From Aurantibacter aestuarii (GTDB taxonomy: Bacteria > Bacteroidota > Bacteroidia > Flavobacteriales > Flavobacteriaceae), in NCBI RefSeq assembly GCF_003008425.1, contig NZ_PXOQ01000015.1, positions 248,001-312,000 on the forward strand: DNA of 64,000 bases, read 5' to 3'. Of the stretch, positions 1-64,000 are shown in pieces (position 1 is the first letter of the stretch; the number at the start of each line of letters is the position of its first letter). The position numbers and the translations under genes are program-made. The notes beneath the pieces were generated by a model. The model was given only the letters and a program-made list of their open reading frames with translations. It did not search any database and was not told the DNA's origin.

Positions 1-239
1 TGATAAATTCGGGATAAAAACACATCTAGATAGGGTAAAAAGTACTCTAAATGCTCTTTACATAAAAATTCTAAAACCCAAGCTGCTCGTGCCGAAATTT
101 TATCGGTTGTCATATATAAAATGTCTAAAAGTATAGGGATAAGAGTGGGTTGGTTAATTACCAACTGCGCGTAGTAGTGCCTTTTTTCTCGGGAATGATT
201 GACATAATTTAATTCTTGATAAAGCTCCTTATGTGTCAC
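1..239 (-). CDS. Partial conserved protein, N-terminal 79 codons only
   Basis: On the minus strand an open frame runs from a GTG at 239 to the window edge without a stop. It starts MTHKELYQELNYVNHSREKR and continues with alternating amphipathic helices such as ARAAWVLEFLCKEHLEYF, which looks like an all-helical (HEAT-like) fold. I recall similar short flavobacterial proteins that databases often label adenylosuccinate lyase, but no lyase motif is visible here and I would not use that name. It is divergent from the haem-binding gene, with only about 35 bases between the two starts. No ATG is available, so the GTG start is the best guess. Confidence 0.6.
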   Translation of the reverse strand, partial: MTHKELYQELNYVNHSREKRHYYAQLVINQPTLIPILLDILYMTTDKISARAAWVLEFLCKEHLEYFLPYLDVFLSRIY

Positions 240-274
240 CTTTTTTATATTTTTATGGCTTAAAGATATATAAA

Positions 275-751
275 ATGAAAATTGTAAAAAAAATACTTAT
301 AGTTTTACTTCTAGTGCTTGTTATAGCTCAGTTTTTTGGCCCAGATAAAAATGAAAGTGATTTGGAAGATATCAAACCTTTTTTAACTGAAACGAATCCG
401 CCAAAAGATGTTTTAGCTATTTTAGAAACCACTTGTTACGATTGCCATAGTAGTAATACTACCTATCCTTGGTACAACAACATAACTCCTGTAAACTATT
501 GGTTGGACAGTCATATTGAAGAAGGAAAAGAGCATTTTAATATGTCGGACTGGAACTCTTATTCTTTAAAGAAAAAAGACCATAAGCTAGATGAACTTAT
601 AGAAGAGGTTGAAGAAGGAGAAATGCCATTAAACTCATACACCTATACTCATGGTGATGCTAACTTAACTCCGGAACAAATTAAAAAAGTGACCGAGTGG
701 GCAAAAAATGTGAGAGCGTTCTATAGCATTCAAATGGAAGTACCACAGTAA
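275..751 (+). CDS. Haem-binding domain protein (CxxCH, periplasmic)
   Basis: A 158-residue protein with one N-terminal membrane/signal segment (about residues 5-20, KKILIVLLLVLVIAQFF) and one c-type haem motif, CYDCH, at residues 54-58, followed by the family-typical SSNTTYPWY. This matches the Haem_bd family common in Bacteroidetes, thought to be periplasmic and to carry one covalently bound haem; the partner is unknown. An upstream in-frame GTG at 233 would add 14 residues in front of the signal sequence, so I prefer the ATG at 275, which puts MKIVKK at the N-terminus. It sits two bases ahead of the next gene, suggesting one transcript. Confidence 0.85.
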   Translation: MKIVKKILIVLLLVLVIAQFFGPDKNESDLEDIKPFLTETNPPKDVLAILETTCYDCHSSNTTYPWYNNITPVNYWLDSHIEEGKEHFNMSDWNSYSLKKKDHKLDELIEEVEEGEMPLNSYTYTHGDANLTPEQIKKVTEWAKNVRAFYSIQMEVPQ

Positions 752-753
752 GA

Positions 754-1986
754 TTGGATAAAACGCTTTTAATACTTGGCTTTGTCTGGCCAGAACCTAA
801 AAGTTCTGCTGCCGGATCTAGAATGCTACAACTTATCCAGCTATTTTTAAAAGCGAATTACAAAATTACGTTTGCTACCGCTTGCGCTAAATCAGACCAG
901 GCTTTTAATCTTAAATCTATAGGTTTAGAAACTGTTTCTATTACACTTAATGATTCTGGTTTTGATGCTTTTGTAAAACAACTAAATCCTAAAATTGTGC
1001 TTTTTGATAGGTTTAATATTGAAGAGCAGTTTGGTTGGCGAGTTTCAGAGCAATGTCCTAACGCGGTTAAACTATTAGATACAGAAGATTTACATTGTTT
1101 ACGTAAAGGCAGACATGCGGCATTTAAAAAAGGAGAAGCTTTTAATGACGATTATTTATATACTGAACTAGCAAAACGTGAAATTGCCAGTATATTAAGA
1201 TCCGACTGTACTTTGATGATTTCAGAATATGAAATAGAGCTTTTAAAGAATAAATTTAAACTACAAGAATCCCAATTATATTATTTGCCATTTTTAGTTG
1301 AAGATAGCCAAATTAATGTGACAGGTCTAAACACTTTTGAAAAGCGAAAAAATTTTATAACTATTGGAAACTTTTTACACGAACCCAATTGGCAAGCGGT
1401 ATTACTATTAAAGCATAAGATTTGGCCTAAAATAAGATTGCAGTTACCAAACGCCGAATTACATATTTATGGGGCTTATGTGTCTCAAAAAGCCACACAA
1501 TTACACCAACCAAAAGATGGTTTTTATATTAAAGGTTTTGCAGAAAATGTCAATAGACTTATGGAGGAATATAGGGTTTGTTTGTCTTATTTACCTTTTG
1601 GAGCAGGTCTTAAAGGAAAAATATTAGACGCCATGAGAAATGGTTTGCCATGCGCGATGAATCCTATAGCGACGGAAGGTATTTTTGGTCATTTACACAT
1701 AAACGGTATTTGTGAAGAAGATATAAATACTTTTAGTGATCAAACTGTTCAATTGTACTCTAATAAGAATGCTTGGGAAGAAGCACAGAAAAATGGTTAT
1801 AAAGTACTAGAAGAGCGTTTTAAATTAGCTTTATTTGAATCGGCTTTTATAGATAGCGTAGAGCAACTTCAGCAAAATTTAAAAAAACATAGGCAAGAGC
1901 ATTTTTTGGGGCAGATTTTACAACACCACAACCTGCAAAGTACTAAATACATGAGTAAGTGGATTGAAGCTAAAAATAAGCTATAA
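754..1986 (+). CDS. Glycosyltransferase, GT-B/family 4-like
   Basis: A 410-residue GT-B-type protein. The N-terminal domain begins LLILGFVWPEPKSSAAGSR, a signature of a Bacteroidetes glycosyltransferase group. The C-terminal half has the nucleotide-sugar-binding region with HEPNWQAVLLLKHKIWP and a glycine-rich FGAGLKGKILDAMRNGLP. The start is TTG at 754, two bases after the preceding stop; the first ATG lies 23 codons inside the conserved N-terminus and would truncate it. It stands alone outside the large polysaccharide block, so its acceptor is unknown. The family is clear; the substrate is not. Confidence 0.8.
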   Translation: MDKTLLILGFVWPEPKSSAAGSRMLQLIQLFLKANYKITFATACAKSDQAFNLKSIGLETVSITLNDSGFDAFVKQLNPKIVLFDRFNIEEQFGWRVSEQCPNAVKLLDTEDLHCLRKGRHAAFKKGEAFNDDYLYTELAKREIASILRSDCTLMISEYEIELLKNKFKLQESQLYYLPFLVEDSQINVTGLNTFEKRKNFITIGNFLHEPNWQAVLLLKHKIWPKIRLQLPNAELHIYGAYVSQKATQLHQPKDGFYIKGFAENVNRLMEEYRVCLSYLPFGAGLKGKILDAMRNGLPCAMNPIATEGIFGHLHINGICEEDINTFSDQTVQLYSNKNAWEEAQKNGYKVLEERFKLALFESAFIDSVEQLQQNLKKHRQEHFLGQILQHHNLQSTKYMSKWIEAKNKL

Positions 1987-2003
1987 CATGATCTAAAAAA
2001 TAA

Positions 2004-2030
2004 AGGGATTACTTTATTAAGATAATCCCT
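2004..2030 (-). terminator. Intrinsic terminator behind the GlcG-type gene
   Basis: A perfect 8-bp stem (AGGGATTA at 2004-2011, TAATCCCT at 2023-2030) lies between two convergent genes. Read on the minus strand it is followed by a T-rich run, so it should end the GlcG-type transcript. The plus-strand side has no clean T run, so it may serve the upstream glycosyltransferase less well. Confidence 0.6.
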
Positions 2031-2039
2031 CTGTTATTA

Positions 2040-2435
2040 TTATAACGCTTTAGAACCAGCTTCGGCAACTGTATGGTCATTGTCAACAGAACTTCCACTA
2101 ACGCCAACAGCACCAATAATTTCTCCAGATGCATTTTTTAATACCACGCCTCCTGGAAAGGTAATTAGTCCATTATTAGAATGTTCAATATTGTAAAGAG
2201 GTTGTCCAGGTTGAGATAACTCACCTATAGAACCTGTGTTCATATCAAAATAACGAGCTGTTTTAGCTTTTTTAATGGCAATATCTAAAGAGCCTAACCA
2301 AGCACCATCCATTCTTGCAAACGCCACTAAATTGGCGCCAGCATCTACTACGGCTATATTCATTTTTGTATCTATTGCTTTAGATTTTTCTTTGGCTGCA
2401 GCAATTACTTGTTCAGCCTGAGCTAATGTCATCAT
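2040..2435 (-). CDS. GlcG/HbpS-type haem-degrading domain protein
   Basis: A 131-residue protein of the GlcG/HbpS family (PF03928 type). The hallmark C-terminal half is visible: [22 protein letters not shown], ending in a helix with AEAGSKAL; the N-terminal helix is [18 protein letters not shown]. Family members bind haem or are encoded beside glycolate or cobalamin genes, but the real role is mostly unproven. There is no signal peptide, so it should be cytoplasmic. Two adjacent ATG codons start it; I use the first. It follows the APC permease on the same strand after about 70 bases. Confidence 0.85.
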
Positions 2436-2506
2436 ATAATTATATTATTTAAATTCTTATTAAAGGTAGTGTTTAAAGGCTCTAATTGTGTTAAGAAAAT
2501 GTTGTT

Positions 2507-3790
2507 TTATGACTCTGTTTTTTTATATACCCATTCAAAAACAAAACATAAGACAATAATTCCTATAGAAATAATAACCCCAATTCGGTTCTGGTTAAAT
2601 TGCTGTAAAATTAAATTTATAAAGGCTAATAAACACAACAGGCTGGCTAAACCATGAATCCATTTTTTAGAATTTAATTCAGCATATTTTTTATAGGCTA
2701 TATAGTTTACAATACTAAAAATAAGTAAAAAACCACTGCTACCAGCGGTAGAAATACTCTCTAAATTAAACGCGTTAACCAATGTAAGAGATAAAAGCGC
2801 TGTAATAATTAATCCAATAGGTTTTCCCCAATATATATGACAAAAATATTTAGGTAATTCATCATCTTCTGCAATGTTGTAATTAATTCTACTACTACCT
2901 AACAGGGTTGCATTTATTGCAGAAAAAGTTGAAATTAAAGCTGTAATTGAAATGATAGTAAATCCTATTTGACCTAAAGTCGGTTCAGCTGCTTTGGCAA
3001 GTACAAAATCTTTTGCGCTTGCAATATCTTCAAAAGAAATGGCTCCAACCGTTACAATTGCTATTAAGACATACAATAAAACGACAAACCCCACCGCTCC
3101 AAAATAAGCTTTTTCAGTATTTCTTTCTTTGTTTTTTAAGTCAGAAATAGAATTGGCTATAAGCTCGAAACCTTCATATGCTACAAAAATCACCATTCCG
3201 CCGAAAAGTAATAAAAGAGGGCTCTCCCAATTGGTTGGTGTTAATTGACTTAAATGAACTGGATTTGTATATAAACCATAAAAACCAATGCCAATAAAAA
3301 CTAACAGAATTAATAATTTTATAACAACTGAAACCGATTCAATACCACTTACAAATTTGACACTAAGATAATTTATTATAAGAGCTAAAATTATTATTGC
3401 AGATTCTAAAATATGTACATCTATAGTTTTATTTTCAGTAATTTTTATAAGTTCAGAACCATAAGACCCGAATGCAGATGCGTATAATGCTAACATTACT
3501 ATATAACTTACCCACAGTAAATTATTAATACCTCCTGCAAAAATACTGGTTCCAAACTGTTGTCCTATAAACTTAACGGTTCCGCCATTTTCCGGATATT
3601 TTTTAGATAATTTTGCGTAAGAATAAGTTGTTAGCAAGGCAATAAGTCCTGCAAATAGAAAAGCAACAGGAGTTCCTCCTTTAGCTAAAGAAACCGCTAA
3701 GCCTAAAACTGCAAAAATACCGCCACCAACCATGCCACCTACACCAATGGAAATGGCTTCTTTTAAATCAATTTTTTTGTTTTCAGGCAT
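2507..3790 (-). CDS. APC-superfamily amino acid permease
   Basis: A 427-residue polytopic inner-membrane protein with roughly 12 hydrophobic segments. The first helix carries the APC signature GGMVGGGIFAVLG (about residues 18-30). The later YEGFELIANSISDLKNKERN segment is typical of permeases that exchange or import amino acids. It is transcribed with the CIA30 gene upstream and the GlcG-type gene downstream, but these neighbours do not reveal the substrate. Its length is normal for the family and the ATG start precedes PENKKIDLKEAIS, a usual cytoplasmic N-tail. Confidence 0.85.
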   Translation of the reverse strand: MPENKKIDLKEAISIGVGGMVGGGIFAVLGLAVSLAKGGTPVAFLFAGLIALLTTYSYAKLSKKYPENGGTVKFIGQQFGTSIFAGGINNLLWVSYIVMLALYASAFGSYGSELIKITENKTIDVHILESAIIILALIINYLSVKFVSGIESVSVVIKLLILLVFIGIGFYGLYTNPVHLSQLTPTNWESPLLLLFGGMVIFVAYEGFELIANSISDLKNKERNTEKAYFGAVGFVVLLYVLIAIVTVGAISFEDIASAKDFVLAKAAEPTLGQIGFTIISITALISTFSAINATLLGSSRINYNIAEDDELPKYFCHIYWGKPIGLIITALLSLTLVNAFNLESISTAGSSGFLLIFSIVNYIAYKKYAELNSKKWIHGLASLLCLLAFINLILQQFNQNRIGVIISIGIIVLCFVFEWVYKKTES

Positions 3791-3817
3791 TCTAGATTTG
3801 GTTTTGATATATCAAAA

Positions 3818-4360
3818 TTACTCAAAATTGATGTAATCTATTTCAATATCAAAATTGCCTTCTTCTTTATCGCTTATAATTAATGCAATATTAAAAACCT
3901 CTTCTAAAGCATCTAAAGGCATAGAATCTTCCATTTTTTCTGAAATTTTATAATAGTCAAAGTCCGATAATTTAATGGTAAGCTCTTGCCAGTCATCAGA
4001 TTTAGGGGAAAATGTAAACTTGTAATAGGGTATGTAATATTTCTGAGAACTTTTTAAGGAGATACCAAAACTCCGTGAAGTATTAACGCTTTTAAAACGA
4101 ATGGTCAAGGTTTTACACTCTTTAAGTGCGCCTTTTGGAATTAAAGTACGCATACTTGCAAACCCGCCATTATTTTCTAGAGACGTATGACCTTTAAAGA
4201 TAATACTGTTTTCTTTTTCTTCAATTTTAGAATTAGACTTTCCACCCATAACATCGTCATTTACAATACGCCATGTATCTGTATTGTTTTTACTCCCAAA
4301 ATTAAATTGAGGTGGATTGGTCATTATCGTCATAGTTATAAGTAAATAAATGAGTTTCAT
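3818..4360 (-). CDS. CIA30-family protein
   Basis: A 180-residue protein with the CIA30 (complex I intermediate-associated protein 30) domain. The motif WRIVNDDVMGGKSNSKIE lies at about residues 31-48 and FKGHTSLENNGGFASMRT at about 55-72, with a beta-sandwich-like remainder. The eukaryotic relative helps assemble complex I; bacterial members have no settled function and the domain resembles a carbohydrate-binding jelly roll. The first 15 residues are hydrophobic but a signal peptide is not convincing. It is divergent from the sulfatase gene, with about 100 bases between the starts. Confidence 0.8.
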   Translation of the reverse strand: MKLIYLLITMTIMTNPPQFNFGSKNNTDTWRIVNDDVMGGKSNSKIEEKENSIIFKGHTSLENNGGFASMRTLIPKGALKECKTLTIRFKSVNTSRSFGISLKSSQKYYIPYYKFTFSPKSDDWQELTIKLSDFDYYKISEKMEDSMPLDALEEVFNIALIISDKEEGNFDIEIDYINFE

Positions 4361-4459
4361 AAGACTTAAATTTAAGTTTTTAATCTACCATTTTTTAATA
4401 TTTAATATAAGCTTAACGAAGTTGTTTAATCTTTTTTATTTTTGAATAAATTAGTTTTT

Positions 4460-5935
4460 ATGAAATATATCAGCGCAAGTTTTTTTATCATTTTATGTGT
4501 ATTAATGTCTTGTAAACAACCACAGGTTGGTCAATCTATAAAAAAGGGACCTAAAAAAAACCAACCCAATGTGCTGTTGCTTTATATGGACGATTTGCGC
4601 CCGGAACTTGGAGCCTATGGTTCCAGTTTAGTCAAAACCCCTCACATAGATAGTTTAGCTTCCCATGGAGTAACTTTTAAGGAAGCTTACAGCAATGTAT
4701 CTGTTTGTGGGGCATCTAGAGCTTCCATGCTTACAGGAATTAGACCTACACGAACGCAGTTTTTAAATTATAATACGTTTGTAGAAAAAGAAACGCCTAA
4801 TGCCATAAGTTTACCGTTACTCTTTAAACAAAATGGGTACACGACCATCTCTAATGGTAAAATTTATCATCATTTAGATGATAATGATACCGATTTTGAT
4901 GAGGTTTACAGACCTTATGCATTTGATAACAACGATAAGAATTTAGCACCAACCGATTATTGGCAATCGCTTTGGAAAGACTATCAAAACCCTGAAAATA
5001 GAATAGAGTATAAGCAAACCAATACAGGTCCGGCTTATGAAAGTGCAGAGGTAGAAGATTCGGTTTATATTGATGGATTAATGACAGAGAAAGTTATTAG
5101 AGATATTAAAAAACTAAAAAACAGTAAGCAACCATTTTTTTTAACTGCAGGTTTTATTAGTCCGCACTTACCTTTTAATGCACCAAAAAAATACTGGGAT
5201 ATGTATCCTAGAGCATCTATAAAATTACCAAATAATAATATTATTCCTAAACATGCTCCTGCGTTAAGTATTAGTAATTGGCCAGAAATGAGAGCTTACA
5301 GTGGTATTCCAAAATCTGGTCCTGTTAGTGATAGTTTAGCAAAAACCTTAATTCATGGGTATTATGCCACTGTAAGTTATACCGATGCTTTAATTGGTAA
5401 CATAGTATCAGCCTTAAAAGCTGAGCAATTGTACGATAATACTATTATAATATTGGTTAGTGACCATGGTTATAATTTATCTGAACATACACAATGGGCT
5501 AAATTTACGACTCATAAAATATCTTCTCAGGTGCCATTAATTATATCGGCACCAAACTATCGGGAAAACGTATCGTCTTCAGCTTTGGTAGAATTGGTAG
5601 ATGTGTACCCAACATTAACCGATTTATGTCAACTTAAAAATCCAGTAAACCAGTTGGAAGGCGAAAGTTTAGTGTCCCATTTTACCTCTTCAAATGCAAC
5701 AGGAAAAGAAGTTCTGTTCTTAAAAAACGGCAATGGTTATGGTTTAAAAACAAAGGAATTTGGATATACAGAGTTTATTCACCCAAAAACCAAAGCGCTT
5801 TTAGCAAGAACCTTATACGACCACAGCAAAGATCCAGAAGAAACTATAAATGTAGCAGAGCTTCCGGAATATGCCTCAACCGTGTTTCAATTACATCAAA
5901 CCTTACATTCTAAATTTAAAGCCAATTTGGAGTAA
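4460..5935 (+). CDS. Sulfatase, iduronate-2-sulfatase-like lipoprotein
   Basis: A type I sulfatase of about 491 residues. The N-terminus MKYISASFFIILCVLMSCK is a lipoprotein signal with the lipidated Cys in LMSC, placing it in the cell envelope. The alkaline-phosphatase-fold metal site begins LLYMDDLRPELGAYG. The catalytic CGASR motif (Cys about 83), which a maturase converts to formylglycine, is followed by ASMLTGIRPTR. LVSDHGYNLSEHTQWAK supplies later active-site residues. It probably removes sulfate from polysaccharide; the iduronate-2-sulfatase-like subgroup often acts on algal or host glycans. A TTG at 4442 would add six residues before the signal, so the ATG is preferred. Confidence 0.88.
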   Translation: MKYISASFFIILCVLMSCKQPQVGQSIKKGPKKNQPNVLLLYMDDLRPELGAYGSSLVKTPHIDSLASHGVTFKEAYSNVSVCGASRASMLTGIRPTRTQFLNYNTFVEKETPNAISLPLLFKQNGYTTISNGKIYHHLDDNDTDFDEVYRPYAFDNNDKNLAPTDYWQSLWKDYQNPENRIEYKQTNTGPAYESAEVEDSVYIDGLMTEKVIRDIKKLKNSKQPFFLTAGFISPHLPFNAPKKYWDMYPRASIKLPNNNIIPKHAPALSISNWPEMRAYSGIPKSGPVSDSLAKTLIHGYYATVSYTDALIGNIVSALKAEQLYDNTIIILVSDHGYNLSEHTQWAKFTTHKISSQVPLIISAPNYRENVSSSALVELVDVYPTLTDLCQLKNPVNQLEGESLVSHFTSSNATGKEVLFLKNGNGYGLKTKEFGYTEFIHPKTKALLARTLYDHSKDPEETINVAELPEYASTVFQLHQTLHSKFKANLE

Positions 5936-5953
5936 ACTTTTTTTTCTAAAAAG

Positions 5954-5988
5954 AAAGCGGCTTTATAATAAAATTACAAAGCCGCTTT
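5954..5988. terminator. Bidirectional terminator between convergent genes
   Basis: A perfect 11-bp stem (AAAGCGGCTTT at 5954-5964 and its complement at 5978-5988) with a T run on the plus-strand side and A/T-rich flank on the other. It lies between the stop of the sulfatase and the stop of the minus-strand J-domain gene and can end both transcripts. Confidence 0.85.
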
Positions 5989-6006
5989 TTTAGGAGTTTT
6001 AGAAAC

Positions 6007-6456
6007 TTAAACCGTTTCCATACTTTTTTTAGATTTACGATACAAGTAAGACGTAAATACATTTCGCTTTGCAAAACGTGTTAATTTGTCCGACTGGCAC
6101 ATTTTTACATACACATTTCTTGGTACACCAAAATACTCATAAGTCGTACCGTCTAAAAATGTAATTTCTAAACGTAAATTTTTATATTGAAAGTCTGCAA
6201 TACCAGAAGTATTAATGGTTTCGGTATATTCTTCTTGGTATTTCTCTCTGGTTTCTGGAGCAATACTTACTAGAAAATGATAGGCATCAATAATTTTACG
6301 TCCCATTTCTTCAGCTTCAGCAGCTTTTTCATCGTCTGCCTGAAATTTATCCGGATGCCATTCTTTAACTAAGTTTCTGTAAGTTGTTTTCAACTCTTTT
6401 AAAGTTGATTTAGGCTCTGCAGCAAATAAGGTTCTGTATTCTTTAACGCGTTTCAT
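6007..6456 (-). CDS. J-domain protein with C-terminal KTSC domain
   Basis: A 149-residue two-domain protein. Residues about 5-75 form a DnaJ-type J domain with the HPD tripeptide in YRNLVKEWHPDKFQ, which stimulates Hsp70 ATPase activity. Residues about 85-145 match the KTSC domain (IADFQYKNLRLEITFLDGTTYEYFGVP), a small predicted nucleic-acid-binding fold. There is no zinc finger or substrate-binding domain, so it is a specialised co-chaperone rather than DnaJ itself. This domain pair recurs in Flavobacteriia. It has its own promoter candidate and shares a terminator with the sulfatase. Confidence 0.85.
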   Translation of the reverse strand: MKRVKEYRTLFAAEPKSTLKELKTTYRNLVKEWHPDKFQADDEKAAEAEEMGRKIIDAYHFLVSIAPETREKYQEEYTETINTSGIADFQYKNLRLEITFLDGTTYEYFGVPRNVYVKMCQSDKLTRFAKRNVFTSYLYRKSKKSMETV

Positions 6457-6476
6457 ATCAATTTTTTAAGAAAGCG

Positions 6477-6484
6477 CAAAGGTA
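6477..6484 (-). promoter_or_regulatory. Candidate -7 box for the J-domain gene
   Basis: Read on the minus strand the sequence is TACCTTTG, an exact match to the Bacteroidetes -7 element TAnnTTTG, ending about 20 bases before the ATG. The -33 element 19 bases upstream is imperfect (GTTT), so the site is only a candidate. Confidence 0.35.
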
Positions 6485-6592
6485 GTTTTTAAATTAGGTT
6501 TTAAAACCATTATTTTAATTTTATTTAATTCTGAATTTTTTTAGTTTTAATCGATTTAAGTTGGTTGAGTTTTTTAGAGTGAGTTATAAAAA

Positions 6593-6622
6593 AAAATCTC
6601 AAAACCGAAGTTTTGAGATTTT
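6593..6622 (-). terminator. Intrinsic terminator of secA
   Basis: A perfect 13-bp stem (AAAATCTCAAAAC at 6593-6605 and its complement at 6610-6622) closed by a CGAA loop. On the minus strand it is followed by a run of T, just behind the secA stop at 6644. This is a strong intrinsic terminator. Confidence 0.85.
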
Positions 6623-6643
6623 CATATACATATTTAGAAGACT

Positions 6644-9600
6644 TTAGTTATTGAAAATCACCCAAGTACCTTGTTTTAATAAAGGCTCTGCTTGTTTGTA
6701 TTTTACATCTTTACTTTCACCCGTCATCACGTTTTTAATAGTCACTTTATCATTACGTCCAATTTTTGGTTGGTCTCTAACAATAGTTTCTACAACTTGT
6801 TGTTGTGGTTGCGTTTGTCCAGCTTGTCTGTTTTGAGCAGAACGCTCATCTAAATTCGGAATTTCTTCTTTTTGAGTTTGTAATTTCTCTTTGCTTTTTA
6901 CTTCGCGAGCTTCACTTATAGCTGAAGAATCTTGAGTAGGCAATTCGCCTTTAAATAAAAATGAGATCACATCTTTATTTACCGTATCAATCATAACTTT
7001 AAATAACTCGAAAGCTTCAAACTTATAAATTAATAAAGGATCTTTTTGTTCGTGTACGGCTAATTGGACCGATTGTTTTAACTCGTCCATTTTACGTAAA
7101 TGCGTTTTCCAAGCATCGTCTATAATGGCTAAAGAGATATTTTTCTCGAAGTCTACAATAAGTTGTTTACCATTAGTTTCGTAAGCTTTTTCTAAATCGG
7201 TGACAACTTGAATAGATTTTACACCATCTGTAAAAGGTACTACAATACGTTTGAATTGCTCACGTTGAGTTTCATATACATTTTTAATAACAGGGAAAGC
7301 TACTTCTGCATTACGCTCCATTTTAGATTTGTAATGTGCAAATGCTTCCTTATAGACTTTTTGTGCAATTTGTAATGCTGAAAGTTTAGCAAATTCTGCT
7401 TCAGAAATAGGTGAACTCATAGAGAAATAACGAATCAATTCAAATTCGAAATTCTTAAAGTCGTTAGTTGCTTTATTTCCATCTGAAATCACTTCAGCAG
7501 TATCGTATATCATATTGGCGATATCGACACTTAAACGTTCACCAAATAAGGCGTTGTAACGACGTTTGTACACCACTTCACGCTGAGCATTCATAACATC
7601 ATCGTACTCTAATAAACGCTTACGAACCCCAAAGTTATTTTCTTCAACTTTTTTCTGTGCTCTTTCAATAGATTTAGAAATCATAGAATGCTGAATGACT
7701 TCACCTTCTTTTAATCCCATTCTATCCATCATTTTGGCAATACGTTCACTACCAAATAATCGCATTAAATTATCTTCTAAAGACACATAAAATTGTGAGC
7801 TTCCTGGATCTCCTTGACGACCAGCACGACCACGTAACTGTCTGTCTACACGACGCGAATCGTGACGTTCTGTACCAACAATAGCTAAACCACCAGCAGC
7901 TTTAACCGCTTCACTTAACTTAATATCTGTACCACGACCAGCCATGTTTGTTGCAATAGTTACTTGTCCTGGTTTTCCAGCTTCGGCAACAATATCGGCT
8001 TCACGTTTGTGTAATTTCGCATTAAGTACATTGTGCGGTACTTTACGAATAGATAACATTTTACCTAATAATTCCGATATTTCTACATTAGTAGTACCAA
8101 TTAAAACAGGTCTTCCGGCTTGTGATAATTTGGTAACTTCGTCTATAACGGCGTTATATTTTTCTCTTTTGGTTTTATAAACTAAATCTTCTTTGTCTTT
8201 TCTGGCAATTGGTCTGTTGGTAGGAATTTCTACCACATCTAGCTTGTAGATTTCCCAAAATTCTCCTGCTTCTGTAACCGCAGTACCTGTCATACCAGAC
8301 AGTTTACGGTACATTCTAAAGTAATTTTGAAGTGTTACGGTTGCAAAAGTTTGTGTGGCATCTTCAATTTTTACGTTTTCTTTCGCTTCAATCGCTTGGT
8401 GTAACCCGTCAGAATAACGACGACCATCCATTATACGTCCGGTTTGCTCATCTACAATCATGACTTTATTGTCCATAACCACATATTGGTTATCTTTTTC
8501 AAATAAAGCGTAGGCTTTTAATAGCTGACTTAAAGTATGAATACGCTCCGATTTAATTCCGAATTCTTTAAAAAGCTCTTCTTTCTTTTCAGCTTCTTCT
8601 TCTTTAGAAAGATTTAATTTTTCAATTTTTGCAATTTCTAAACCTATTTCTGGTAAAACGAAAAAGTCTGGATTATCTGCTCCCGAAATGTATTCAACAC
8701 CTTTATCGGTTAATTCTACTTGATTGTTTTTTTCTTCAATAACATAGTACAATTCCGCATCTACCTTAGGCATTTCGCGGTTATTGTCTGCCATGTATGT
8801 GTTTTCTGTTTTTTGAAGTAATTGCTTGTTTCCTTCTTCACTTAAAAACTTAATTAATGCTTTATTTTTAGGAATACCTCTGTAAACTCTTAATAATAAA
8901 AAGCCTCCTTCTTTGGTGTCACCTTCAGCAATTAATTTCTTAGCTTCTACTAAAACACCAGTTAAATATTTACGTTGTACCGAAACAATGTCGTCTACTT
9001 TAGGTTTTAATTCTGTAAACTCATGGCGGTCTCCTTGTGGGATTGGACCGGAAATAATTAATGGCGTACGCGCATCATCTACTAAAACTGAATCGACCTC
9101 ATCTACAATAGCGTAGTGGTGTGGACGTTGCACTAAATCGTTTGGAGAGTGCGACATGTTATCACGCAGGTAATCGAAACCAAATTCATTGTTTGTCCCG
9201 TAAGTAATGTCTGCATTATAAGCTTTACGACGCGCATCACTGTTAGGTTGATGGTAGTCAATACAATCTACACTTAAACCGTGGAACTCAAATATTGGTG
9301 CCATCCATGCACTATCTCGCTTCGCTAAATAGTCGTTTACAGTTACTAAATGCACGCCTTTTCCAGCTATGGCATTTAAATACATTGGCAGGGTTGCAAC
9401 TAAGGTTTTACCTTCACCAGTTTGCATCTCTGCAATTTTACCTTGGTGCATGGCAATACCACCAATTAACTGCACATCGTAATGTACCATGTCCCATGTA
9501 ATGGCTTTTCCTGCAGCATCCCATGAATTTGCCCAAATGGCTTGGTCACCTTCTAAGGTTACATTGTCTTTAAGTCCAGAAATATGACGGTCAAACTCAT

Positions 9601-10000
9601 TTGCGGTTACAGTAATTTCTGTATTATTAGCAAAACGCATAGCGGTTTCTTTAACTACAGCAAATGCTTCAGGTAAGATTTCGTTTAAAACGGTTTCTGT
9701 TGCCGCATAACTTTCATCTTTAATTTTATCAATTTCTTGATAAATGTCTTCGCGACGGTCTATATCTTCGGTAGCGTCTGCTTCGTTTTGAAGTTTTTCA
9801 ATTCTATCGTTAAAAGGTTGTCTTGCCTCAGCAATTTTCCCTTTAAATTCTGCAGTTTTAGCACGTAGTAAGTCGTGAGAAAGTCCAGAAAGAGAACTTT
9901 CAAAAGATTTTACTTTTTCAACTAAAGGCATTATGGACTTTACGTCTTGTTTAGACTTATCGCCTACAAACATTTTTAATACAGAATCTAAGAAACTCAT
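6644..10000 (-). CDS. secA: Preprotein translocase ATPase SecA
   Basis: The motor of the Sec export pathway, driving preproteins through SecYEG. Walker A is MQTGEGKT at about residues 192-199, the DEAD-box equivalent is IVDEVDSVLVDDART, and the second helicase domain holds TNMAGRGTDIKL and RQLRGRAGRQGDPGSSQF. At 1118 residues it is longer than the roughly 900 of E. coli; the extra length lies partly in an insertion in the first nucleotide-binding domain (about residues 330-480), as is usual in Bacteroidetes. The C-terminus lacks the Cys-rich zinc/SecB-binding tail and ends in a small domain (VTIKNVMTGESKDVKYKQ). It appears monocistronic, with its own terminator. Confidence 0.97.
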   Translation of the reverse strand: MSFLDSVLKMFVGDKSKQDVKSIMPLVEKVKSFESSLSGLSHDLLRAKTAEFKGKIAEARQPFNDRIEKLQNEADATEDIDRREDIYQEIDKIKDESYAATETVLNEILPEAFAVVKETAMRFANNTEITVTANEFDRHISGLKDNVTLEGDQAIWANSWDAAGKAITWDMVHYDVQLIGGIAMHQGKIAEMQTGEGKTLVATLPMYLNAIAGKGVHLVTVNDYLAKRDSAWMAPIFEFHGLSVDCIDYHQPNSDARRKAYNADITYGTNNEFGFDYLRDNMSHSPNDLVQRPHHYAIVDEVDSVLVDDARTPLIISGPIPQGDRHEFTELKPKVDDIVSVQRKYLTGVLVEAKKLIAEGDTKEGGFLLLRVYRGIPKNKALIKFLSEEGNKQLLQKTENTYMADNNREMPKVDAELYYVIEEKNNQVELTDKGVEYISGADNPDFFVLPEIGLEIAKIEKLNLSKEEEAEKKEELFKEFGIKSERIHTLSQLLKAYALFEKDNQYVVMDNKVMIVDEQTGRIMDGRRYSDGLHQAIEAKENVKIEDATQTFATVTLQNYFRMYRKLSGMTGTAVTEAGEFWEIYKLDVVEIPTNRPIARKDKEDLVYKTKREKYNAVIDEVTKLSQAGRPVLIGTTNVEISELLGKMLSIRKVPHNVLNAKLHKREADIVAEAGKPGQVTIATNMAGRGTDIKLSEAVKAAGGLAIVGTERHDSRRVDRQLRGRAGRQGDPGSSQFYVSLEDNLMRLFGSERIAKMMDRMGLKEGEVIQHSMISKSIERAQKKVEENNFGVRKRLLEYDDVMNAQREVVYKRRYNALFGERLSVDIANMIYDTAEVISDGNKATNDFKNFEFELIRYFSMSSPISEAEFAKLSALQIAQKVYKEAFAHYKSKMERNAEVAFPVIKNVYETQREQFKRIVVPFTDGVKSIQVVTDLEKAYETNGKQLIVDFEKNISLAIIDDAWKTHLRKMDELKQSVQLAVHEQKDPLLIYKFEAFELFKVMIDTVNKDVISFLFKGELPTQDSSAISEAREVKSKEKLQTQKEEIPNLDERSAQNRQAGQTQPQQQVVETIVRDQPKIGRNDKVTIKNVMTGESKDVKYKQAEPLLKQGTWVIFNN

Positions 10001-10107
10001 TGGTATAATAGTATAAATTCAAAACTTACATTTTGAATATGGATTATTGTTTTATTTAGGTGTTAAATATACGTAGTGTAAAGGATAACCAGAAGTAAAA
10101 ACACAAA

Positions 10108-10133
10108 AAAAGTCCCTAAAAATAGAGACTTTT
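10108..10133 (-). terminator. Weak terminator behind the DUF2795 gene
   Basis: AAAAGTC at 10108-10114 pairs with GACTTTT at 10127-10133, with partial pairing further in. On the minus strand the stem merges into a T-rich run, just past the DUF2795 stop. The stem is short and interrupted, so the call is moderate. Confidence 0.5.
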
Positions 10134-10151
10134 GTTAATAGTTTATGAGAA

Positions 10152-10373
10152 TTAATATTCGTCCTCGTTCCACAGATAATCTTCCTCTGTAGGATAGTCT
10201 GGCCAAATCTCTTCAATTGAATCGTAAGCATCATCTTCATCTTCAATAGATTGAAGATTTTCAACAACTTCTAGTGGAGCTCCTGTACGGATAGCGTAAT
10301 CGATTAATTCATCTTTTGTTGCCGGCCAAGGTGCATCACTTAAATACGATGCTAATTCTAAAGTCCAATACAT
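10152..10373 (-). CDS. DUF2795 domain protein
   Basis: A 73-residue acidic protein starting MYWTLELASYLSDAPWPATK, with a DUF2795-like helical core (KDELIDYAIRTGAPLEVVENL) and a very acidic tail (SIEDEDDAYDSIEEIWPDYP). Bacteroidetes carry a strongly conserved single-copy member of this family; its function is unknown. There is no signal peptide or membrane segment. It has its own promoter and terminator and so is an independent unit between the cobalamin adenosyltransferase and secA. Other frames over this stretch are less conserved in character and are not called. Confidence 0.85.
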   Translation of the reverse strand: MYWTLELASYLSDAPWPATKDELIDYAIRTGAPLEVVENLQSIEDEDDAYDSIEEIWPDYPTEEDYLWNEDEY

Positions 10374-10395
10374 TATTTATATATTTTAATTTTTG

Positions 10396-10426
10396 CAAAA
10401 ATAATTTTTTAGTTTAAGTATGCAAG
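10396..10426 (-). promoter_or_regulatory. Promoter of the DUF2795 gene
   Basis: On the minus strand CTTG (10423-10426) and TATTTTTG (10396-10403, an exact TAnnTTTG) are separated by 19 bases, the normal spacing for the Bacteroidetes primary sigma factor. The start codon lies 22 bases downstream of the -7 box. Confidence 0.6.
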
Positions 10427-10521
10427 TAAAAAGCAATTTATTTTACTGTTATAATTTTGTTAAGAACTCTTTGATACTTAAAACTATAGATTATTAATTT
10501 ATAAGAACGTTGCCAAAAAGT

Positions 10522-11094
10522 TTAGTTTTTTTCTGGAATCCACTTTACTTCATCGGCTTGTAAGTCATGAGACAACTTTCGTGCCAGTACAAAAAGGTAG
10601 TCAGAAAGTCTATTTAAATACTGAAGCGTTTCTGGTAAAAACGGATCCAATTCATAAAGTGCTGTGGCTAAACGTTCTGCGCGTCTGCAAACGCAACGTG
10701 CTATGTGACAATATGACACTGTGGTATGTCCGCCAGGTAATACAAAATGCGTCATTTGTGGTAAGGTTTCATTCATAGAATCCATTTCTTTCTCCAAAAG
10801 CTCAATGTCTTCTGAAGTGATTTTTGGGATATTTAAACGTTCCTTACCATTTTTTAAAGTGGCTTTTTCAGGATCTGTTGCTAAAATAGCACCTACGGTA
10901 AACAACTTATCTTGGATAGTGATTAATGTATTTTTATAATCCTGATGCATGTCTTGGTCGCGAATTAAACCTATATGCGAATTTAATTCATCTACGGTAC
11001 CGTAGCTTTCTATGCGTATGTGGTGTTTTGGAACACGAGTTCCTCCAAAAAGGGCAGTAGTTCCTTTATCTCCAGTTTTAGTATATATTTTCAT
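10522..11094 (-). CDS. PduO-type ATP:cob(I)alamin adenosyltransferase
   Basis: A 190-residue enzyme that transfers the adenosyl group of ATP to cob(I)alamin to make coenzyme B12. The ATP-binding N-terminus is IYTKTGDKGTTALFGGTRV (residues 2-20), followed by RIESYGTVDELNSHIG. The C-terminal RCVCRRAERLATAL and YLNRLSDYLFVLARK complete the PduO/MMAB signature. It should be a cytoplasmic trimer that supplies B12-dependent enzymes such as methylmalonyl-CoA mutase. No other cobalamin gene is in the window; the GlcG-type gene 8 kb away is not evidence of a link. The ATG start fits the family N-terminus exactly. Confidence 0.93.
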   Translation of the reverse strand: MKIYTKTGDKGTTALFGGTRVPKHHIRIESYGTVDELNSHIGLIRDQDMHQDYKNTLITIQDKLFTVGAILATDPEKATLKNGKERLNIPKITSEDIELLEKEMDSMNETLPQMTHFVLPGGHTTVSYCHIARCVCRRAERLATALYELDPFLPETLQYLNRLSDYLFVLARKLSHDLQADEVKWIPEKN

Positions 11095-11202
11095 TTTGTA
11101 TCTATTAACTATTTGCTTTTGGCATTAGCGAGTTAGTTTAACGAAAATAAGGGATGTAATTTTAAAAGTGAAGTGATTTGAGTTAAAATAATAGTAGCGT
11201 TG

Positions 11203-11280
11203 TTATTTGTGTTTTTTATTGTTAATAATAACTAAAATGTAACCAATTATTAATGCGATGATTAACCAATGCCAACTCAT
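11203..11280 (-). CDS. Very small putative membrane protein (25 aa)
   Basis: On the minus strand an ATG overlaps the stop of the ORF before it (ATGA), giving MSWHWLIIALIIGYILVIIN followed by NKKHK and a stop. It has one hydrophobic helix and a basic tail. Translational overlap with its neighbour and the classic single-span layout are the only evidence. It may be a real micro-protein or chance in AT-rich DNA. Confidence 0.35.
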   Translation of the reverse strand: MSWHWLIIALIIGYILVIINNKKHK

Positions 11281-11402
11281 TTTTTAAAACGTCGTTCTAT
11301 TTTCTTCTTCTTATAACTATTTTTATAATTTTTATTCTTCCTCATTGGATTTCCAACAAAAACAGCAATTATTATAGTACCTATTATTAAAAGTCCAATC
11401 AT
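11277..11402 (-). CDS. Small putative membrane protein (41 aa)
   Basis: On the minus strand it starts four bases after the stop of the methyltransferase gene: MIGLLIIGTIIIAVFVGNPM, then a strongly basic tail (KNYKNSYKKKKIERRFKK). It has one membrane helix and a cytoplasmic poly-basic tail. Tight spacing behind the methyltransferase and the ATGA overlap with a second tiny ORF argue for real translation. I do not recognise a family. Confidence 0.45.
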   Translation of the reverse strand: MIGLLIIGTIIIAVFVGNPMRKNKNYKNSYKKKKIERRFKK

Positions 11403-11406
11403 TTTT

Positions 11407-12177
11407 CTATAATCTAATCACAAAATGTTCTCTAGCTTGCTCTTGTCTTATAAATACAAATCCGCACCAAAAACAATCAATAGTCACGGTTACTTTGGGG
11501 TGCGTTTTTATAAGTTCCCAAGCTTCCGTCATCTCCTTAGACCAATAAATATCATCAAAAAGAAAAACAGTATCGTTGTGTGCGTGGTTCAAAAGTTGAT
11601 TAAAATAGGCAATGGTAGCTGTTTTGGTATGATTGCCATCAATATATATCACATCGAATGGGTTCTTTAATGTTGGAATCACTTCAGAAAAATCACCGTT
11701 TAAAACTGTGATATTTTTAGTGTGATGAGCGTCTAAAGAACCAGTAGTAAATGAAGCTATATTTGGGCAACCTTCAATTGTGGTGATTTCTGAATTTTTA
11801 TGTCCTAAATGAAGCGCGTAAGTTGCTATCCCTAAAGATGTTCCTAATTCTAAGACTCGTTCAGCTTTAAAATAGTGGTTTAAGCGATAGAGTAGTTGGG
11901 CTCTTTTAATTGTGCTTCCAGCGCTTCTGGCGATTTCAGAAATCTGCCTTGTGTTACTTTTTGTTATCCGAGAGCCTGGACCTAAGTCCGTTACTGTAAG
12001 TTTAGTATTGTTGTTTAATAACTCTTTTTTGTAGGCTGAAATTTTATTGTAAGCCTCATAGGTTTTCTTGTCATAAAAACATTTAGTCACTAAATTGAAC
12101 ACAAAAGGCGAGTGGACTCCATGCTGATTGGTGGATTTAGCTAAAAATTTAAGATATGATATTATTTGATGAAACAC
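11407..12177 (-). CDS. Class I SAM-dependent methyltransferase (O-methyltransferase-like)
   Basis: A 256-residue Rossmann-type methyltransferase. The SAM-binding motif I is ERVLELGTSLGIATYALHLG (about residues 107-126), followed by the acidic residue in ITTIEG, the DVIYIDGNHT motif around residue 175, and FLFDDIYWS. This arrangement resembles the catechol-type O-methyltransferase/methyltransferase_24 group. The N-terminal NQHGVHSPFVFNLVTKCFYD is shared by a flavobacterial subfamily of unknown substrate. The start is GTG at 12177. Two tiny membrane ORFs follow immediately. Confidence 0.8.
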   Translation of the reverse strand: MFHQIISYLKFLAKSTNQHGVHSPFVFNLVTKCFYDKKTYEAYNKISAYKKELLNNNTKLTVTDLGPGSRITKSNTRQISEIARSAGSTIKRAQLLYRLNHYFKAERVLELGTSLGIATYALHLGHKNSEITTIEGCPNIASFTTGSLDAHHTKNITVLNGDFSEVIPTLKNPFDVIYIDGNHTKTATIAYFNQLLNHAHNDTVFLFDDIYWSKEMTEAWELIKTHPKVTVTIDCFWCGFVFIRQEQAREHFVIRL

Positions 12178-12199
12178 TTTTTAAGCTATTAATTTTAAA

Positions 12200-12241
12200 G
12201 TTCTCGATACGTTTTACTCGTTTCTCGCAAAACACTCGAAC
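12200..12241. repeat. Imperfect palindrome, possible dispersed repeat
   Basis: GTTCTCGA (12200-12207) pairs with TCGAAC (12236-12241) and, inside it, GTTTT (12211-12215) pairs with AAAAC (12229-12233). Sequences with this CTCGAAC/GTTCTCGA look are scattered in intergenic DNA of many flavobacteria, as far as I recall. Only one copy is in this window, so the repeat status is inference. Confidence 0.4.
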
Positions 12242-12273
12242 TGACCATGTTTTTATAATTTAATGTTTTATTT

Positions 12274-12328
<55 letters not shown>

Positions 12329-12333
12329 CACAA

Positions 12334-14196
12334 CTAACTTTCCATTTTTTCAGTTAACTCGAGCCAACGTAATTCTTTTTCTTCAATTTCGTCTAAAATG
12401 GCTTGAACTTTTTCAGAGAGTTTTACTATGTCTTCTTGAGATAAATCTGGATTTAAGAATTTTTTTTCTAATTCAGTTTTATCAAATTCCAAGGATTTGA
12501 TTTTACTTTCTATATTTTTATATTCTTTTTGTTCGTTATAACTTAAAGCAGTGTTACTGTCTTTTTTCCAAGATGATTTTTCAGATGTATTCTGTTTTTC
12601 TTGCGGCTCTGGATCTTTACTGTCGTCGTATGCTCTAAAATCGGAATAATTTCCAGGAAAATCTTCTACAACACCTTGACCTCTAAACACAAACAAGTGG
12701 TCTACAATTTTATCCATAAAGTAACGGTCGTGAGATACTACCATTAAACATCCGGGAAAATCTAACAGAAAGTCTTCAAGGACATTTAGGGTAACAATAT
12801 CCAAATCGTTAGTAGGCTCATCTAGAATTAAAAAATTAGGATTCTGTATTAAAACCGTACATAAATATAAACGTTTACGCTCTCCACCACTTAATTTCTC
12901 GACAAAGTCATATTGTTTTTTACGATCAAAAAGAAAGCGTTCTAGTAATTGTTGCGCGCTAATGGTGCGTCCTTTTTTAAGAGGAATATGGTCGCCAAAT
13001 TCTCTAAGAATATCTATAACTTTTTGTTCTGGTTTTGGTGTAATACCACCTTGTGTATAATAGCCAAATTTAATCGTGTCTCCTGTAATCACTTTACCAG
13101 CATCTGGCTCCATTGTTCCTGTAAGGATATTTAAGAAGGTAGATTTTCCCGTCCCATTTTTACCAATAATACCAATACGGTCACTTTTTTGAAAGTTGTA
13201 ATTAAAATTGTCTAATATAGTTTTGTCTTTAAATGACTTTGATACTTTATGGAACTCTACAATTTTACTACCAAGACGCTCCATATTTAGTTCTAGCTCT
13301 ACCACATGGTCTTTTCTGCGTTGGTGGGCTTTGTGTTTAATATCGGCAAAGTCGTCTATACGGGATTTTGATTTGGTTGTTCTGGCTTTAGGTTGCTTAC
13401 GCATCCAGCCTAATTCTTTTTTATAGAGTTGCTTGGCTTTATTTGTTTCGGTTTCAAACTGCTCGATACGAGCTTCTTTCTTTTCTAAATAATAGCTGTA
13501 ATTACCTTTATAACTGTAAAGTTCCTCATGGTCTAATTCTATAATTTCATTACAGACACGCTCTAAAAAGTAACGGTCGTGCGTCACCATAAAAAGCGTC
13601 ATGTTTTCCTTAGCAAAAAAACTCTCTAGCCATTCAATCATTTCTAAATCTAAGTGGTTGGTTGGCTCATCTAGAATTAATAAATCGGGTTTATTTATTA
13701 AGGCATTAGCTAAAGACAAACGTTTTTTTTGTCCACCAGACATGGTGCTTACTTTTTGCTCTAAGTTGTCCAGTTTTAGTTTAAATAGAATTTGTTTGTA
13801 TTGGGTTTCAAAATCCCAGGCTTGATGTAATTCCATTTGCTCAAACGCTTTTTGATATACATCTTCATCTTCAGGATTAAGAAGTGCTTTTTCGTAATTC
13901 TTTATGACTTTTAGAATATCGTTATCGCTATTAAAAATACTTTCTTCCACAGTCAAATTAGGATCTAAAATAGGCTCCTGAGGTAAAAAAGAAATTTTAA
14001 TATCTTTTCTAAACACAATCTGACCAGAGTCTGGTGCATCTAAACCCGCCAACATATTTAAAATAGAGGTTTTACCCGAACCATTTTTGGCTACAAAAGC
14101 AATTTTTTGATCTTTATGTACACTAAAAGAAACGTCTTTAAACAGCTCTAATTCTCCATAAGATTTTGATATGTTTTCTACATTAAGATAATTCAC
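12334..14196 (-). CDS. ABC-F family ATPase (Uup-like)
   Basis: A 620-residue soluble protein with two ABC cassettes in one chain and no membrane segment, the layout of ABC-F translation factors. The first cassette has AKNGSGKT (about 36-43) and [15 protein letters not shown]; the second has [10 protein letters not shown] (about 343) and [12 protein letters not shown]. Both carry [11 protein letters not shown] Walker B motifs. A charged linker (about 240-310) and a C-terminal coiled coil (about 545-620) fit the Uup subgroup, which acts on ribosomes. The first Walker A begins with Ala where Gly is usual. The start is GTG at 14196. It is divergent from wza. Confidence 0.9.
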
Positions 14197-14251
14197 GCGC
14201 TCTATTTTTTTTGCAAATTAAAGACAATTATTATAAAATAAGGCTTAATGT

Positions 14252-14281
14252 TTTGATATTAGTGCATTAGACTTATATTTG
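14252..14281 (+). promoter_or_regulatory. Promoter of the polysaccharide block
   Basis: TTTG (14252-14255) and TATATTTG (14274-14281, exact TAnnTTTG) are separated by 18 bases, matching the Bacteroidetes housekeeping promoter. The wza start codon follows 22 bases later. This is the best-matching promoter at the head of the 44-kb block. Confidence 0.65.
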
Positions 14282-14303
14282 TGTTTCACAATTTTTTGTT
14301 AAA

Positions 14304-15101
14304 ATGAAAATGAAATTTCTAGTGTCTATTATACTTTGTGCGCTATTTTTAAGCTCATGTATTACTAACAAAGATGTGGTTTATCTACAAGATAAAGGAA
14401 CGGTTGTAGATACTTTAGCTATTAATGCCGCAGCAAAGCCTTACCGATTAAATATAAACGACCAGTTAAAAGTGTCTTTTAAGACTGAGCTTGGGCAAGA
14501 CATTCAAGAAGTTACCAAAATATTTAATGTTACTGAAAAAGAGCCAGGAGATACAGAGCAACAACTATATTTTAGTGGTAACACAATAGATGTTCATGGC
14601 AATATAGAGTTTCCTGTTTTAGGTAAAATTAATGTATTAGGTTATACTTTAGAGGAAGTGGAAGATAAAATTAAAGAGTTACTTTATGAGTATTATTTTC
14701 AAGATGACGTAGAGCTTTATGTTACAGTTAAGCTTCCGGGCTTAAAATACACCACACTAGGAGAAATAGGTTCGAGTGGTCCTAAAGTACTTTATAAAAA
14801 TAGAGTAAATATTATTGAAGCAATTGCCAATGCGGGAGATATTTCTCAAACCGGGGACCGTAAAGATGTTTTAATTGTAAGACAGTACCCGCAAGGTCAA
14901 AAAATACACCATATAGATTTAACAGATATTGCAGCAATGCAATCTGAGTTTTATTATATAAAACCCAATGATATCATTATGGTAAAACCTTTAAAGCGTA
15001 AAGCGCTTGGTGCAGGTCAAACCGCAACCCAAACATTTACTACAATAGCATCTATATTTTCGGTGTTAGTATCTACTTATTTTTTAGCTAGAAATTTATA
15101 A
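14304..15101 (+). CDS. wza: Outer-membrane polysaccharide export lipoprotein (Wza family)
   Basis: A 265-residue lipoprotein with signal MKMKFLVSIILCALFLSSCI (lipidated Cys in LSSC). Polysaccharide export domain: PYRLNINDQLKVSFKTE at about residues 48-64 and VDVHGNIEFPVLGKINVLGY at about 95-115, then an SLBB-like domain (LPGLKYTTLGEIGSSG). It ends in a hydrophobic C-terminal helix (TTIASIFSVLVSTYFLA). It forms the outer-membrane pore through which the finished chain leaves, together with Wzc. Flavobacterial Wza proteins are shorter than the roughly 380 residues of E. coli. It ends one base before wzc and is the first gene of the block. Confidence 0.92.
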   Translation: MKMKFLVSIILCALFLSSCITNKDVVYLQDKGTVVDTLAINAAAKPYRLNINDQLKVSFKTELGQDIQEVTKIFNVTEKEPGDTEQQLYFSGNTIDVHGNIEFPVLGKINVLGYTLEEVEDKIKELLYEYYFQDDVELYVTVKLPGLKYTTLGEIGSSGPKVLYKNRVNIIEAIANAGDISQTGDRKDVLIVRQYPQGQKIHHIDLTDIAAMQSEFYYIKPNDIIMVKPLKRKALGAGQTATQTFTTIASIFSVLVSTYFLARNL

Positions 15102-15102
15102 T

Positions 15103-17556
15103 ATGAGCGATACAGAATCTCAAGAATCAGGGCAATTAAATTTTGACTTTAAAGCGTTTGTGTTTAGAGTTATAAGCTACTGGAAATGGATTGCATTAGC
15201 ACTTATTGTATTTATATATATTGTATATCATCAAAATATAAGACGTGAGTTTCCATATACGTTAAGTTCTCAAATTTCTATTCAAGACGATAAAAACCCT
15301 TTATTTACCTCTAATACCAGTTTAATATTTAATTATGGTGGGATTTCTGGTAAGGTGCAAGAACTGGTTTTAAACTTAAAATCCCGCAAGCATCATGAAA
15401 AAGTTGTGGATAGTTTGGATTTACATTTAAGTTATTTAAAACAGGGTCGTTTCTATAAAACAGATATTTATGGCGCACAACCTTTTCGGTTTATTGAAGC
15501 GGATAGTGCTCAACAAATTCTTAATATTCCTATAAAATTAAGTTTTACCTCAGCAACACGTTTTAGTTTGGAAATAGATTTTGAAGACATTAAATCTATT
15601 TCTACACAAAACTTTATAACCAAAAGAGTTAAATCTTTAAAAGTTACTCCAGGTGTTTTTAAAAAGGAATTTAATTTATACGACGAAATAACTCTGCCAT
15701 TTCTGGCGGGGAAATTTGTTTTAAGACCAGAATATACTTTAAAAAAAGGAGACGAATATTTTATTCAGTTTAGCGAGTTTAATGCAACTGTGACTAGTTT
15801 TAATAGGGCTTTTAATGTATTAAATGACCAAAATTCTCCCTTGTTGACTTTAGTGTTAACCAATAAGAATAAAGCCAAAATAGTCGATTACTTAAACACA
15901 TGTACCTTTATTTTAGAGCGGGACCAATTAATTAAAAAGAATGAATTTGCAACAAAAACAATTGCTTTTATAGATAGCCAACTTGCCAGAGTAAAAGGGC
16001 AGTTAACTACCAATGCAGATTCTTTAAACGACTATAAGCGGAAAAATAAAATATTTGATATAGAACAGGAAAGTACTACGCTTTCTTCTAAAATAGAGGG
16101 TTTAAAAGAACAGAGAGATGCATTAAGAGAGAGTCGTGTTTCTTATGATATTTTAGAAAATTATTTAAAAAGTAGTGACGATTTTACTAATTTTCCAGCC
16201 CCAGCTTTGGAAGGTATTACAGAAGGAAATATATCCTCCAATGTCTCTCAAATCACTGCTTTATCTGTTAGAAAATCTAACTTAGAGAAGTCTTTAAAAA
16301 GTGATGCGGCTGTATTTTCAGATTTAGATAGACAAATTAAAGCGTTAAAAACCGTGTTGTTTGAGAATATTAGCGCAGTTAACAAAACTATAGATAGCCA
16401 AATCCGGTCTATAAATGGTAGAATAAGTAGTTTAGAAAGTACTTTTTCAGTACTGCCAGAACAGCAACAAGAATTACAAGCTATAGAACGCCGTTATTTA
16501 CTAAATGAAGCTACTTACAATTTATATTTAGCAAAACGAGGAGAAGCAGACCTAATAAAAGCCAGTAACGTATCCGACATTCAAATTATAGAACCTGCAA
16601 AGGATACCGGCCAAGGTAAAAACACGGTAAACCTTAATATTAGATATGTTTTTGCTGTGTTTGCGGCATTTATACCATTTGTTTTATTAGGTGCGGTCGT
16701 GACTTTTTTTGATAAGAAATTTCATGCTCCAAAAGATTTAGAAACTGCCACTCAAATACCTCTTTTAGGTGTAGTTGGTAAAAATGAGACTAATAGTAAC
16801 TTAGTTGTGTTTAACAAACCTAAATCACCAATAGCAGAATCCTTTAGAGCTATTAGGTCTAATTTGTCCTTTTTTTATAATCAGAAACAAATTAGTGGAT
16901 CAAAAACGGTTTTGTTAACTTCATCCATAAGTGGAGAAGGTAAGACCTTTTGTTCTATAAACATTGCTACAGTGTTTGCTCTAAGTGAAAAGAAAACGGT
17001 TTTAGTTGGGTTAGATTTAAGAAAGCCTAAAATATTTGATGATTTTGGTTTAACTAATGATATTGGAGCGGTTAACTATTTAATTGGTCAAAAATCTGTT
17101 AAAGAAGTTGTAAAACAAACACAAGTACCAAACCTGGACGTCATCCTTTCAGGACCTATACCACCTAATCCTTCAGAACTTTTAATTGGAGATGCAATTG
17201 AAAATTTAATCAAAGAATTAAAAGAAAATTACGACTACATAATTTTAGATACACCTCCTGTAGGATTAGTAGCAGATGCTTTTGAATTGATAAAATATGT
17301 GGATACGTCTATTTATGTTGCGCGACAAGATTATACAGAACGAAGTATGTTAGACTTAATTAATACAAAATACAATAAAAAAGAAGTTAAGTCTATTAGC
17401 ACCTTATATAATTATTATGACGTTAAAGGACGATATGGTTATGGTTATGGGTATGGGTATGGTTATGGGTATGGCAACTATGCTAACGGATATCATCAAT
17501 TAGAAACAAAACCATCTTTATGGAAGCGTTTAAAAGCAATATTAAAACTAAAATAA
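15103..17556 (+). CDS. wzc: Polysaccharide co-polymerase/tyrosine autokinase (Wzc)
   Basis: An 817-residue inner-membrane protein with a transmembrane helix near residue 30, a long periplasmic coiled-coil region (about 280-480), a second helix near 510-530 (FAVFAAFIPFVLLGAVVTFF), and a cytoplasmic BY-kinase. The kinase has Walker A SSISGEGKTF (about 606-615), Walker A' VLVGLDLRKPK (about 635) and Walker B YIILDTPPVG (about 712). The C-terminus is a tyrosine cluster containing a seven-fold YG repeat. The kinase cycle controls chain length and export with Wza. It is the usual length for the fused proteobacterial/Bacteroidetes type. Confidence 0.93.
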   Translation: MSDTESQESGQLNFDFKAFVFRVISYWKWIALALIVFIYIVYHQNIRREFPYTLSSQISIQDDKNPLFTSNTSLIFNYGGISGKVQELVLNLKSRKHHEKVVDSLDLHLSYLKQGRFYKTDIYGAQPFRFIEADSAQQILNIPIKLSFTSATRFSLEIDFEDIKSISTQNFITKRVKSLKVTPGVFKKEFNLYDEITLPFLAGKFVLRPEYTLKKGDEYFIQFSEFNATVTSFNRAFNVLNDQNSPLLTLVLTNKNKAKIVDYLNTCTFILERDQLIKKNEFATKTIAFIDSQLARVKGQLTTNADSLNDYKRKNKIFDIEQESTTLSSKIEGLKEQRDALRESRVSYDILENYLKSSDDFTNFPAPALEGITEGNISSNVSQITALSVRKSNLEKSLKSDAAVFSDLDRQIKALKTVLFENISAVNKTIDSQIRSINGRISSLESTFSVLPEQQQELQAIERRYLLNEATYNLYLAKRGEADLIKASNVSDIQIIEPAKDTGQGKNTVNLNIRYVFAVFAAFIPFVLLGAVVTFFDKKFHAPKDLETATQIPLLGVVGKNETNSNLVVFNKPKSPIAESFRAIRSNLSFFYNQKQISGSKTVLLTSSISGEGKTFCSINIATVFALSEKKTVLVGLDLRKPKIFDDFGLTNDIGAVNYLIGQKSVKEVVKQTQVPNLDVILSGPIPPNPSELLIGDAIENLIKELKENYDYIILDTPPVGLVADAFELIKYVDTSIYVARQDYTERSMLDLINTKYNKKEVKSISTLYNYYDVKGRYGYGYGYGYGYGYGNYANGYHQLETKPSLWKRLKAILKLK
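17434..17475 (+). repeat. Hexanucleotide repeat (TATGGN) x 7 within wzc
   Basis: Seven in-frame TATGGN units encode Tyr-Gly seven times in the autophosphorylated tail of Wzc. The third codon position varies (GGT/GGG/GGC), but the array is repetitive enough for slippage in steps of two residues without a frameshift. Confidence 0.9.
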
Positions 17557-17565
17557 TAGTTTGAA

Positions 17566-18459
17566 ATGAAAAAAAACGATTCGGAATGGCTTTATACTAT
17601 TTCTCCCAAAAAAAGCTTAATTAATTTAAATTTTGTTGAAATTTGGCGCTATAGAGATCTGTTATTACTTTTTGTAAAGCGTGATATTATAACGCTTTAT
17701 AAGCAAACCGTATTAGGACCTTTATGGTATTTCATACAACCCTTATTCACATCTGTGATTTTTACACTAATATTTAATAATATAGCTAATATTGATACAG
17801 GGAATGGAATTCCGCCTTTCTTATTTAATTTAATTGGGATTACAACTTGGAACTATTTTAGCACTTGTCTAACAGGGACTAGTGATACGTTTAAATCCAA
17901 CCAAAATATTTTCAGTAAGGTTTACTTCCCTAGAGTTATTACACCTTTATCTGGAGTTTTATCTAATGTTATTAAATTTGGTGTCCAACTTTTAGTTTTT
18001 ATACTATTCTACATTTATTTTTATATTAGTTTAGTTGATACACAAATGACAGCAAGACCAAATGAGTATATAGCATTACTACCATTTGTCATTTTATTAA
18101 TGGCATTGTTAGGATTAGGTCTGGGAATGGTTATTTCATCAATGACAACAAAATATAGAGATTTATCATTCTTGGTTGGTTTTGGAGTTCAGCTATTAAT
18201 GTATGCTTCTGCGGTTATGTATCCTTTATCTTTAATTGAAGAAAAAGTTAGAAATGGTTCTATCCCAGAAATAGCTGGATACTTAGTTGCATATAACCCA
18301 ATGAGTACGATTATAGAGTTGATGCGTTATATAACTTTAAGTACTGGAGAATTCTCATTATTTAATTTAGCTTACACTACAATAATTTGTGTTTTAATTT
18401 TTTTAATCGGATTAATAATTTTCAATAGAACTGAAAAATCCTTTATTGACACAGTTTAA
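17566..18459 (+). CDS. wzm: ABC-2 type polysaccharide export permease (Wzm)
   Basis: A 297-residue integral membrane protein with about six hydrophobic helices and the ABC-2 export family pattern. The amphipathic N-terminal interface is LLLLFVKRDIITLYKQTVLG, followed by PLWYFIQPLFTSVIFTLIF. The internal AYNPMSTIIELMRY motif near the C-terminus is typical of O-antigen/teichoic-acid exporters. It pairs with the ATPase encoded three bases downstream. In ABC-dependent systems this pair moves a completed undecaprenyl-linked chain across the inner membrane. Confidence 0.92.
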   Translation: MKKNDSEWLYTISPKKSLINLNFVEIWRYRDLLLLFVKRDIITLYKQTVLGPLWYFIQPLFTSVIFTLIFNNIANIDTGNGIPPFLFNLIGITTWNYFSTCLTGTSDTFKSNQNIFSKVYFPRVITPLSGVLSNVIKFGVQLLVFILFYIYFYISLVDTQMTARPNEYIALLPFVILLMALLGLGLGMVISSMTTKYRDLSFLVGFGVQLLMYASAVMYPLSLIEEKVRNGSIPEIAGYLVAYNPMSTIIELMRYITLSTGEFSLFNLAYTTIICVLIFLIGLIIFNRTEKSFIDTV

Positions 18460-18461
18460 TT

Positions 18462-19748
18462 ATGAGTGATATAATTCTTAAAGCCGAAAATATTTCTAAG
18501 CAATACCGATTAGGTTTGGTGGGAACGGGTACCATAAGTCATGATTTAAATAGGTGGTGGCATAAAATCAGAGGGAAAGAAGATCCTTACCTTAAAATTG
18601 GAGAGTCTAATGATAGAAGTACTAAAGGAAGTAGTGAATATGTTTGGGCTTTACAGGATATAAATTTTAATTTACATCGAGGTGAAGTTCTAGGTATTAT
18701 TGGTAAAAACGGTGCAGGAAAATCGACTTTGCTAAAAATTCTATCTAAAGTAACCACACCTACAGTAGGAGAAATTAAGACTAAAGGTCGAATTGCTTCT
18801 TTATTAGAAGTAGGAACCGGATTTCATGGTGAAATGACAGGAAAAGAGAATATATATTTAAATGGTGCTATTTTAGGAATGACTAAAAAAGAGATTTCTT
18901 CAAAAATTGATGAAATTATAGAATTTTCGGGTTGTCAACGTTATATAGATACGCCTGTAAAGCGCTATAGTTCTGGAATGACGGTACGTTTGGCATTTGC
19001 TGTAGCCGCATTTTTAGAACCTGAAATTTTGGTAATTGATGAAGTTTTAGCTGTGGGTGATGCAGAGTTTCAAAAAAAAGCGATTGGTAAAATGCAAGAT
19101 ATCTCAAAGGGAGAAGGAAGAACTGTAATATTTGTTAGTCATAATATGGCAGCAGTTAAAAATTTATGTACCAGAGGTATTGTGTTAGAACATGGAAAAG
19201 TTGTTTTTACAGGTAACCAAAATGAATCTGTAGATTATTATCTATCTAATTCAATTTCAAATATACCATTAAATGACAGAAAAGACCGAGTTGGAAATAA
19301 AAATATTATTGTTAAAGCTATATCCTTTTTTAACAAAAATGGAGATTCAATTTCACAAGCTATATCAGGTGAATATTTGAGAGTTCGATTACATATCCAA
19401 AAAAATAGACCTGTAGATTTTAGCAAATTATTTGTAGGTATAGCCTTTTTAGATAATCAAGAAAAAAAAGTGGTCTCTTTTTTGAGTGATGAGATGGGGT
19501 CTGATTTCTCATATGTTGCAGATAATAATTATATAGATTTAATGATTCCAGAGTTTTTACTAAGGTCAGCTGTCTATAATTTGACTTTTATGATTACTGA
19601 AGGTTCTACAAGAAGTACAGATGCGTTAGATGTTTTAGAAAATGCTGCTGAAATTACTGTTTTAGAAGGGGATTATTGGAATACTGGTAAAACAAATAGG
19701 GCAGGAGATTTTGCTATAATACCAGCAACATATGAATCAAAATTATGA
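18462..19748 (+). CDS. wzt: Polysaccharide export ATPase with C-terminal glycan-binding domain (Wzt)
   Basis: A 428-residue protein. The N-terminal nucleotide-binding domain (about 1-250) has Walker A GIIGKNGAGKSTLL (about 80-93), signature YSSGMTVRLAFAVA and Walker B ILVIDEVLAVGD. A C-terminal beta-rich domain (about 280-428, from NIIVKAISFFNKNGDSI to EGDYWNTGKTNRAGDF) matches the Wzt carbohydrate-binding domain. In well-studied Wzt proteins this domain recognises the modified non-reducing end before export. Its presence argues for true ABC-dependent export of a capped chain. It overlaps the next gene by four bases (ATGA). Confidence 0.92.
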   Translation: MSDIILKAENISKQYRLGLVGTGTISHDLNRWWHKIRGKEDPYLKIGESNDRSTKGSSEYVWALQDINFNLHRGEVLGIIGKNGAGKSTLLKILSKVTTPTVGEIKTKGRIASLLEVGTGFHGEMTGKENIYLNGAILGMTKKEISSKIDEIIEFSGCQRYIDTPVKRYSSGMTVRLAFAVAAFLEPEILVIDEVLAVGDAEFQKKAIGKMQDISKGEGRTVIFVSHNMAAVKNLCTRGIVLEHGKVVFTGNQNESVDYYLSNSISNIPLNDRKDRVGNKNIIVKAISFFNKNGDSISQAISGEYLRVRLHIQKNRPVDFSKLFVGIAFLDNQEKKVVSFLSDEMGSDFSYVADNNYIDLMIPEFLLRSAVYNLTFMITEGSTRSTDALDVLENAAEITVLEGDYWNTGKTNRAGDFAIIPATYESKL

Positions 19749-20887
19749 TGACTTCTAAAATTCTCCATATTGCTAAGGATGAGAAATTTATAGATTCTGC
19801 GATAAATCAGTTTGGTTCTTTAAATTTTATAGATAATGACTTTTTTATTTTAAATGAATGTTCAGAGCTAAATTACATAAAGCAAAAAGAAAAGGTAAAT
19901 TGTTTTAAAACTTCTTCTTATATAATTAATAAATTAAATCAGTATAGGATAATTTTTTTCCATAGTCTAGATGCTGATTTTATCCCTATTGTTTTAAGCA
20001 CTAATAAAAACCAAACCTGTATATGGATGTGTTTTGGGTATGAAGTTTATAATGATTCATTTTATGTAGATAAAAAAAATCTTTATGCCGAATTAACTTT
20101 AAAACATACCACATTTACACCAGTTTCAATTCAGAAAAAACTAAAAAACTATCTTCGACCAATTAAACGTATAATATATAGAGACACCCCATTTACACCA
20201 CAGGAATTAAAAATAAAAGCTATCAGACGAATGGATTATTTGGTTTCTTCTTATAAAGAGGAGTATTCCAAAATATCAGGATATATCCACCAAAAAAAAA
20301 AACAGTTAGATTTTACTTATTACCCATTAGAATATATTGTAAATGTTAACGATTTAGAGATAAAAACTACTAATCAGATTTTAGTTGGTAATTCAGGAAC
20401 TTTAACAAATAATCATTTAGATGTTTTTAAAAAAATATATTATGAAAATTTAAATAATTATACTATACTTTGCCCTTTAAGTTATGGTGATAAAGTCTAT
20501 ATAGAAAAAATTAAAATAAAGGGTAAGTTTTATTTTAAAGATTATTTTTCACCAATAACAAATTTTTTGCCACTAGAGGATTATAATCAATTAATTAGAA
20601 CTTCTTCTATTGCAATCTTTTATAATTTCAGACAGCAAGCTATAGGTAATATAATTGCATCTTTGTGGTATGGAGCTAAAGTTTTTTTAAGTAAAAAAAA
20701 TTCTTTTTTTAGTTTGTTAAAAAGTAACGGCATAATCGTTTTCGACTTTGATAAAAGCAATTTAAATGTTTATGAACCATTGAATATTAATCAAATAACG
20801 CATAATAGATTAATATTGAAAAATTTATTTAGCGAAAAACGTTTATTAGAAAAATTGAGTTCGGAAATTGACAATCTAATAAAATGA
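19745..20887 (+). CDS. wecF: WecF-like 4-acetamido-4,6-dideoxygalactosyltransferase (GT56)
   Basis: A 380-residue protein of the WecF (GT56) family, which transfers Fuc4NAc from TDP-Fuc4NAc to a lipid-linked acceptor at the cytoplasmic face. Family features seen are LVGNSGTLTNNHLDVFKKI (about residue 217), TILCPLSYGDKVYIEKI (about 240-256), FLPLEDYNQLIRTSSIAIF (about 276) and RQQAIGNIIASLWYGAKVFL (about 299). The donor would be made by WecE, encoded 25 kb downstream. The gene is very AT-rich, more so than wza and wzc, suggesting separate acquisition. The start overlaps the wzt stop. The exact sugar is inferred from the family. Confidence 0.75.
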   Translation: MMTSKILHIAKDEKFIDSAINQFGSLNFIDNDFFILNECSELNYIKQKEKVNCFKTSSYIINKLNQYRIIFFHSLDADFIPIVLSTNKNQTCIWMCFGYEVYNDSFYVDKKNLYAELTLKHTTFTPVSIQKKLKNYLRPIKRIIYRDTPFTPQELKIKAIRRMDYLVSSYKEEYSKISGYIHQKKKQLDFTYYPLEYIVNVNDLEIKTTNQILVGNSGTLTNNHLDVFKKIYYENLNNYTILCPLSYGDKVYIEKIKIKGKFYFKDYFSPITNFLPLEDYNQLIRTSSIAIFYNFRQQAIGNIIASLWYGAKVFLSKKNSFFSLLKSNGIIVFDFDKSNLNVYEPLNINQITHNRLILKNLFSEKRLLEKLSSEIDNLIK

Positions 20888-20964
20888 ACAAAAGAATAGA
20901 GGCAATAAAATCTATTACTCAAAGTGTTTTTAATTTAAATTCAAAAATGCTAGGAAGAATATAG
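20884..20964 (+). CDS. 26-residue ORF, possible gene remnant
   Basis: An ATG overlapping the wecF stop (ATGA) opens a 26-codon frame, MNKRIEAIKSITQSVFNLNS and six more residues. The overlap mimics a normal start in this block, but the product is too short for a known family. It may be the head of a deleted gene, since it is followed by 147 bases without coding sequence, unusual in this tightly packed block. It could equally be chance. Confidence 0.25.
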   Translation: MNKRIEAIKSITQSVFNLNSKMLGRI

Positions 20965-20990
20965 TTCAAGTTAATACTTATAAAATATTA

Positions 20991-21018
20991 AAAATAATAC
21001 ATGTTTGTATTATTTTTT
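20991..21018 (+). terminator. AT-rich terminator-like hairpin inside the block
   Basis: A perfect 11-bp stem, AAAATAATACA (20991-21001) and its complement (21006-21016), with a TGTT loop and trailing T residues. It contains almost no G+C, so its strength is uncertain. A TAAGTTTG box at 21071-21078, 34 bases before the next ATG, could restart transcription, although no good -33 partner is seen. Confidence 0.45.
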
Positions 21019-21111
21019 GAATATCAATTACATTTAAGTTGAATAATATTCAAGATATTTGAATGAGTATTAAGTTTGTTTAGAAAAAAATAAATACTGT
21101 AAATACAATAA

Positions 21112-21990
21112 ATGAGTTTATTAGTTTCGATAATTATACCTACTTATAACAGAGCACATATTTTAAGTGAAACTTTAGATAGTGTGAAGTCACAAACTTA
21201 TACTAATTGGGAGTGTATTGTAGTAGATGATGGCAGTATAGATGAAACAGAGGAATTAGTAGCGGATTATATTTTAAACGATAATAGATTTATTTATGTC
21301 AAAAGGCCTAATTTACATCTTCAAGGTGGCAATGGAGCTCGTAATTATGGTTTTGAAATTAGTAAGGGAGAATTTATCCAGTTTTTAGACTCAGATGATT
21401 TATTATCTAAAAATAAATTAAATTTACAATTAGATTTATTAATAGCAAATAACGCTGATGTTTCTACATGTCAATGGGGTAGATTTAGTACAAATCATGA
21501 TTTTAAAATAAAAACATCGCCTTTTTATAGAAACTATAATAAAGCTTCAAACTTATTGATAGATTACGGAAATTTTAAATCTTTTTTGCCTTCACATGTG
21601 TTTTTAATTAAGCGAGATGTTTTTCTAAAATCTGGACTATGGTGTGAAACATTGAAGATTAATCAAGATGGAGAATTATTTTGTCGAGTATTACTTTGTG
21701 CCAACCGAATCGTTTTTTCAGAAGGGGCCCATGTTTTTTATAGGTTTGAAAATAAAAATAAAACAAGTAGTTTAACAAATAAACAAAAAGCAAAGGATTT
21801 AACAATAAGCTGGAAATTAATATCTAATCATCTAAATAATAAAAACAAAGATATTTTTAGGGATTATATATACTTCGGTAAAAATTATGCATTTAAAATT
21901 TTGAAAGAAAATTATAAAATAGAAATTTTAAAAAATTTTTATTTTTATAAGTTACAAATTTTTGCTTTTTTGAAAAGTAAACTTAATTAA
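21112..21990 (+). CDS. Glycosyltransferase family 2
   Basis: A 292-residue GT-A enzyme. The N-terminal nucleotide-sugar site is VSIIIPTYNRAHILSETLDS and VVDDGSIDETEEL, and the metal-binding motif is FLDSDD at about residue 91. QDGELFCRVLL near residue 185 carries the likely catalytic acidic residue (ED-type motif). It is soluble or peripheral at the inner membrane and adds one sugar to the lipid-linked repeat. The gene is strongly AT-rich. Donor and linkage cannot be told from sequence. Confidence 0.85.
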   Translation: MSLLVSIIIPTYNRAHILSETLDSVKSQTYTNWECIVVDDGSIDETEELVADYILNDNRFIYVKRPNLHLQGGNGARNYGFEISKGEFIQFLDSDDLLSKNKLNLQLDLLIANNADVSTCQWGRFSTNHDFKIKTSPFYRNYNKASNLLIDYGNFKSFLPSHVFLIKRDVFLKSGLWCETLKINQDGELFCRVLLCANRIVFSEGAHVFYRFENKNKTSSLTNKQKAKDLTISWKLISNHLNNKNKDIFRDYIYFGKNYAFKILKENYKIEILKNFYFYKLQIFAFLKSKLN

Positions 21991-21996
21991 AATAGA

Positions 21997-23112
21997 TTGA
22001 AAAAAATAGCAATATTTGGACCAATAAACTCTAGAGGTGGAAGAGAGTTAGAAACTGCTTTTATTGCTAGCACTCTGATGGAGAAATATGACCTTTCTGT
22101 ATATTCAACCGAGCAGGTTTTACAAGTAAATGACATACATTCTTTAAATCCAGAAATTGATATTTATTATAAGCATAAATCTTTTTTTTCAAAACTTAAA
22201 TCTAAGTTTGGTTTTAAATCTAGCTACAAAAGCTTGTTGTTTAAACAATTAAATGGTGCAAAAGTTGAAACCTTACATGATGCTATATTAAATGTAGACC
22301 TAGTCTTTATAATGGCTCAGTTAACTTCAAATTATACTAAGGCAATTATTATAGAGGCAAAAAAGTTAAATAAACCTATAATATTTAGAACGACAGGCAC
22401 AATTCCTAAAATAGATATTAAAGCACCTTTTTTTAATTATTTAAAAGATGTTAATCTATTTATTAATCATTCTGAAAAAAATTCAGATGTATTTATAAAG
22501 AATAATTATTTAAATTATAAAATAATTGATCAATGTGTTATAAATGAAGATGAGTTTTTAGATAAATGCCCTCTCCAATTCAAACAGATTAAAGACTTTT
22601 ATTGTGTATCTAGATTAGATGATAACAAAGATGTTATAACAGCTGTTAAGGCATTTAATACTTTGAAGAACAATTCAAATTTAAAATTGCACATTATAGG
22701 AGAAGGTGAGTGTTTAAATACACTAAAATCTGCCTCAACTAATGAAAATATTAAATTTTATGGACATTTAGAACAGAAGGATTTAATTAAGTTAATTTAT
22801 AAATTTCATTGTTTAATTATAACATCAAAAGAAGAGGCAGGACCATTAACAGGCCATGAAGCTGCTATACTTGGTTTACCCATTATTTCTACAAAGGTTG
22901 GTGCAATGCCAGAACGATTTATAAACAATAATTCCATGTGGTATAATGTAGGTGATTTTAATGAGCTCGCATTAAAAGTTTTAGAATATTCTGAATATTC
23001 AACAGAAGAAATTCAAAAGCTTCAAAAAGAAAATAAGATGTTATATAAACAAAATTCTTCAAAAAAACAGATAGCTAAACAATATTTAGATTCAGTAAGT
23101 ATATATTTGTAA
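21997..23112 (+). CDS. Glycosyltransferase family 4 (paralogue of the gene at 25159)
   Basis: A 371-residue GT-B enzyme. It begins KKIAIFGPINSRGGRELETA from a TTG start at 21997; no ATG fits before the conserved beginning. The C-terminal GT4 site is visible as FYCVSRLDDNKDVITAVKAF and KEEAGPLTGHEAAILGLPII with STKVGAMPERF. It shares the opening FGPI..GGRE and the GAM.ER motif with the gene at 25159, so the two look like an old duplication. Six bases separate it from the preceding GT2. Confidence 0.82.
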   Translation: MKKIAIFGPINSRGGRELETAFIASTLMEKYDLSVYSTEQVLQVNDIHSLNPEIDIYYKHKSFFSKLKSKFGFKSSYKSLLFKQLNGAKVETLHDAILNVDLVFIMAQLTSNYTKAIIIEAKKLNKPIIFRTTGTIPKIDIKAPFFNYLKDVNLFINHSEKNSDVFIKNNYLNYKIIDQCVINEDEFLDKCPLQFKQIKDFYCVSRLDDNKDVITAVKAFNTLKNNSNLKLHIIGEGECLNTLKSASTNENIKFYGHLEQKDLIKLIYKFHCLIITSKEEAGPLTGHEAAILGLPIISTKVGAMPERFINNNSMWYNVGDFNELALKVLEYSEYSTEEIQKLQKENKMLYKQNSSKKQIAKQYLDSVSIYL

Positions 23113-23144
23113 TAATTGGCCTAGAATAATATTAAAAATAATTG

Positions 23145-24065
23145 ATGACTAAATATTTAATCACAGGAGGAGCAGGAAACGTAGGAAGTACTTTAGCAAA
23201 ACATTTAGCTAAAGATACTTCTAATCTTATAGTAATAGTAGATAACTTATCTACAGGAAGTTTACATAAAATACCAAAATTGGATAATATAAAATTTATA
23301 AAATCTAATGTAAATAATTATAAAGATATTGCTCCAATTTTTGCTCGTTTTGAATTTGACTATGTGTTTCATTATGCCGCTTTAGTAGGTGTTAAACGTA
23401 CTTTAAAAAATCCAATTAGTGTGTTAGATGATATTGATGGAATTAAAAATGTGCTGTCATTATCTAAAAATTCAGGTGTTAAACGCGTGTTTTACTCTAG
23501 TTCATCCGAAGTGTATGGCGAACCGTTTGAAATACCTCAAAATGAAAATACCACACCTTTAAATTCAAGGTTACCATACGCAATAGTTAAAAATGTAGGA
23601 GAAGCTTTTTTTAAATCGTACTACCAAGAATATGGTTTAGAATATACCATATTTCGATTTTTTAATACTTATGGCCCTAATCAAAGTGAAGATTTTGTCT
23701 TGCCACGTTTTTTAAAGTTAGCATTAGCAGATAAGGACATTACTATTTATGGCGATGGTTTACAAACAAGATCATTTTGTTATGTAGACGATAATGTAGA
23801 AACCTGTATTAAAGCTATTTCTGACCCTTTATGTTCTAACGCAGTTTTAAATGTAGGAAGTGATAAGGAGCAAACGATATTATCTTTAGCACAAGCAGTA
23901 ATAAAAGCAACAAATTCAAAAAGTAACATAATTCATTTGCCTGCTTTAAAAGAAGGTGATATGGCCAGACGTTGCCCGGATACTTCAAAAATGAAAGCTG
24001 TATTAAAAAGAGATTTATTATCTCTCGAAGAGGGATTAGATAAAATGATTAAATTTTATAAATAG
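23145..24065 (+). CDS. NAD-dependent sugar epimerase/dehydratase (extended SDR)
   Basis: A 306-residue extended short-chain dehydrogenase. The NAD(P) site is YLITGGAGNVGSTLAKHL at the N-terminus. The catalytic region is YSSSSEVYGEPFEIP and the YxxxK pair is YAIVK at about residue 147. ENTTPLNSRLPYAIVK and RFFNTYGPNQ are typical of UDP-glucose 4-epimerase/UDP-xylose-synthase relatives. It probably interconverts a nucleotide sugar in the cytoplasm for a neighbouring transferase. TTG and ATG are adjacent at the start; I chose the ATG at 23145. Substrate unknown. Confidence 0.83.
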   Translation: MTKYLITGGAGNVGSTLAKHLAKDTSNLIVIVDNLSTGSLHKIPKLDNIKFIKSNVNNYKDIAPIFARFEFDYVFHYAALVGVKRTLKNPISVLDDIDGIKNVLSLSKNSGVKRVFYSSSSEVYGEPFEIPQNENTTPLNSRLPYAIVKNVGEAFFKSYYQEYGLEYTIFRFFNTYGPNQSEDFVLPRFLKLALADKDITIYGDGLQTRSFCYVDDNVETCIKAISDPLCSNAVLNVGSDKEQTILSLAQAVIKATNSKSNIIHLPALKEGDMARRCPDTSKMKAVLKRDLLSLEEGLDKMIKFYK

Positions 24066-24070
24066 TAATT

Positions 24071-25102
24071 ATGCGTAAAGGAGTAAATCCAACTAAAGGA
24101 GGAAAATTAGTTAATTTAGAGCCTTGCGACCATAGAATCTTAATACCTCTTCATATTCCTAATGAAGAAGGATATTTTAAGGATGCTTATAAAATCTTTT
24201 TACTATGTTTAAACTCCTTATTAAAAACAAGCCAATCTAAGCTTAAAATTAGCATTATAAGCAATAAAAGTTCAACAATAATTAACCAGCGTCTTTTAAA
24301 ATTATACGAAGAAGGTGTTATAAATGAATTAATTATTGAAAAAGAAGGTTTAGGTAAAATAAATAGTCTTTTAAAGGCATTAAGGACTACAGAAGAACGT
24401 TTAGTTACGATTACCGATGCCGATGTTTTATTTTTAAATAATTGGGAAAGTGAAGTGGTGTCGGTATTTAAAAGTTTTCCAAAAGCTGGTGCCGTAAGTC
24501 CAGTGCCGGTATTTAGAAAACATTTGGATTTAACATCAAACATTTGGTTGGATCATTTATTTAATAATAAAATTAAATTTCAACCTGTTAAAGATCGACC
24601 TGCATTAGAAAAATTTGTTCAAAGTATAGGTTGGCAATATTTGCCAGAAGACTACGGTGATACTATTGGTACTATAACACAAAATAATACGACTGCAGTT
24701 TTGGGGTGTCCGCATTTTGTGGCCACTTATAAGTCTGAAGTTTTTAAAGAGATGCCAAAAACGAACACACCATATTTAATTGATGGAGATAGTGAACTTA
24801 AATATCTAGATTTACCAACTATTAAAATGGATGGTTATCGGTTATCTACAAACACTAATAATGCCTATCACCTAGGGAATGTTTTTGAAGATTGGATGCA
24901 AGATGCTTTTGATAATTTAAAAGAAGTAAATAAACTTGAAGTAAATTATAATGAGCTAAAAGATTTAAAACCGAAAAAAATTAAATACTTAGTATCAGAA
25001 AAAATTTTCAAAAGGCTAATAAAAAAACGTAGTTTGTTAAAATTTCTGCTAAGAAAAAAAGGGTTGACTCAAAAACAAGTTCATGCATTTGTAAAGCGTT
25101 AA
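24071..25102 (+). CDS. GT-A fold glycosyltransferase
   Basis: A 343-residue protein. HRILIPLHIPNEEGYFKDAY opens the fold, and the DxD metal site is TITDADVLFLNNWES at about residue 115-129. The long C-terminal half (LGCPHFVATYKSEVF, LIDGDSELKYLDL) includes an aspartate pair at LIDGDSE that could be catalytic. It is outside the best-known GT2 subfamilies. The basic C-terminal tail may sit at the membrane. It follows the SDR gene by five bases, so the two may make and use the same sugar. Confidence 0.7.
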   Translation: MRKGVNPTKGGKLVNLEPCDHRILIPLHIPNEEGYFKDAYKIFLLCLNSLLKTSQSKLKISIISNKSSTIINQRLLKLYEEGVINELIIEKEGLGKINSLLKALRTTEERLVTITDADVLFLNNWESEVVSVFKSFPKAGAVSPVPVFRKHLDLTSNIWLDHLFNNKIKFQPVKDRPALEKFVQSIGWQYLPEDYGDTIGTITQNNTTAVLGCPHFVATYKSEVFKEMPKTNTPYLIDGDSELKYLDLPTIKMDGYRLSTNTNNAYHLGNVFEDWMQDAFDNLKEVNKLEVNYNELKDLKPKKIKYLVSEKIFKRLIKKRSLLKFLLRKKGLTQKQVHAFVKR

Positions 25103-25158
25103 TTTTGTTATGATTGATGTAGTGTATTAGAATGTATTACAGTAAAAAAATGAGGTAG

Positions 25159-26325
25159 ATGAGTGAAAAAACAAATGTATTAGTTTTTGGTCCTATAAGC
25201 GACTTTGGTGGTCGTGAAATTATGACCAATTTACTTTACAAGTCTTTAGGTCATCAATATAATGTACAGATACTTTCTACCACTTTAATTTCTAAAAAGT
25301 CGGATGCATTAAAAGAAGTAAAAAGTAACCATTGGACTTCTGTTGGCAAGGAGATTTATAACAAGTCTTTTTATATCAAATTAACTTCAGTTCTAGCGAA
25401 ATTAATTTATAAGCACAAAGAGCCATCCTATTTTTTTATTAAAAATAAATTTACTAAGTCTAAATATGATTTTGATTTAGAATATAAGAAGATTATCGAT
25501 GCTTACTTACGAGACTCTAAATTGGTTATATATAGTGATGAAATTAGTGGAAAGTGGTTAAACTTTATAATTGAAGCTTGTGAAAAATATGATTCCAAGT
25601 TAATTTTAATCATAACTGGGAAAATCTTTCATATCCCAAAATTTCTGATTAATCAAAATTTTAAATTCAATATTTTAGTACACTCAAAAGAAAATTACTA
25701 TATTCTTAAGCAGTTAGATCATGTTAGATTACATCATATTGATCAAACCACTAGTAAAGAACAGCAACTCTTAAATTTAAATCTAAATCCATCAGAAAAA
25801 TTGACCTATGGTTTTATTGGTAGGTTTAGCCAGGAAAAAGGATTTATGGAGTTAATTAATGTGTTTGCCAAAAATAAAAAACCACTAGTAATTGCCGGCA
25901 ATGGACCACTTTTAGATGAATTTAGACATCTAAATACTGAAAATATTCGATATATCGGTCAAATTAAGCCAGAAGAAATTTCAAAATTTTATAATTTAAT
26001 AGATGTGGTTATAATACCGTCTTTTGAAGAAGGTGGACCAATAGTAGGCGTAGAAGCTATGGCAGCTGGAAAACTAATTATTTCAACAAAAGTTGGTGCA
26101 ATGGAAGAACGTCTAATGAATACTTTAAATAATTTTTGGTTTTCACATGAAAATCAAAAGTCTTTAAACGTGGCTATTAAAAGCGTAGAATCATTATCTA
26201 AAGATAGACAGGTTATCATAAGAGAAGAATTAAGAACATTATATTTGAAAAATAACTCTATGGATGTTATAAAGTTTAAGTATTTAAAGTTATTTTATTC
26301 TATTTTAACTGATCAAAAAATATAA
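25159..26325 (+). CDS. Glycosyltransferase family 4 (paralogue of the gene at 21997)
   Basis: A 388-residue GT-B enzyme beginning KTNVLVFGPISDFGGREIMT. The donor site has TYGFIGRFSQEKGFMELI and FEEGGPIVGVEAMAAGKLII, with STKVGAMEERL behind it. The same landmarks occur in the gene at 21997, so the pair likely arose by duplication and now handle different linkages. It lies 56 bases after the preceding gene, in AT-rich DNA, directly before the GT11 gene. Confidence 0.82.
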   Translation: MSEKTNVLVFGPISDFGGREIMTNLLYKSLGHQYNVQILSTTLISKKSDALKEVKSNHWTSVGKEIYNKSFYIKLTSVLAKLIYKHKEPSYFFIKNKFTKSKYDFDLEYKKIIDAYLRDSKLVIYSDEISGKWLNFIIEACEKYDSKLILIITGKIFHIPKFLINQNFKFNILVHSKENYYILKQLDHVRLHHIDQTTSKEQQLLNLNLNPSEKLTYGFIGRFSQEKGFMELINVFAKNKKPLVIAGNGPLLDEFRHLNTENIRYIGQIKPEEISKFYNLIDVVIIPSFEEGGPIVGVEAMAAGKLIISTKVGAMEERLMNTLNNFWFSHENQKSLNVAIKSVESLSKDRQVIIREELRTLYLKNNSMDVIKFKYLKLFYSILTDQKI

Positions 26326-26334
26326 GATTATAGA

Positions 26335-27162
26335 ATGATTATCATCAAATTAAAAGGCGGTTTAGGCAATCAATTGTTTCAATATGCAACTGCAAAAGCA
26401 TTGGCATTACGACACAATACAATGCTTCGTATAGACCATTCTAATTTTGAAACTTATAAGTTACATGATTATGGCTTGTATCATTTTAATATTACAGATC
26501 AATTGTATAAAAAAGAACCAAAGTGGTTAGCTAAAATTGAAAAAAAACTTAAGCTTAAAACATTTTATAATGAAGATGACCATGGTTTTAGGTATAATAA
26601 TGAGTTAAAACATCAGAAAGCTTATAAACTTTTTTTAGATGGCTATTTCCAATGTGAAGATTATTTTTTAGAATATAGACAAGAGATTTTAGAGGCTCTT
26701 AAAATCACGTCACCTTTAAAGCCCATTACAAAACAAACTTTAGAGACTATCAATTCCTGTAGCTCGGTAGCCTTGCATGTAAGACGTGGCGACTATTTAT
26801 TGCATGATGTACATAATACCGATAAAGCAGCGTATTATGATAAAGCTATGAGTTACATAGAGTCTAAAGTAGAAAACCCCATTTATTTTATGTTTTCAGA
26901 TGATATAGATTGGGTAAAAGAAAACTTTAGCTCTAAACATCAAATGGTTTTTATAGATTTTAATGATGCAAGCACCAATTATGAAGATATAAAACTCATG
27001 TCTAACTGTAAACATAATATTATTGCCAATAGTAGTTTTAGCTGGTGGAGTGCATGGTTAAATACCAATCCAGAGAAAATTATAACTGCACCAAAACATT
27101 GGTTTAATGGCGATATGTATGATTTTACAGACTTAGTGCCTAAAAGTTGGATAAAATTTTAA
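26335..27162 (+). CDS. Alpha-1,2-fucosyltransferase family (GT11)
   Basis: A 275-residue GT11 protein with the family hallmarks IIKLKGGLGNQLFQYATAKA at the N-terminus, the GDP-binding HVRRGDY at about residue 148-154, and CKHNIIANSSFSWWSAWLN near residue 227-245. GT11 enzymes transfer L-fucose from GDP-fucose in alpha-1,2 linkage; some bacterial members sit in colitose loci and are thought to use GDP-colitose. Since the block encodes ColD, the donor could be either sugar. Confidence 0.88.
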   Translation: MIIIKLKGGLGNQLFQYATAKALALRHNTMLRIDHSNFETYKLHDYGLYHFNITDQLYKKEPKWLAKIEKKLKLKTFYNEDDHGFRYNNELKHQKAYKLFLDGYFQCEDYFLEYRQEILEALKITSPLKPITKQTLETINSCSSVALHVRRGDYLLHDVHNTDKAAYYDKAMSYIESKVENPIYFMFSDDIDWVKENFSSKHQMVFIDFNDASTNYEDIKLMSNCKHNIIANSSFSWWSAWLNTNPEKIITAPKHWFNGDMYDFTDLVPKSWIKF

Positions 27163-27178
27163 TTGCTTTACAACGCTT

Positions 27179-28327
27179 ATGAAAATACTAATGGTAGCCA
27201 TACCAAACCATCATTTTTTTAGATGGACCAATCAATTAGAGCAATCTGGTTATGAGGTCTTTTGGTTTGATGTGTCTTCCAATGGTTCAAACTCACCTCA
27301 AATTCCCTGGGTGACACAATTTACCCATTGGAAACTAAAATGGGATTTTCCATTTAGAATCCGTATTAAAAAACAGCTACCAGCTTTGCAACCTATTTTA
27401 ACTAAAGTAAATGAAGTAGATGTTAACAAAGCATTTAAAACAGTTTTAGAGAAGGTGAAACCAAATGTGATTCATTGTTTTGAGATGAAATTATCTGGCT
27501 TGCCCATTTTAAAAACGTTGCTTCTAAAAAATACTATGCCAGTAATTTATTCTTCTTGGGGTAGTGATTTGTATTATTTTAAAGAACTTGGAACACCTGA
27601 GATAGAAGTTAAAACTTTTTTAAAACGTATTAATTACTTAATTACAGACTGTAAAAGAGATATTGAAATAGCTAAAAAAAATGATTTCAATCAAACTGTT
27701 TTAGGTGTTTTTCCAGGAAATGGTGGATTAGAAATTAATAAACACTCCAAACTTCCAATTTTAGAGCGTAGTCAAATTATTTTTAAAGGTTATCAGTTTG
27801 ATGTCGGTGAGGCTGTTCAAATATTAAAAGCCATAGAATTACTTCCGGCACCTATCCAAAAGACTTATAGATTTGTAGTTTATAGTGCTGACAAAGAGGT
27901 AGAAGATTATATTAGCAGCTCTTTAATTTTAAAGACATTAGATTTTTTGGTTTTAAAACGTCAAATTAAAATTCCAAATGATAAGTTAATTGCATTAATG
28001 GGAGAAAGCTGTCTTCATATTGGGAACAATTTATCTGATGGTATGCCAAATACCATGTTAGAGGCCATGATGCAGGGCTGTTTTCCAATTCAATCAAATC
28101 CAGGAAATGCAACAACAGAGATTATTACTCATGGTTACAATGGATTTCTAATAGAAAATCCTTTCGACTATAAAAAGATAGCTCAATTGATTGAACAGGC
28201 ACTTTTAGATGATACATTAAGGCTAAACGCAGCAAGCTATAATTTTGAATTAATTAATAAAAAATATAATAGAAACGTATTAAAAACTGAAATTGTAAAT
28301 TTGTACCAATCAACTCAAATTAAATAA
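27179..28327 (+). CDS. Glycosyltransferase family 4-like
   Basis: A 382-residue GT-B protein. The N-terminus MKILMVAIPNHHFFRWTNQL is followed by an acceptor domain with PVIYSSWGSDLYYFKELGTP. The C-terminal donor region has DGMPNTMLEAMMQGCFPIQS, where the glutamate of LEAM is the usual catalytic/binding residue. The stop overlaps the next ATG by one base (TAATG), so it is translationally coupled to the following GT2. Confidence 0.8.
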   Translation: MKILMVAIPNHHFFRWTNQLEQSGYEVFWFDVSSNGSNSPQIPWVTQFTHWKLKWDFPFRIRIKKQLPALQPILTKVNEVDVNKAFKTVLEKVKPNVIHCFEMKLSGLPILKTLLLKNTMPVIYSSWGSDLYYFKELGTPEIEVKTFLKRINYLITDCKRDIEIAKKNDFNQTVLGVFPGNGGLEINKHSKLPILERSQIIFKGYQFDVGEAVQILKAIELLPAPIQKTYRFVVYSADKEVEDYISSSLILKTLDFLVLKRQIKIPNDKLIALMGESCLHIGNNLSDGMPNTMLEAMMQGCFPIQSNPGNATTEIITHGYNGFLIENPFDYKKIAQLIEQALLDDTLRLNAASYNFELINKKYNRNVLKTEIVNLYQSTQIK

Positions 28328-29208
28328 TGGACGTTTCTATTGTTATTGTTACAAAAAATAGGTCTAAAGAACTTGCGAAAACCTTAAACATATTAAAGCC
28401 ATATCTAGATTTAGAAATTCATGAAGTTTTGGTTTTTATTGATGGATGTTCGGAAACACAAGACATTATGACTAGTTTTGAGTGGGTCAAGTGGTTTAAA
28501 TCAGAGAAAAGTATTGGTGCTTCACCTGCTAGAAACCAATTATATCAACAGGCATCTGGCAAGATTTATATTGGTTTTGATGATGATGCACATCCGCTTA
28601 CCACGACATTTATTAAAGATGTTCAAAATTTATTTCATAAAACAAAAGATTTAGGAATTATAGCTTTTAAAGAAATAAAAGGCATATTTGAATCGGATAT
28701 ACAAGCTTTAAATTACGGTATAGAAGAAAGTGAACATTACTATACCAACGACTTTATAGGTTGTGGTTTCGCTATTTCGGCAGAAGCCTATAAAAAAACA
28801 AATGGGTTTCCAACCTGGATGACTATTTATGGAGAAGAGACTTGTGTAGCGTGGGAAGTTCTTCATAATAAATATAAAATACTATATACAAATCAAATAA
28901 AAGTAAATCACAGGGTTGACTTAGAAGCACGTAAAAAAACCGGAAAAAATTATTTTCGCTTTAAACATCAATTAATTAATACCATTAATTTTTATTTAGT
29001 GTATTATCAAAAACCATTTATACCTATTATTAAAGTTATAATCCATAATGGAAAAAAATATGGATTTAAAAACAAAACATATTTTAAAAATTATATGTTT
29101 GCTCTGGCACAGGTTGTTTATAAGCTTCCAAAAACTTTAAAAAGTAGAGCTCCTATAGCTATAGATAATATTAATACATTTAAACAACTTGAAGCTTTAA
29201 AATATTAA
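28327..29208 (+). CDS. Glycosyltransferase family 2
   Basis: A 293-residue GT-A enzyme. VSIVIVTKNRSKELAKTLNI opens the fold, VFIDGCSETQDIM binds the nucleotide, and IGFDDDAHPL holds the DxD-type metal site at about residue 84-93. GEETCVAWEV near residue 178 carries the downstream acidic motif. It overlaps the previous gene by one base and is followed three bases later by the GT10 gene. Donor not identifiable. Confidence 0.83.
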   Translation: MDVSIVIVTKNRSKELAKTLNILKPYLDLEIHEVLVFIDGCSETQDIMTSFEWVKWFKSEKSIGASPARNQLYQQASGKIYIGFDDDAHPLTTTFIKDVQNLFHKTKDLGIIAFKEIKGIFESDIQALNYGIEESEHYYTNDFIGCGFAISAEAYKKTNGFPTWMTIYGEETCVAWEVLHNKYKILYTNQIKVNHRVDLEARKKTGKNYFRFKHQLINTINFYLVYYQKPFIPIIKVIIHNGKKYGFKNKTYFKNYMFALAQVVYKLPKTLKSRAPIAIDNINTFKQLEALKY

Positions 29209-29211
29209 GTT

Positions 29212-30189
29212 ATGCTTGTAAGAATTTGTAGATATTATAGTTATCCAGATATTAAACGGCAAACACCTGGGCAATCTTTTACTTGGCAGGGTATTACGTT
29301 TACGGAAGAAAATGTGGAAGCGTGTGATTTCTTAATTATTTTAGACTATCCAAAATTAGACTTTAAAACCAAGGTGCATCCTAATAATATTTTACATATT
29401 AGTTTGGAACCAGCGAACGAGGTTTCAAAGTATAGACAATACGGAAATAAACAAGTTGCTCATATTTTTAATCAAATAAAAAATGATGGTAAATTTATAA
29501 AGTCTCAACCTGCTTTACCCTGGCATTTAGATTTAGATTATGATGCATTTAAATCTTTAAAACCTGAAACTTTACAAAAAGAAGATAAAATTGTGTGGGT
29601 CACCAGTAACCAACGCACCTCTAAGCAACATAATGAGCGCATGGATTTTCTTGATTCAATTTCAGATTTAAGCTTTATAGAATTATATGGTAGAGGCATT
29701 AAACCAGTAGATAGCAAACTAGAGGTTATGAAAACGGCTAAATATGCTATTGCTTATGAAAATTTTAGAAATGAATATAACTGGACAGAAAAAATTGCAG
29801 ATTGTTTTTTAAGCTATACCATCCCATTATATTTTGGTTGTAATCGTATTTCAGACTATTTCCCTGAAGATGCTATTATTCAAATTGACCCAAAAGATAA
29901 ACACATTAAAACCTATTTAAAGGAAATAGTAACTAAAACAGTTTATGAGGATAAACTTGAAGCTTTAAAAGAAGCCAGAAATTTAGTCCTAGATACCTAT
30001 CAAATTTTTCCATTTTTCGCTAATCAAATTAACGCTATAATTGCTAAAGATGGGATAGGTCATCCTGAAGAAAAACAATTATTTAATTTTAAAGGAGGCG
30101 ATGCTTATTTTGATAATTATCCAAAAATTTTGGATCTAAATAAAATAAAAAGGAGAATTGATTTAAAATTTAAAACATTACGAGGGTAA
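29212..30189 (+). CDS. GT10-family (alpha-1,3-fucosyltransferase-like)
   Basis: A 325-residue protein whose C-terminal half carries the GT10 donor motif: KTAKYAIAYENFRNEYNWTE followed by KIADCFLSYTIPLYFGCNRI and DYFPEDAII (about residues 175-225). This region binds GDP-fucose in characterised alpha-1,3/1,4-fucosyltransferases. The N-terminal domain is short and divergent. In this block the donor may be GDP-fucose or GDP-colitose. Together with the GT11 gene at 26335, it gives at least two transferases for a GDP-6-deoxyhexose. Confidence 0.8.
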   Translation: MLVRICRYYSYPDIKRQTPGQSFTWQGITFTEENVEACDFLIILDYPKLDFKTKVHPNNILHISLEPANEVSKYRQYGNKQVAHIFNQIKNDGKFIKSQPALPWHLDLDYDAFKSLKPETLQKEDKIVWVTSNQRTSKQHNERMDFLDSISDLSFIELYGRGIKPVDSKLEVMKTAKYAIAYENFRNEYNWTEKIADCFLSYTIPLYFGCNRISDYFPEDAIIQIDPKDKHIKTYLKEIVTKTVYEDKLEALKEARNLVLDTYQIFPFFANQINAIIAKDGIGHPEEKQLFNFKGGDAYFDNYPKILDLNKIKRRIDLKFKTLRG

Positions 30190-31629
30190 ATGTATTTCAA
30201 CTCCATAGATTTCGCTATATTTCTACCCATCGTATTTTTAGTGTATTGGTTTATAACGCAAAAAAACTTAAAACTTCAAAATGCATTAATCGTAGTTGCC
30301 AGTTATGTGTTTTATGGCTGGTGGGACTGGCGTTTTTTAAGTCTTATAGTATTTAGTTCCTTGGTAGACTATAGCATAGGCTTAGCTTTAAAAAAAGAAG
30401 AGCAGCAAAGTAAAAGAAAATTATTGTTATGGACCAGTATAGGCGTAAACCTTGGTTTTTTAGGCTTTTTTAAGTACTACAATTTTTTTGCAGATAATTT
30501 TGTTAGCGCATTTTCTTTTTTCGGACAACCAATACAACCTAACACTTTAGATATTATCTTACCCGTAGGGATTAGTTTCTACACGTTTCAAACTTTAAGT
30601 TATACTATAGACGTTTACAAACGTAAATTAGAACCTACCTCTAATCTTATTTCATTTTTAGCTTTTGTTAGCTTTTTCCCGCAGTTAGTAGCAGGACCCA
30701 TAGAACGAGCAACCCATTTATTACCACAGTTTTATAAAAAAAGAGTTTTTCATTATTCTCTAGCCGTAAATGGTTGCCGCCAAATTTTATGGGGTTTGTT
30801 TAAAAAGATCGTGATTGCCGATAATTGTGCCGAATATGCCAATATGATTTTCAATAACTCATCAGATTATTCAGGCAGCACATTATTTATGGGTGCCTTG
30901 TTTTTTACGTTTCAGATTTATGGAGACTTTTCTGGATATAGCGATATTGCTATTGGAACTTCTAGACTGTTTGGTTTCGATTTGAAACAAAACTTTGCCT
31001 TTCCATATTTTTCAAGAGACATTGCAGAATTTTGGAGACGCTGGCACATAAGTTTATCTACTTGGTTTAGGGACTATTTGTATATTCCTTTAGGAGGAAG
31101 CCAAGGAGGAACTTTAATGAAAGTGCGTAATACCTTTATTATTTTTTTAGTAAGCGGGTTTTGGCATGGTGCCAACTGGACGTTTATAGCTTGGGGATTT
31201 TTAAATGCGCTTTATTTTTTACCGCTGTTATTAACAAATAAAAACAGAAAGCATACTACAAGTGTGGTTGCGCAACATAATTACTTACCTAATATAAAAG
31301 AGTTTATACATATATCTTTTACGTTTTTACTAACCGTCTTGGCTTGGGTATTTTTTAGAGCTAACAACTTGTCGCATGCATTTAATTATTTGAAAGGTAT
31401 AGCGTCAAAAAGTATATTTTCATTACCAGAAGTAAGGCCGAGTTATTTAATACTATTAATTGTGTTTTTTATATGTATAGAGTGGATGGGACGTAGAAGT
31501 TTATTTGCCATAGAAAACCTACTTATTAAGAAACATTTTAGTGTAAAATTGGCATTTTATATTTTTTTAATTGTATTAATGTTTTTGTTTTACGGGAAAG
31601 AACAAGCCTTTATCTATTTTCAGTTTTAA
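30190..31629 (+). CDS. MBOAT-family O-acyltransferase (AlgI/DltB-like)
   Basis: A 479-residue polytopic protein with about 10-12 membrane helices. It begins MYFNSIDFAIFLPIVFLVYW and contains FFPQLVAGPIERATHLLPQF, both standard for AlgI-type MBOAT proteins. The catalytic histidine is in VSGFWHGANWTF at about residue 322. Such proteins pass an acyl (usually acetyl) group across the inner membrane for transfer to a periplasmic glycan. The start codon directly follows the GT10 stop. The SGNH-like partner is encoded three bases downstream. Confidence 0.92.
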   Translation: MYFNSIDFAIFLPIVFLVYWFITQKNLKLQNALIVVASYVFYGWWDWRFLSLIVFSSLVDYSIGLALKKEEQQSKRKLLLWTSIGVNLGFLGFFKYYNFFADNFVSAFSFFGQPIQPNTLDIILPVGISFYTFQTLSYTIDVYKRKLEPTSNLISFLAFVSFFPQLVAGPIERATHLLPQFYKKRVFHYSLAVNGCRQILWGLFKKIVIADNCAEYANMIFNNSSDYSGSTLFMGALFFTFQIYGDFSGYSDIAIGTSRLFGFDLKQNFAFPYFSRDIAEFWRRWHISLSTWFRDYLYIPLGGSQGGTLMKVRNTFIIFLVSGFWHGANWTFIAWGFLNALYFLPLLLTNKNRKHTTSVVAQHNYLPNIKEFIHISFTFLLTVLAWVFFRANNLSHAFNYLKGIASKSIFSLPEVRPSYLILLIVFFICIEWMGRRSLFAIENLLIKKHFSVKLAFYIFLIVLMFLFYGKEQAFIYFQF

Positions 31630-31632
31630 TAC

Positions 31633-32538
31633 ATGAAAAAGTTTATAGTCCATATTTTAATTTGTGCCTCTATACTTTTTATAGTTGATAAGCTGGCGTA
31701 TTTTATTTTAAAAGAAACACCAAAGCATCTTTATGATACCCGATTAAAAAAAGTTTTGGATGGAGAGATGAATAAGGAGCTCATTATTTTAGGTTCCTCA
31801 AAAGGCGCTGGAAATATTATAGCCTCTCAAATTGAAAAAGAAACGGGTTATGATAGCTATAACCTCTCTTATATGGGTAGTAATGTAATATTCCATGAAT
31901 TTATATTAAGAAAACTACTTAAACATAACAAAGCACCAAAAATAGTGCTGCTTACCATAGATAATCCACAAACTCTAATTAATGAAAAATCATTAAGTTA
32001 TAGATTTGATAAATTATATCCGCTTTCTGTTTATAATGAGGTGAATGATGAGCTAATAGCACAAAATGATCGGTCTATTTTATCTCAATTTTTTTTAATG
32101 GGTAGATTATCAAAAGCACATATAAATTATTCTAATGAGAAACCTTCTAAGGACAATCCATTATTAGAAGATGGCTCCATGCCATTTATAAGAGTAAATC
32201 CTAAATCTAAAAGGGAATTTGTTGAAAGAAGTATTTTATACGATAAAACATTGGAAATGGAATCCAAGTTGGAAGCGTTAAATTCTATTCAAAATCAATG
32301 CGAAGCAAATAATATTCAATTATACTATGTATTTAGTCCCAAGATGTTTAATTTTAATAGCGCCTTTTATAAACGGTTTTTAAAGCTTATAAATTCCGAA
32401 AAAGAAATATTTAAATATGATAACAACTCACTATATACTCTTAAGACTAGTTACTTTGATCAATCACATTTAATGATTCATAGCGCAAAAGTTTTTACTA
32501 AAGAAATAAGTGAATTTATTAAAAGCCATAATCCCTGA
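31633..32538 (+). CDS. SGNH-like membrane-anchored acyltransferase partner
   Basis: A 301-residue protein with an N-terminal anchor (FIVHILICASILFIVDKLAY) and a periplasmic SGNH-like domain. The candidate nucleophile is in ELIILGSSKGAGNI (about residues 50-63), and a D-x-x-H pair occurs in YFDQSHLMIHSAKVF near the C-terminus (about 279-293). This is the layout of proteins that finish acyl transfer with MBOAT partners (compare DltD and AlgX/AlgJ). Adjacency to the MBOAT gene strongly suggests that the two act together on the polysaccharide. Confidence 0.72.
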   Translation: MKKFIVHILICASILFIVDKLAYFILKETPKHLYDTRLKKVLDGEMNKELIILGSSKGAGNIIASQIEKETGYDSYNLSYMGSNVIFHEFILRKLLKHNKAPKIVLLTIDNPQTLINEKSLSYRFDKLYPLSVYNEVNDELIAQNDRSILSQFFLMGRLSKAHINYSNEKPSKDNPLLEDGSMPFIRVNPKSKREFVERSILYDKTLEMESKLEALNSIQNQCEANNIQLYYVFSPKMFNFNSAFYKRFLKLINSEKEIFKYDNNSLYTLKTSYFDQSHLMIHSAKVFTKEISEFIKSHNP

Positions 32539-32571
32539 AAATTCTTATTTTCGCCATATAAACCAAACAAC

Positions 32572-33639
32572 ATGAAAGTAGCCTTAGTTACAGGAGTAAA
32601 CGGACAGGATGGTTCGTATTTAGCCGAATTATTATTAGAAAAAGGATACATGGTACATGGTATTATACGTCGTAGTTCGACATTTAATACGCATCGTATT
32701 GAGCACTTATATATAGATAACCTTTTAAAAGATCAACATAAAAACCAAAACATCAAATTGCATTATGGCGATATGACCGATGGTTCTAATTTAATTCGTT
32801 TGGTTCAGGAAACACAACCGGACGAAATTTATAATTTGGCGGCACAATCGCATGTAAAAGTCTCTTTTGACATGCCAGAATATACGGCAGAAACCGATGG
32901 GGTTGGAACTTTAAAGTTACTAGAAGCTATTCGAATTTGTGGCTTGACTAATAAAACACGTATCTATCAGGCTTCAACATCTGAATTATATGGTAAAGTA
33001 CAAGAAATTCCTCAAACAGAAACGACGCCTTTTTATCCACGTTCTCCTTATGGCGTGGCTAAATTATATGCCTTTTGGATTACCAAGAATTACCGTGAAT
33101 CTTACGGTATGTATGCGGTAAACGGAATTTTGTTTAATCATGAATCTGAGCGTAGAGGAGAAACTTTTGTGACCCGTAAAATTACTTTAGGAGCAGCAAG
33201 AATTGCAAAAGGTATACAAGAAAAATTATACTTAGGAAACTTAGACGCCAAACGTGACTGGGGTTATGCTAAAGATTATGTAGAATGTATGTGGTTAATG
33301 TTACAGCAGGATGTTCCTGAAGACTACGTCATTGGAACAGGCGTTCAATATACCGTAAGACGTTTTTGTGAATTGGCATTTAAAGAAGCAGGATTCGATT
33401 TAAAATGGGAAGGTAAAGCGGAGAATGAAAAAGGAATTTGTACTAAAACAGGGCAGGTCTTGATAGAGGTAGACCCTAATTATTACCGTTTAGCAGAAGT
33501 AGAAACCCTATTGGGTGATCCTACCAAAGCCAGAACTCAATTAGGCTGGAATCCACAAAAAACTTCATTTGAAGACTTAGTTAAAATTATGGTGCAACAT
33601 GATTTAGACTATGTAGTCAATTATAAAAACACCTATTAA
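32572..33639 (+). CDS. gmd: GDP-mannose 4,6-dehydratase
   Basis: A 355-residue extended SDR that converts GDP-D-mannose to GDP-4-keto-6-deoxy-D-mannose. The NADP site is [20 protein letters not shown] and the subsequent [19 protein letters not shown] is diagnostic for Gmd. The active site is [18 protein letters not shown] with YGVAK as the YxxxK pair (about residue 157-161); [17 protein letters not shown] follows. The length is usual. It overlaps the next gene by one base. It supplies the shared intermediate for both fucose and colitose. Confidence 0.96.
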
Positions 33640-34565
33640 TGAAAATTTTCTTAACAGGTAATACTGGCATGGTTGGAAAGAATATTTTGGAGCATGCAAA
33701 AGCTTCAGAACATACATTTTTAACACCATTACGTCAAGACTTAAATTTAGAAGACAAGGAAGCGGTAAACGCCTATGTTAAAACCCATCAGCCGGATTTA
33801 ATTATTCATGCAGCTGGATTGGTTGGCGGCATTCAGGCAAATATGGCTCATCCGGTTAATTTTCTGGTTAAGAATTTAGATATTGGTCGTAACGTTATTA
33901 TGGCTGGACAGCAAAATAGGGTTAAGCAAGTACTTAATTTGTCAAGCTCTTGTATGTATCCGCGTTTGGCTCAAAATCCGTTACAGGAAGAGTTAATTTT
34001 AAAAGGTGAATTAGAGCCTACTAATGAAGGATATGCCTTAGCAAAGATAGTATCTACGCGTTTATGTGAGTATATCAATTCTGAAGACGATTTTTTTCAG
34101 TACAAAACCATTATTCCATGTAATTTATATGGCAGGCATGACACCTTTTCTCCACAACATTCGCATATGATTCCTGCGGTAATTAAAAAGATACACGATG
34201 CTAAAATAACCAATGACGCATCCGTTGGTATTTGGGGCACCGGAGAAGCCAGACGTGAATTTATGTTTGCTGAAGATTTAGCCGATTTTATATTTTATGC
34301 ACTGGAACATTTTTCAGACTTGCCACAAAACACCAATGTGGGTTTAGGTAAAGACTGGACCATAAACGAATACTATCAAACGATTGCCAAGGTTATAGGT
34401 TATACAGGTGAATTTATTCATGACACCTCAAAACCAACCGGCATGATGCAAAAACTAATAGACGACACCAAACTTAAAGCATTTGGCTGGCAAGCACAAA
34501 CGTCTTTAGAAGAAGGTATTGCAAAGACCTACGAATTTTATAAAAACACTGTTTTAAATGACTAA
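33639..34565 (+). CDS. GDP-L-colitose synthase or GDP-L-fucose synthase (ColC/Fcl family)
   Basis: A 308-residue SDR epimerase/reductase. The NADPH site is FLTGNTGMVGKNILEHAK; catalytic residues lie in LSSSCMYPRLAQNP and YALAK (YxxxK). LEPTNEGYALAK and NLYGRHDTFSPQHSHMIPA are shared by Fcl and its relative ColC. Fcl makes GDP-L-fucose from the Gmd product; ColC makes GDP-L-colitose from the ColD product by the same 5-epimerisation and 4-reduction. The gene is locked between gmd and colD, overlapping both by 1 and 8 bases, so ColC is the better guess. Motifs alone do not separate the two. Confidence 0.75.
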   Translation: MKIFLTGNTGMVGKNILEHAKASEHTFLTPLRQDLNLEDKEAVNAYVKTHQPDLIIHAAGLVGGIQANMAHPVNFLVKNLDIGRNVIMAGQQNRVKQVLNLSSSCMYPRLAQNPLQEELILKGELEPTNEGYALAKIVSTRLCEYINSEDDFFQYKTIIPCNLYGRHDTFSPQHSHMIPAVIKKIHDAKITNDASVGIWGTGEARREFMFAEDLADFIFYALEHFSDLPQNTNVGLGKDWTINEYYQTIAKVIGYTGEFIHDTSKPTGMMQKLIDDTKLKAFGWQAQTSLEEGIAKTYEFYKNTVLND

Positions 34566-35718
34566 ATATCCACTAGCAACGTCAACTTGGGACGATAAAG
34601 AAATTGAAGCCATCAATACCGTAATTGCTTCAGACATGTACACCATGGGTAAACATGTACAGCAGTTTGAAGAAGAATTTTCAGACTTTGTGGGTTCTAA
34701 ATATAGTGTTATGGTTAATTCGGGCTCATCGGCTAATTTATTAGCAGTAGCCGCTTTGTTTTACACCAAAAACCCTAAAATTAAGCGAGGCGATGAGGTT
34801 ATTGTTCCTGCAGTCTCTTGGTCTACAACGTATTACCCTTTATACCAATATGGGTTAAAATTAAAATTTGTGGATGTGGATTTACACACCCTTAATTTTG
34901 ATTTGGAGCAGTTGGAACAAGCCATTACTAAAGATACTAAGATGATTATGGCTGTGAATTTGTTAGGAAACCCTAATGACTTTGATGCTATAAACGCACT
35001 TATAAAAGATACCGATATTGTTTTGGTGGAAGATAATTGTGAGTCTATGGGTGCCGAGTTTAACGGGAAACAAGCTGGAACTTTTGGAGTTATGGGAACG
35101 TTTTCAACGTTTTTCTCTCACCATATGGCCACTATGGAAGGCGGATTGGTAGTAACCGACGATGAAGAGTTATACCACGTCCTAATTGCGTTGCGTGCAC
35201 ATGGATGGACGCGTCATCTACCTAAAGAAAATAAAGTAGCAAATAAAAGCGACGATTGGTTTACGGAATCTTTTAGGTTTGTTTTACCAGGATATAATGT
35301 AAGACCTGTAGAAATGTCTGGCGCTATTGGCGTACAACAATTAAAAAAATTACCAGATTTTCTAGAAAAACGTCGTGAGAATGCGTTGTTATTTCAAGAA
35401 TTATTTAAAAATCACCCCGATTTTTATATCCAAAAAAACATTTCAAATAGTAGCTGGTTTGGGTTTAGTTTAATTATTAAGCCGGAATCTAAATTACAAC
35501 GAAATGATGTGGTTAAATTATTAACGGATCATCATATTGATTGTCGCCCTATAGTTACAGGTGATTTCACTAAAAATGAGGTGCTAAAATACTTCGATTA
35601 TGAGATTCATGGCGAAATGAAAAATGCCAAATATTTAGACACACATGGGTTGTTTGTTGGTAATCATCAAATTCCTTTAAAGGAGGAAATTAAACATTTG
35701 CATAAGGTATTGTCGTAA
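34558..35718 (+). CDS. colD: GDP-4-keto-6-deoxy-D-mannose 3-dehydratase (ColD)
   Basis: A 386-residue member of the DegT/DnrJ/EryC1 fold that is not an aminotransferase. The PLP-binding lysine is replaced by histidine: FSTFFSHHMATMEGG places His at residue 188, the same number as the catalytic His188 of E. coli ColD. PLATSTWDDKEIEAIN at the N-terminus, VPAVSWSTTYYPLYQYGLK and RAHGWTRHLPKENKV also match ColD as I remember it. The enzyme uses PMP and glutamate to remove the C3 hydroxyl, the step that makes a 3,6-dideoxyhexose. It overlaps the upstream gene by eight bases. Confidence 0.9.
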   Translation: MTKYPLATSTWDDKEIEAINTVIASDMYTMGKHVQQFEEEFSDFVGSKYSVMVNSGSSANLLAVAALFYTKNPKIKRGDEVIVPAVSWSTTYYPLYQYGLKLKFVDVDLHTLNFDLEQLEQAITKDTKMIMAVNLLGNPNDFDAINALIKDTDIVLVEDNCESMGAEFNGKQAGTFGVMGTFSTFFSHHMATMEGGLVVTDDEELYHVLIALRAHGWTRHLPKENKVANKSDDWFTESFRFVLPGYNVRPVEMSGAIGVQQLKKLPDFLEKRRENALLFQELFKNHPDFYIQKNISNSSWFGFSLIIKPESKLQRNDVVKLLTDHHIDCRPIVTGDFTKNEVLKYFDYEIHGEMKNAKYLDTHGLFVGNHQIPLKEEIKHLHKVLS

Positions 35719-35731
35719 AGCAAGCTAAATC

Positions 35732-35761
35732 TTGCTAAACCACATATTTTGTTTATTTTAG
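35732..35761 (+). promoter_or_regulatory. Possible internal promoter before the nonulosonate genes
   Basis: TTG (35732-35734) and TATTTTAG (35754-35761, one mismatch to TAnnTTTG) are 19 bases apart in the 66-base gap after colD. The next ATG is 24 bases downstream. A short inverted repeat (AGCAAG/CTTGCT) sits just upstream. The match is weak. Confidence 0.3.
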
Positions 35762-35784
35762 CCTTTTAACCAGCAATAGATCAA

Positions 35785-36939
35785 ATGAAAAAGATTGGCT
35801 TTATTCCTCTACGAAAAGGTTCAAAAGGAATTCCCGGAAAAAACAAACGTAAAATGGTGGGACGACCATTGTTTACCTGGGTTTTGGGTGCGGCTTATTT
35901 TTCAGATTTAGATGAGGTTATAGTGTATACCGATGATGAAACGATTATTAATTTCATAGAGAAAGAATACCATTATACCTCAAAAATAAAAGTGGTACAT
36001 CGTCCGGAAGCTACTGCAACCGATACCGCTTCAACTGAAAGTGCTATGTTAGCTTATGCAGAACATATTCAATATGACTTTGATGTGTTTTGTTTATTGC
36101 AAGCTACATCGCCATTCACCACTTCAGAAAACATCAACGAGAGTTTAAAAAAATTAAACGAAGGTTTTGATTCTACCGTATCTGTAGTGCATACGCACCG
36201 CTTTTTATGGAATGAAGATGGCACAACAATTAATTACGATTATACTAACAGACCAAGACGTCAAGACTTTAAAGGTTTGCTAGTTGAAAATGGCGCTGTT
36301 TATACTTGTACCAAATCTGTTTTAAAAAACAAGCAAAACCGATTAGGAGATAAAGTGGCAGTTGTTAAAATGCCAGAAGATAGTTTATTAGAAATAGATT
36401 CTGAAACCGACTGGATTGCAATAGAACAACTTTTAATAGAACGCCAGCAACGAGCTAAAAGAACATCGCCACTCACTCATTTAGTGTTGGATGTGGATGG
36501 GGTTTTTACAGACGGTAGTATTACTTATACCAAAGATGGCGAGCATACCAAACGTTTCGATATGCGCGATGGTATGGGCTTAGAAATTTTGCGTCAGTTT
36601 AATATAAAAGTTATTATTATGACCAGCGAAAATTCAGAATTAGTCGCTAAACGTATGCAAAAACTTCAAATAAAGGATACCTATTTAGGTGTAAAAGATA
36701 AATTTACTTTGCTTCAAAAAATTGCCAAAGAGGACGGAATTTCATTAAGTCATTTTGCTTATATAGGAGACGATGTAAATGATCTTGCAAATATTTGTAG
36801 TGTGGGCTGGTCGTTTGCACCAAACAACGCTACCGCAATTGTCAAATTAAATGCCGATGTGGTCTTATCTAAAGACTCTGCAAATGGCGCGATTCGTGAA
36901 GCTTGCGAATTTATTTCAACGTATAATAAAAGATTTTAA
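35785..36939 (+). CDS. neuA: Bifunctional CMP-nonulosonate synthetase/HAD phosphatase
   Basis: A 384-residue fusion. Residues 1-225 are a NeuA-type cytidylyltransferase with IPLRKGSKGIPGKNKRKMVG for CTP binding, VFCLLQATSPFTT, and RRQDFKGLLVENGAVY. Residues about 228-384 are a KdsC-like HAD domain: LVLDVDGVFTDGSI (nucleophile Asp about 236), the threonine of IIMTSEN, and AYIGDDVNDL. The phosphatase would dephosphorylate a 9-phosphorylated (or 8-phosphorylated) nonulosonate and the other half would activate it as the CMP sugar. The same fusion occurs in animal CMAS, where the HAD part is inactive; here DxD, Thr, Lys-region and GDDxND are all intact. Confidence 0.85.
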   Translation: MKKIGFIPLRKGSKGIPGKNKRKMVGRPLFTWVLGAAYFSDLDEVIVYTDDETIINFIEKEYHYTSKIKVVHRPEATATDTASTESAMLAYAEHIQYDFDVFCLLQATSPFTTSENINESLKKLNEGFDSTVSVVHTHRFLWNEDGTTINYDYTNRPRRQDFKGLLVENGAVYTCTKSVLKNKQNRLGDKVAVVKMPEDSLLEIDSETDWIAIEQLLIERQQRAKRTSPLTHLVLDVDGVFTDGSITYTKDGEHTKRFDMRDGMGLEILRQFNIKVIIMTSENSELVAKRMQKLQIKDTYLGVKDKFTLLQKIAKEDGISLSHFAYIGDDVNDLANICSVGWSFAPNNATAIVKLNADVVLSKDSANGAIREACEFISTYNKRF

Positions 36940-36944
36940 ATAGA

Positions 36945-37817
36945 ATGGATATTAAAAAACCATACGTTATTGCAGAAATTGGTTGCAATCACAAAGGAAA
37001 TATGGCAACAGCCAAAGAATTAATTAAAGTTGCAAAGATTTTTTGTAACGTGGATGCTGTGAAGTTTCAAAAACGTAATAATATAGAATTGTTGACCGAG
37101 GAACAATATAACGCACCACACCCCAATCCCGTAAATTCTTATGGAGATACTTATGGTGCACACAGAGAGTTTTTAGAATTTGATGTGGAGCAGCACCAGG
37201 AATTAAAAACCTTTTGTGAAGATATTGGAGTGACCTATTCAACTTCGGTATGGGATGTAACCTCTGCTAAAGAAATTGCGTCGCTTAAACCGGAATTTAT
37301 TAAAATTCCTTCAGCGTGTAATAATAATGTAGCTATGCTGGAGTGGTTATGCGAAAATTATAAAGGAGAGATTCATATTTCTACAGGAATGACTACTAAA
37401 GATGAAATAGAGGGTTTAGTAGGATTATTTTCAAAATTTAACAGAGCTAAAGATTTAGTGCTTTACAACTGTACATCGGGTTATCCAGTACCATTTAAAG
37501 ATGTGTGTCTTTTAGATATTAATATTCTTAAAGAAAAATATGGCGATAAAGTTAAACACATAGGTTTTTCTGGTCACCATTTGGGTATTGCTGTAGATGT
37601 TGCAGCCTATACTTTAGGAGCAAATATTATTGAGCGCCACTATACTTTAGACCGTACTTGGAAAGGTACAGATCATGCTGCATCTTTGGAGCCTATGGGC
37701 TTAAGAAAGTTAAGCAGAGACTTATTGGCTGTGTATGATGCTTTAAGTTATAAGCCAACAGATATTTTACCAATTGAGCAAGTACAAAGAGATAAATTAA
37801 AAAACCAGAAAGGCTAA
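36945..37817 (+). CDS. neuB: NeuB-family nonulosonate (phosphate) synthase, no SAF domain
   Basis: A 290-residue TIM-barrel synthase that condenses phosphoenolpyruvate with a hexosamine or hexose (6-phosphate) to make a nine-carbon acid. It has VIAEIGCNHKGNMATAKELI, DAVKFQKRNN, FIKIPSACNNN, HISTGMTTKDEIE and ANIIERHYTLDRTWKGTDHA. Typical NeuB has about 345 residues with a C-terminal SAF (antifreeze-like) domain; this protein stops after the barrel. The paired phosphatase domain upstream suggests a phosphorylated substrate such as mannose-6-phosphate (giving KDN-9-P) or ManNAc-6-P. It follows neuA by five bases. Confidence 0.85.
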   Translation: MDIKKPYVIAEIGCNHKGNMATAKELIKVAKIFCNVDAVKFQKRNNIELLTEEQYNAPHPNPVNSYGDTYGAHREFLEFDVEQHQELKTFCEDIGVTYSTSVWDVTSAKEIASLKPEFIKIPSACNNNVAMLEWLCENYKGEIHISTGMTTKDEIEGLVGLFSKFNRAKDLVLYNCTSGYPVPFKDVCLLDINILKEKYGDKVKHIGFSGHHLGIAVDVAAYTLGANIIERHYTLDRTWKGTDHAASLEPMGLRKLSRDLLAVYDALSYKPTDILPIEQVQRDKLKNQKG

Positions 37818-37820
37818 ATT

Positions 37821-37862
37821 GAATTATGAATTATGAATTATGAATTATGAGTTATGATTTAT
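37821..37862. repeat. Heptanucleotide tandem array (GAATTAT)
   Basis: Four perfect GAATTAT copies (37821-37848) followed by GAGTTAT and GATTTAT. It starts three bases after the neuB stop codon. This is the second of three period-7 arrays in the window placed right behind a stop. Confidence 0.92.
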
Positions 37863-37920
37863 GATTTGCGAGTCTGGATTTATGTAATTAAAAAGTTCTT
37901 GATTTTTAGATTTTTTATAA

Positions 37921-39315
37921 ATGAAGCAAAAAAAAGTATTTGTATTTTTCCCTGATGGCGTAGGACTTAGAAACTTTGCGTTTACCGATTTTAAATGGAT
38001 TGGTGAACAGATGGGATTTGATATTACCTATTGGAACAATACTGTTTTTTCTTTAAAAGACAACTTAGGGTTTAATGAGGTTAAGATAGAGAACCATCAA
38101 ATTCATCCGCTTACACCTCTCTATACACGTGCCAGAAAACGTGTAGAACTTAATGTTTCTGAACAAAAATTTAACGATCCAGTTTATCCAACCTATAAAT
38201 TTCCATTTAATTATAAAGGTTTAAAAAACACTGTAAAAAGTTTATATACAAGGCTTTTAATAGCCCAGTATAATTCTGAAAAAGGAGTAGAACGTATAAG
38301 GGCAAAAATAAACGCTTTAGAACGTAAAAACCCTAAATACACCTACTGTAAAGCACAGTTACAAGAACATCAACCCGATTTGGTATTTTGTACTACGCAA
38401 CGTGCTACGCAATCCATTTCAGCCTTGTTAGCCGCAAAAGATTTAGGCATACCAACCGCAGCTTTTGTGTATTCTTGGGACAATGTACCGAAAGCTATGC
38501 AAGTGGTGGAAACGGACTATTACTTTGTGTGGAGCGAGCATATGAAACGCGAAGTGCTGCAATACTATCCGTTTGTAAAAGAAAATCAGGTATTTGTAAC
38601 AGGAACCCCACAATTTGAACCCCATTTTGACAACAGTTTAATTAAGTCTAGAGACACTTTTTTTGCTGAAAACAATTTAGACGTTAATAAAAAATACATC
38701 TGTTTTTCTGGTGACGATGAAACCACATCGCCATTAGATCAGTATTATTTAGAAGATTTAGCTATAGCTGTTAGAAGTTTAAATGCTAAAGGCGAAAATT
38801 TAGGTATTATTTACAGAAAGTGTCCTGTAGATTTTACAACGCGATACGATAAAGTTGTGAAAGATTATAGTGATGTTATTGTTAAAATAGATCCTATCTG
38901 GAAACAAGTAGGCAGCCAGTGGAACCAAGTTTTACCAGCTAAAGAAGATTTTGAGATGCTGGTTAACGTCTGTTATCATTCCGAAATGGTTACTAATGTG
39001 TGTTCTAGTACCGTTTTTGACTTTGTAGCGCATAACAAGCCTTGTATTTATTATAATTACGAACAACCACAGCTTAAAAAAGGGATTCGTGATATTGGGC
39101 AGAACTACAAATATGTACATTTCAGGTCTATGCCTACTAAAGAGGCGGCAGTTTTTTGTGAAACTAAATCTCAATTAGAAGCTAAAGTAAAAGCGGTTTT
39201 AGACGGTACATTAACTAACGTCCCAGTTGGAAAAGAATGGTTTAAAGTTATTGCAGGTGTAACACCAGACGCTTCTTCTAAAAAGATTTGGGAAACAATT
39301 AAATCTATAATTTAA
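37921..39315 (+). CDS. Putative GT-B glycosyltransferase, possible nonulosonate transferase
   Basis: A 464-residue soluble protein starting KKVFVFFPDGVGLRNFAFTD. Two Rossmann-like halves are suggested: the first ends near LLAAKDLGIPTAAFVYSWDN, the second holds ICFSGDDETTSPLDQY and VCSSTVFDFVAHNKPCIYYN (about residue 362-381). The last motif resembles the donor region of CDP-glycerol and other GT-B transferases. I do not recognise a numbered family. Its place directly behind neuA-neuB makes it the best positional candidate for the CMP-sugar-using transferase, but that is inference. Confidence 0.55.
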   Translation: MKQKKVFVFFPDGVGLRNFAFTDFKWIGEQMGFDITYWNNTVFSLKDNLGFNEVKIENHQIHPLTPLYTRARKRVELNVSEQKFNDPVYPTYKFPFNYKGLKNTVKSLYTRLLIAQYNSEKGVERIRAKINALERKNPKYTYCKAQLQEHQPDLVFCTTQRATQSISALLAAKDLGIPTAAFVYSWDNVPKAMQVVETDYYFVWSEHMKREVLQYYPFVKENQVFVTGTPQFEPHFDNSLIKSRDTFFAENNLDVNKKYICFSGDDETTSPLDQYYLEDLAIAVRSLNAKGENLGIIYRKCPVDFTTRYDKVVKDYSDVIVKIDPIWKQVGSQWNQVLPAKEDFEMLVNVCYHSEMVTNVCSSTVFDFVAHNKPCIYYNYEQPQLKKGIRDIGQNYKYVHFRSMPTKEAAVFCETKSQLEAKVKAVLDGTLTNVPVGKEWFKVIAGVTPDASSKKIWETIKSII

Positions 39316-39317
39316 CT

Positions 39318-40844
39318 ATGCTTAATTTTATAAATAAGCTATATCAAAAAAAAATATCTTCTAAAGGCTTAGGCATTTTTAGGATTTGCTTTTCCCTTGT
39401 CTTACTTCTCGAGGTTAATAGGATTTATAGATATAAAGAACTATACTATGATCCTATTCCATTTATAGAATCCATAAATTTTAATTACACTTTGGTTTTG
39501 ATTTTATGGCAAATAAGTTTAGTTGCAATTTTTTTAGGTTTTTTTACAAGACTTTTTGCTATTATTAACTATATCATAGCTTTTATTTTAATTAATGACT
39601 TTGGTGTTTACGAATACCATATGGATTATGTGTATTTGGGTATTTCATTCCTTTTCATATTTGTGCCAACAGAAAAAAGTTATAGTATAGATGCAATTTT
39701 TAAATCACAAACATCTTCGAAAATATTAACACAAAAAACAAGTGTGTTGAGTTATTACAGTTTAGTATTTGTAGGAATTGCTTTGGTTTATTTCGGGTCT
39801 ATATTTTTTAAAATACGTTCTAATGCATGGCTAAATGGTTTAGGTATCTGGCTTCCATGTTCTTTACCGCAGGTAACTATAACCAATAATCAATGGGTTT
39901 TAAATCAAGAGTACTTTATAAAATTAATAGGTTACATAGCTCTTATTTTCGAACTTTTCTTTATTTTTTTATTTTTTGTTAAAAAATTTAGATTACCACT
40001 TTTTATCATTGGTGTAATTATGCATATAGGTATTGCAGCAGTATTTCCTATTCCATATTTTGCATTTGGCTATGTAGCCTTGTATTTATTATTAATTCCA
40101 GTATCATTTTGGGAGAAATTACACTATAACTTAAAATTCTATTCAGTTAAAAATAAGATAAAAAGTAATTTATTTTTAATTATCTACTTCTATTACTTTA
40201 AGCTTTTAAGCTTCAATTTATCTTCTTTTTTAAAACTTCGATTTATTAAATTGTTTTTTATTCTCATCTGTATTTTACAATTAAATGCTGCTGTAAATAT
40301 TAGTAGTGATAAAATTACAAATGTTATAAAAAAAAATATAAAAGAATCTGATTCTTATATTGTAATATTAAAAAGAACAGTAAAAACTATAAGAAATTTT
40401 TCTCAAGAGCTATTTGGGATAACAGGTCATGGAGTTTTTGTTGATGCTCATTATATTGGATTTGATAAGATTTTAACAATAAAATACAAAAATGAGTTCC
40501 TTCCGCTTTATGATGAAAACGGAATGCCTGGAAATTATTTAAAAAGTGGAATTTGGGCTAATTATAATTTTAGGGTAAATAAACCTTACGTTTTTAACAG
40601 TGAAAATAGTCAAACTAATTTAAAAAATGGATTTGTTCGTTATACTTCATATTGGACACGAAAGAATAATTTAGAATTAGATAATTTGGAATTTGATATT
40701 TTGATAAAAACTGTAAAAGCTAATTTTAATTGGGAAAAAGACCTACTCAGCAAAAACCTTGCTACGCCTTGGGAGACTGTAGGTAAAATAATTTGGAAAG
40801 ATAACAAGGCCAAAGTGGTTTTAGAAGATGTTGTAAATGAATAA
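39318..40844 (+). CDS. HTTM-domain membrane protein
   Basis: A 508-residue protein. The N-terminal two thirds have multiple hydrophobic helices and HTTM landmarks: GLGIFRICFSLVLLLEVNRI, YHMDYVYLGISFLFIFVPTE and FFIFLFFVKKFRLPLFIIGV. The C-terminal part (about 330-508) is soluble, with SGIWANYNFRVNKPYVFNSE. HTTM is the membrane domain shared with vitamin-K-dependent gamma-carboxylase; the bacterial members are of mostly unknown function. The gene is AT-rich and inserted between sugar genes; its role in the glycan is unclear, perhaps a membrane-bound modification. Confidence 0.7.
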   Translation: MLNFINKLYQKKISSKGLGIFRICFSLVLLLEVNRIYRYKELYYDPIPFIESINFNYTLVLILWQISLVAIFLGFFTRLFAIINYIIAFILINDFGVYEYHMDYVYLGISFLFIFVPTEKSYSIDAIFKSQTSSKILTQKTSVLSYYSLVFVGIALVYFGSIFFKIRSNAWLNGLGIWLPCSLPQVTITNNQWVLNQEYFIKLIGYIALIFELFFIFLFFVKKFRLPLFIIGVIMHIGIAAVFPIPYFAFGYVALYLLLIPVSFWEKLHYNLKFYSVKNKIKSNLFLIIYFYYFKLLSFNLSSFLKLRFIKLFFILICILQLNAAVNISSDKITNVIKKNIKESDSYIVILKRTVKTIRNFSQELFGITGHGVFVDAHYIGFDKILTIKYKNEFLPLYDENGMPGNYLKSGIWANYNFRVNKPYVFNSENSQTNLKNGFVRYTSYWTRKNNLELDNLEFDILIKTVKANFNWEKDLLSKNLATPWETVGKIIWKDNKAKVVLEDVVNE

Positions 40845-41691
40845 ATCATCACACTTAGTTATTGGCTCTAATAGTTTTTTAGGAAGACAATTGTGTAAGC
40901 AATTACATCAACAATCTAAAATAGTAACTGGAGTATATCATAAAAATACTCAAAATCTTTTTAAGAAGGTAAAACATGTGGGTTTTGAAGAATTATATAG
41001 CCTGCCAAATGACTATCACTATGTTTACATAGTAAGCTCTTATATCCCTCTTAATACAGATAATAATATAACGGAACGATTAGATGCTGTTAATGTAGCG
41101 CTAGTGCAGCATATTGTAAATTATTTTACAAGAGCAAAAATTATTTTTTGTTCTAGTGTATCTGTCTATGGAGAGTTAGATGCCGTTATTACAGAGCAAA
41201 GTCCATTAGACCCAATAACAGCTTATGCTAAGTCTAAACAAAAAGGTGAAGCTATAGTAAGCAATCATTCAAAATATGCTATAGTAAGAATAAGTTCTTT
41301 ATTTGGAAAACGAATGAAACCTATTACCTTTTTACCACTTATAATAAAAACTGCGTTAAAAGACCACACCATAACACTTTTTGGTTTTGGTAAACGACTC
41401 CAGAATTACATACACGTTAAGCATGTGGCACAAATTTTAATTAAAGCAGCACACTGCCATACAAACGAGGTTTTTCTGGCAGTACATGACAATTCATTTT
41501 CTAATACAGAAATGGCAGAAATGGTTTCAAGCTCATTTCAAAATCTAAACATTGTTTATAGAGGTAAAGATGATTCTAAATCTTATATTTACGATAATTC
41601 TTACACACGAAAAACACTTCAATTAAAGCAGCAAAACTCAATTAAAGCTGAAATTAAAGCATTGATACAATGGATGAGAAAAGAGTATTAG
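40837..41691 (+). CDS. NAD(P)-dependent sugar epimerase/reductase (extended SDR)
   Basis: A 284-residue SDR. The nucleotide site is LVIGSNSFLGRQLCKQL, the active-site serine stretch is IFCSSVSVYGEL, and the YxxxK pair is YAKSK at about residue 130. RLQNYIHVKHVAQILIKAA near residue 190 is the usual sugar-SDR segment. It overlaps the preceding gene by eight bases and the following ATP-grasp gene by 22, so the three are tightly coupled. Substrate unknown. Confidence 0.8.
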   Translation: MNKSSHLVIGSNSFLGRQLCKQLHQQSKIVTGVYHKNTQNLFKKVKHVGFEELYSLPNDYHYVYIVSSYIPLNTDNNITERLDAVNVALVQHIVNYFTRAKIIFCSSVSVYGELDAVITEQSPLDPITAYAKSKQKGEAIVSNHSKYAIVRISSLFGKRMKPITFLPLIIKTALKDHTITLFGFGKRLQNYIHVKHVAQILIKAAHCHTNEVFLAVHDNSFSNTEMAEMVSSSFQNLNIVYRGKDDSKSYIYDNSYTRKTLQLKQQNSIKAEIKALIQWMRKEY

Positions 41692-42650
41692 TTACAGGAA
41701 TTGGCGGTAATGTTGGTCAAGGCATTATACGTAACATAAAGGCAACCTCTTATAATATAAAAGTAATTGGGACTAATATTGAAGATTTTTCTGCAGGAAA
41801 CCATTTATGTGACGTATTTTACAAAGTGCCTTATGCTTACGAGAGTGATTATGTAAGTTTTATAAATTGTATAGTTAATCAAGAAAATATAGACTTAATT
41901 ATTCCGTCTACAGATTATGAAGTTTATTATTTATCCCTTAATAAATCTAAAATATCTTGTAATGTGGTAGTTTCTAGTGTAGAGACAACCTCTAATTATT
42001 TGGATAAATACAATACATTTTTACACCACAAAGCCCATCAAATCCCGTTTGGAAACTCATATTTACCTAGTGCATATAAACATCAGTTTAAAGATTGTAT
42101 TGTAAAACCGAGAAAGGGTAGAGGCTCTAGAGGCTTGCAAATAAACCCTAAAAGTTTAACTCATTTTTCTGATGATGAGTATATGGTCCAAGAGCTTCAC
42201 AAAGGTAAAGAAATTACCACAGCATTTTACGTTACTAAAAAAAATGAGTTGCATGGCTTTATTTCTTTAGAGCGTATGTTGGAAAATGGTACAACTACAA
42301 ATTGTAAAGTAGTAATGACTTATGATGATGCATTAAAAAAAATTTTACAAAAAATAATTAATGCAGGACAATTTTTTGGTTCAGCAAACTTACAATCTAT
42401 AGTAAACCAAGATGGAGATATAATACCTTTTGAAATTAATTGTCGCATTTCTGGAACAAACTCGATTAGAGCAAATTTTGGATTTGAAGATGTTAAATAT
42501 ACGTTACAAGAATATTTGTATTTTGAAGCACCAGATACACCACAAATTAAAAAAGGAGTGGCCACTCGAATATTAATGGATGTAATTTATAAAGATCAAG
42601 AGGATTTTGCTCAAGTACAAGACGCTAACACCAAACATTTTATTTACTAA
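41670..42650 (+). CDS. ATP-grasp carboxylate-amine/thiol ligase-like protein
   Basis: A 326-residue protein. A Rossmann-like pre-domain opens VLVTGIGGNVGQGIIRNIKA, as in CarB/PylC-type ATP-grasp enzymes. ATP binding is seen in CIVKPRKGRGSRGLQINP (about residues 144-161) and YMVQELHKGKE, and metal binding in PFEINCRISGTNSIRANFGF (Glu, Asn and Arg of ExNxR, about 258-262). ATP-grasp enzymes join a carboxylate to an amine through an acyl phosphate. In this setting it could attach an amino acid to an amino sugar or uronic acid. The start overlaps the SDR by 22 bases; the stop overlaps the HAD gene. Confidence 0.82.
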   Translation: MDEKRVLVTGIGGNVGQGIIRNIKATSYNIKVIGTNIEDFSAGNHLCDVFYKVPYAYESDYVSFINCIVNQENIDLIIPSTDYEVYYLSLNKSKISCNVVVSSVETTSNYLDKYNTFLHHKAHQIPFGNSYLPSAYKHQFKDCIVKPRKGRGSRGLQINPKSLTHFSDDEYMVQELHKGKEITTAFYVTKKNELHGFISLERMLENGTTTNCKVVMTYDDALKKILQKIINAGQFFGSANLQSIVNQDGDIIPFEINCRISGTNSIRANFGFEDVKYTLQEYLYFEAPDTPQIKKGVATRILMDVIYKDQEDFAQVQDANTKHFIY

Positions 42651-43291
42651 TGGAACAAACTGTAAAATATATATTATTTGATGCAGCTAATACCTTAATA
42701 CATAAACCAGAGCTTTGGTTAAAAATAAACACCGTTTTATTAAATTTCGGGTATAAAGTAAATACGGAAGAGCTTAAACAAAAACATAAGTTGTTAAGTG
42801 AGGTTATAAAGTTTCCAGATGTAACATCACAATCATTTTACTCTTCATTCAATTCAGAATTGTTAAATGCTTTAGGAATAATTGAAACCCCAGAGCTGTT
42901 AGATGCTATTTTTACAGCGTGTAAATATTTACCTTGGGAAGCTTTTGAAGATACTAAAGCACTAAATAGTTACATTGCTACACCAATGGGAGTAATTTCT
43001 AATTTTAATTCAGGTTTATCAGTTTTATTAAATGAAAAATTACCCTTAGTATCTTTTGAAGATATTATAATTTCGGAAGATGAAGGGATTTCAAAGCCAA
43101 GTTTAGATTTTTATAAAGTAGCAATCCATAGAACAGGTTTGGAACCCAATGAAATTTTATATATTGGAGACTCATTAAAATTAGATATTAAACCAGCTCA
43201 ATCATTAGGTTTTCAGGTAAAACTGATTGACAGAGATCAAACATATCCAACATCACCTTATCGTATAAATAGTATAACAGATTTATTTTAA
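42650..43291 (+). CDS. HAD-superfamily hydrolase-like protein
   Basis: A 213-residue HAD protein with a helical cap after motif I (about residues 15-100). Motif I is YILFDAANTLIHKP; motif II is MGVISNFNSG; motif III/IV are SEDEGISKPSLDFY and ILYIGDSLKLDIKPAQSLGF. The second acidic residue of the usual DxD is replaced (D-A-A), as in dehalogenase-like members, so phosphatase activity should not be assumed. It is coupled to the ATP-grasp gene by a one-base overlap, implying a shared pathway. Confidence 0.78.
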   Translation: MEQTVKYILFDAANTLIHKPELWLKINTVLLNFGYKVNTEELKQKHKLLSEVIKFPDVTSQSFYSSFNSELLNALGIIETPELLDAIFTACKYLPWEAFEDTKALNSYIATPMGVISNFNSGLSVLLNEKLPLVSFEDIIISEDEGISKPSLDFYKVAIHRTGLEPNEILYIGDSLKLDIKPAQSLGFQVKLIDRDQTYPTSPYRINSITDLF

Positions 43292-43300
43292 GTCATCATT

Positions 43301-44230
43301 TTGAAAAAAACCATCTCATTTATAGTTCCTGTTTATTTTGAAGAAGCTGTCATTTCTAGATTTATTTTAGAAATGCGGGAAGCGCTTGCCAAAATAGAAA
43401 TTAACTATGAGTTTGTTTTTGTAGATGATGGTAGTACGGATAAAACCTGTGAGATTATTAAAGAAGAAGCTAAAAGCGATGTAAAAATAAAATTAATAGA
43501 ATTATCCTATAACCACGGAAAACAAAGTGCTGTAACTGCAGGAATAAATTATGCGGTTGGAGATTACCTGTTATATATGGATCCAGATTTACAAGATCCA
43601 CCAGAAGAAATTCATCGTTTCATTACAGAAATTGAGAAAGGTTTTGATTTGGTTTTTGGAGTTCGTAGAGAGAAAAAGGATAATTTTATTAACAGGCATT
43701 TTTCTAAATTATTTTGGGGAGTCTTACGAAAGTTTACAGGTTTGCAACTGCCTAAAAACTTGGCGGTCATGCGTATATTTAACCGAAAATTCGCCAATAA
43801 GTTTATAGAATATAAGGAACAAAACCGTTTTATAGAAGGCGTGTTTATGCATATTGGGATGAAGCAATCGGTACTTGAAATAAATCAACGCGAACGCTAC
43901 GCAGGTCAAAGTAAGTTTAATTTTAGAAAAAAAATGGAATTGGCTTTTAATGCTATTTTCGACTTTTCAGAACTTCCTTTAAAATTGGCAGTACGCTTAG
44001 GTTTGATTTTTATATTAATAGGTATCATTACACTTTTAACTATAATTGGCTTAAAGTTATTTTTAGTAGACTTTCAATCGGGTTGGCCATCAATAATTGG
44101 CGCTTTAATTATCGCCACAGGAATACAATTGTTTTTTATTGGAATTGCAGCACTTTATATAGGAAAGGTTTATAAGGAAGCCAAAGGAAGACCATTATTT
44201 TCTGTTAAAGAAACCACAAACATCCAGTAA
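43301..44230 (+). CDS. GtrB/DPM-like polyprenyl-phosphate glycosyltransferase (GT2)
   Basis: A 309-residue GT2 enzyme with a GT-A domain (ISFIVPVYFEEAVISRFILE, FVDDGSTDKTCEII, LYMDPDLQDPPEEI with the DxD at about residue 90) and two C-terminal transmembrane helices (LIFILIGIITLLTIIGLKLF and IIGALIIATGIQLFFIGIAA). This is the layout of GtrB/ArnC-type enzymes, which load a sugar onto undecaprenyl phosphate for use in the periplasm. The start is TTG at 43301; no nearby ATG preserves the beta strand. A polytopic GT-C-like protein encoded nearby (45968) could use the product. Confidence 0.87.
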   Translation: MKKTISFIVPVYFEEAVISRFILEMREALAKIEINYEFVFVDDGSTDKTCEIIKEEAKSDVKIKLIELSYNHGKQSAVTAGINYAVGDYLLYMDPDLQDPPEEIHRFITEIEKGFDLVFGVRREKKDNFINRHFSKLFWGVLRKFTGLQLPKNLAVMRIFNRKFANKFIEYKEQNRFIEGVFMHIGMKQSVLEINQRERYAGQSKFNFRKKMELAFNAIFDFSELPLKLAVRLGLIFILIGIITLLTIIGLKLFLVDFQSGWPSIIGALIIATGIQLFFIGIAALYIGKVYKEAKGRPLFSVKETTNIQ

Positions 44231-44231
44231 A

Positions 44232-44858
44232 ATGAAACGATTAGCCATTATTGCTTCTGGAGATTTAGGACAACAAATAGCCTATCATGCCACTCAAGAT
44301 AAACAGTTTGATGTTGTAGGCTTTTTTGATGATTATGCAAATCCAGAAACTTCTAAAAACACCATTTTGGGAACTGTGGAAGATATTGAGCGTGTGTATA
44401 AAGCAAATAGGTTCGATGAACTTATTATTGCTATTGGTTATAAGCACTTTGAAATAAGAGCCCAGCTTTTTACTAGATTTAGAAATAAAATACCATTTGC
44501 AACATTTATACATTCATCATGTTATGTAGATGAATCTTGTAAAATAGGTAGTGGGGTGTGTTTATTTCCAGGGTCTGTTTTAGATGCTAATGTAGAAATA
44601 CAAAATAATGTACTTGTAAATGTTGCTTGTACAATAGCTCACGATTCTATAATTGGTTCACACACGTTTCTGTCACCAAGAGTTGCAATTGCTGGTTTTG
44701 TAACAATAGGAGAAAATTGTAATATAGGTATTAACAGTACTATAATAGATTGTATTAAAATAATTAATGGAACCCAAATAGGAGGCGGAACTGTTGTGAT
44801 TTCTAATATAGAAAAGAAAGGACTTTATGTAGGGAACCCATCTAGATTTATAAGATAA
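44232..44858 (+). CDS. PglD/NeuD-like sugar O- or N-acetyltransferase
   Basis: A 208-residue protein with the PglD-type layout: a small N-terminal Rossmann-like domain (LAIIASGDLGQQIAYHATQD, DVVGFFDDYANPETSK) and a C-terminal left-handed beta helix of hexapeptide repeats (IGSGVCLFPGSVLDANVEIQ onward). Histidine in TIAHDSIIG (about 137) is the catalytic base position in PglD. It probably transfers acetyl from acetyl-CoA to the 4-amino group of a TDP- or UDP-sugar. It lies directly before wecE with a one-base overlap, so it is the likely N-acetylase of TDP-Fuc4N, replacing WecD. Confidence 0.82.
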   Translation: MKRLAIIASGDLGQQIAYHATQDKQFDVVGFFDDYANPETSKNTILGTVEDIERVYKANRFDELIIAIGYKHFEIRAQLFTRFRNKIPFATFIHSSCYVDESCKIGSGVCLFPGSVLDANVEIQNNVLVNVACTIAHDSIIGSHTFLSPRVAIAGFVTIGENCNIGINSTIIDCIKIINGTQIGGGTVVISNIEKKGLYVGNPSRFIR

Positions 44859-45967
44859 TGATACCATTTAATAAACCTTTTTTAACAGGGAAAGAAACTC
44901 AGTATATTGAAGATGCCGTAAAACGTTTAAAAATTTCTGGTAATGGAGATTATACTAAAGAATGTCATAATTTTTTTGAACAACAGTATGGCTTTAAAAA
45001 GTGTCTTTTAACCACGTCTTGCACAGATGCTCTTGAAATGTGTGCAATTTTAGCAGATATAAAGCCAGGCGATGAGGTAATTATACCAAGTTATACTTTT
45101 GTATCTACTGCAATCGCTTTTATACGTCAAGGAGCAAAAGTAGTTTTTGCTGATTCTTATAGCGATAATCCTAATATAGATGCTAGCCAAATAGAAGCAT
45201 TAATTAATTCAAAAACCAAAGCAATTGTGCCAGTGCATTATGCTGGAGTTGCTTGCGATATGGATGCTATTATGGACATTGCAAACCGATATGATTTGCT
45301 TGTTATTGAAGACGCCGCACAAGCGATAACATCTAGGTACAAAGGGAAATATTTGGGGTCTATAGGACATATGGCTGCTTTTTCCTTCCATGAAACTAAA
45401 AATGTAATTGCTGGAGAAGGTGGATTACTCGCTATAAATGATGATAGGTTTGTAAACAGAGCAGAGATTATTTGGGAAAAGGGAACCAATCGTGCGGAGT
45501 TTTTTAGGGGTGAAGTTAATAAATATGGTTGGGTTGATATTGGCTCATCATTTTTACCTTCGGAAATTATATCGGCATTCTTGTGGGCACAATTAGAGAA
45601 CATTGAAACTATACAATCAAAAAGATTACAACATTGGCATTATTATAATAACCAATTGAAAGAGTGGGCTGAAACTAAAGGAATAAAGTTAATGCCTACA
45701 CCACTTGAAGAAACAAATAATGCCCATATGTATTATATTGTTTGCAATTCTATAGAACAGCGAACCAGCTTAATAGCGCATTTAAAAGCTAACAGCATCT
45801 ATGCTGTATTTCATTATTTAAGCTTGCATGCAAGTGACTATTATAAAGATAAACATGATGGACGAGAATTAGAAAATAGTGACTATTTTACAAACCACTT
45901 ATTACGCCTACCAATGTTTTATGAATTGCCTGTTGAGGAAGTTGTAAAATGTTTAAAATCTTTTTAA
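44858..45967 (+). CDS. wecE: dTDP-4-amino-4,6-dideoxygalactose transaminase (WecE)
   Basis: A 369-residue PLP aminotransferase of the DegT fold. The PLP lysine is present: AAFSFHETKNVIAGEGG places Lys at residue 181, as in E. coli WecE. Other matches to WecE are MIPFNKPFLTGKETQYIEDA, IIPSYTFVSTAIAFIRQGAK, VPVHYAGVACDMDAIMDIA and REKGTNRxxFFRG-like WEKGTNRAEFFRGEVNKYGW. It aminates dTDP-4-keto-6-deoxyglucose to TDP-Fuc4N with glutamate. No rmlA or rmlB is in the window, so the substrate must come from genes elsewhere. The product should feed the PglD-like acetylase and WecF. Confidence 0.88.
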   Translation: MIPFNKPFLTGKETQYIEDAVKRLKISGNGDYTKECHNFFEQQYGFKKCLLTTSCTDALEMCAILADIKPGDEVIIPSYTFVSTAIAFIRQGAKVVFADSYSDNPNIDASQIEALINSKTKAIVPVHYAGVACDMDAIMDIANRYDLLVIEDAAQAITSRYKGKYLGSIGHMAAFSFHETKNVIAGEGGLLAINDDRFVNRAEIIWEKGTNRAEFFRGEVNKYGWVDIGSSFLPSEIISAFLWAQLENIETIQSKRLQHWHYYNNQLKEWAETKGIKLMPTPLEETNNAHMYYIVCNSIEQRTSLIAHLKANSIYAVFHYLSLHASDYYKDKHDGRELENSDYFTNHLLRLPMFYELPVEEVVKCLKSF

Positions 45968-47242
45968 ATGCAAATCTTAAAAAAAAAATATTTATTAATT
46001 CTTTTTAGCATTTCATGGTTAATAAAAATTATTCATAGTAATAAAAACTTCTCACCTTTAAATGTTACAGACCCAGATAATTACTTTATTTCGTTCAATT
46101 TTTTTTTAAAAAACAGCTATTACGAAATAATGGCTAATGGGTCAAGTTATTTGTTTAACCTTGTAAATTATTTGTTCTATACGTTAACAAAAAACATTAG
46201 TGTTTCTTTTTTTTTAACAAATTTAATTTCAGAGATTTTATTGATATTTTTTGGATTAAAAATTTTACAACTTGTTAACCAAAAGCATCATTCAAAATAT
46301 GCAGCTACTATTGGTTTAATTTACCTCTTTAATACTTTAGATTTAAATGATTATCAGCATTCTAATAACGATGTATTCCAAGCTGTATTTATTGCCTTAG
46401 CAGTATTGTTTTTACTTAAACAGTGTTATTATAAAGGTTTTAAAAAAGCATATTATATATATTCAGCTATATTAATTTCATTATGTACTTTAATTAGACC
46501 AACATCTTTAGTTGTTATAGTAATGGCTATTTCAGCTGTTTTTTTTATTGAATATTTTAAGAAGTCAAATGTAATCCAAGGAAGTAAGCATTTTATGTTT
46601 TTTTTAATTCCATTAATTTTATTGGTTAGTTTGTTTCACTTTCCATCGATAAAAGAGCATAATAGGTTGGGGTTTTATAATAAAAGTAATTCTTCTAATA
46701 ATTGGGTTCAAAGAAATTATTTAGGAACAAAACGTATGCAGAATGGGGAACTTCCAATTCATAAAAATTCCATTTTTAGAGATACAAAATTCAGTGACGT
46801 TAATGTTTATTTAGCAGAACATGGATCTGAAAGCTTACCTAAAACTCAAGGTGAATTTCTTAAAAGAGATCCTGTTTTATCAGGTCTGATATTTGGTTAT
46901 AATTTACTTTTCACCTTTACTAAAAGTTTTAGATATTATGGATTATTAATTTTATTACCGTTACTTTATTTATTACTAAAGCCATATTTAAATCCACAAA
47001 AATGGTTAGTCTATTTGTGGATTATTATTATAGGTACAATATGTTTTATACCATTTACTTTAATGGAATATAGATGGTACACAGGATATGATATTATATT
47101 TGCATTAGCTATATTTACATCAGTTATATATTTTGAAAAAACCAAATATTCTAATTTCTTACGGTACACAGTAAACACCTCTTTAATTTTAGTAACCATC
47201 TTTAACTTACTACTTGCTTTCGTAATTAGTTCAAATTATTAA
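45968..47242 (+). CDS. Polytopic membrane protein, GT-C-like
   Basis: A 424-residue very hydrophobic protein with about ten predicted helices. An acidic loop after the first helix, NVTDPDNYFISFNFF (about residues 34-48), is where GT-C enzymes keep catalytic Asp/Glu. LCTLIRPTSLVVIVMAISAV and a long periplasmic-looking stretch (about 225-305) also fit GT-C transferases. No exact family is recognised. It may transfer the sugar loaded by the GtrB-like enzyme. The gene is AT-rich and starts directly after the wecE stop. Confidence 0.6.
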   Translation: MQILKKKYLLILFSISWLIKIIHSNKNFSPLNVTDPDNYFISFNFFLKNSYYEIMANGSSYLFNLVNYLFYTLTKNISVSFFLTNLISEILLIFFGLKILQLVNQKHHSKYAATIGLIYLFNTLDLNDYQHSNNDVFQAVFIALAVLFLLKQCYYKGFKKAYYIYSAILISLCTLIRPTSLVVIVMAISAVFFIEYFKKSNVIQGSKHFMFFLIPLILLVSLFHFPSIKEHNRLGFYNKSNSSNNWVQRNYLGTKRMQNGELPIHKNSIFRDTKFSDVNVYLAEHGSESLPKTQGEFLKRDPVLSGLIFGYNLLFTFTKSFRYYGLLILLPLLYLLLKPYLNPQKWLVYLWIIIIGTICFIPFTLMEYRWYTGYDIIFALAIFTSVIYFEKTKYSNFLRYTVNTSLILVTIFNLLLAFVISSNY

Positions 47243-47243
47243 A

Positions 47244-48398
47244 ATGTTGCACATCGCTTACCTTACATCAGAATATCCAAGTTCTCGCGTTAAACACGCA
47301 GCAGGAATTGCGACCAGCATTAAAAATCTTGCTGTAACTTTAGTTAAGAAAGGAGTGAGAGTGAGTATTTTTGTGTATCACCAAAATGAAGACGCGGTTT
47401 ATATGGAAGAAGGTGTTCACATTCATCTTATAAAAACCCGAGTCTATACATTTGCAACCTTTTATAAGTACCGAAAATTCCTTCAGAAGTATTTAAACAA
47501 TGCAATTTTAGAGCAAAATATTGATCTTGTAGAAGCTCCAGATTGGACAGGAATTACTGCTTTTATGAAATTAAAAGCGCCGCTTATTATTCGATTTCAT
47601 GGAAGTGATGCCTATTTCTGTAAATTAGATGGTCGAAAACAGAAATTTAAAAATTTCATGTTTGAAAAGTTAGCACTAAATAGAGCAAAAGCCTATATAG
47701 CACCAACCAGCTATGCAGGTGAGGAAACAGCTAAGATATTTGGATTAGACCGAAGAAAAATAAAAACAATTCATTACGGTTTACAACTAGAACAGTTTAA
47801 TAATGAAAAGCCTTTAGACTATATAAACCAAAGTTTGCTTTATATTGGAACAATCATTCGAAAAAAAGGTGTTTTTGAGCTGGCTGAAATTTTTAATACA
47901 ATTATTGAAACAACTCCGAATGCAAGCTTAACTCTAATTGGAGGCGATTCTAAAGATATTAAAACTGGCGAAGCTTCAACTTATAAATTGATAGAACAAA
48001 TCTTCTCTAAAGCAGCCTTAAAACAGGTTAATTATTTAGGGAAAATACCTTATGCAGAGGTACAAAACCACATTAAAAAGGCACATGTTTGTGTATTTCC
48101 TAGTTTTGCCGAAACCTTAGGCATGGTCACTATAGAAAGTATGGCTTTACAAAAACCAGTGGTAAATACCAATATAGGCTGGGCGCAAGAACTTATAGTC
48201 CATGAGAAGAATGGTTTTTTGGTGCATCCAACAGATATTAATACCTATGCCAAACACATTTTAAATCTTTTTACTGCTAAAGAACTAGGTCACACAATTG
48301 GTGCTGAAGCAAGGAAACACGTAGAAGGTAAGTTTGATATAACAAAGCTAGCATCCATAAATATAGACTACTATAAGTCGATTATTGCAAATGCTTAA
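47244..48398 (+). CDS. Glycosyltransferase family 4
   Basis: A 384-residue GT-B enzyme. It opens LHIAYLTSEYPSSRVKHAAG, with a GIATSIKNLA helix; the acceptor side has PLIIRFHGSDAYFCKLDGR. The donor site shows LYIGTIIRKKGVFELAEIF and SFAETLGMVTIESMALQKPV with the E(x7)E pattern. It begins one base after the previous stop and overlaps the next gene. It is a standard capsular/O-antigen GT4 with unknown linkage. Confidence 0.88.
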   Translation: MLHIAYLTSEYPSSRVKHAAGIATSIKNLAVTLVKKGVRVSIFVYHQNEDAVYMEEGVHIHLIKTRVYTFATFYKYRKFLQKYLNNAILEQNIDLVEAPDWTGITAFMKLKAPLIIRFHGSDAYFCKLDGRKQKFKNFMFEKLALNRAKAYIAPTSYAGEETAKIFGLDRRKIKTIHYGLQLEQFNNEKPLDYINQSLLYIGTIIRKKGVFELAEIFNTIIETTPNASLTLIGGDSKDIKTGEASTYKLIEQIFSKAALKQVNYLGKIPYAEVQNHIKKAHVCVFPSFAETLGMVTIESMALQKPVVNTNIGWAQELIVHEKNGFLVHPTDINTYAKHILNLFTAKELGHTIGAEARKHVEGKFDITKLASINIDYYKSIIANA

Positions 48399-49344
48399 AC
48401 GTTTAAAAACATATTTAGGGCAGCAACGAAGAAATTTCAAATTAATGAAATTTCACATGAAGCAATCTAAATCTAAACATCCAGATGCAAACAAACGAAT
48501 TATTGTTTGTTTTAACGGACAGGTACCTCATGGTGGCTTGGTAGATAGACTTAAGGGGATAATCTCTTTCTATGATGTAGCACGACAATTAAATTACGAT
48601 TTTTTTATACAGTTTAGTCATCCGTTTAATTTAGACTTATTTCTAGAACCCAATGCTTTTGAATGGCGCATCGATGAAACTGAAACTGGATTGTCTAAGA
48701 CTACTCAGTTGATTAATGTTATCAATCAATTTGATTTAGATCCACTAGAACTTATAAAATCTTCGTCAAAACAAACATTTTTGGTTTATGCAAACATCGA
48801 TTATCTGTCTAAAACCAACCCAACTAAAAGTGGTAAAGCGTTAGAGCATCTATGGCGTACTCATTTTAACCATTTATTTAAACAATCATCACAACTTAAG
48901 AAAGCATTGTTAGATTTAGAACCAGAACCCTATATTAGTATCCATACCCGATTTACTAGCATTATGGGCGACTTTCAGGACTCAACCTCTCTCATTATTT
49001 CAGAAGAAGAACGTACAGTGTTATTAGAGCAATTAAAGGTTAAAATAGATTACATTCAATCTACTCATGTCGAGAAAGTATACGTATTCTCGGACAGTAG
49101 TTTGTTTTTATCTTATGCATTGCAAAATACAACTACTCAAACAGTAAAAGGAACACCTTTCCATATGGATAGTTATACATCTCAGGCTGAAATTGAAGCA
49201 CATTTAAAAACATTAGTAGATTTCTTTATGATTGCTGAAAGTCAAAACGTTTATTTTTTAAAAATTAACCCGATGTATTCCAGTGCTTTTTCCAAATATG
49301 CAGCTATTATAGGAAACAAACCATTTATAAAAATTGAGGCTTAA
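48391..49344 (+). CDS. Putative fucosyltransferase-fold protein, unclassified
   Basis: A 317-residue protein that I do not recognise at family level. Its motif order mimics GT11/GT23-type fucosyltransferases: HGGLVDRLKGIISFYDVARQ near residue 45 in place of GGLGNQLFQ, PYISIHTRFTSIMGDFQD near residue 187 in place of HVRRGDY, VEKVYVFSDSSLFLSYAL near 230, and VDFFMIAESQNVYFLKINPM near 275. A GDP-deoxyhexose donor is a reasonable guess. TTG at 48385 is an alternative start; the ATG overlaps the upstream gene by eight bases. Confidence 0.6.
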   Translation: MLKRLKTYLGQQRRNFKLMKFHMKQSKSKHPDANKRIIVCFNGQVPHGGLVDRLKGIISFYDVARQLNYDFFIQFSHPFNLDLFLEPNAFEWRIDETETGLSKTTQLINVINQFDLDPLELIKSSSKQTFLVYANIDYLSKTNPTKSGKALEHLWRTHFNHLFKQSSQLKKALLDLEPEPYISIHTRFTSIMGDFQDSTSLIISEEERTVLLEQLKVKIDYIQSTHVEKVYVFSDSSLFLSYALQNTTTQTVKGTPFHMDSYTSQAEIEAHLKTLVDFFMIAESQNVYFLKINPMYSSAFSKYAAIIGNKPFIKIEA

Positions 49345-50897
49345 TGATTATTGTAACTCATAATTATAAAGAGGTTAAACAGGTTTTAAACGCAAATTTA
49401 AAACCTGTAGCTATCAATTTTAAATCTCAAAATAATATTACCGCTTGTGTTATTGCTTTAGCTGAGAAATTTAAAAATGAGTTAATTGTCTGGTGCCATG
49501 AAGATTTAATAAATAGTCTACAGGTTGAAAAATTATCGGATATATTTCATCACCAATATGTTTTAGCTACTTTTAATACAGATGATAGCTATTATTCATC
49601 TGATAAGATTGAATATTTAGAACGTTCTATTTGTTTAAAATTTGGCAAAGCAAATACTTACGGGACTTATCTCATGTCTAGTCAAGTAGGAGCAATGCAT
49701 GCTCAAACCATTCTAAAACTACAACAAGCGTTAAATAAAAATAAGTCTTTTACTTATAATTTAAATAGTATAGCTAAAAACTATCAAATTGAAGGACTTT
49801 ATTGTTATTCGGAACCTAAATTATTGCATCCAAATTATAAATTAGTAGAAGAAGTTAAGATATCCAACTCAGAACTTTTTTGTTTTGTACGAGAACATTA
49901 TAAATGGGTTTGGTCTTGGATATTACTACTAAATCTTATAGTTTTTGAAAGAAAAATACCCTTAATAGCTTTTCTGCGCAGTTGTTTTATAAAACAAAAA
50001 GAAATTTTAAAGTCATTTAACACAACTAAAATAAACTCTCAGAAAGCAGATCAATTACATAAACACATTGATGTTGTTATTCCGACTATAGGGAGAAAAT
50101 CATACCTTTTAAATGTTTTAGAAGATTTAAAACAACAGACTATACTACCAAAACAGGTTATTATTGTAGAGCAAAATGGTGATAGGAATCAATCTTCAGA
50201 ATTAGATTATTTAAGTAATCAAGAATGGCCATTTAAAATAACACATAAGTTTACACACACTTTAGGGGTTTGTAATGCCAGAAATAGTGCACTGCAACAT
50301 TTAGAACATGAATGGGTTTTTTTTGCGGATGATGATATTAGATTTTCTGCGTCTTTATTTGAAGATACTTTTGAAAAAATTACTGATACAGGCTCTCAAG
50401 CCATAAATTATTCATGTTTACAGCCAAATCAAAAACAGAACTATAACAAAACAGGACAAACATTTATTTTTGGTTCTGGTTCAAGCTTCGTTAAAGCAAG
50501 TATAGCCAAACAAATAAATTTTGATACAGCATTTGAATTTGGTTTTGGAGAAGATACAGATTATGGTGCTAAAATAAGACAACTTGGTTACGATATTACC
50601 TTTGCTCCAGAACTGCATTTAACCCATTTAAAAGCGCCAATAGGTGGTTTTAGACAGCCAATACCAAAATTATGGAATAACAGTACCATACAGCCTAAAC
50701 CATCGCCTACCATGCTAGTGTTGTTTTATAAACATTTTACAACAAAGCAAATTAAAGGTTACAAACTCTTTTTGTTTATTAAAATGTACGGAAAAAATAA
50801 CCCTTTACTTATCTTTCGAAATTTGAAAAAATTCAGAAAATCTTGGGATAAAAGTGTATTTTATGCCAAACAATTAAGTCAGACCATTAATGCTTAA
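49344..50897 (+). CDS. Two-domain protein with C-terminal GT2 glycosyltransferase
   Basis: A 517-residue protein. The C-terminal part (about 240-517) is GT2: DVVIPTIGRKSYLLNVLEDL, VIIVEQNGDRNQSSEL, WVFFADDDIRFSASLFED (metal site about 330-334) and FGEDTDYGAKIRQLGYD. The N-terminal 235 residues (MIIVTHNYKEVKQVLNANLK to the FVREHYKWVWSWILLLNLIV hydrophobic patch) are unfamiliar; GTYLMSSQVGAMHAQTIL hints at a degenerate second GT-like fold. It overlaps its upstream neighbour by one base and its downstream neighbour by eight. The added domain makes it much longer than a plain GT2. Confidence 0.75.
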   Translation: MIIVTHNYKEVKQVLNANLKPVAINFKSQNNITACVIALAEKFKNELIVWCHEDLINSLQVEKLSDIFHHQYVLATFNTDDSYYSSDKIEYLERSICLKFGKANTYGTYLMSSQVGAMHAQTILKLQQALNKNKSFTYNLNSIAKNYQIEGLYCYSEPKLLHPNYKLVEEVKISNSELFCFVREHYKWVWSWILLLNLIVFERKIPLIAFLRSCFIKQKEILKSFNTTKINSQKADQLHKHIDVVIPTIGRKSYLLNVLEDLKQQTILPKQVIIVEQNGDRNQSSELDYLSNQEWPFKITHKFTHTLGVCNARNSALQHLEHEWVFFADDDIRFSASLFEDTFEKITDTGSQAINYSCLQPNQKQNYNKTGQTFIFGSGSSFVKASIAKQINFDTAFEFGFGEDTDYGAKIRQLGYDITFAPELHLTHLKAPIGGFRQPIPKLWNNSTIQPKPSPTMLVLFYKHFTTKQIKGYKLFLFIKMYGKNNPLLIFRNLKKFRKSWDKSVFYAKQLSQTINA

Positions 50898-51909
50898 ACT
50901 TTATACAGATCAAAACTTTATTAATGAAACTTACAGGAAGCAGTTGTTTCCTCTATTGTTTGATATCTGTATATTAAAAAACGACGCTTTAAAGGATTAT
51001 TATGCTTTAGAAACTGATATTGCTAAAGCAGATGTTGTTGTGTTTCCCATTCATTTTAATGCTTTTGTAAAACATAAAGTTGCCTATACAAGGTTAAAAG
51101 CGTGTGCAGAGCAACATAACAAACCGGTTTGGATTTACACCTCAGGAGATTTTGGTTATACTTTAAAACCGGATTATATCACTTTTAGGTTAAGTGGTTA
51201 TGCGTCTCGATTAAGTAGCAACACAGTAATTATTCCATCCTTTATAAATGATCCTTATTTAAAACTAAATAAAAGCTTTTTTACTGTCCATAAAACAGAA
51301 CAGCCTACTATTGGTTTTGTTGGTCATGCTCAAAGTGGATTAAAAAAATGGGCTAAAGAATGGTTTGTTTATCTTAAAACTCAAGCAAGAATTATATTAA
51401 CTCATGAAAAAAGTGATTTGAATCCTTTTTATCCTTCTGGTTATAATCGCGCTAAGTATTTAAAACACTTAGAACATTGCCCAACATTATCCACTAATTT
51501 TATATATAGGACTCATTATAGAGCAGGTGTAAATTCCACTATAGCTAAAGAACAAACGAGTTTAGAGTTTTACAAAAATATGAGTGAAAACGGATATACC
51601 TTCTGTATACGAGGTGCAGGAAATTTTTCGGTACGTTTTTATGAAACTTTAGCGATGGGAAGAATACCAGTGCTTATTAATACAGATTGTAAATTACCTT
51701 TAGAAGATCTTATAGATTGGCATAAACATGCTGTAATACTAGAAGAGAAGGATATTTTTAATATTGAAGATAAGTTACAAGCTTTTCACCAGTCTTTAAC
51801 CCATGAAGAATTTATAAGTTTACAGCAACGAAATCGTAATTTATGGTTAAACCGGTTGGAACGGGTTTCATTTTTTAAAACGATACAGCAACATTATAAC
51901 ACAGTATGA
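50890..51909 (+). CDS. Exostosin-like glycosyltransferase (GT47-type)
   Basis: A 339-residue protein with an exostosin-like C-terminal half: MSENGYTFCIRGAGNFSVRF (about 228-247) followed by YETLAMGRIPVLINTDCKLP and LEDLIDWHKHAVILEEKDI. This is the GT47 donor region, where GxGxxSxRxxE and the arginine contact the nucleotide sugar. The N-terminal half (VVVFPIHFNAFVKHKVAYTR, PTIGFVGHAQSGLKKWAKEW) fits a GT-B acceptor domain. It overlaps both neighbours by 8 and 4 bases. Substrate not identifiable; bacterial GT47 members are scattered in capsule loci. Confidence 0.78.
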   Translation: MLKLYTDQNFINETYRKQLFPLLFDICILKNDALKDYYALETDIAKADVVVFPIHFNAFVKHKVAYTRLKACAEQHNKPVWIYTSGDFGYTLKPDYITFRLSGYASRLSSNTVIIPSFINDPYLKLNKSFFTVHKTEQPTIGFVGHAQSGLKKWAKEWFVYLKTQARIILTHEKSDLNPFYPSGYNRAKYLKHLEHCPTLSTNFIYRTHYRAGVNSTIAKEQTSLEFYKNMSENGYTFCIRGAGNFSVRFYETLAMGRIPVLINTDCKLPLEDLIDWHKHAVILEEKDIFNIEDKLQAFHQSLTHEEFISLQQRNRNLWLNRLERVSFFKTIQQHYNTV

Positions 51910-52907
51910 ATTCAATGCACTTTACATTAATAATTTGTACTTATATGCGTGCTAAGCCGCTTTGCACGTTATTAGACTCTGTAGAGCAACAAAGTTGTTA
52001 CCCTAACGATATTATTATTGTTGATGGTTCTAAAAATGAAGATACGCGCCAACTTTTAAAAACAAAAAACTATAAAAATTTACGTTATTTTTTGGTAGAT
52101 GATGTTAATCGTGGTTTAACAAAACAGCGAAATTTTGGTATATCTAAGCTTTCGACGACTACGGAAATTGTTTGTTTTTTAGATGATGATACGATTTTAG
52201 ATAAAGATTATTTTAAACAGCTTCTAAATACCTATACGCTATATCCTGAAGCTTTAGGCGTTGGTGGATATATTACCAATGAAGTCAAGTGGGAAAAAAG
52301 TGACGCTAAAAACAATCCAAACAAATTTTATTATGATGGCTTTATGCGTAACGAGCCAAGCCGATTTAAACTAAGACGAAAATTTGGCTTAGCGCCAGAC
52401 ACCAGACCTGGAAATTTGCCTAGCTTTTCGCACGGAAGATCTATTAGTTTTTTACCACCAAGCGGTAAAATATATGAAGTAGAACAGCTTATGGGTGGCG
52501 TATCGTCTTTTAGAACAGAGGTCTTTAATATCCAAAAATTTTCTACTTATTTTGAAGGTTATGGTTTGTATGAAGATGCCGATTTTACATTACGTTTGTC
52601 TAAAAAAGGACCACTTTACGTCAATACAAACGCTAACTTAGAGCATTATCATGAGGCTTCAGGACGACCAAATCAGTACCATTACGGTAAAATGGTTATT
52701 CGGAACGGTTGGTATGTGTGGCGTGTTAAACATGCAAAACCAACTATTAAAGCAGTCTTTAAATGGCATTTTACTGCATTTCTGTTAACATTGTTACGTG
52801 CCTCTAATATCGTCACTTCAAATAAAAAGAAAGAAGCCTTTACTGAAACTTTAGGAAGACTGGCGGGTTGGTTATCTTTGTGGTTTAATTCTCCAAAAAC
52901 ACACTAA
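51906..52907 (+). CDS. Glycosyltransferase family 2
   Basis: A 333-residue GT-A enzyme. MHFTLIICTYMRAKPLCTLL opens the fold, IIVDGSKNEDTRQLL follows, and VCFLDDDTILDKDYF supplies the metal site at about residue 94-96. GLYEDADFTLRLSKKGPLYV near residue 222 has the ED motif used as catalytic base. A basic C-terminus with one hydrophobic patch may associate with the membrane. It starts within the preceding stop (ATGA) and ends within the next ATG. Confidence 0.86.
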   Translation: MNSMHFTLIICTYMRAKPLCTLLDSVEQQSCYPNDIIIVDGSKNEDTRQLLKTKNYKNLRYFLVDDVNRGLTKQRNFGISKLSTTTEIVCFLDDDTILDKDYFKQLLNTYTLYPEALGVGGYITNEVKWEKSDAKNNPNKFYYDGFMRNEPSRFKLRRKFGLAPDTRPGNLPSFSHGRSISFLPPSGKIYEVEQLMGGVSSFRTEVFNIQKFSTYFEGYGLYEDADFTLRLSKKGPLYVNTNANLEHYHEASGRPNQYHYGKMVIRNGWYVWRVKHAKPTIKAVFKWHFTAFLLTLLRASNIVTSNKKKEAFTETLGRLAGWLSLWFNSPKTH

Positions 52908-54022
52908 TGCGCTTTTTAATTATTTCTCACGCAACCCATAAAAAGGAATCGGGACAATTATATGCTTATGCACCGTATGTAAGGGAGATGAATTTATGGC
53001 TTAAGTATGTAGATTCTGTTGAGGTTGTTGCGCCATTAGTTAATTCTGAGATAGGTAAAATAGATTTGGCATATCGTCATACTACACTAAAATTTACAAA
53101 AATCCCTGAAATTTCGTTAACCTCTGTTGTTAACATGATACGTTCGCTTTTAGTATTACCATTTATTTTATATCGCCTATTTGGTGCATGTCGTAGAGCA
53201 GATCATATTCATTTACGATGCCCAGGGAATATTGGCCTATTGGGGTGTTTTGTTCAGATTTTTTTTCCGAATAAAGCAAAAACGGCTAAATATGCAGGGA
53301 ATTGGGACCCGAAAGCCCGACAACCCAGAAGCTACAGATTGCAAAAGTATATTTTGAGTCATACTGCTTTAACAAAAAACATGACCGTTTTGGTTTACGG
53401 GCAATGGAAGAATCAGACCAGAAATATTCGTTCTTTTTTTACGGCAACTTTTAAAAATGATGAAAAAATTGCATTTAGTACTAAAGATTATACTAAGAAA
53501 CTTCGTTTTTTAAGTATAGGAAGTTTGGTAGAGGGCAAGCGTCCGCTACTTAGCATTCAAATAATAGAAGCTCTTCAAAAAAAAGGTATAGATTGTTCCT
53601 TAGATCTGTTTGGCGATGGAGTTTTAAGACCAAAATTAGAAACCTATATTTCAGAACATGATTTAGAGGATATTCATATTCATGGAAATGAGACGAAAGA
53701 GACCATTAAAAGCTATTTAGAAACGAGTCATTTTTTAATATTAGCCTCAAAGTCTGAAGGTTGGCCTAAAGTTCTGGCAGAAGCTATGTTTTATGGTGTA
53801 ATCCCTATATCTACAAGAATCTCCTGTGTCCCATTTATGTTAGGAGAAGGAGGTAGAGGTATACTAATAGAACCCAACTTAGGAGAAGCTACACAAGAAA
53901 TTTTGAACTATTTAAAACAAAAGAATACCTTTGAGCAGATGTCTAAAAATGGTTTAGAGTGGTCTCAACACTATACTTTAGATTATTTTGAAAGCGAAAT
54001 AAAAAAACTATTACAGAACTAA
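52907..54022 (+). CDS. Glycosyltransferase family 4
   Basis: A 371-residue GT-B enzyme. The N-terminal region includes ADHIHLRCPGNIGLLGCFVQ and TAKYAGNWDPKARQPRSYRL. The donor site is LRFLSIGSLVEGKRPLLSIQ and ASKSEGWPKVLAEAMFYGVI with the expected EAMF glutamate. It overlaps its neighbours by one base on each side (TAATG), indicating translational coupling in a run of four transferases. Specific sugar unknown. Confidence 0.86.
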   Translation: MRFLIISHATHKKESGQLYAYAPYVREMNLWLKYVDSVEVVAPLVNSEIGKIDLAYRHTTLKFTKIPEISLTSVVNMIRSLLVLPFILYRLFGACRRADHIHLRCPGNIGLLGCFVQIFFPNKAKTAKYAGNWDPKARQPRSYRLQKYILSHTALTKNMTVLVYGQWKNQTRNIRSFFTATFKNDEKIAFSTKDYTKKLRFLSIGSLVEGKRPLLSIQIIEALQKKGIDCSLDLFGDGVLRPKLETYISEHDLEDIHIHGNETKETIKSYLETSHFLILASKSEGWPKVLAEAMFYGVIPISTRISCVPFMLGEGGRGILIEPNLGEATQEILNYLKQKNTFEQMSKNGLEWSQHYTLDYFESEIKKLLQN

Positions 54023-55089
54023 TGCGGGTATTACAACTTATAGATTCTTTAGATGCTGGTGGTGCAGAACGTGTGGCGGTTAATTTTGCCAATGGGTTGC
54101 AGGACCACATAGATGGCTCTTATTTGTGTGTTACCAGAAAAGAAGGACTGCTAAAGACTAGCATTAAAACTGTTGAACATTATTTGTTTTTAAATAAGAA
54201 GAAAACCATAGATTTAAAGGCCTTAATTGTTTTAAAACGGTTTATTAAAAAACATCGTATAGCTATTATTCATGCGCACAGCACTTCTATTTTTACTGCG
54301 GTAATGGTAAAACTTTTGGGAGCACGAGTTAAAATTATATGGCACGATCATTATGGAAAAAGTGACTATTTAAATGAACGACCAAAATGGGCTTTAAAAT
54401 TTTGTACATTTTTTATCAATTATATCTTTTCGGTAAATGATAAGTTAGTGGAGTGGTCTAAAAATGAATTAGGCTTTAAAAAGACCTCTTATTTAGAAAA
54501 TTTTGTTTCCTTTTCAAATCAGCCTGTGGAAACAGTTTTAACTGGGGAAGACGGTTACAGAATTGTTTGTTTGGCAAATTTGCGTCCACAAAAGGACCAT
54601 ATGAATCTTATAAATGCATTTCATCTTTTTTACACGGCACATCCGAAATATAGTTTACATTTAATAGGTAAGGATTTTAATGATGACTATTCTGCTGAAA
54701 TTAAACAACTTATTATAGACTTAAGACTAGAGAACGCTGTAAGTATTTACGGAAGTAGGAATGATACGTTTCAAATACTAAAACAAGCAAAAATAGCAGT
54801 ATTGGCTTCAAAATCTGAAGGTCTACCTCTAGCATTATTAGAATATGGCTATATGAGTCTTCCTGTGGTATGTACCAATGTTGGTGATTGTAGTAAAGTT
54901 ATTACAACTCATGAAAATGGTATACTTGTAAGTGCTCAAAATCCTCAAGAATTTGCAGAAAGCTTAGAGAATTTAGCAAGAAATCCCATTTTAGGATCTT
55001 CTTTCGGCAATTCACTACAGAAAAAGGTAAGAAATAATTTTTTATTGGAACAAATAATTACGAAAGTAATAAACGTATACAAAAAATAA
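54022..55089 (+). CDS. Glycosyltransferase family 4
   Basis: A 355-residue GT-B enzyme. It starts VLQLIDSLDAGGAERVAVNF, the classic GT4 glycine loop with GGAER; the donor domain has IVCLANLRPQKDHMNLINAF and SKSEGLPLALLEYGYMSLPV. The E(x7)E motif is slightly altered, with LEYG where EAM/EAL is common. The start overlaps the preceding stop by one base. One base separates it from the Wzy-like gene. Confidence 0.88.
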   Translation: MRVLQLIDSLDAGGAERVAVNFANGLQDHIDGSYLCVTRKEGLLKTSIKTVEHYLFLNKKKTIDLKALIVLKRFIKKHRIAIIHAHSTSIFTAVMVKLLGARVKIIWHDHYGKSDYLNERPKWALKFCTFFINYIFSVNDKLVEWSKNELGFKKTSYLENFVSFSNQPVETVLTGEDGYRIVCLANLRPQKDHMNLINAFHLFYTAHPKYSLHLIGKDFNDDYSAEIKQLIIDLRLENAVSIYGSRNDTFQILKQAKIAVLASKSEGLPLALLEYGYMSLPVVCTNVGDCSKVITTHENGILVSAQNPQEFAESLENLARNPILGSSFGNSLQKKVRNNFLLEQIITKVINVYKK

Positions 55090-55090
55090 T

Positions 55091-56446
55091 ATGAATTTTT
55101 CATTCTTAAGAACTATTGGATTACATGCTTTATTGGGCGTTTTTATGTATTATTTTAGGTCTTTTGGAGATATTTATTTAGTTTTAATTTTAGTTTATTT
55201 TTTTAGAAAGGCAGCTAACACGTCTGCTAACCATAAGCCTTTAATTTTTCTCTATGGCTGTGCTTATGTTGTAAGTGTAGAAGTTTTATTTAGGATGTCT
55301 GGTGGAACTATTTTTTATGAAGCTAGTAAATATGTAATAATCTTATTTTCTCTTTGTGGTATTTATGAAAGAGGAATTAATGTTAAAAGTTTTGCTTATA
55401 TTTTTTATCTTTTTCTTTTAATACCTGGAGTTTATATCACTCTTTATGAAGTGGATTATGGATTAAATGTTAGGAAGGCAATCGCATTTAATTTGAGTGG
55501 ACCTTATTGTTTAGGTATAGCAGCAATTTTTACATTTGGTCTGAGAATTTCTAAAAAAGAAATGTTAAATCTTTTAAGACACTTTCTATATCCATTAATA
55601 AGCATTTTAACGTATTTATTTGTATTCAATCCGAATGTTTCAGAAGTAGTAGGTGGTACAGGTTCTAATTTTTCAACATCTGGTGGTTTTGGGCCTAATC
55701 AGGTAGCTACAGTATTAGGAATAGCAATGTTTATCATGACAATAAAGTTCTTTTATTATAGTAAAAATAATTTTGATAAAATATTGGACTTAATATTATT
55801 TGTTTTATTTTCTTTCAGGGCTATAGTGACCTTTAGTCGAGGAGGAGTTATTACAGCTATTTTGATGATTTTGTCATTTTTGTTTTTTTTATTTTTAACT
55901 ACAAATGGTAAACAAAAAAGAAGTATTGCAATTTCTGGACTAGTTTTCGTTATTGTTGGCTATATAATCTGGAGTATATCTACAATACAAACTAATGGTT
56001 ATATTGAAAATAGATATGCTAATGAAAATGCTAGAGGAATAAAAAAAGAAGATATATCTACAGGTAGGAGTGATTTATTTGCATTTGAGTTAAAAGAATT
56101 TGTAGAAAACCCTTTTTTTGGAATTGGTGTTGGAAGAGTTAAGCAAGTACGTTTTGAACGTTCAGGTTTACACGTGGCATCACATAATGAAATGAGTAGA
56201 ATAATCGCAGAACATGGTTTACTTGGTTTAATCGCCTTTAGTATCATTTTGATTGTTCCATTATTTTTTCATTTAAAGCATAGAAGAAACATATTTTTCT
56301 TTCCATTTTATATCTTTTGGTTTTTAACCATAAATCATTCCTCTATGCGTATTGCAGCACCAGCATTTATCTATGCGCTAACTTTACTAAACTATACAAA
56401 TGAAAACCCTACTTTACATAGGCAACAAGCTATCGCAGAAGAATAA
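55091..56446 (+). CDS. wzy: O-antigen polymerase/ligase-like membrane protein (Wzy/WaaL family)
   Basis: A 451-residue polytopic protein with about 11-12 helices and the Wzy_C/O-antigen ligase pattern: FRAIVTFSRGGVITAILMIL, a large periplasmic loop after it, ENPFFGIGVGRVKQVRFERS, and ASHNEMSRIIAEHGLLGLIA near residue 363-382. The loop arginines and the HNE motif are shared by polymerases and ligases. It either polymerises the lipid-linked repeat or ligates the chain; sequence does not decide. Its presence in a locus with Wzm/Wzt is notable. The last 47 bases overlap the next gene. Confidence 0.82.
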   Translation: MNFSFLRTIGLHALLGVFMYYFRSFGDIYLVLILVYFFRKAANTSANHKPLIFLYGCAYVVSVEVLFRMSGGTIFYEASKYVIILFSLCGIYERGINVKSFAYIFYLFLLIPGVYITLYEVDYGLNVRKAIAFNLSGPYCLGIAAIFTFGLRISKKEMLNLLRHFLYPLISILTYLFVFNPNVSEVVGGTGSNFSTSGGFGPNQVATVLGIAMFIMTIKFFYYSKNNFDKILDLILFVLFSFRAIVTFSRGGVITAILMILSFLFFLFLTTNGKQKRSIAISGLVFVIVGYIIWSISTIQTNGYIENRYANENARGIKKEDISTGRSDLFAFELKEFVENPFFGIGVGRVKQVRFERSGLHVASHNEMSRIIAEHGLLGLIAFSIILIVPLFFHLKHRRNIFFFPFYIFWFLTINHSSMRIAAPAFIYALTLLNYTNENPTLHRQQAIAEE

Positions 56447-57410
56447 GACGCTTACCACTATTGAAACTTTGGGTAGAGGCTTAGAGGAGTTGGGGTATAG
56501 GCTTATTTACGCGTCATCTAAACAAAATAAGGTTTTGAGATTGTGGGATATGATTTGTGTATTAATAACACAGTTCCGAAAGGTTGATTATGTTTTAATA
56601 GACACTTATAGTACCTCTAATTTTTATTATGCTTTAATAATAAGCCAGTTATGCAGGGTTTTTAAGCTTAACTATATTCCAATACTTCATGGAGGTAATT
56701 TACCAGAGCGCTTAAACTCCAACCCTAAATTAAGTGAGCTTATTTTTAATAACGCTTATAAAAATGTAGCGCCATCAAATTATACTAAAGATGCTTTTAA
56801 GTTGAAGGGGTTTTATAATATAGAGGTTATTCCTAACAGTATTGATATAGATAATTATCCGGTAGTTTCTAAAAATTATGAAGACATTCAGCTGTTATGG
56901 GTACGTTCGTTTTCTAAATTATACCATCCAGAACTGGCGGTACATGTTTTAAATGAATTGAAAGGTTTAGGTTATAATGCTTCGCTTTGTATGGTTGGCC
57001 CGGATAATGACGGCTCTCTAGAGCGCACAAAATTTCTAGCACAAACCCTGAATTTAGATATAAAATTTACAGGAAAATTAGAAAAATCTGAATGGATAAA
57101 CTTGTCTAAAGATTATAATTATTTTATAAATACCACGAATTTTGATAATCTCCCGGTAAGCATTATAGAAGCTATGGCTTTAGGTTTTCCTGTAATAAGT
57201 ACTAATGTTGGTGGATTACCTTATTTGGTAACTTCAGAAAAAAATGGTTTGTTAGTTTCACCTAATGATGTCAAAGCCTTTACTCAAGCTATTTTAAGAT
57301 TGCATCATAATACTGACTTAAGACATAAAATTATTTTAGAAGCGATTAAGACATCTAAGGAATACGATTGGAAAATTGTAAACTATAAATGGAAGGCATT
57401 ATTGACTTAA
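56400..57410 (+). CDS. Glycosyltransferase family 4
   Basis: A 336-residue GT-B enzyme. TLLYIGNKLSQKNKTLTTIE opens the fold with GRGLEELGYRL behind it; LNYIPILHGGNLPERLNSNP is the acceptor-side motif. The donor site has LLWVRSFSKLYHPELAVHVL and LPVSIIEAMALGFPVISTNV (EAMALG). The ATG at 56400 lies inside the Wzy-like gene, an unusually long overlap of 47 bases, but the N-terminus matches GT4 proteins only if this start is used. Confidence 0.86.
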   Translation: MKTLLYIGNKLSQKNKTLTTIETLGRGLEELGYRLIYASSKQNKVLRLWDMICVLITQFRKVDYVLIDTYSTSNFYYALIISQLCRVFKLNYIPILHGGNLPERLNSNPKLSELIFNNAYKNVAPSNYTKDAFKLKGFYNIEVIPNSIDIDNYPVVSKNYEDIQLLWVRSFSKLYHPELAVHVLNELKGLGYNASLCMVGPDNDGSLERTKFLAQTLNLDIKFTGKLEKSEWINLSKDYNYFINTTNFDNLPVSIIEAMALGFPVISTNVGGLPYLVTSEKNGLLVSPNDVKAFTQAILRLHHNTDLRHKIILEAIKTSKEYDWKIVNYKWKALLT

Positions 57411-57441
57411 TATTTGCCTTTTATATACCTAAATTTAAGTA

Positions 57442-57472
57442 TTGCCCTTTAAAATCTAATAGTGTACATTTA
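57442..57472 (+). promoter_or_regulatory. Possible internal promoter before the sugar-phosphate transferase
   Basis: TTG (57442-57444) and TACATTTA (57465-57472, one mismatch to TAnnTTTG) are 20 bases apart in the 79-base gap. The GTG start lies 18 bases downstream. It could give the priming transferase extra transcripts independent of the 43-kb upstream message. Confidence 0.35.
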
Positions 57473-57489
57473 TAGGCTTTAAATTTTAA

Positions 57490-58887
57490 GTGTTGACTGA
57501 TAAAAAAAACATACATTTTGAGGTTTCAGAACGTAAAATTCTTTTAAGAATATTCGATGTAATCTTAATATGCTTTTCTTTTTTTATAATTAATCAGTTA
57601 TTTGGTTTTTCATATTTTGAATTAGATTCTAATCACATTATAGAAAACCTAGTTTTGTTTTTCTATATCACTCTTTTCGGGACTATTTTTGAGATGTACG
57701 ATTTGCAAAAATCAAGTCGTCTGGAAACCATACTCACTAGTATTATGGTCACCACATCAACCACAGTTTTGTTTTATGTGCTTACACCTTATTACACGCC
57801 ATCCTTACCCGATAACCGTATACAAATCTTATATTTTTTCTTGACTATTTTTGGCACTTTGCTCATCTGGCGCTATGCGTATATCAAGCTCATTTCATCA
57901 CCAAGATTTTATAAGCGAGTACTTTTAGTTGGAGAGATGTCTAATATTAGTAGTATATATAAAACATTGCAATCTGCAGATCCAAATTATGTAATTGTAG
58001 GTTATATAAATTGTGAAAATTCTGCAAATGAGGTTGACTCTGTAAATGATATCTTAGAGTTTAAACCTAATCAATTAATTGAAGTTATTAAAAAAGAAGC
58101 TATCTCAGAGGTCGTTATAGCCACCTATAATTCGGAAGCTATTACATCAAAATTGTACGAGGATTTGTTACTACTTCTTGAGAGCGGATTTCCTATTAAA
58201 GAATATACTCAGGCTTATGAGGATATGATGTTTCGTGTTCCGGTTCAATTTGTAGGTAAAGATTTTTATAAATATTTCCCTTTTAGTAGAAATAATCAAA
58301 ACCGACTTTATTTAGCGAGCAGGAGATTTTTAGATGTATTGATTGCAATTGTGGGGCTATGTTTTTCAGTCATTTTTCTACCTATAGTTTTAATAGGAAA
58401 CCTATTAGCTAACAGAGGTCCAATGCTTTACACGCAATTACGAGTTGGTAAAAATGCTAAGCCATTTAAAATTTATAAGCTAAGATCTATGATTGTTAAT
58501 GCAGAAGAGCATGGTGCAGTCTGGGCTACAAAAAATGATAAACGTGTCACTAAATTTGGTCGTTTTTTAAGAAAATCGAGGTTAGACGAATTACCTCAAT
58601 TTTATAATATACTAAAAGGAGATATGAGTGTTATTGGACCAAGACCAGAACGTCCTAAGTTTGTGAAAGAATTGTCTCATAATATTCCATTTTACCAGAC
58701 CCGACATATTGTGAAACCAGGTTTAACAGGTTGGGCACAAGTAAAATCCCGCTATGGTTCTAGTTTGGATGATAGTCTGGTAAAGCTTCAGTATGATTTG
58801 TATTATATTAAACACCGAAGTTTTTTACTAGATTTAAATATTATTTTTAAAACGCTAAGTACCGTTGTGTTTTATAGAGGACAGTAA
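57490..58887 (+). CDS. Polyprenyl-phosphate sugar-1-phosphate transferase (WcaJ/WbaP-like)
   Basis: A 465-residue priming enzyme that puts the first sugar-1-phosphate on undecaprenyl phosphate. Four or five N-terminal helices (about 20-130) precede a Rossmann-like domain (VLLVGEMSNISSIYKTLQ), then a hydrophobic helix (LDVLIAIVGLCFSVIFLPIV) and the catalytic domain. The catalytic domain shows MLYTQLRVGKNAKPFKIYKL, RSMIVNAEEHG, RKSRLDELPQFYNILKGDMS and IGPRPERP, with KPGLTGWAQVKSRYG. It is the last gene of the block, a common place for it in Flavobacteriia. The start is GTG at 57490. Confidence 0.92.
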   Translation: MLTDKKNIHFEVSERKILLRIFDVILICFSFFIINQLFGFSYFELDSNHIIENLVLFFYITLFGTIFEMYDLQKSSRLETILTSIMVTTSTTVLFYVLTPYYTPSLPDNRIQILYFFLTIFGTLLIWRYAYIKLISSPRFYKRVLLVGEMSNISSIYKTLQSADPNYVIVGYINCENSANEVDSVNDILEFKPNQLIEVIKKEAISEVVIATYNSEAITSKLYEDLLLLLESGFPIKEYTQAYEDMMFRVPVQFVGKDFYKYFPFSRNNQNRLYLASRRFLDVLIAIVGLCFSVIFLPIVLIGNLLANRGPMLYTQLRVGKNAKPFKIYKLRSMIVNAEEHGAVWATKNDKRVTKFGRFLRKSRLDELPQFYNILKGDMSVIGPRPERPKFVKELSHNIPFYQTRHIVKPGLTGWAQVKSRYGSSLDDSLVKLQYDLYYIKHRSFLLDLNIIFKTLSTVVFYRGQ

Positions 58888-58889
58888 TT

Positions 58890-58924
58890 AGTCTTCAGTC
58901 TTCAGTTATCAATTATCACTAATT
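58890..58924. repeat. Degenerate heptanucleotide tandem array
   Basis: Five period-7 units, AGTCTTC, AGTCTTC, AGTTATC, AATTATC and ACTAATT, begin two bases after the stop of the sugar-phosphate transferase. The AATTATC unit is one base from the AATTATG phase of the array at 37821. No hairpin terminator is seen in this convergent gap. Confidence 0.75.
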
Positions 58925-58942
58925 AAATATTGATTCGGAAAT

Positions 58943-60127
58943 TTAAGATTTAAGCTGTCTTTTTTTAGAATAGTAGAAAAGGTAAGTGAATCTTGCAAAC
59001 AAAGCTATAATTAAAGGGAAAAGAGAAGGAGCGAAGCGTTGTACACCAACCATCCAATGAAATATCATTAAAACCAGCATAAGTATTAAAAACATCACAT
59101 ATTTTTGAAACTTTAGAGACAAACGGTTTCGGCTTATGCTTATTAAGGCTACTAAATTTAAAGGCATTGCCCATAATAAATTATAGTTATAAGCCGTCAT
59201 GTCGTGATCTGTCCAAAACCATAGCAAGAGTAAAATAACACCTATTAATCCTGTTAAACCAAAGATGATAATATCTAAACTCTTTGTAAGCTTTAATTGT
59301 TTATAGTCATTATAAGTTATAAATAAAATAATTAAACTTAAAATACCTAAAACGGCAAATGGTCCGGTGACGTAAGTTAATAATTGAGTTTCACTATTAT
59401 TTTTAGCTTCGTACAGCACACGAGTATTTGCAACTAAAGGTATGTTATTCGTTTTAGTAGCTTCAGAAAAAAACACTGAAATATACTCTGGTAAAAACAT
59501 ATAGTCATAGGGTTTTGCCTTTTGGTCTATAATAGATCCCAAAGCTAAATCTATCCCAAAACTTCCCCAAGAATTATAATCTAAATTATCCTGTATAAGC
59601 GTTCTAAATGTTTTTTCTTGTAATGACTTAGGTGTGTTGTAGGTTATCTGCTTATTTAAAGCAGTGTTTGTAACATCCCTAATTTTTGTAGCACAATTGT
59701 CAAAAAAGAAATCATACAGGTAAGCTCTGTTTTCGGGATTGTAATTGTTAATAAGGTAGTTGTAAAAAGCCTGTTTTTCTTCAAAGGTTAAGTTTAAAAC
59801 TTGCTCTTTAACAGTTCTGTTATAGTAAGTGTAGGTGTATAAAAACGAGTCGAAATTTGTTTTACCCATAAGGTAGTTTAATTTGCCCTGCGCAAATTTT
59901 AAGTAAAAATTTGGTGTATCGAAATCATATCTACCGTAATCAAAAACAATATCTTCCAATCCGTTTTTAATTCGAAAAGCACTGTGGCCAAAACTATCAT
60001 TTAAATTTTCTCCGGGTCCAATAGTAAGGACACTAATTTGTGCATCGGAACTTAAAGGGGGAAACTGGGCTAAACTTTTTTGTAGAGTAAAAAGAAAAAG
60101 ACCAATAATTAAATAGTAAATTCTCAT
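58943..60127 (-). CDS. DUF4105 domain protein, membrane-bound
   Basis: A 394-residue protein with a signal peptide (MRIYYLIIGLFLFTLQKSLA) and a periplasmic DUF4105 domain (about 25-250): LTIGPGENLNDSFGHSAFRI, IVFDYGRYDFDTPNFYLKFA and YDFFFDNCATKIRDV. The conserved His, Cys and Asn resemble the NlpC/P60-like cysteine peptidase arrangement (GHSAFR and DNCAT), but activity is unproven. The C-terminal third has about five helices. It starts one base after the stop of the PorV/PorQ-like gene, so the two are co-transcribed. Confidence 0.85.
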   Translation of the reverse strand: MRIYYLIIGLFLFTLQKSLAQFPPLSSDAQISVLTIGPGENLNDSFGHSAFRIKNGLEDIVFDYGRYDFDTPNFYLKFAQGKLNYLMGKTNFDSFLYTYTYYNRTVKEQVLNLTFEEKQAFYNYLINNYNPENRAYLYDFFFDNCATKIRDVTNTALNKQITYNTPKSLQEKTFRTLIQDNLDYNSWGSFGIDLALGSIIDQKAKPYDYMFLPEYISVFFSEATKTNNIPLVANTRVLYEAKNNSETQLLTYVTGPFAVLGILSLIILFITYNDYKQLKLTKSLDIIIFGLTGLIGVILLLLWFWTDHDMTAYNYNLLWAMPLNLVALISISRNRLSLKFQKYVMFLILMLVLMIFHWMVGVQRFAPSLFPLIIALFARFTYLFYYSKKRQLKS

Positions 60128-60128
60128 C

Positions 60129-61199
60129 TTATCTAAATAAACTAAAATCTACTTTTAAAGAAAATACGTTAGAATATAAAGCAATACTCTGGTCTCCAAT
60201 ATCTGTAAAGGCATAATCTACTTCAATACCTTTATATTTAAACCCAACACCTAAACTAGGCTGGAAAGTAGTGGTTTCAGAGTTGTCTAGTTGTCTTTCG
60301 GTTTGAAAATTCCCAACACCAGTTCTTAAGAAAATCATATCTATATAACCAAACTCAAATCCTAAAGCCGGATTTATACTGGCAAAAGAGGTCGAAATAA
60401 TATCATTATTCTGTTCAAAACGAACGTTTAAGTCAAACTCTGCCTCAAGACTGTAATCGTATCTAAACACATATTTTTTACTAACTCCTAACTGTAATTT
60501 TGGAATGGTAATTTCTGAAGTTTCTGGAAGTTCTTGGTTTTGTCCTTCAATAGCATCTTGTATTCTGGCAATTGCTTCATCATTAAAAGACCACGAATTA
60601 AAAGTTGTTGTAATGTCTCGTGCCATAACGCCAAACTTCCAATTATTGTCATTTTCAAACTGAATAGCCGCATCTAATCCAAATCCCCAAGACGAAGCGA
60701 AGTCTCCAATAATACGTCTAATCACTTTAGCATTTACACCATAACGTAAACCTTCAATAGGTAAATTACGGGCATAAGAAAAGGTTAAGCCATAATCGGC
60801 TGTAGAAAATAAATTAATACGGTCGTAATTTACATTTCCCTGGTCGTCAATAAGCTCTGTAGTATCTAGAATGTCATCCACCGCAAAACGAATTAAACTA
60901 ATACCAAAAGCACTGTCGTTATCTAATGGCATTGCAAACGCAGCATAATCGTAGTTTGCAATATTTGCAAAGTAACTACTGTGCATTAATGCAAGCTGCT
61001 TATCTTCCAGTTTGGTAAGCCCAGCAGGATTCCAATATCCAGAATTAACGTCGTTGGTTTTGGCCACAACAGCGTTACTCATGCCTAAAGCGGCTGCATC
61101 TACACCAATATTCATAAATTCATTAGAATATTTACGTGTGGCTTGCGCATTAGCTGTAAAACAGAAAAGTAAACTTAAAATGCAATAAAAAAATTTCAA
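60129..61199 (-). CDS. PorV/PorQ-family outer-membrane beta-barrel protein
   Basis: About 356 residues. From a TTG at 61199 the protein begins MKFFYCILSLLFCFTANAQA, a clean signal peptide; a TTG at 61235 would add twelve residues, KKYIIFVKNKLL, and is the alternative. YSNEFMNIGVDAAALGMSNA and DVNSGYWNPAGLTKLEDKQL are the family signature, and the rest is a run of amphipathic strands ending in the aromatic C-terminal VFSLKVDFSLFR. Characterised relatives PorV and PorQ serve type IX secretion. This copy lies apart from T9SS genes, so only the family is claimed. Confidence 0.82.
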   Translation of the reverse strand: MKFFYCILSLLFCFTANAQATRKYSNEFMNIGVDAAALGMSNAVVAKTNDVNSGYWNPAGLTKLEDKQLALMHSSYFANIANYDYAAFAMPLDNDSAFGISLIRFAVDDILDTTELIDDQGNVNYDRINLFSTADYGLTFSYARNLPIEGLRYGVNAKVIRRIIGDFASSWGFGLDAAIQFENDNNWKFGVMARDITTTFNSWSFNDEAIARIQDAIEGQNQELPETSEITIPKLQLGVSKKYVFRYDYSLEAEFDLNVRFEQNNDIISTSFASINPALGFEFGYIDMIFLRTGVGNFQTERQLDNSETTTFQPSLGVGFKYKGIEVDYAFTDIGDQSIALYSNVFSLKVDFSLFR

Positions 61200-61322
61200 T
61201 AGCTTATTTTTTACAAAGATGATATATTTTTTCAATATAATAAACTTAAAAAGTGAATGTATATTGTACTAGTATGGTATTGGTCGTAATTAGTTTGTTA
61301 TTTTTACAAAAAAATCAATTCT

Positions 61323-62069
61323 ATGTCTGTTAAAGCTCATATTCCAAATATCATTACGCTGCTTAATTTATTTTGTGGCAGTATTGCCGTTATTTTTGCT
61401 GTGCAAAGTAATTTTGTATTCGCAGCTATTTTTGTTTTTTTAGGTATATTCTTCGATTTTTTCGATGGATTTTTTGCCAGAAAACTTAATGTATCTTCTG
61501 AAATTGGATTACAGTTAGATTCTCTTGCCGATATGGTGACTAGCGGATTAGTGCCTGGAATTGTCATGTTTAAGTTAATAAGTTTAGCTATAGATGCTCC
61601 TGCTTTTGCCGAAACTACTACCGACTGGAACTCTATGTTTCATTTTAACGGTTTCAAAGTGTCTTTTTTACCTTTATTAGGTTTACTAATTACTTTGGGG
61701 TCTTGCTATCGCTTAGCAAAATTTAATTTAGATATAGAGCAACAATCTTATTTTAAAGGTTTACCAACACCAGCAAATGCGTTGCTTATATTATCGCTTC
61801 CGCTTATTATAGAGTTTCAAAACTCCAACACTATAACTACGATTATTTTAAACCCTTGGTTTTTAATAGGTTTAACTTTTTTTAGTTGCTATATTTTAAA
61901 CTCTAAGGTAAAATTGTTTGCTCTTAAATTTAAAGACTATAGTTTTACAAATAATAAAGTGCGCTATATCTTTTTAATGTTATGTGTGCTTTGTCTAATT
62001 TTGTTGCATTTTGCAGCAATACCTGTAATTATTATATTTTATATTTTATTATCATTAATTTCAAAATAA
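61323..62069 (+). CDS. pssA: CDP-diacylglycerol-serine O-phosphatidyltransferase
   Basis: A 248-residue integral membrane enzyme of the CDP-alcohol phosphatidyltransferase family, making phosphatidylserine, the precursor of phosphatidylethanolamine. The catalytic signature DG(x2)AR(x8)G(x3)D(x3)D is complete: DGFFARKLNVSSEIGLQLDS followed by LAD, at about residues 48-70. About eight hydrophobic segments are visible. HIPNIITLLNLFCGSIAVIF is the usual PssA N-terminus. It is divergent from the PorV/PorQ-like gene and precedes the TerC-family gene by seven bases. Confidence 0.9.
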   Translation: MSVKAHIPNIITLLNLFCGSIAVIFAVQSNFVFAAIFVFLGIFFDFFDGFFARKLNVSSEIGLQLDSLADMVTSGLVPGIVMFKLISLAIDAPAFAETTTDWNSMFHFNGFKVSFLPLLGLLITLGSCYRLAKFNLDIEQQSYFKGLPTPANALLILSLPLIIEFQNSNTITTIILNPWFLIGLTFFSCYILNSKVKLFALKFKDYSFTNNKVRYIFLMLCVLCLILLHFAAIPVIIIFYILLSLISK

Positions 62070-62076
62070 TTAGTAC

Positions 62077-62874
62077 ATGTTAGAATACGTTTTTACTCTA
62101 TTAATGTTGGTTCTACTCCAAGCGGTATTAGGTTTCGATAATTTGCTTTATATTTCATTAGAATCTAAAAAAGCACCTTTAGAAGACCAAAAACGGGTTA
62201 GGAAAAACGGTATTTTAATAGCCATAGTACTTCGTGTAGTATTGCTTTTTGTGCTAGTATCTGTTATTGGGTATTTCCAAGAGCCATTTAGTTTTTTAAC
62301 CGCAAAGTTTGGAGAAAAATTAGAATTTGCTTTTAACGGACATAGTTTAATTGTCTTATTTGGAGGTGGATTTATACTTTATACCGCTTTAAAAGAAATC
62401 TGGCATATGATTTCGATTCAGGATTTTACAAAAAATAATGAAGATCCAAAACGTATGAAAACTGCAGGAGCTGTTATTACAAGTATTGTTATTATGAATT
62501 TGGTGTTTTCATTTGATTCTATTTTAGCAGCAATAGGCTTAACCAGTGAAATTGAAAACTCTATCATAGCTTTTATTATTATGGCTATTGCTATAGTATG
62601 TAGTGGTTTATTAATGCTCTTTTTAGCCGATAGAATCTCTGTGTTTTTAGCTAAAAACCGTATGTACGAAGTATTAGGACTTTTTATTCTTTTTATTGTA
62701 GGGATTATGCTTATTACTGAAGGCGGACATTTGGCGCATATTAAAATTTTTAAAAATGAAATTGTGCCAATGAGTAAAACTACATTCTATTTTGTTATTG
62801 CTATTCTAGTGATTGTGGATGTGGTTCAAAGTCGTTACCAGAAAAAATTATTAAAAGAGAATAATAAATTATAA
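62077..62874 (+). CDS. TerC-family integral membrane protein
   Basis: A 265-residue protein with about seven helices. The acidic residues in the membrane that define the TerC family are visible in LQAVLGFDNLLYISLESKKA (helix 1) and NLVFSFDSILAAIGLT (helix 5), and LRVVLLFVLVSVIGYF fits the second helix. TerC proteins are linked to tellurite resistance and to metal (manganese or calcium) efflux, often loading secreted enzymes. It lies in a run with pssA and the GH25 gene with 7-8 base gaps, so one operon is likely. Confidence 0.85.
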   Translation: MLEYVFTLLMLVLLQAVLGFDNLLYISLESKKAPLEDQKRVRKNGILIAIVLRVVLLFVLVSVIGYFQEPFSFLTAKFGEKLEFAFNGHSLIVLFGGGFILYTALKEIWHMISIQDFTKNNEDPKRMKTAGAVITSIVIMNLVFSFDSILAAIGLTSEIENSIIAFIIMAIAIVCSGLLMLFLADRISVFLAKNRMYEVLGLFILFIVGIMLITEGGHLAHIKIFKNEIVPMSKTTFYFVIAILVIVDVVQSRYQKKLLKENNKL

Positions 62875-62882
62875 GGTTTTAA

Positions 62883-63635
62883 TTGAAAAGAAAAACGTCA
62901 TCATCTAACAATTTCAATCGGTATTTAATAGCCGTTATTGTGTTTTTAATTGGCTATATCGTGATAGATATTAGTAACAGGTATTATATAACACATTACA
63001 AAAATGCAAATCAGGAAAATTTACATTTGTCAAAATCCGATTATGCATTTGGTATAGACCTATCTCATTATAATGGCATTTTAGATTGGGACGACATTAA
63101 CAACTCCAAACATCCCATAAAATATATCATATTTAGAGCTAGTATGGGTAAAGATGGTACCGATAAGCATTTTAAGAGAAACTGGGAAAATGCCAAGAAG
63201 CATCATTTTATTCGTGGTGCTTACCATTATTACCGTCCAAGTGAAAGCTCTTCGCTTCAATTTGAAAATTTTGCAAGAAACGTTGAATTAAGTCACGGAG
63301 ATGTATTTCCTGTTTTAGATATTGAAGAACAAAGCCCTTACGGAGCTGCCAATTTAAGAGTAGGACTTTTAAACTGGCTTAATTTAGCCGAAGAAAAATA
63401 TGGTGTAAAACCCATAATTTATACAGGTTTGTCTTATTATAATGATTTTTTAAAAGGCTATGTAGACGATTATCCACTTTGGATAGCCTCTTATTCTAAC
63501 AATAGAAAATTAAAAGATATCGACTGGAAATTTCATCAGTTTACAGAAAAAATGGTGATTAATGGAATTGAAACCAATGTAGATGGTAATTATTTTAACG
63601 GTAGTTTGGAAGATTTGTTGAAGGTTTGTAAGTAA
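62883..63635 (+). CDS. GH25 lysozyme-like glycoside hydrolase
   Basis: A 250-residue protein with an N-terminal anchor/signal helix (YLIAVIVFLIGYIVIDIS, about 14-31) and a GH25 domain (about 55-250). AFGIDLSHYNGILDWDDIN carries the first catalytic-face Asp; FPVLDIEEQSP has the Asp-Glu pair; PIIYTGLSYYNDFLKGY and YPLWIASYSN are the later strands; the domain ends with VDGNYFNGSLEDL. It should cleave the beta-1,4 bond of peptidoglycan on the periplasmic side. The start is TTG at 62883. Confidence 0.9.
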   Translation: MKRKTSSSNNFNRYLIAVIVFLIGYIVIDISNRYYITHYKNANQENLHLSKSDYAFGIDLSHYNGILDWDDINNSKHPIKYIIFRASMGKDGTDKHFKRNWENAKKHHFIRGAYHYYRPSESSSLQFENFARNVELSHGDVFPVLDIEEQSPYGAANLRVGLLNWLNLAEEKYGVKPIIYTGLSYYNDFLKGYVDDYPLWIASYSNNRKLKDIDWKFHQFTEKMVINGIETNVDGNYFNGSLEDLLKVCK

Positions 63636-63659
63636 GTTTAAATATTTTTTAGAGTTTCT

Positions 63660-63856
63660 TTTAACGGTCTTGGCTAAGTGTAGTGCGGTAGTAAGGAAAC
63701 TTTTCGTTTCCGTCTGCGCCCGAAGCTAAAACTATTGATTTAGCTTTTTCTTTTTTAGTCTAAAGCATAACCCAAAAGATTTAGCTACATTATACATATA
63801 CGCAGACCTTCGGATTTTGCCCTAAAGTCCTCATTACGTTTAGGCTTTGTTAGTAA
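63660..63856. other. Structured noncoding element with crossing inverted repeats
   Basis: About 190 bases without a credible ORF contain many inverted repeats: GGAAAC/GTTTCC (63695-63700, 63706-63711), AAGCTAAA/TTTAGCTT (63723-63730, 63739-63746) and CCTAAA/TTTAGG (63821-63826, 63839-63844). GTCTGCG (63712-63718) pairs with CGCAGAC (63801-63807), while CCGAAG (63720-63725) pairs with CTTCGG (63808-63813). The last two pairs cross, so they would form a pseudoknot if both formed. G+C is higher than in nearby gaps. I recall GGTCTTGGCTAAGTGTAGTG-like DNA as a recurring spacer in flavobacterial accessory regions. Confidence 0.55.
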
Positions 63857-63862
63857 TTGTAT

Positions 63863-64000
63863 TTATTCTTTAGGTGTGTATTTCATTAGCCACTCCTTGT
63901 CGTACCAAAACTTATGATCAGTTGGCACAATTTCATTTATCATTTCTATAATTGGGCTTAACTCCTTCTGGTAATAGTTCCGAAGCTGAATTTTTCGCGT
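63863..64000 (-). CDS. Partial CDS, C-terminal 45 residues of an unknown protein
   Basis: On the minus strand an open frame enters from the right edge and stops at 63863-63865. The translated end contains KIQLRNYYQKELSPIIEMIN followed by EIVPTDHKFWYDKEWLMKYT and PKE. Its composition is that of a real soluble protein (charged helix, aromatic-rich end). I do not recognise a family. It sits next to the structured element, in what looks like the edge of an accessory region. Confidence 0.55.
   Translation of the reverse strand, partial: TRKIQLRNYYQKELSPIIEMINEIVPTDHKFWYDKEWLMKYTPKE

Follow-up and report, generated by a model that had tools for sequence, protein, structure and literature searches.

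We analysed a window of 64,000 nucleotides from Aurantibacter aestuarii, in which two adjacent genes on the plus strand, with 5 bases between them, encode a fusion protein and a synthase of the NeuB family. The first gene (35785–36939, 384 aa), delimited by its ORF, profile matches and fold match, encodes a putative CMP-nonulosonate (probably CMP-KDN) synthetase joined to a nonulosonate-9-phosphate phosphatase. Its N-terminal half, about residues 1–225 (35785–36459), is assigned to CTP_transf_3 by Pfam and by fold match to the structure 9t4z; its C-terminal half, about residues 226–384 (36460–36936), is assigned to a KdsC/BT1713-like HAD domain by NCBIfam and fold match. The HAD half contains (i) the catalytic D236-V-D238 of the motif DVDGVFTDG (codons 36490–36498), (ii) E282 (36628–36630) and K293 (36661–36663), which align with E56 and K67 of BT1713, and (iii) the aligned GDDVND motif at residues 328–333 (36766–36783), which we take to be the Mg-binding loop. 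The second gene (36945–37817, 290 aa) encodes a SAF-less NeuB, by Pfam and fold match a putative KDN-9-phosphate synthase, in which column comparison marks K43-R44 (codons 37071–37076) and H73-R74 of the motif TYGAHR (codons 37161–37166) as parts of a proposed phosphate-binding signature. The glycosyltransferase gene that follows on the same strand (37921–39315) is a candidate for transfer of the CMP-sugar, based on weak family matches and on its conservation at the locus.

The preliminary description of this DNA had proposed that a CMP-nonulosonate synthetase shares one chain with a HAD phosphatase whose catalytic motifs are retained, and that the neighbouring NeuB lacks the SAF domain; all three points were borne out. 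In the fusion, Pfam detects CTP_transf_3 (PF02348) at 66.1 bits over residues 5–137 and the HAD family Hydrolase_3 at 32.9 bits over residues 305–368, while NCBIfam places residues ~233–381 in the KdsC/KDN-9-phosphatase group at 132.4 and 134.5 bits. The order of the chain, CTP_transf_3 followed by HAD, is the architecture of vertebrate CMAS. D236, D238, K306, D329 and D330 are all present, and identical in 42 of 42 flavobacterial homologues. The 290-residue protein matches NeuB (PF03102) at 219.4 bits against a cut-off of 22.1; NeuB is the only domain detected, with no Pfam match to SAF, and in the alignment the protein ends at the point where SAF starts in locus L001. Since the next gene begins 103 bases downstream, no SAF-coding stretch has been overlooked. 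The protein also scores below the cut-off of the N-acetylneuraminate synthase equivalog TIGR03569 (192.9 vs 399.65 bits).

A search of genome contigs with six peptide patterns from the fusion, which is biased to close relatives and is not a census, returned 53 loci, comprising 42 flavobacterial fusions (52–85% identity) and 11 HAD-only loci from Legionella. A NeuB of > 60% identity follows the fusion in 41 of the 42 flavobacterial loci, always within 2 kb (maximum 1841 bases), and in 34 of these 41 it overlaps the fusion or begins at most 20 bases on. The motifs KFQKR and [TS]YG.HR occur in every one of the 41 adjoining NeuBs; the lone fusion locus without a NeuB, L003, lies on a contig of a metagenome-assembled genome. 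The presence of homologues in 42 loci and of a short NeuB beside 41 of them rules out a chance or assembly join. We regard the locus as a real and conserved two-gene module that is probably functional, with CMP-KDN as its putative product, judging from sequence.

Beyond these loci, a short NeuB (E ≤ 1e-60) was found in ten of 296 genomes drawn from the phylum Bacteroidota, and a NeuA-HAD fusion adjoins it in eight of the ten; one further genome (G242) carries a separate HAD ~2.5 kb away, and one (G418) showed no fusion in the stretch examined. Among 72,556 plasmid records, 11 match NeuB at 1e-40, and five of these were inspected: one record from S. meliloti and two from S. fredii encode a NeuB (~63% identity) followed by a 389-aa NeuA-HAD fusion, and two Rhodobacterales plasmids have the NeuB match and no fusion within a 12.9-kb stretch. 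Phage records gave no NeuB match at E 1e-30. The genome search, named beforehand as a check, thus shows that the pair recurs in flavobacteria, in other Bacteroidota and on Sinorhizobium megaplasmids.

The residues of the HAD half suggest a phosphatase specific for nonulosonate 9-phosphates. In BT1713, the KDN-9-phosphate phosphatase of B. thetaiotaomicron, the substrate is bound by Glu56 and Lys67. The PDB entries 4hgq (E56A) and 4hgr (E56A and K67A) are mutant structures of BT1713, so these residues have been probed by others; the matches listed in a literature search held no relevant paper on their roles. At the positions of E282 and K293, Glu and Lys occur in 60 of 60 HADs compared, namely that of the window, those of the 42 flavobacterial fusions (including L003 with no adjoining NeuB), three from other fusions, six stand-alone HADs of the BT type and eight of a further NeuB-linked class. 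All 11 Legionella HAD relatives have Ser/Gln at these positions, and the KdsC-like protein of the window's own genome has Gly/Gly. The window HAD lies below the cut-off of the KDN-9-phosphatase equivalog NF058599 (134.5 vs 180 bits), which a fused relative, L067, exceeds at 192.7 bits; it passes the cut-off of the KdsC subfamily TIGR01670 (132.4 vs 106.95 bits), a broad subfamily that does not settle a C8 versus a C9 substrate. Taken together, the HAD half is probably a phosphatase of the KDN-9-phosphate type.

We then compared NeuB loci with and without a neighbouring phosphatase. Among the matches listed were 149 Bacteroidia NeuB loci, of which the incomplete L158 was left out, and association was scored as a KdsC-like HAD within 1.5 kb of NeuB. 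In this set of 148, ‘SAF’ denotes a C-terminal tail of at least 50 residues rather than a Pfam match; a spot check of this definition found PF08666 in six of six SAF-length NeuBs scanned and in neither of two short ones. The preliminary description had read the absent SAF domain as a sign of a phosphorylated route, and it proved not to be the best sign: among the matches listed, 11 of 16 loci without the tail are HAD-linked vs 6 of 132 with it. Basic residues separate the loci more sharply. A HAD is linked to 17 of the 23 NeuBs whose residue 74 is basic and to 0 of the 125 in which it is not, in the same 148 listed loci (Fisher 1e-17, uncorrected for shared ancestry), and none of the 124 listed NeuBs that combine a SAF-length tail with a non-basic residue 74 has a HAD within 1.5 kb. 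Basic residues at 43, 44 and 74 together mark 17 of 17 HAD-linked NeuBs vs 5 of 131 others among the matches listed, again uncorrected for ancestry. Two of these five (L260 and L264) have a HAD 1.7 and 2.5 kb off, and for the remaining three (L214, L217 and L222) none was seen in the stretch examined. Considering residue 74 alone, 6 of 23 listed NeuBs have no HAD within 1.5 kb; L265, like L214, L217 and L222, has none anywhere in the stretch examined.

A scan of all alignment columns identified 43 and 74 as the cleanest basic-residue separators of HAD-linked NeuBs, where the comparison set was chosen for having no basic residue 74, so that its zero at 74 is by construction. Position 43 comes directly after the counterpart of Gln55 of the meningococcal enzyme, an active-site-lining residue according to the portion of PMC6795526 available to us. 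We propose K43, R44 and R74 as the site of the 6-phosphate; such a signature points to a sugar phosphate generally rather than to mannose specifically. The three basic residues mark the phosphorylated route more sharply than SAF loss, which we rejected as its sole indicator. A SAF-bearing class of HAD-linked NeuB exists, since at BT1713-like loci, where the HAD is free-standing, the complete neighbouring NeuBs measure 344–355 aa and PF08666 was found in five of five scanned; loss of SAF is therefore not required for such a route. The missing domain fits a substrate without an N-acetyl group, because in the meningococcal enzyme Arg314 of SAF positions the N-acetyl of ManNAc (PMC6795526, in the part available).

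Structure models agree with the family assignments. AlphaFold models of the fusion and of NeuB have mean pLDDT values of 89.0 and 83.5, respectively. The best matches of the NeuB model are NeuB, PseI and spsE structures (VIA-align Z 24.1–25.4, rmsd 2.6–3.3 over 230–249 residues), with DAHP and KDO8P synthases behind at Z 18.6 or lower. The fusion has the domain and the fold of a CMP-acylneuraminate synthetase; its top Foldseek match is 9t4z, entitled ‘Crystal structure of PpNeuA CMP-Kdn synthetase’, at 42% identity over 222 columns, and this entry is also the top sequence match of the synthetase half among solved structures. We take PpNeuA to be the algal enzyme of Prymnesium parvum; searching the literature by name, we found no paper on PpNeuA or BFO_1060.

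To which sugar the module applies was assessed from genome-wide enzyme content. The present genome (G000) is 99.97% complete, and profile searches of it returned no NanE above the cut-off and no match to AGE. Its sole PF02350 match is marginal (29.8 vs 30.6 bits) and was rejected as an epimerase; the protein belongs to the Glyphos_transf family (88.7 bits). The absence of a NeuC-type epimerase, asserted earlier, thus extends to the profile search of the whole genome. A type I phosphomannose isomerase (mannose-6-phosphate isomerase) is present at 50.5 bits. Because no NeuC/WecB, NanE or AGE was found in this genome, because the isomerase is present and because the synthetase half is related to a CMP-Kdn synthetase, formation of KDN from mannose-6-phosphate is the likeliest chemistry on genomic grounds, in support of the earlier suggestion that it is plausible. 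We extended the comparison to 20 genomes, the present one and 19 others, in which the fusion, the short NeuB or both occur. A strong PF02350 match (UDP-GlcNAc 2-epimerase) occurs in ten of the 20; of the ten without it, seven also lack AGE and three encode AGE-family proteins. A real NanE was found in none of the 20. Weak NanE matches appear in five of the 19 other genomes, one of which (L117) lies ~1 bit above the cut-off and on ORF inspection reads as IMP dehydrogenase. In the ten genomes with an epimerase, a ManNAc route may be used.

Several characterized systems share parts of this arrangement. The KDN pathway of B. thetaiotaomicron is said to have been the subject of work by Wang et al. 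in 2008. In that organism mannose-6-phosphate is converted to CMP-KDN via the phosphatase BT1713, the synthase BT1714 and the CMP-KDN synthetase BT1715, as outlined in the accessible text of PMC6200933. The proposed chemistry of the window (mannose-6-phosphate to KDN-9-phosphate, KDN and CMP-KDN) and the Glu/Lys pair of its HAD are alike, whereas the B. thetaiotaomicron pathway uses three separate proteins in place of a fusion. The NeuBs beside BT1713-like phosphatases are 32–38% identical to the window NeuB, a comparison that lies outside BT1714 itself. The alga Prymnesium parvum also makes CMP-KDN from mannose-6-phosphate, and its synthase accepts mannose-6-phosphate only out of seven sugars tested (PMC6200933, accessible text). 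Its synthetase is the likeness noted above, with 42% identity to the CTP domain; unlike for the window, neither a phosphatase homologue nor a fusion is reported for the algal system in the accessible part of that paper.

A counterpart outside the Bacteroidota is found in Sinorhizobium (L274, L275 and L277), where the NeuB is likewise SAF-less and the partner likewise a NeuA-HAD fusion. There, in contrast to the window, NeuB precedes the fusion, and the glycosyltransferases differ (in L274, a DUF6716 protein and a CST-I/GT8 protein). In S. meliloti L274, the pair adjoins a Capsule_synth gene and glycosyltransferases. A Kdn polysaccharide has been reported from S. fredii SVQ293 (partial texts of PMC7845648 and PMC9000132), and the gene pair was seen in other S. 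fredii strains. By analogy, Kdn in S. fredii would lend independent support to a KDN product, by way of different strains of the same species. Serratia marcescens relies for KDN on a NeuB that carries a COG1082 domain as well (PMC9000132, partial text); KDN therefore does not require the SAF-less class, and more than one bacterial route exists. The matches listed in our literature searches, covering titles and abstract openings and few subscription papers, held no paper on SAF-less NeuBs as a class, none on an active NeuA-HAD fusion and none on KDN in flavobacterial polysaccharides.

We propose that, within a surface-polysaccharide cluster, the pair serves as a CMP-KDN module. Its SAF-less NeuB would condense mannose-6-phosphate and phosphoenolpyruvate to KDN-9-phosphate, with K43, R44 and R74 holding the 6-phosphate. 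KDN would then be released from KDN-9-phosphate by the HAD half and converted with CTP to CMP-KDN by the N-terminal half of the fusion; a neighbouring glycosyltransferase, for which 37921–39315 is the candidate, would pass the sugar on to capsule or O-antigen. The sequence itself shows the domains, the catalytic and specificity residues, the conserved adjacency and a genome in which no ManNAc-forming enzyme was found; what each protein does, on which substrate and in which order, how the basic residues act and which transferase follows are inferred from it. We assign this explanation as a whole a probability of about 0.75. The phosphorylated route, which the preliminary description had outlined as a 9-phosphate synthase, a fused phosphatase and activation on the same chain, is well supported as a prediction by the Glu/Lys pair of the HAD and the basic signature of NeuB. 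Thus a single polypeptide probably carries out both the dephosphorylation and the activation of a sugar that is most likely KDN.

Among the alternatives, an animal-like phosphorylated route would lead from ManNAc-6-phosphate through Neu5Ac-9-phosphate and Neu5Ac to CMP-Neu5Ac. The human synthase makes Neu5Ac from ManNAc-6-phosphate and Kdn from mannose-6-phosphate (PMC7845648, partial text), and half of the 20 genomes with module genes encode a strong epimerase; against this stand the lack of any real NeuC/WecB, NanE or AGE match in the present genome, a NeuB devoid of the domain that carries the N-acetyl-positioning Arg314 in the meningococcal enzyme, and a CTP domain closest to a CMP-Kdn synthetase, and we consider the route unlikely here. 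Much the same low probability applies to a phosphorylated route that starts from some other hexose-6-phosphate and ends in another nonulosonate, or to KDN modified later, for example to 5-O-methyl-Kdn, which is reported from S. fredii and named in the title of a structural paper on that species. The signature speaks for a sugar phosphate in general and not for mannose, and since the HAD pair also accompanies a second class of SAF-less NeuBs, routes of this kind may lead to several products; in the flanks examined, though, a sugar-modifying third gene does not accompany the pair throughout, with most ORF clusters unannotated.

An unphosphorylated route, in which a free ManNAc-like sugar is the NeuB substrate and the HAD half is only structural, takes its appeal from vertebrate CMAS, likewise an N-terminal synthetase with a C-terminal HAD-like domain; the role of that domain is unexplained, it has no phosphatase activity, and it is said to occur in ‘some types of bacteria’ (PMC8636478, as far as the excerpted text goes). 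The HAD of the window differs from the vertebrate domain in that its sequence keeps the catalytic and specificity residues, which are constant in 42 of 42 flavobacterial fusions, and the tailed NeuBs without basic residue 74 among the matches listed had no HAD within 1.5 kb in any of 124 cases, making this reading very improbable. Least probable of all is a Kdo-type C8 pathway. The HAD fold is KdsC-like, and of the two near-equal profile scores only that of KdsC passes its own cut-off; the synthase, however, belongs to the NeuB family and not to KdsA, and no KdsA-type synthase lies in the locus. We rejected this pathway, as a dedicated KdsA (C16, 369.5 bits) and a separate KdsC-like protein (C6) without the Glu/Lys pair are encoded in the genome.

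The chemistry of the proposed CMP-KDN module is already known; what is unusual is the protein arrangement, a little-studied one present in many bacteria. If the proposal is correct, a phosphorylated, eukaryote-like nonulosonate route extends to many flavobacteria and to rhizobia, a simple sequence signature separates sugar-phosphate-using from conventional NeuBs in annotation, and a testable idea arises on the original role of the C-terminal domain of vertebrate CMP-sialic acid synthetase. More tentatively, and with clearly less confidence than in the module itself, SAF-free NeuBs with K/R43, R44 and R/K74 might constitute a distinct and widespread bacterial class of sugar-phosphate-using enzymes whose partner, a truly bifunctional phosphatase–CMP transferase, may channel KDN-9-phosphate to CMP-KDN, and the active fusion might show the former role of the silent C-domain of vertebrate CMAS.

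The window carries a large surface-polysaccharide cluster. The 19 ORFs scanned, between 14.3 and 58.9 kb, include those of a polysaccharide export protein, an AAA ATPase of Wzc size, an ABC transporter with a Wzt C-domain, several glycosyltransferases, a Wzy_C ligase and an initiating-type sugar transferase. In the flanks examined, no third gene accompanies the pair throughout: leaving NeuB aside, each ORF cluster is present in at most 21 of the 42 fusion loci. The candidate glycosyltransferase at 37921–39315 gave weak family matches and no PDB match. A close homologue of it lies near the pair in 21 of the 42 flavobacterial loci, and L075 encodes a 32% relative. In 18 other loci, of the Maribacter–Muricauda type, one ORF cluster is located directly upstream of the pair, and the one member scanned (L024) matches GT52 at 77.9 bits and polysialyltransferase at 40.3 bits.

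The three genes upstream of the fusion (window 32572-35718) encode a GDP-mannose 4,6-dehydratase and an Fcl/ColC-like reductase-epimerase, both assigned by our own reading of the sequence, and a DegT-family protein with His at the expected position of the PLP lysine (motif SHHMATMEGG), a replacement that also occurs in ColD/RfbH dehydratases. Judged from their sequences, these genes possibly constitute a colitose pathway. Homologues of all three likewise precede the fusion in locus L020. Downstream of the window NeuB, AT-rich short repeats (gaattatgaattatgaattatga) at window 37818-37870 separate it from the glycosyltransferase candidate gene.

Another class of SAF-less NeuB proteins, with the motif KFQKRTP and a WGxMxYIxYK-like motif, is encoded in loci L216, L218-L221 and L224-L226. 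These proteins are adjoined by KdsC-like HADs carrying the same Glu/Lys pair as the window HAD (E282/K293), and in L226/L082 HAD and NeuB are fused into a single protein of 475 aa. The second NeuB of the A. aestuarii genome (338 aa; G000:C4:396675-397391; L001, L156) is of the conventional type, with SAF present and without the basic signature at residues 43, 44 and 74. The NeuB proteins of L211 and L213 (630-637 aa) continue for ~345 residues beyond the end point of the window NeuB and possibly resemble the Serratia NeuB with its COG1082 domain.

NeuB relatives (38-69% identity) are also encoded on 18 IMG/VR contigs filed as viral (L096-L113, 5.5-395 kb), which may be either phages or misfiled bacterial DNA. 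All 18 contain a TY..HR-like motif, and L097 and L101 additionally encode a NeuA-HAD fusion. In L098, NeuA is present, and we read the adjoining genes as KdsA-like, ColD-like and a reductase.
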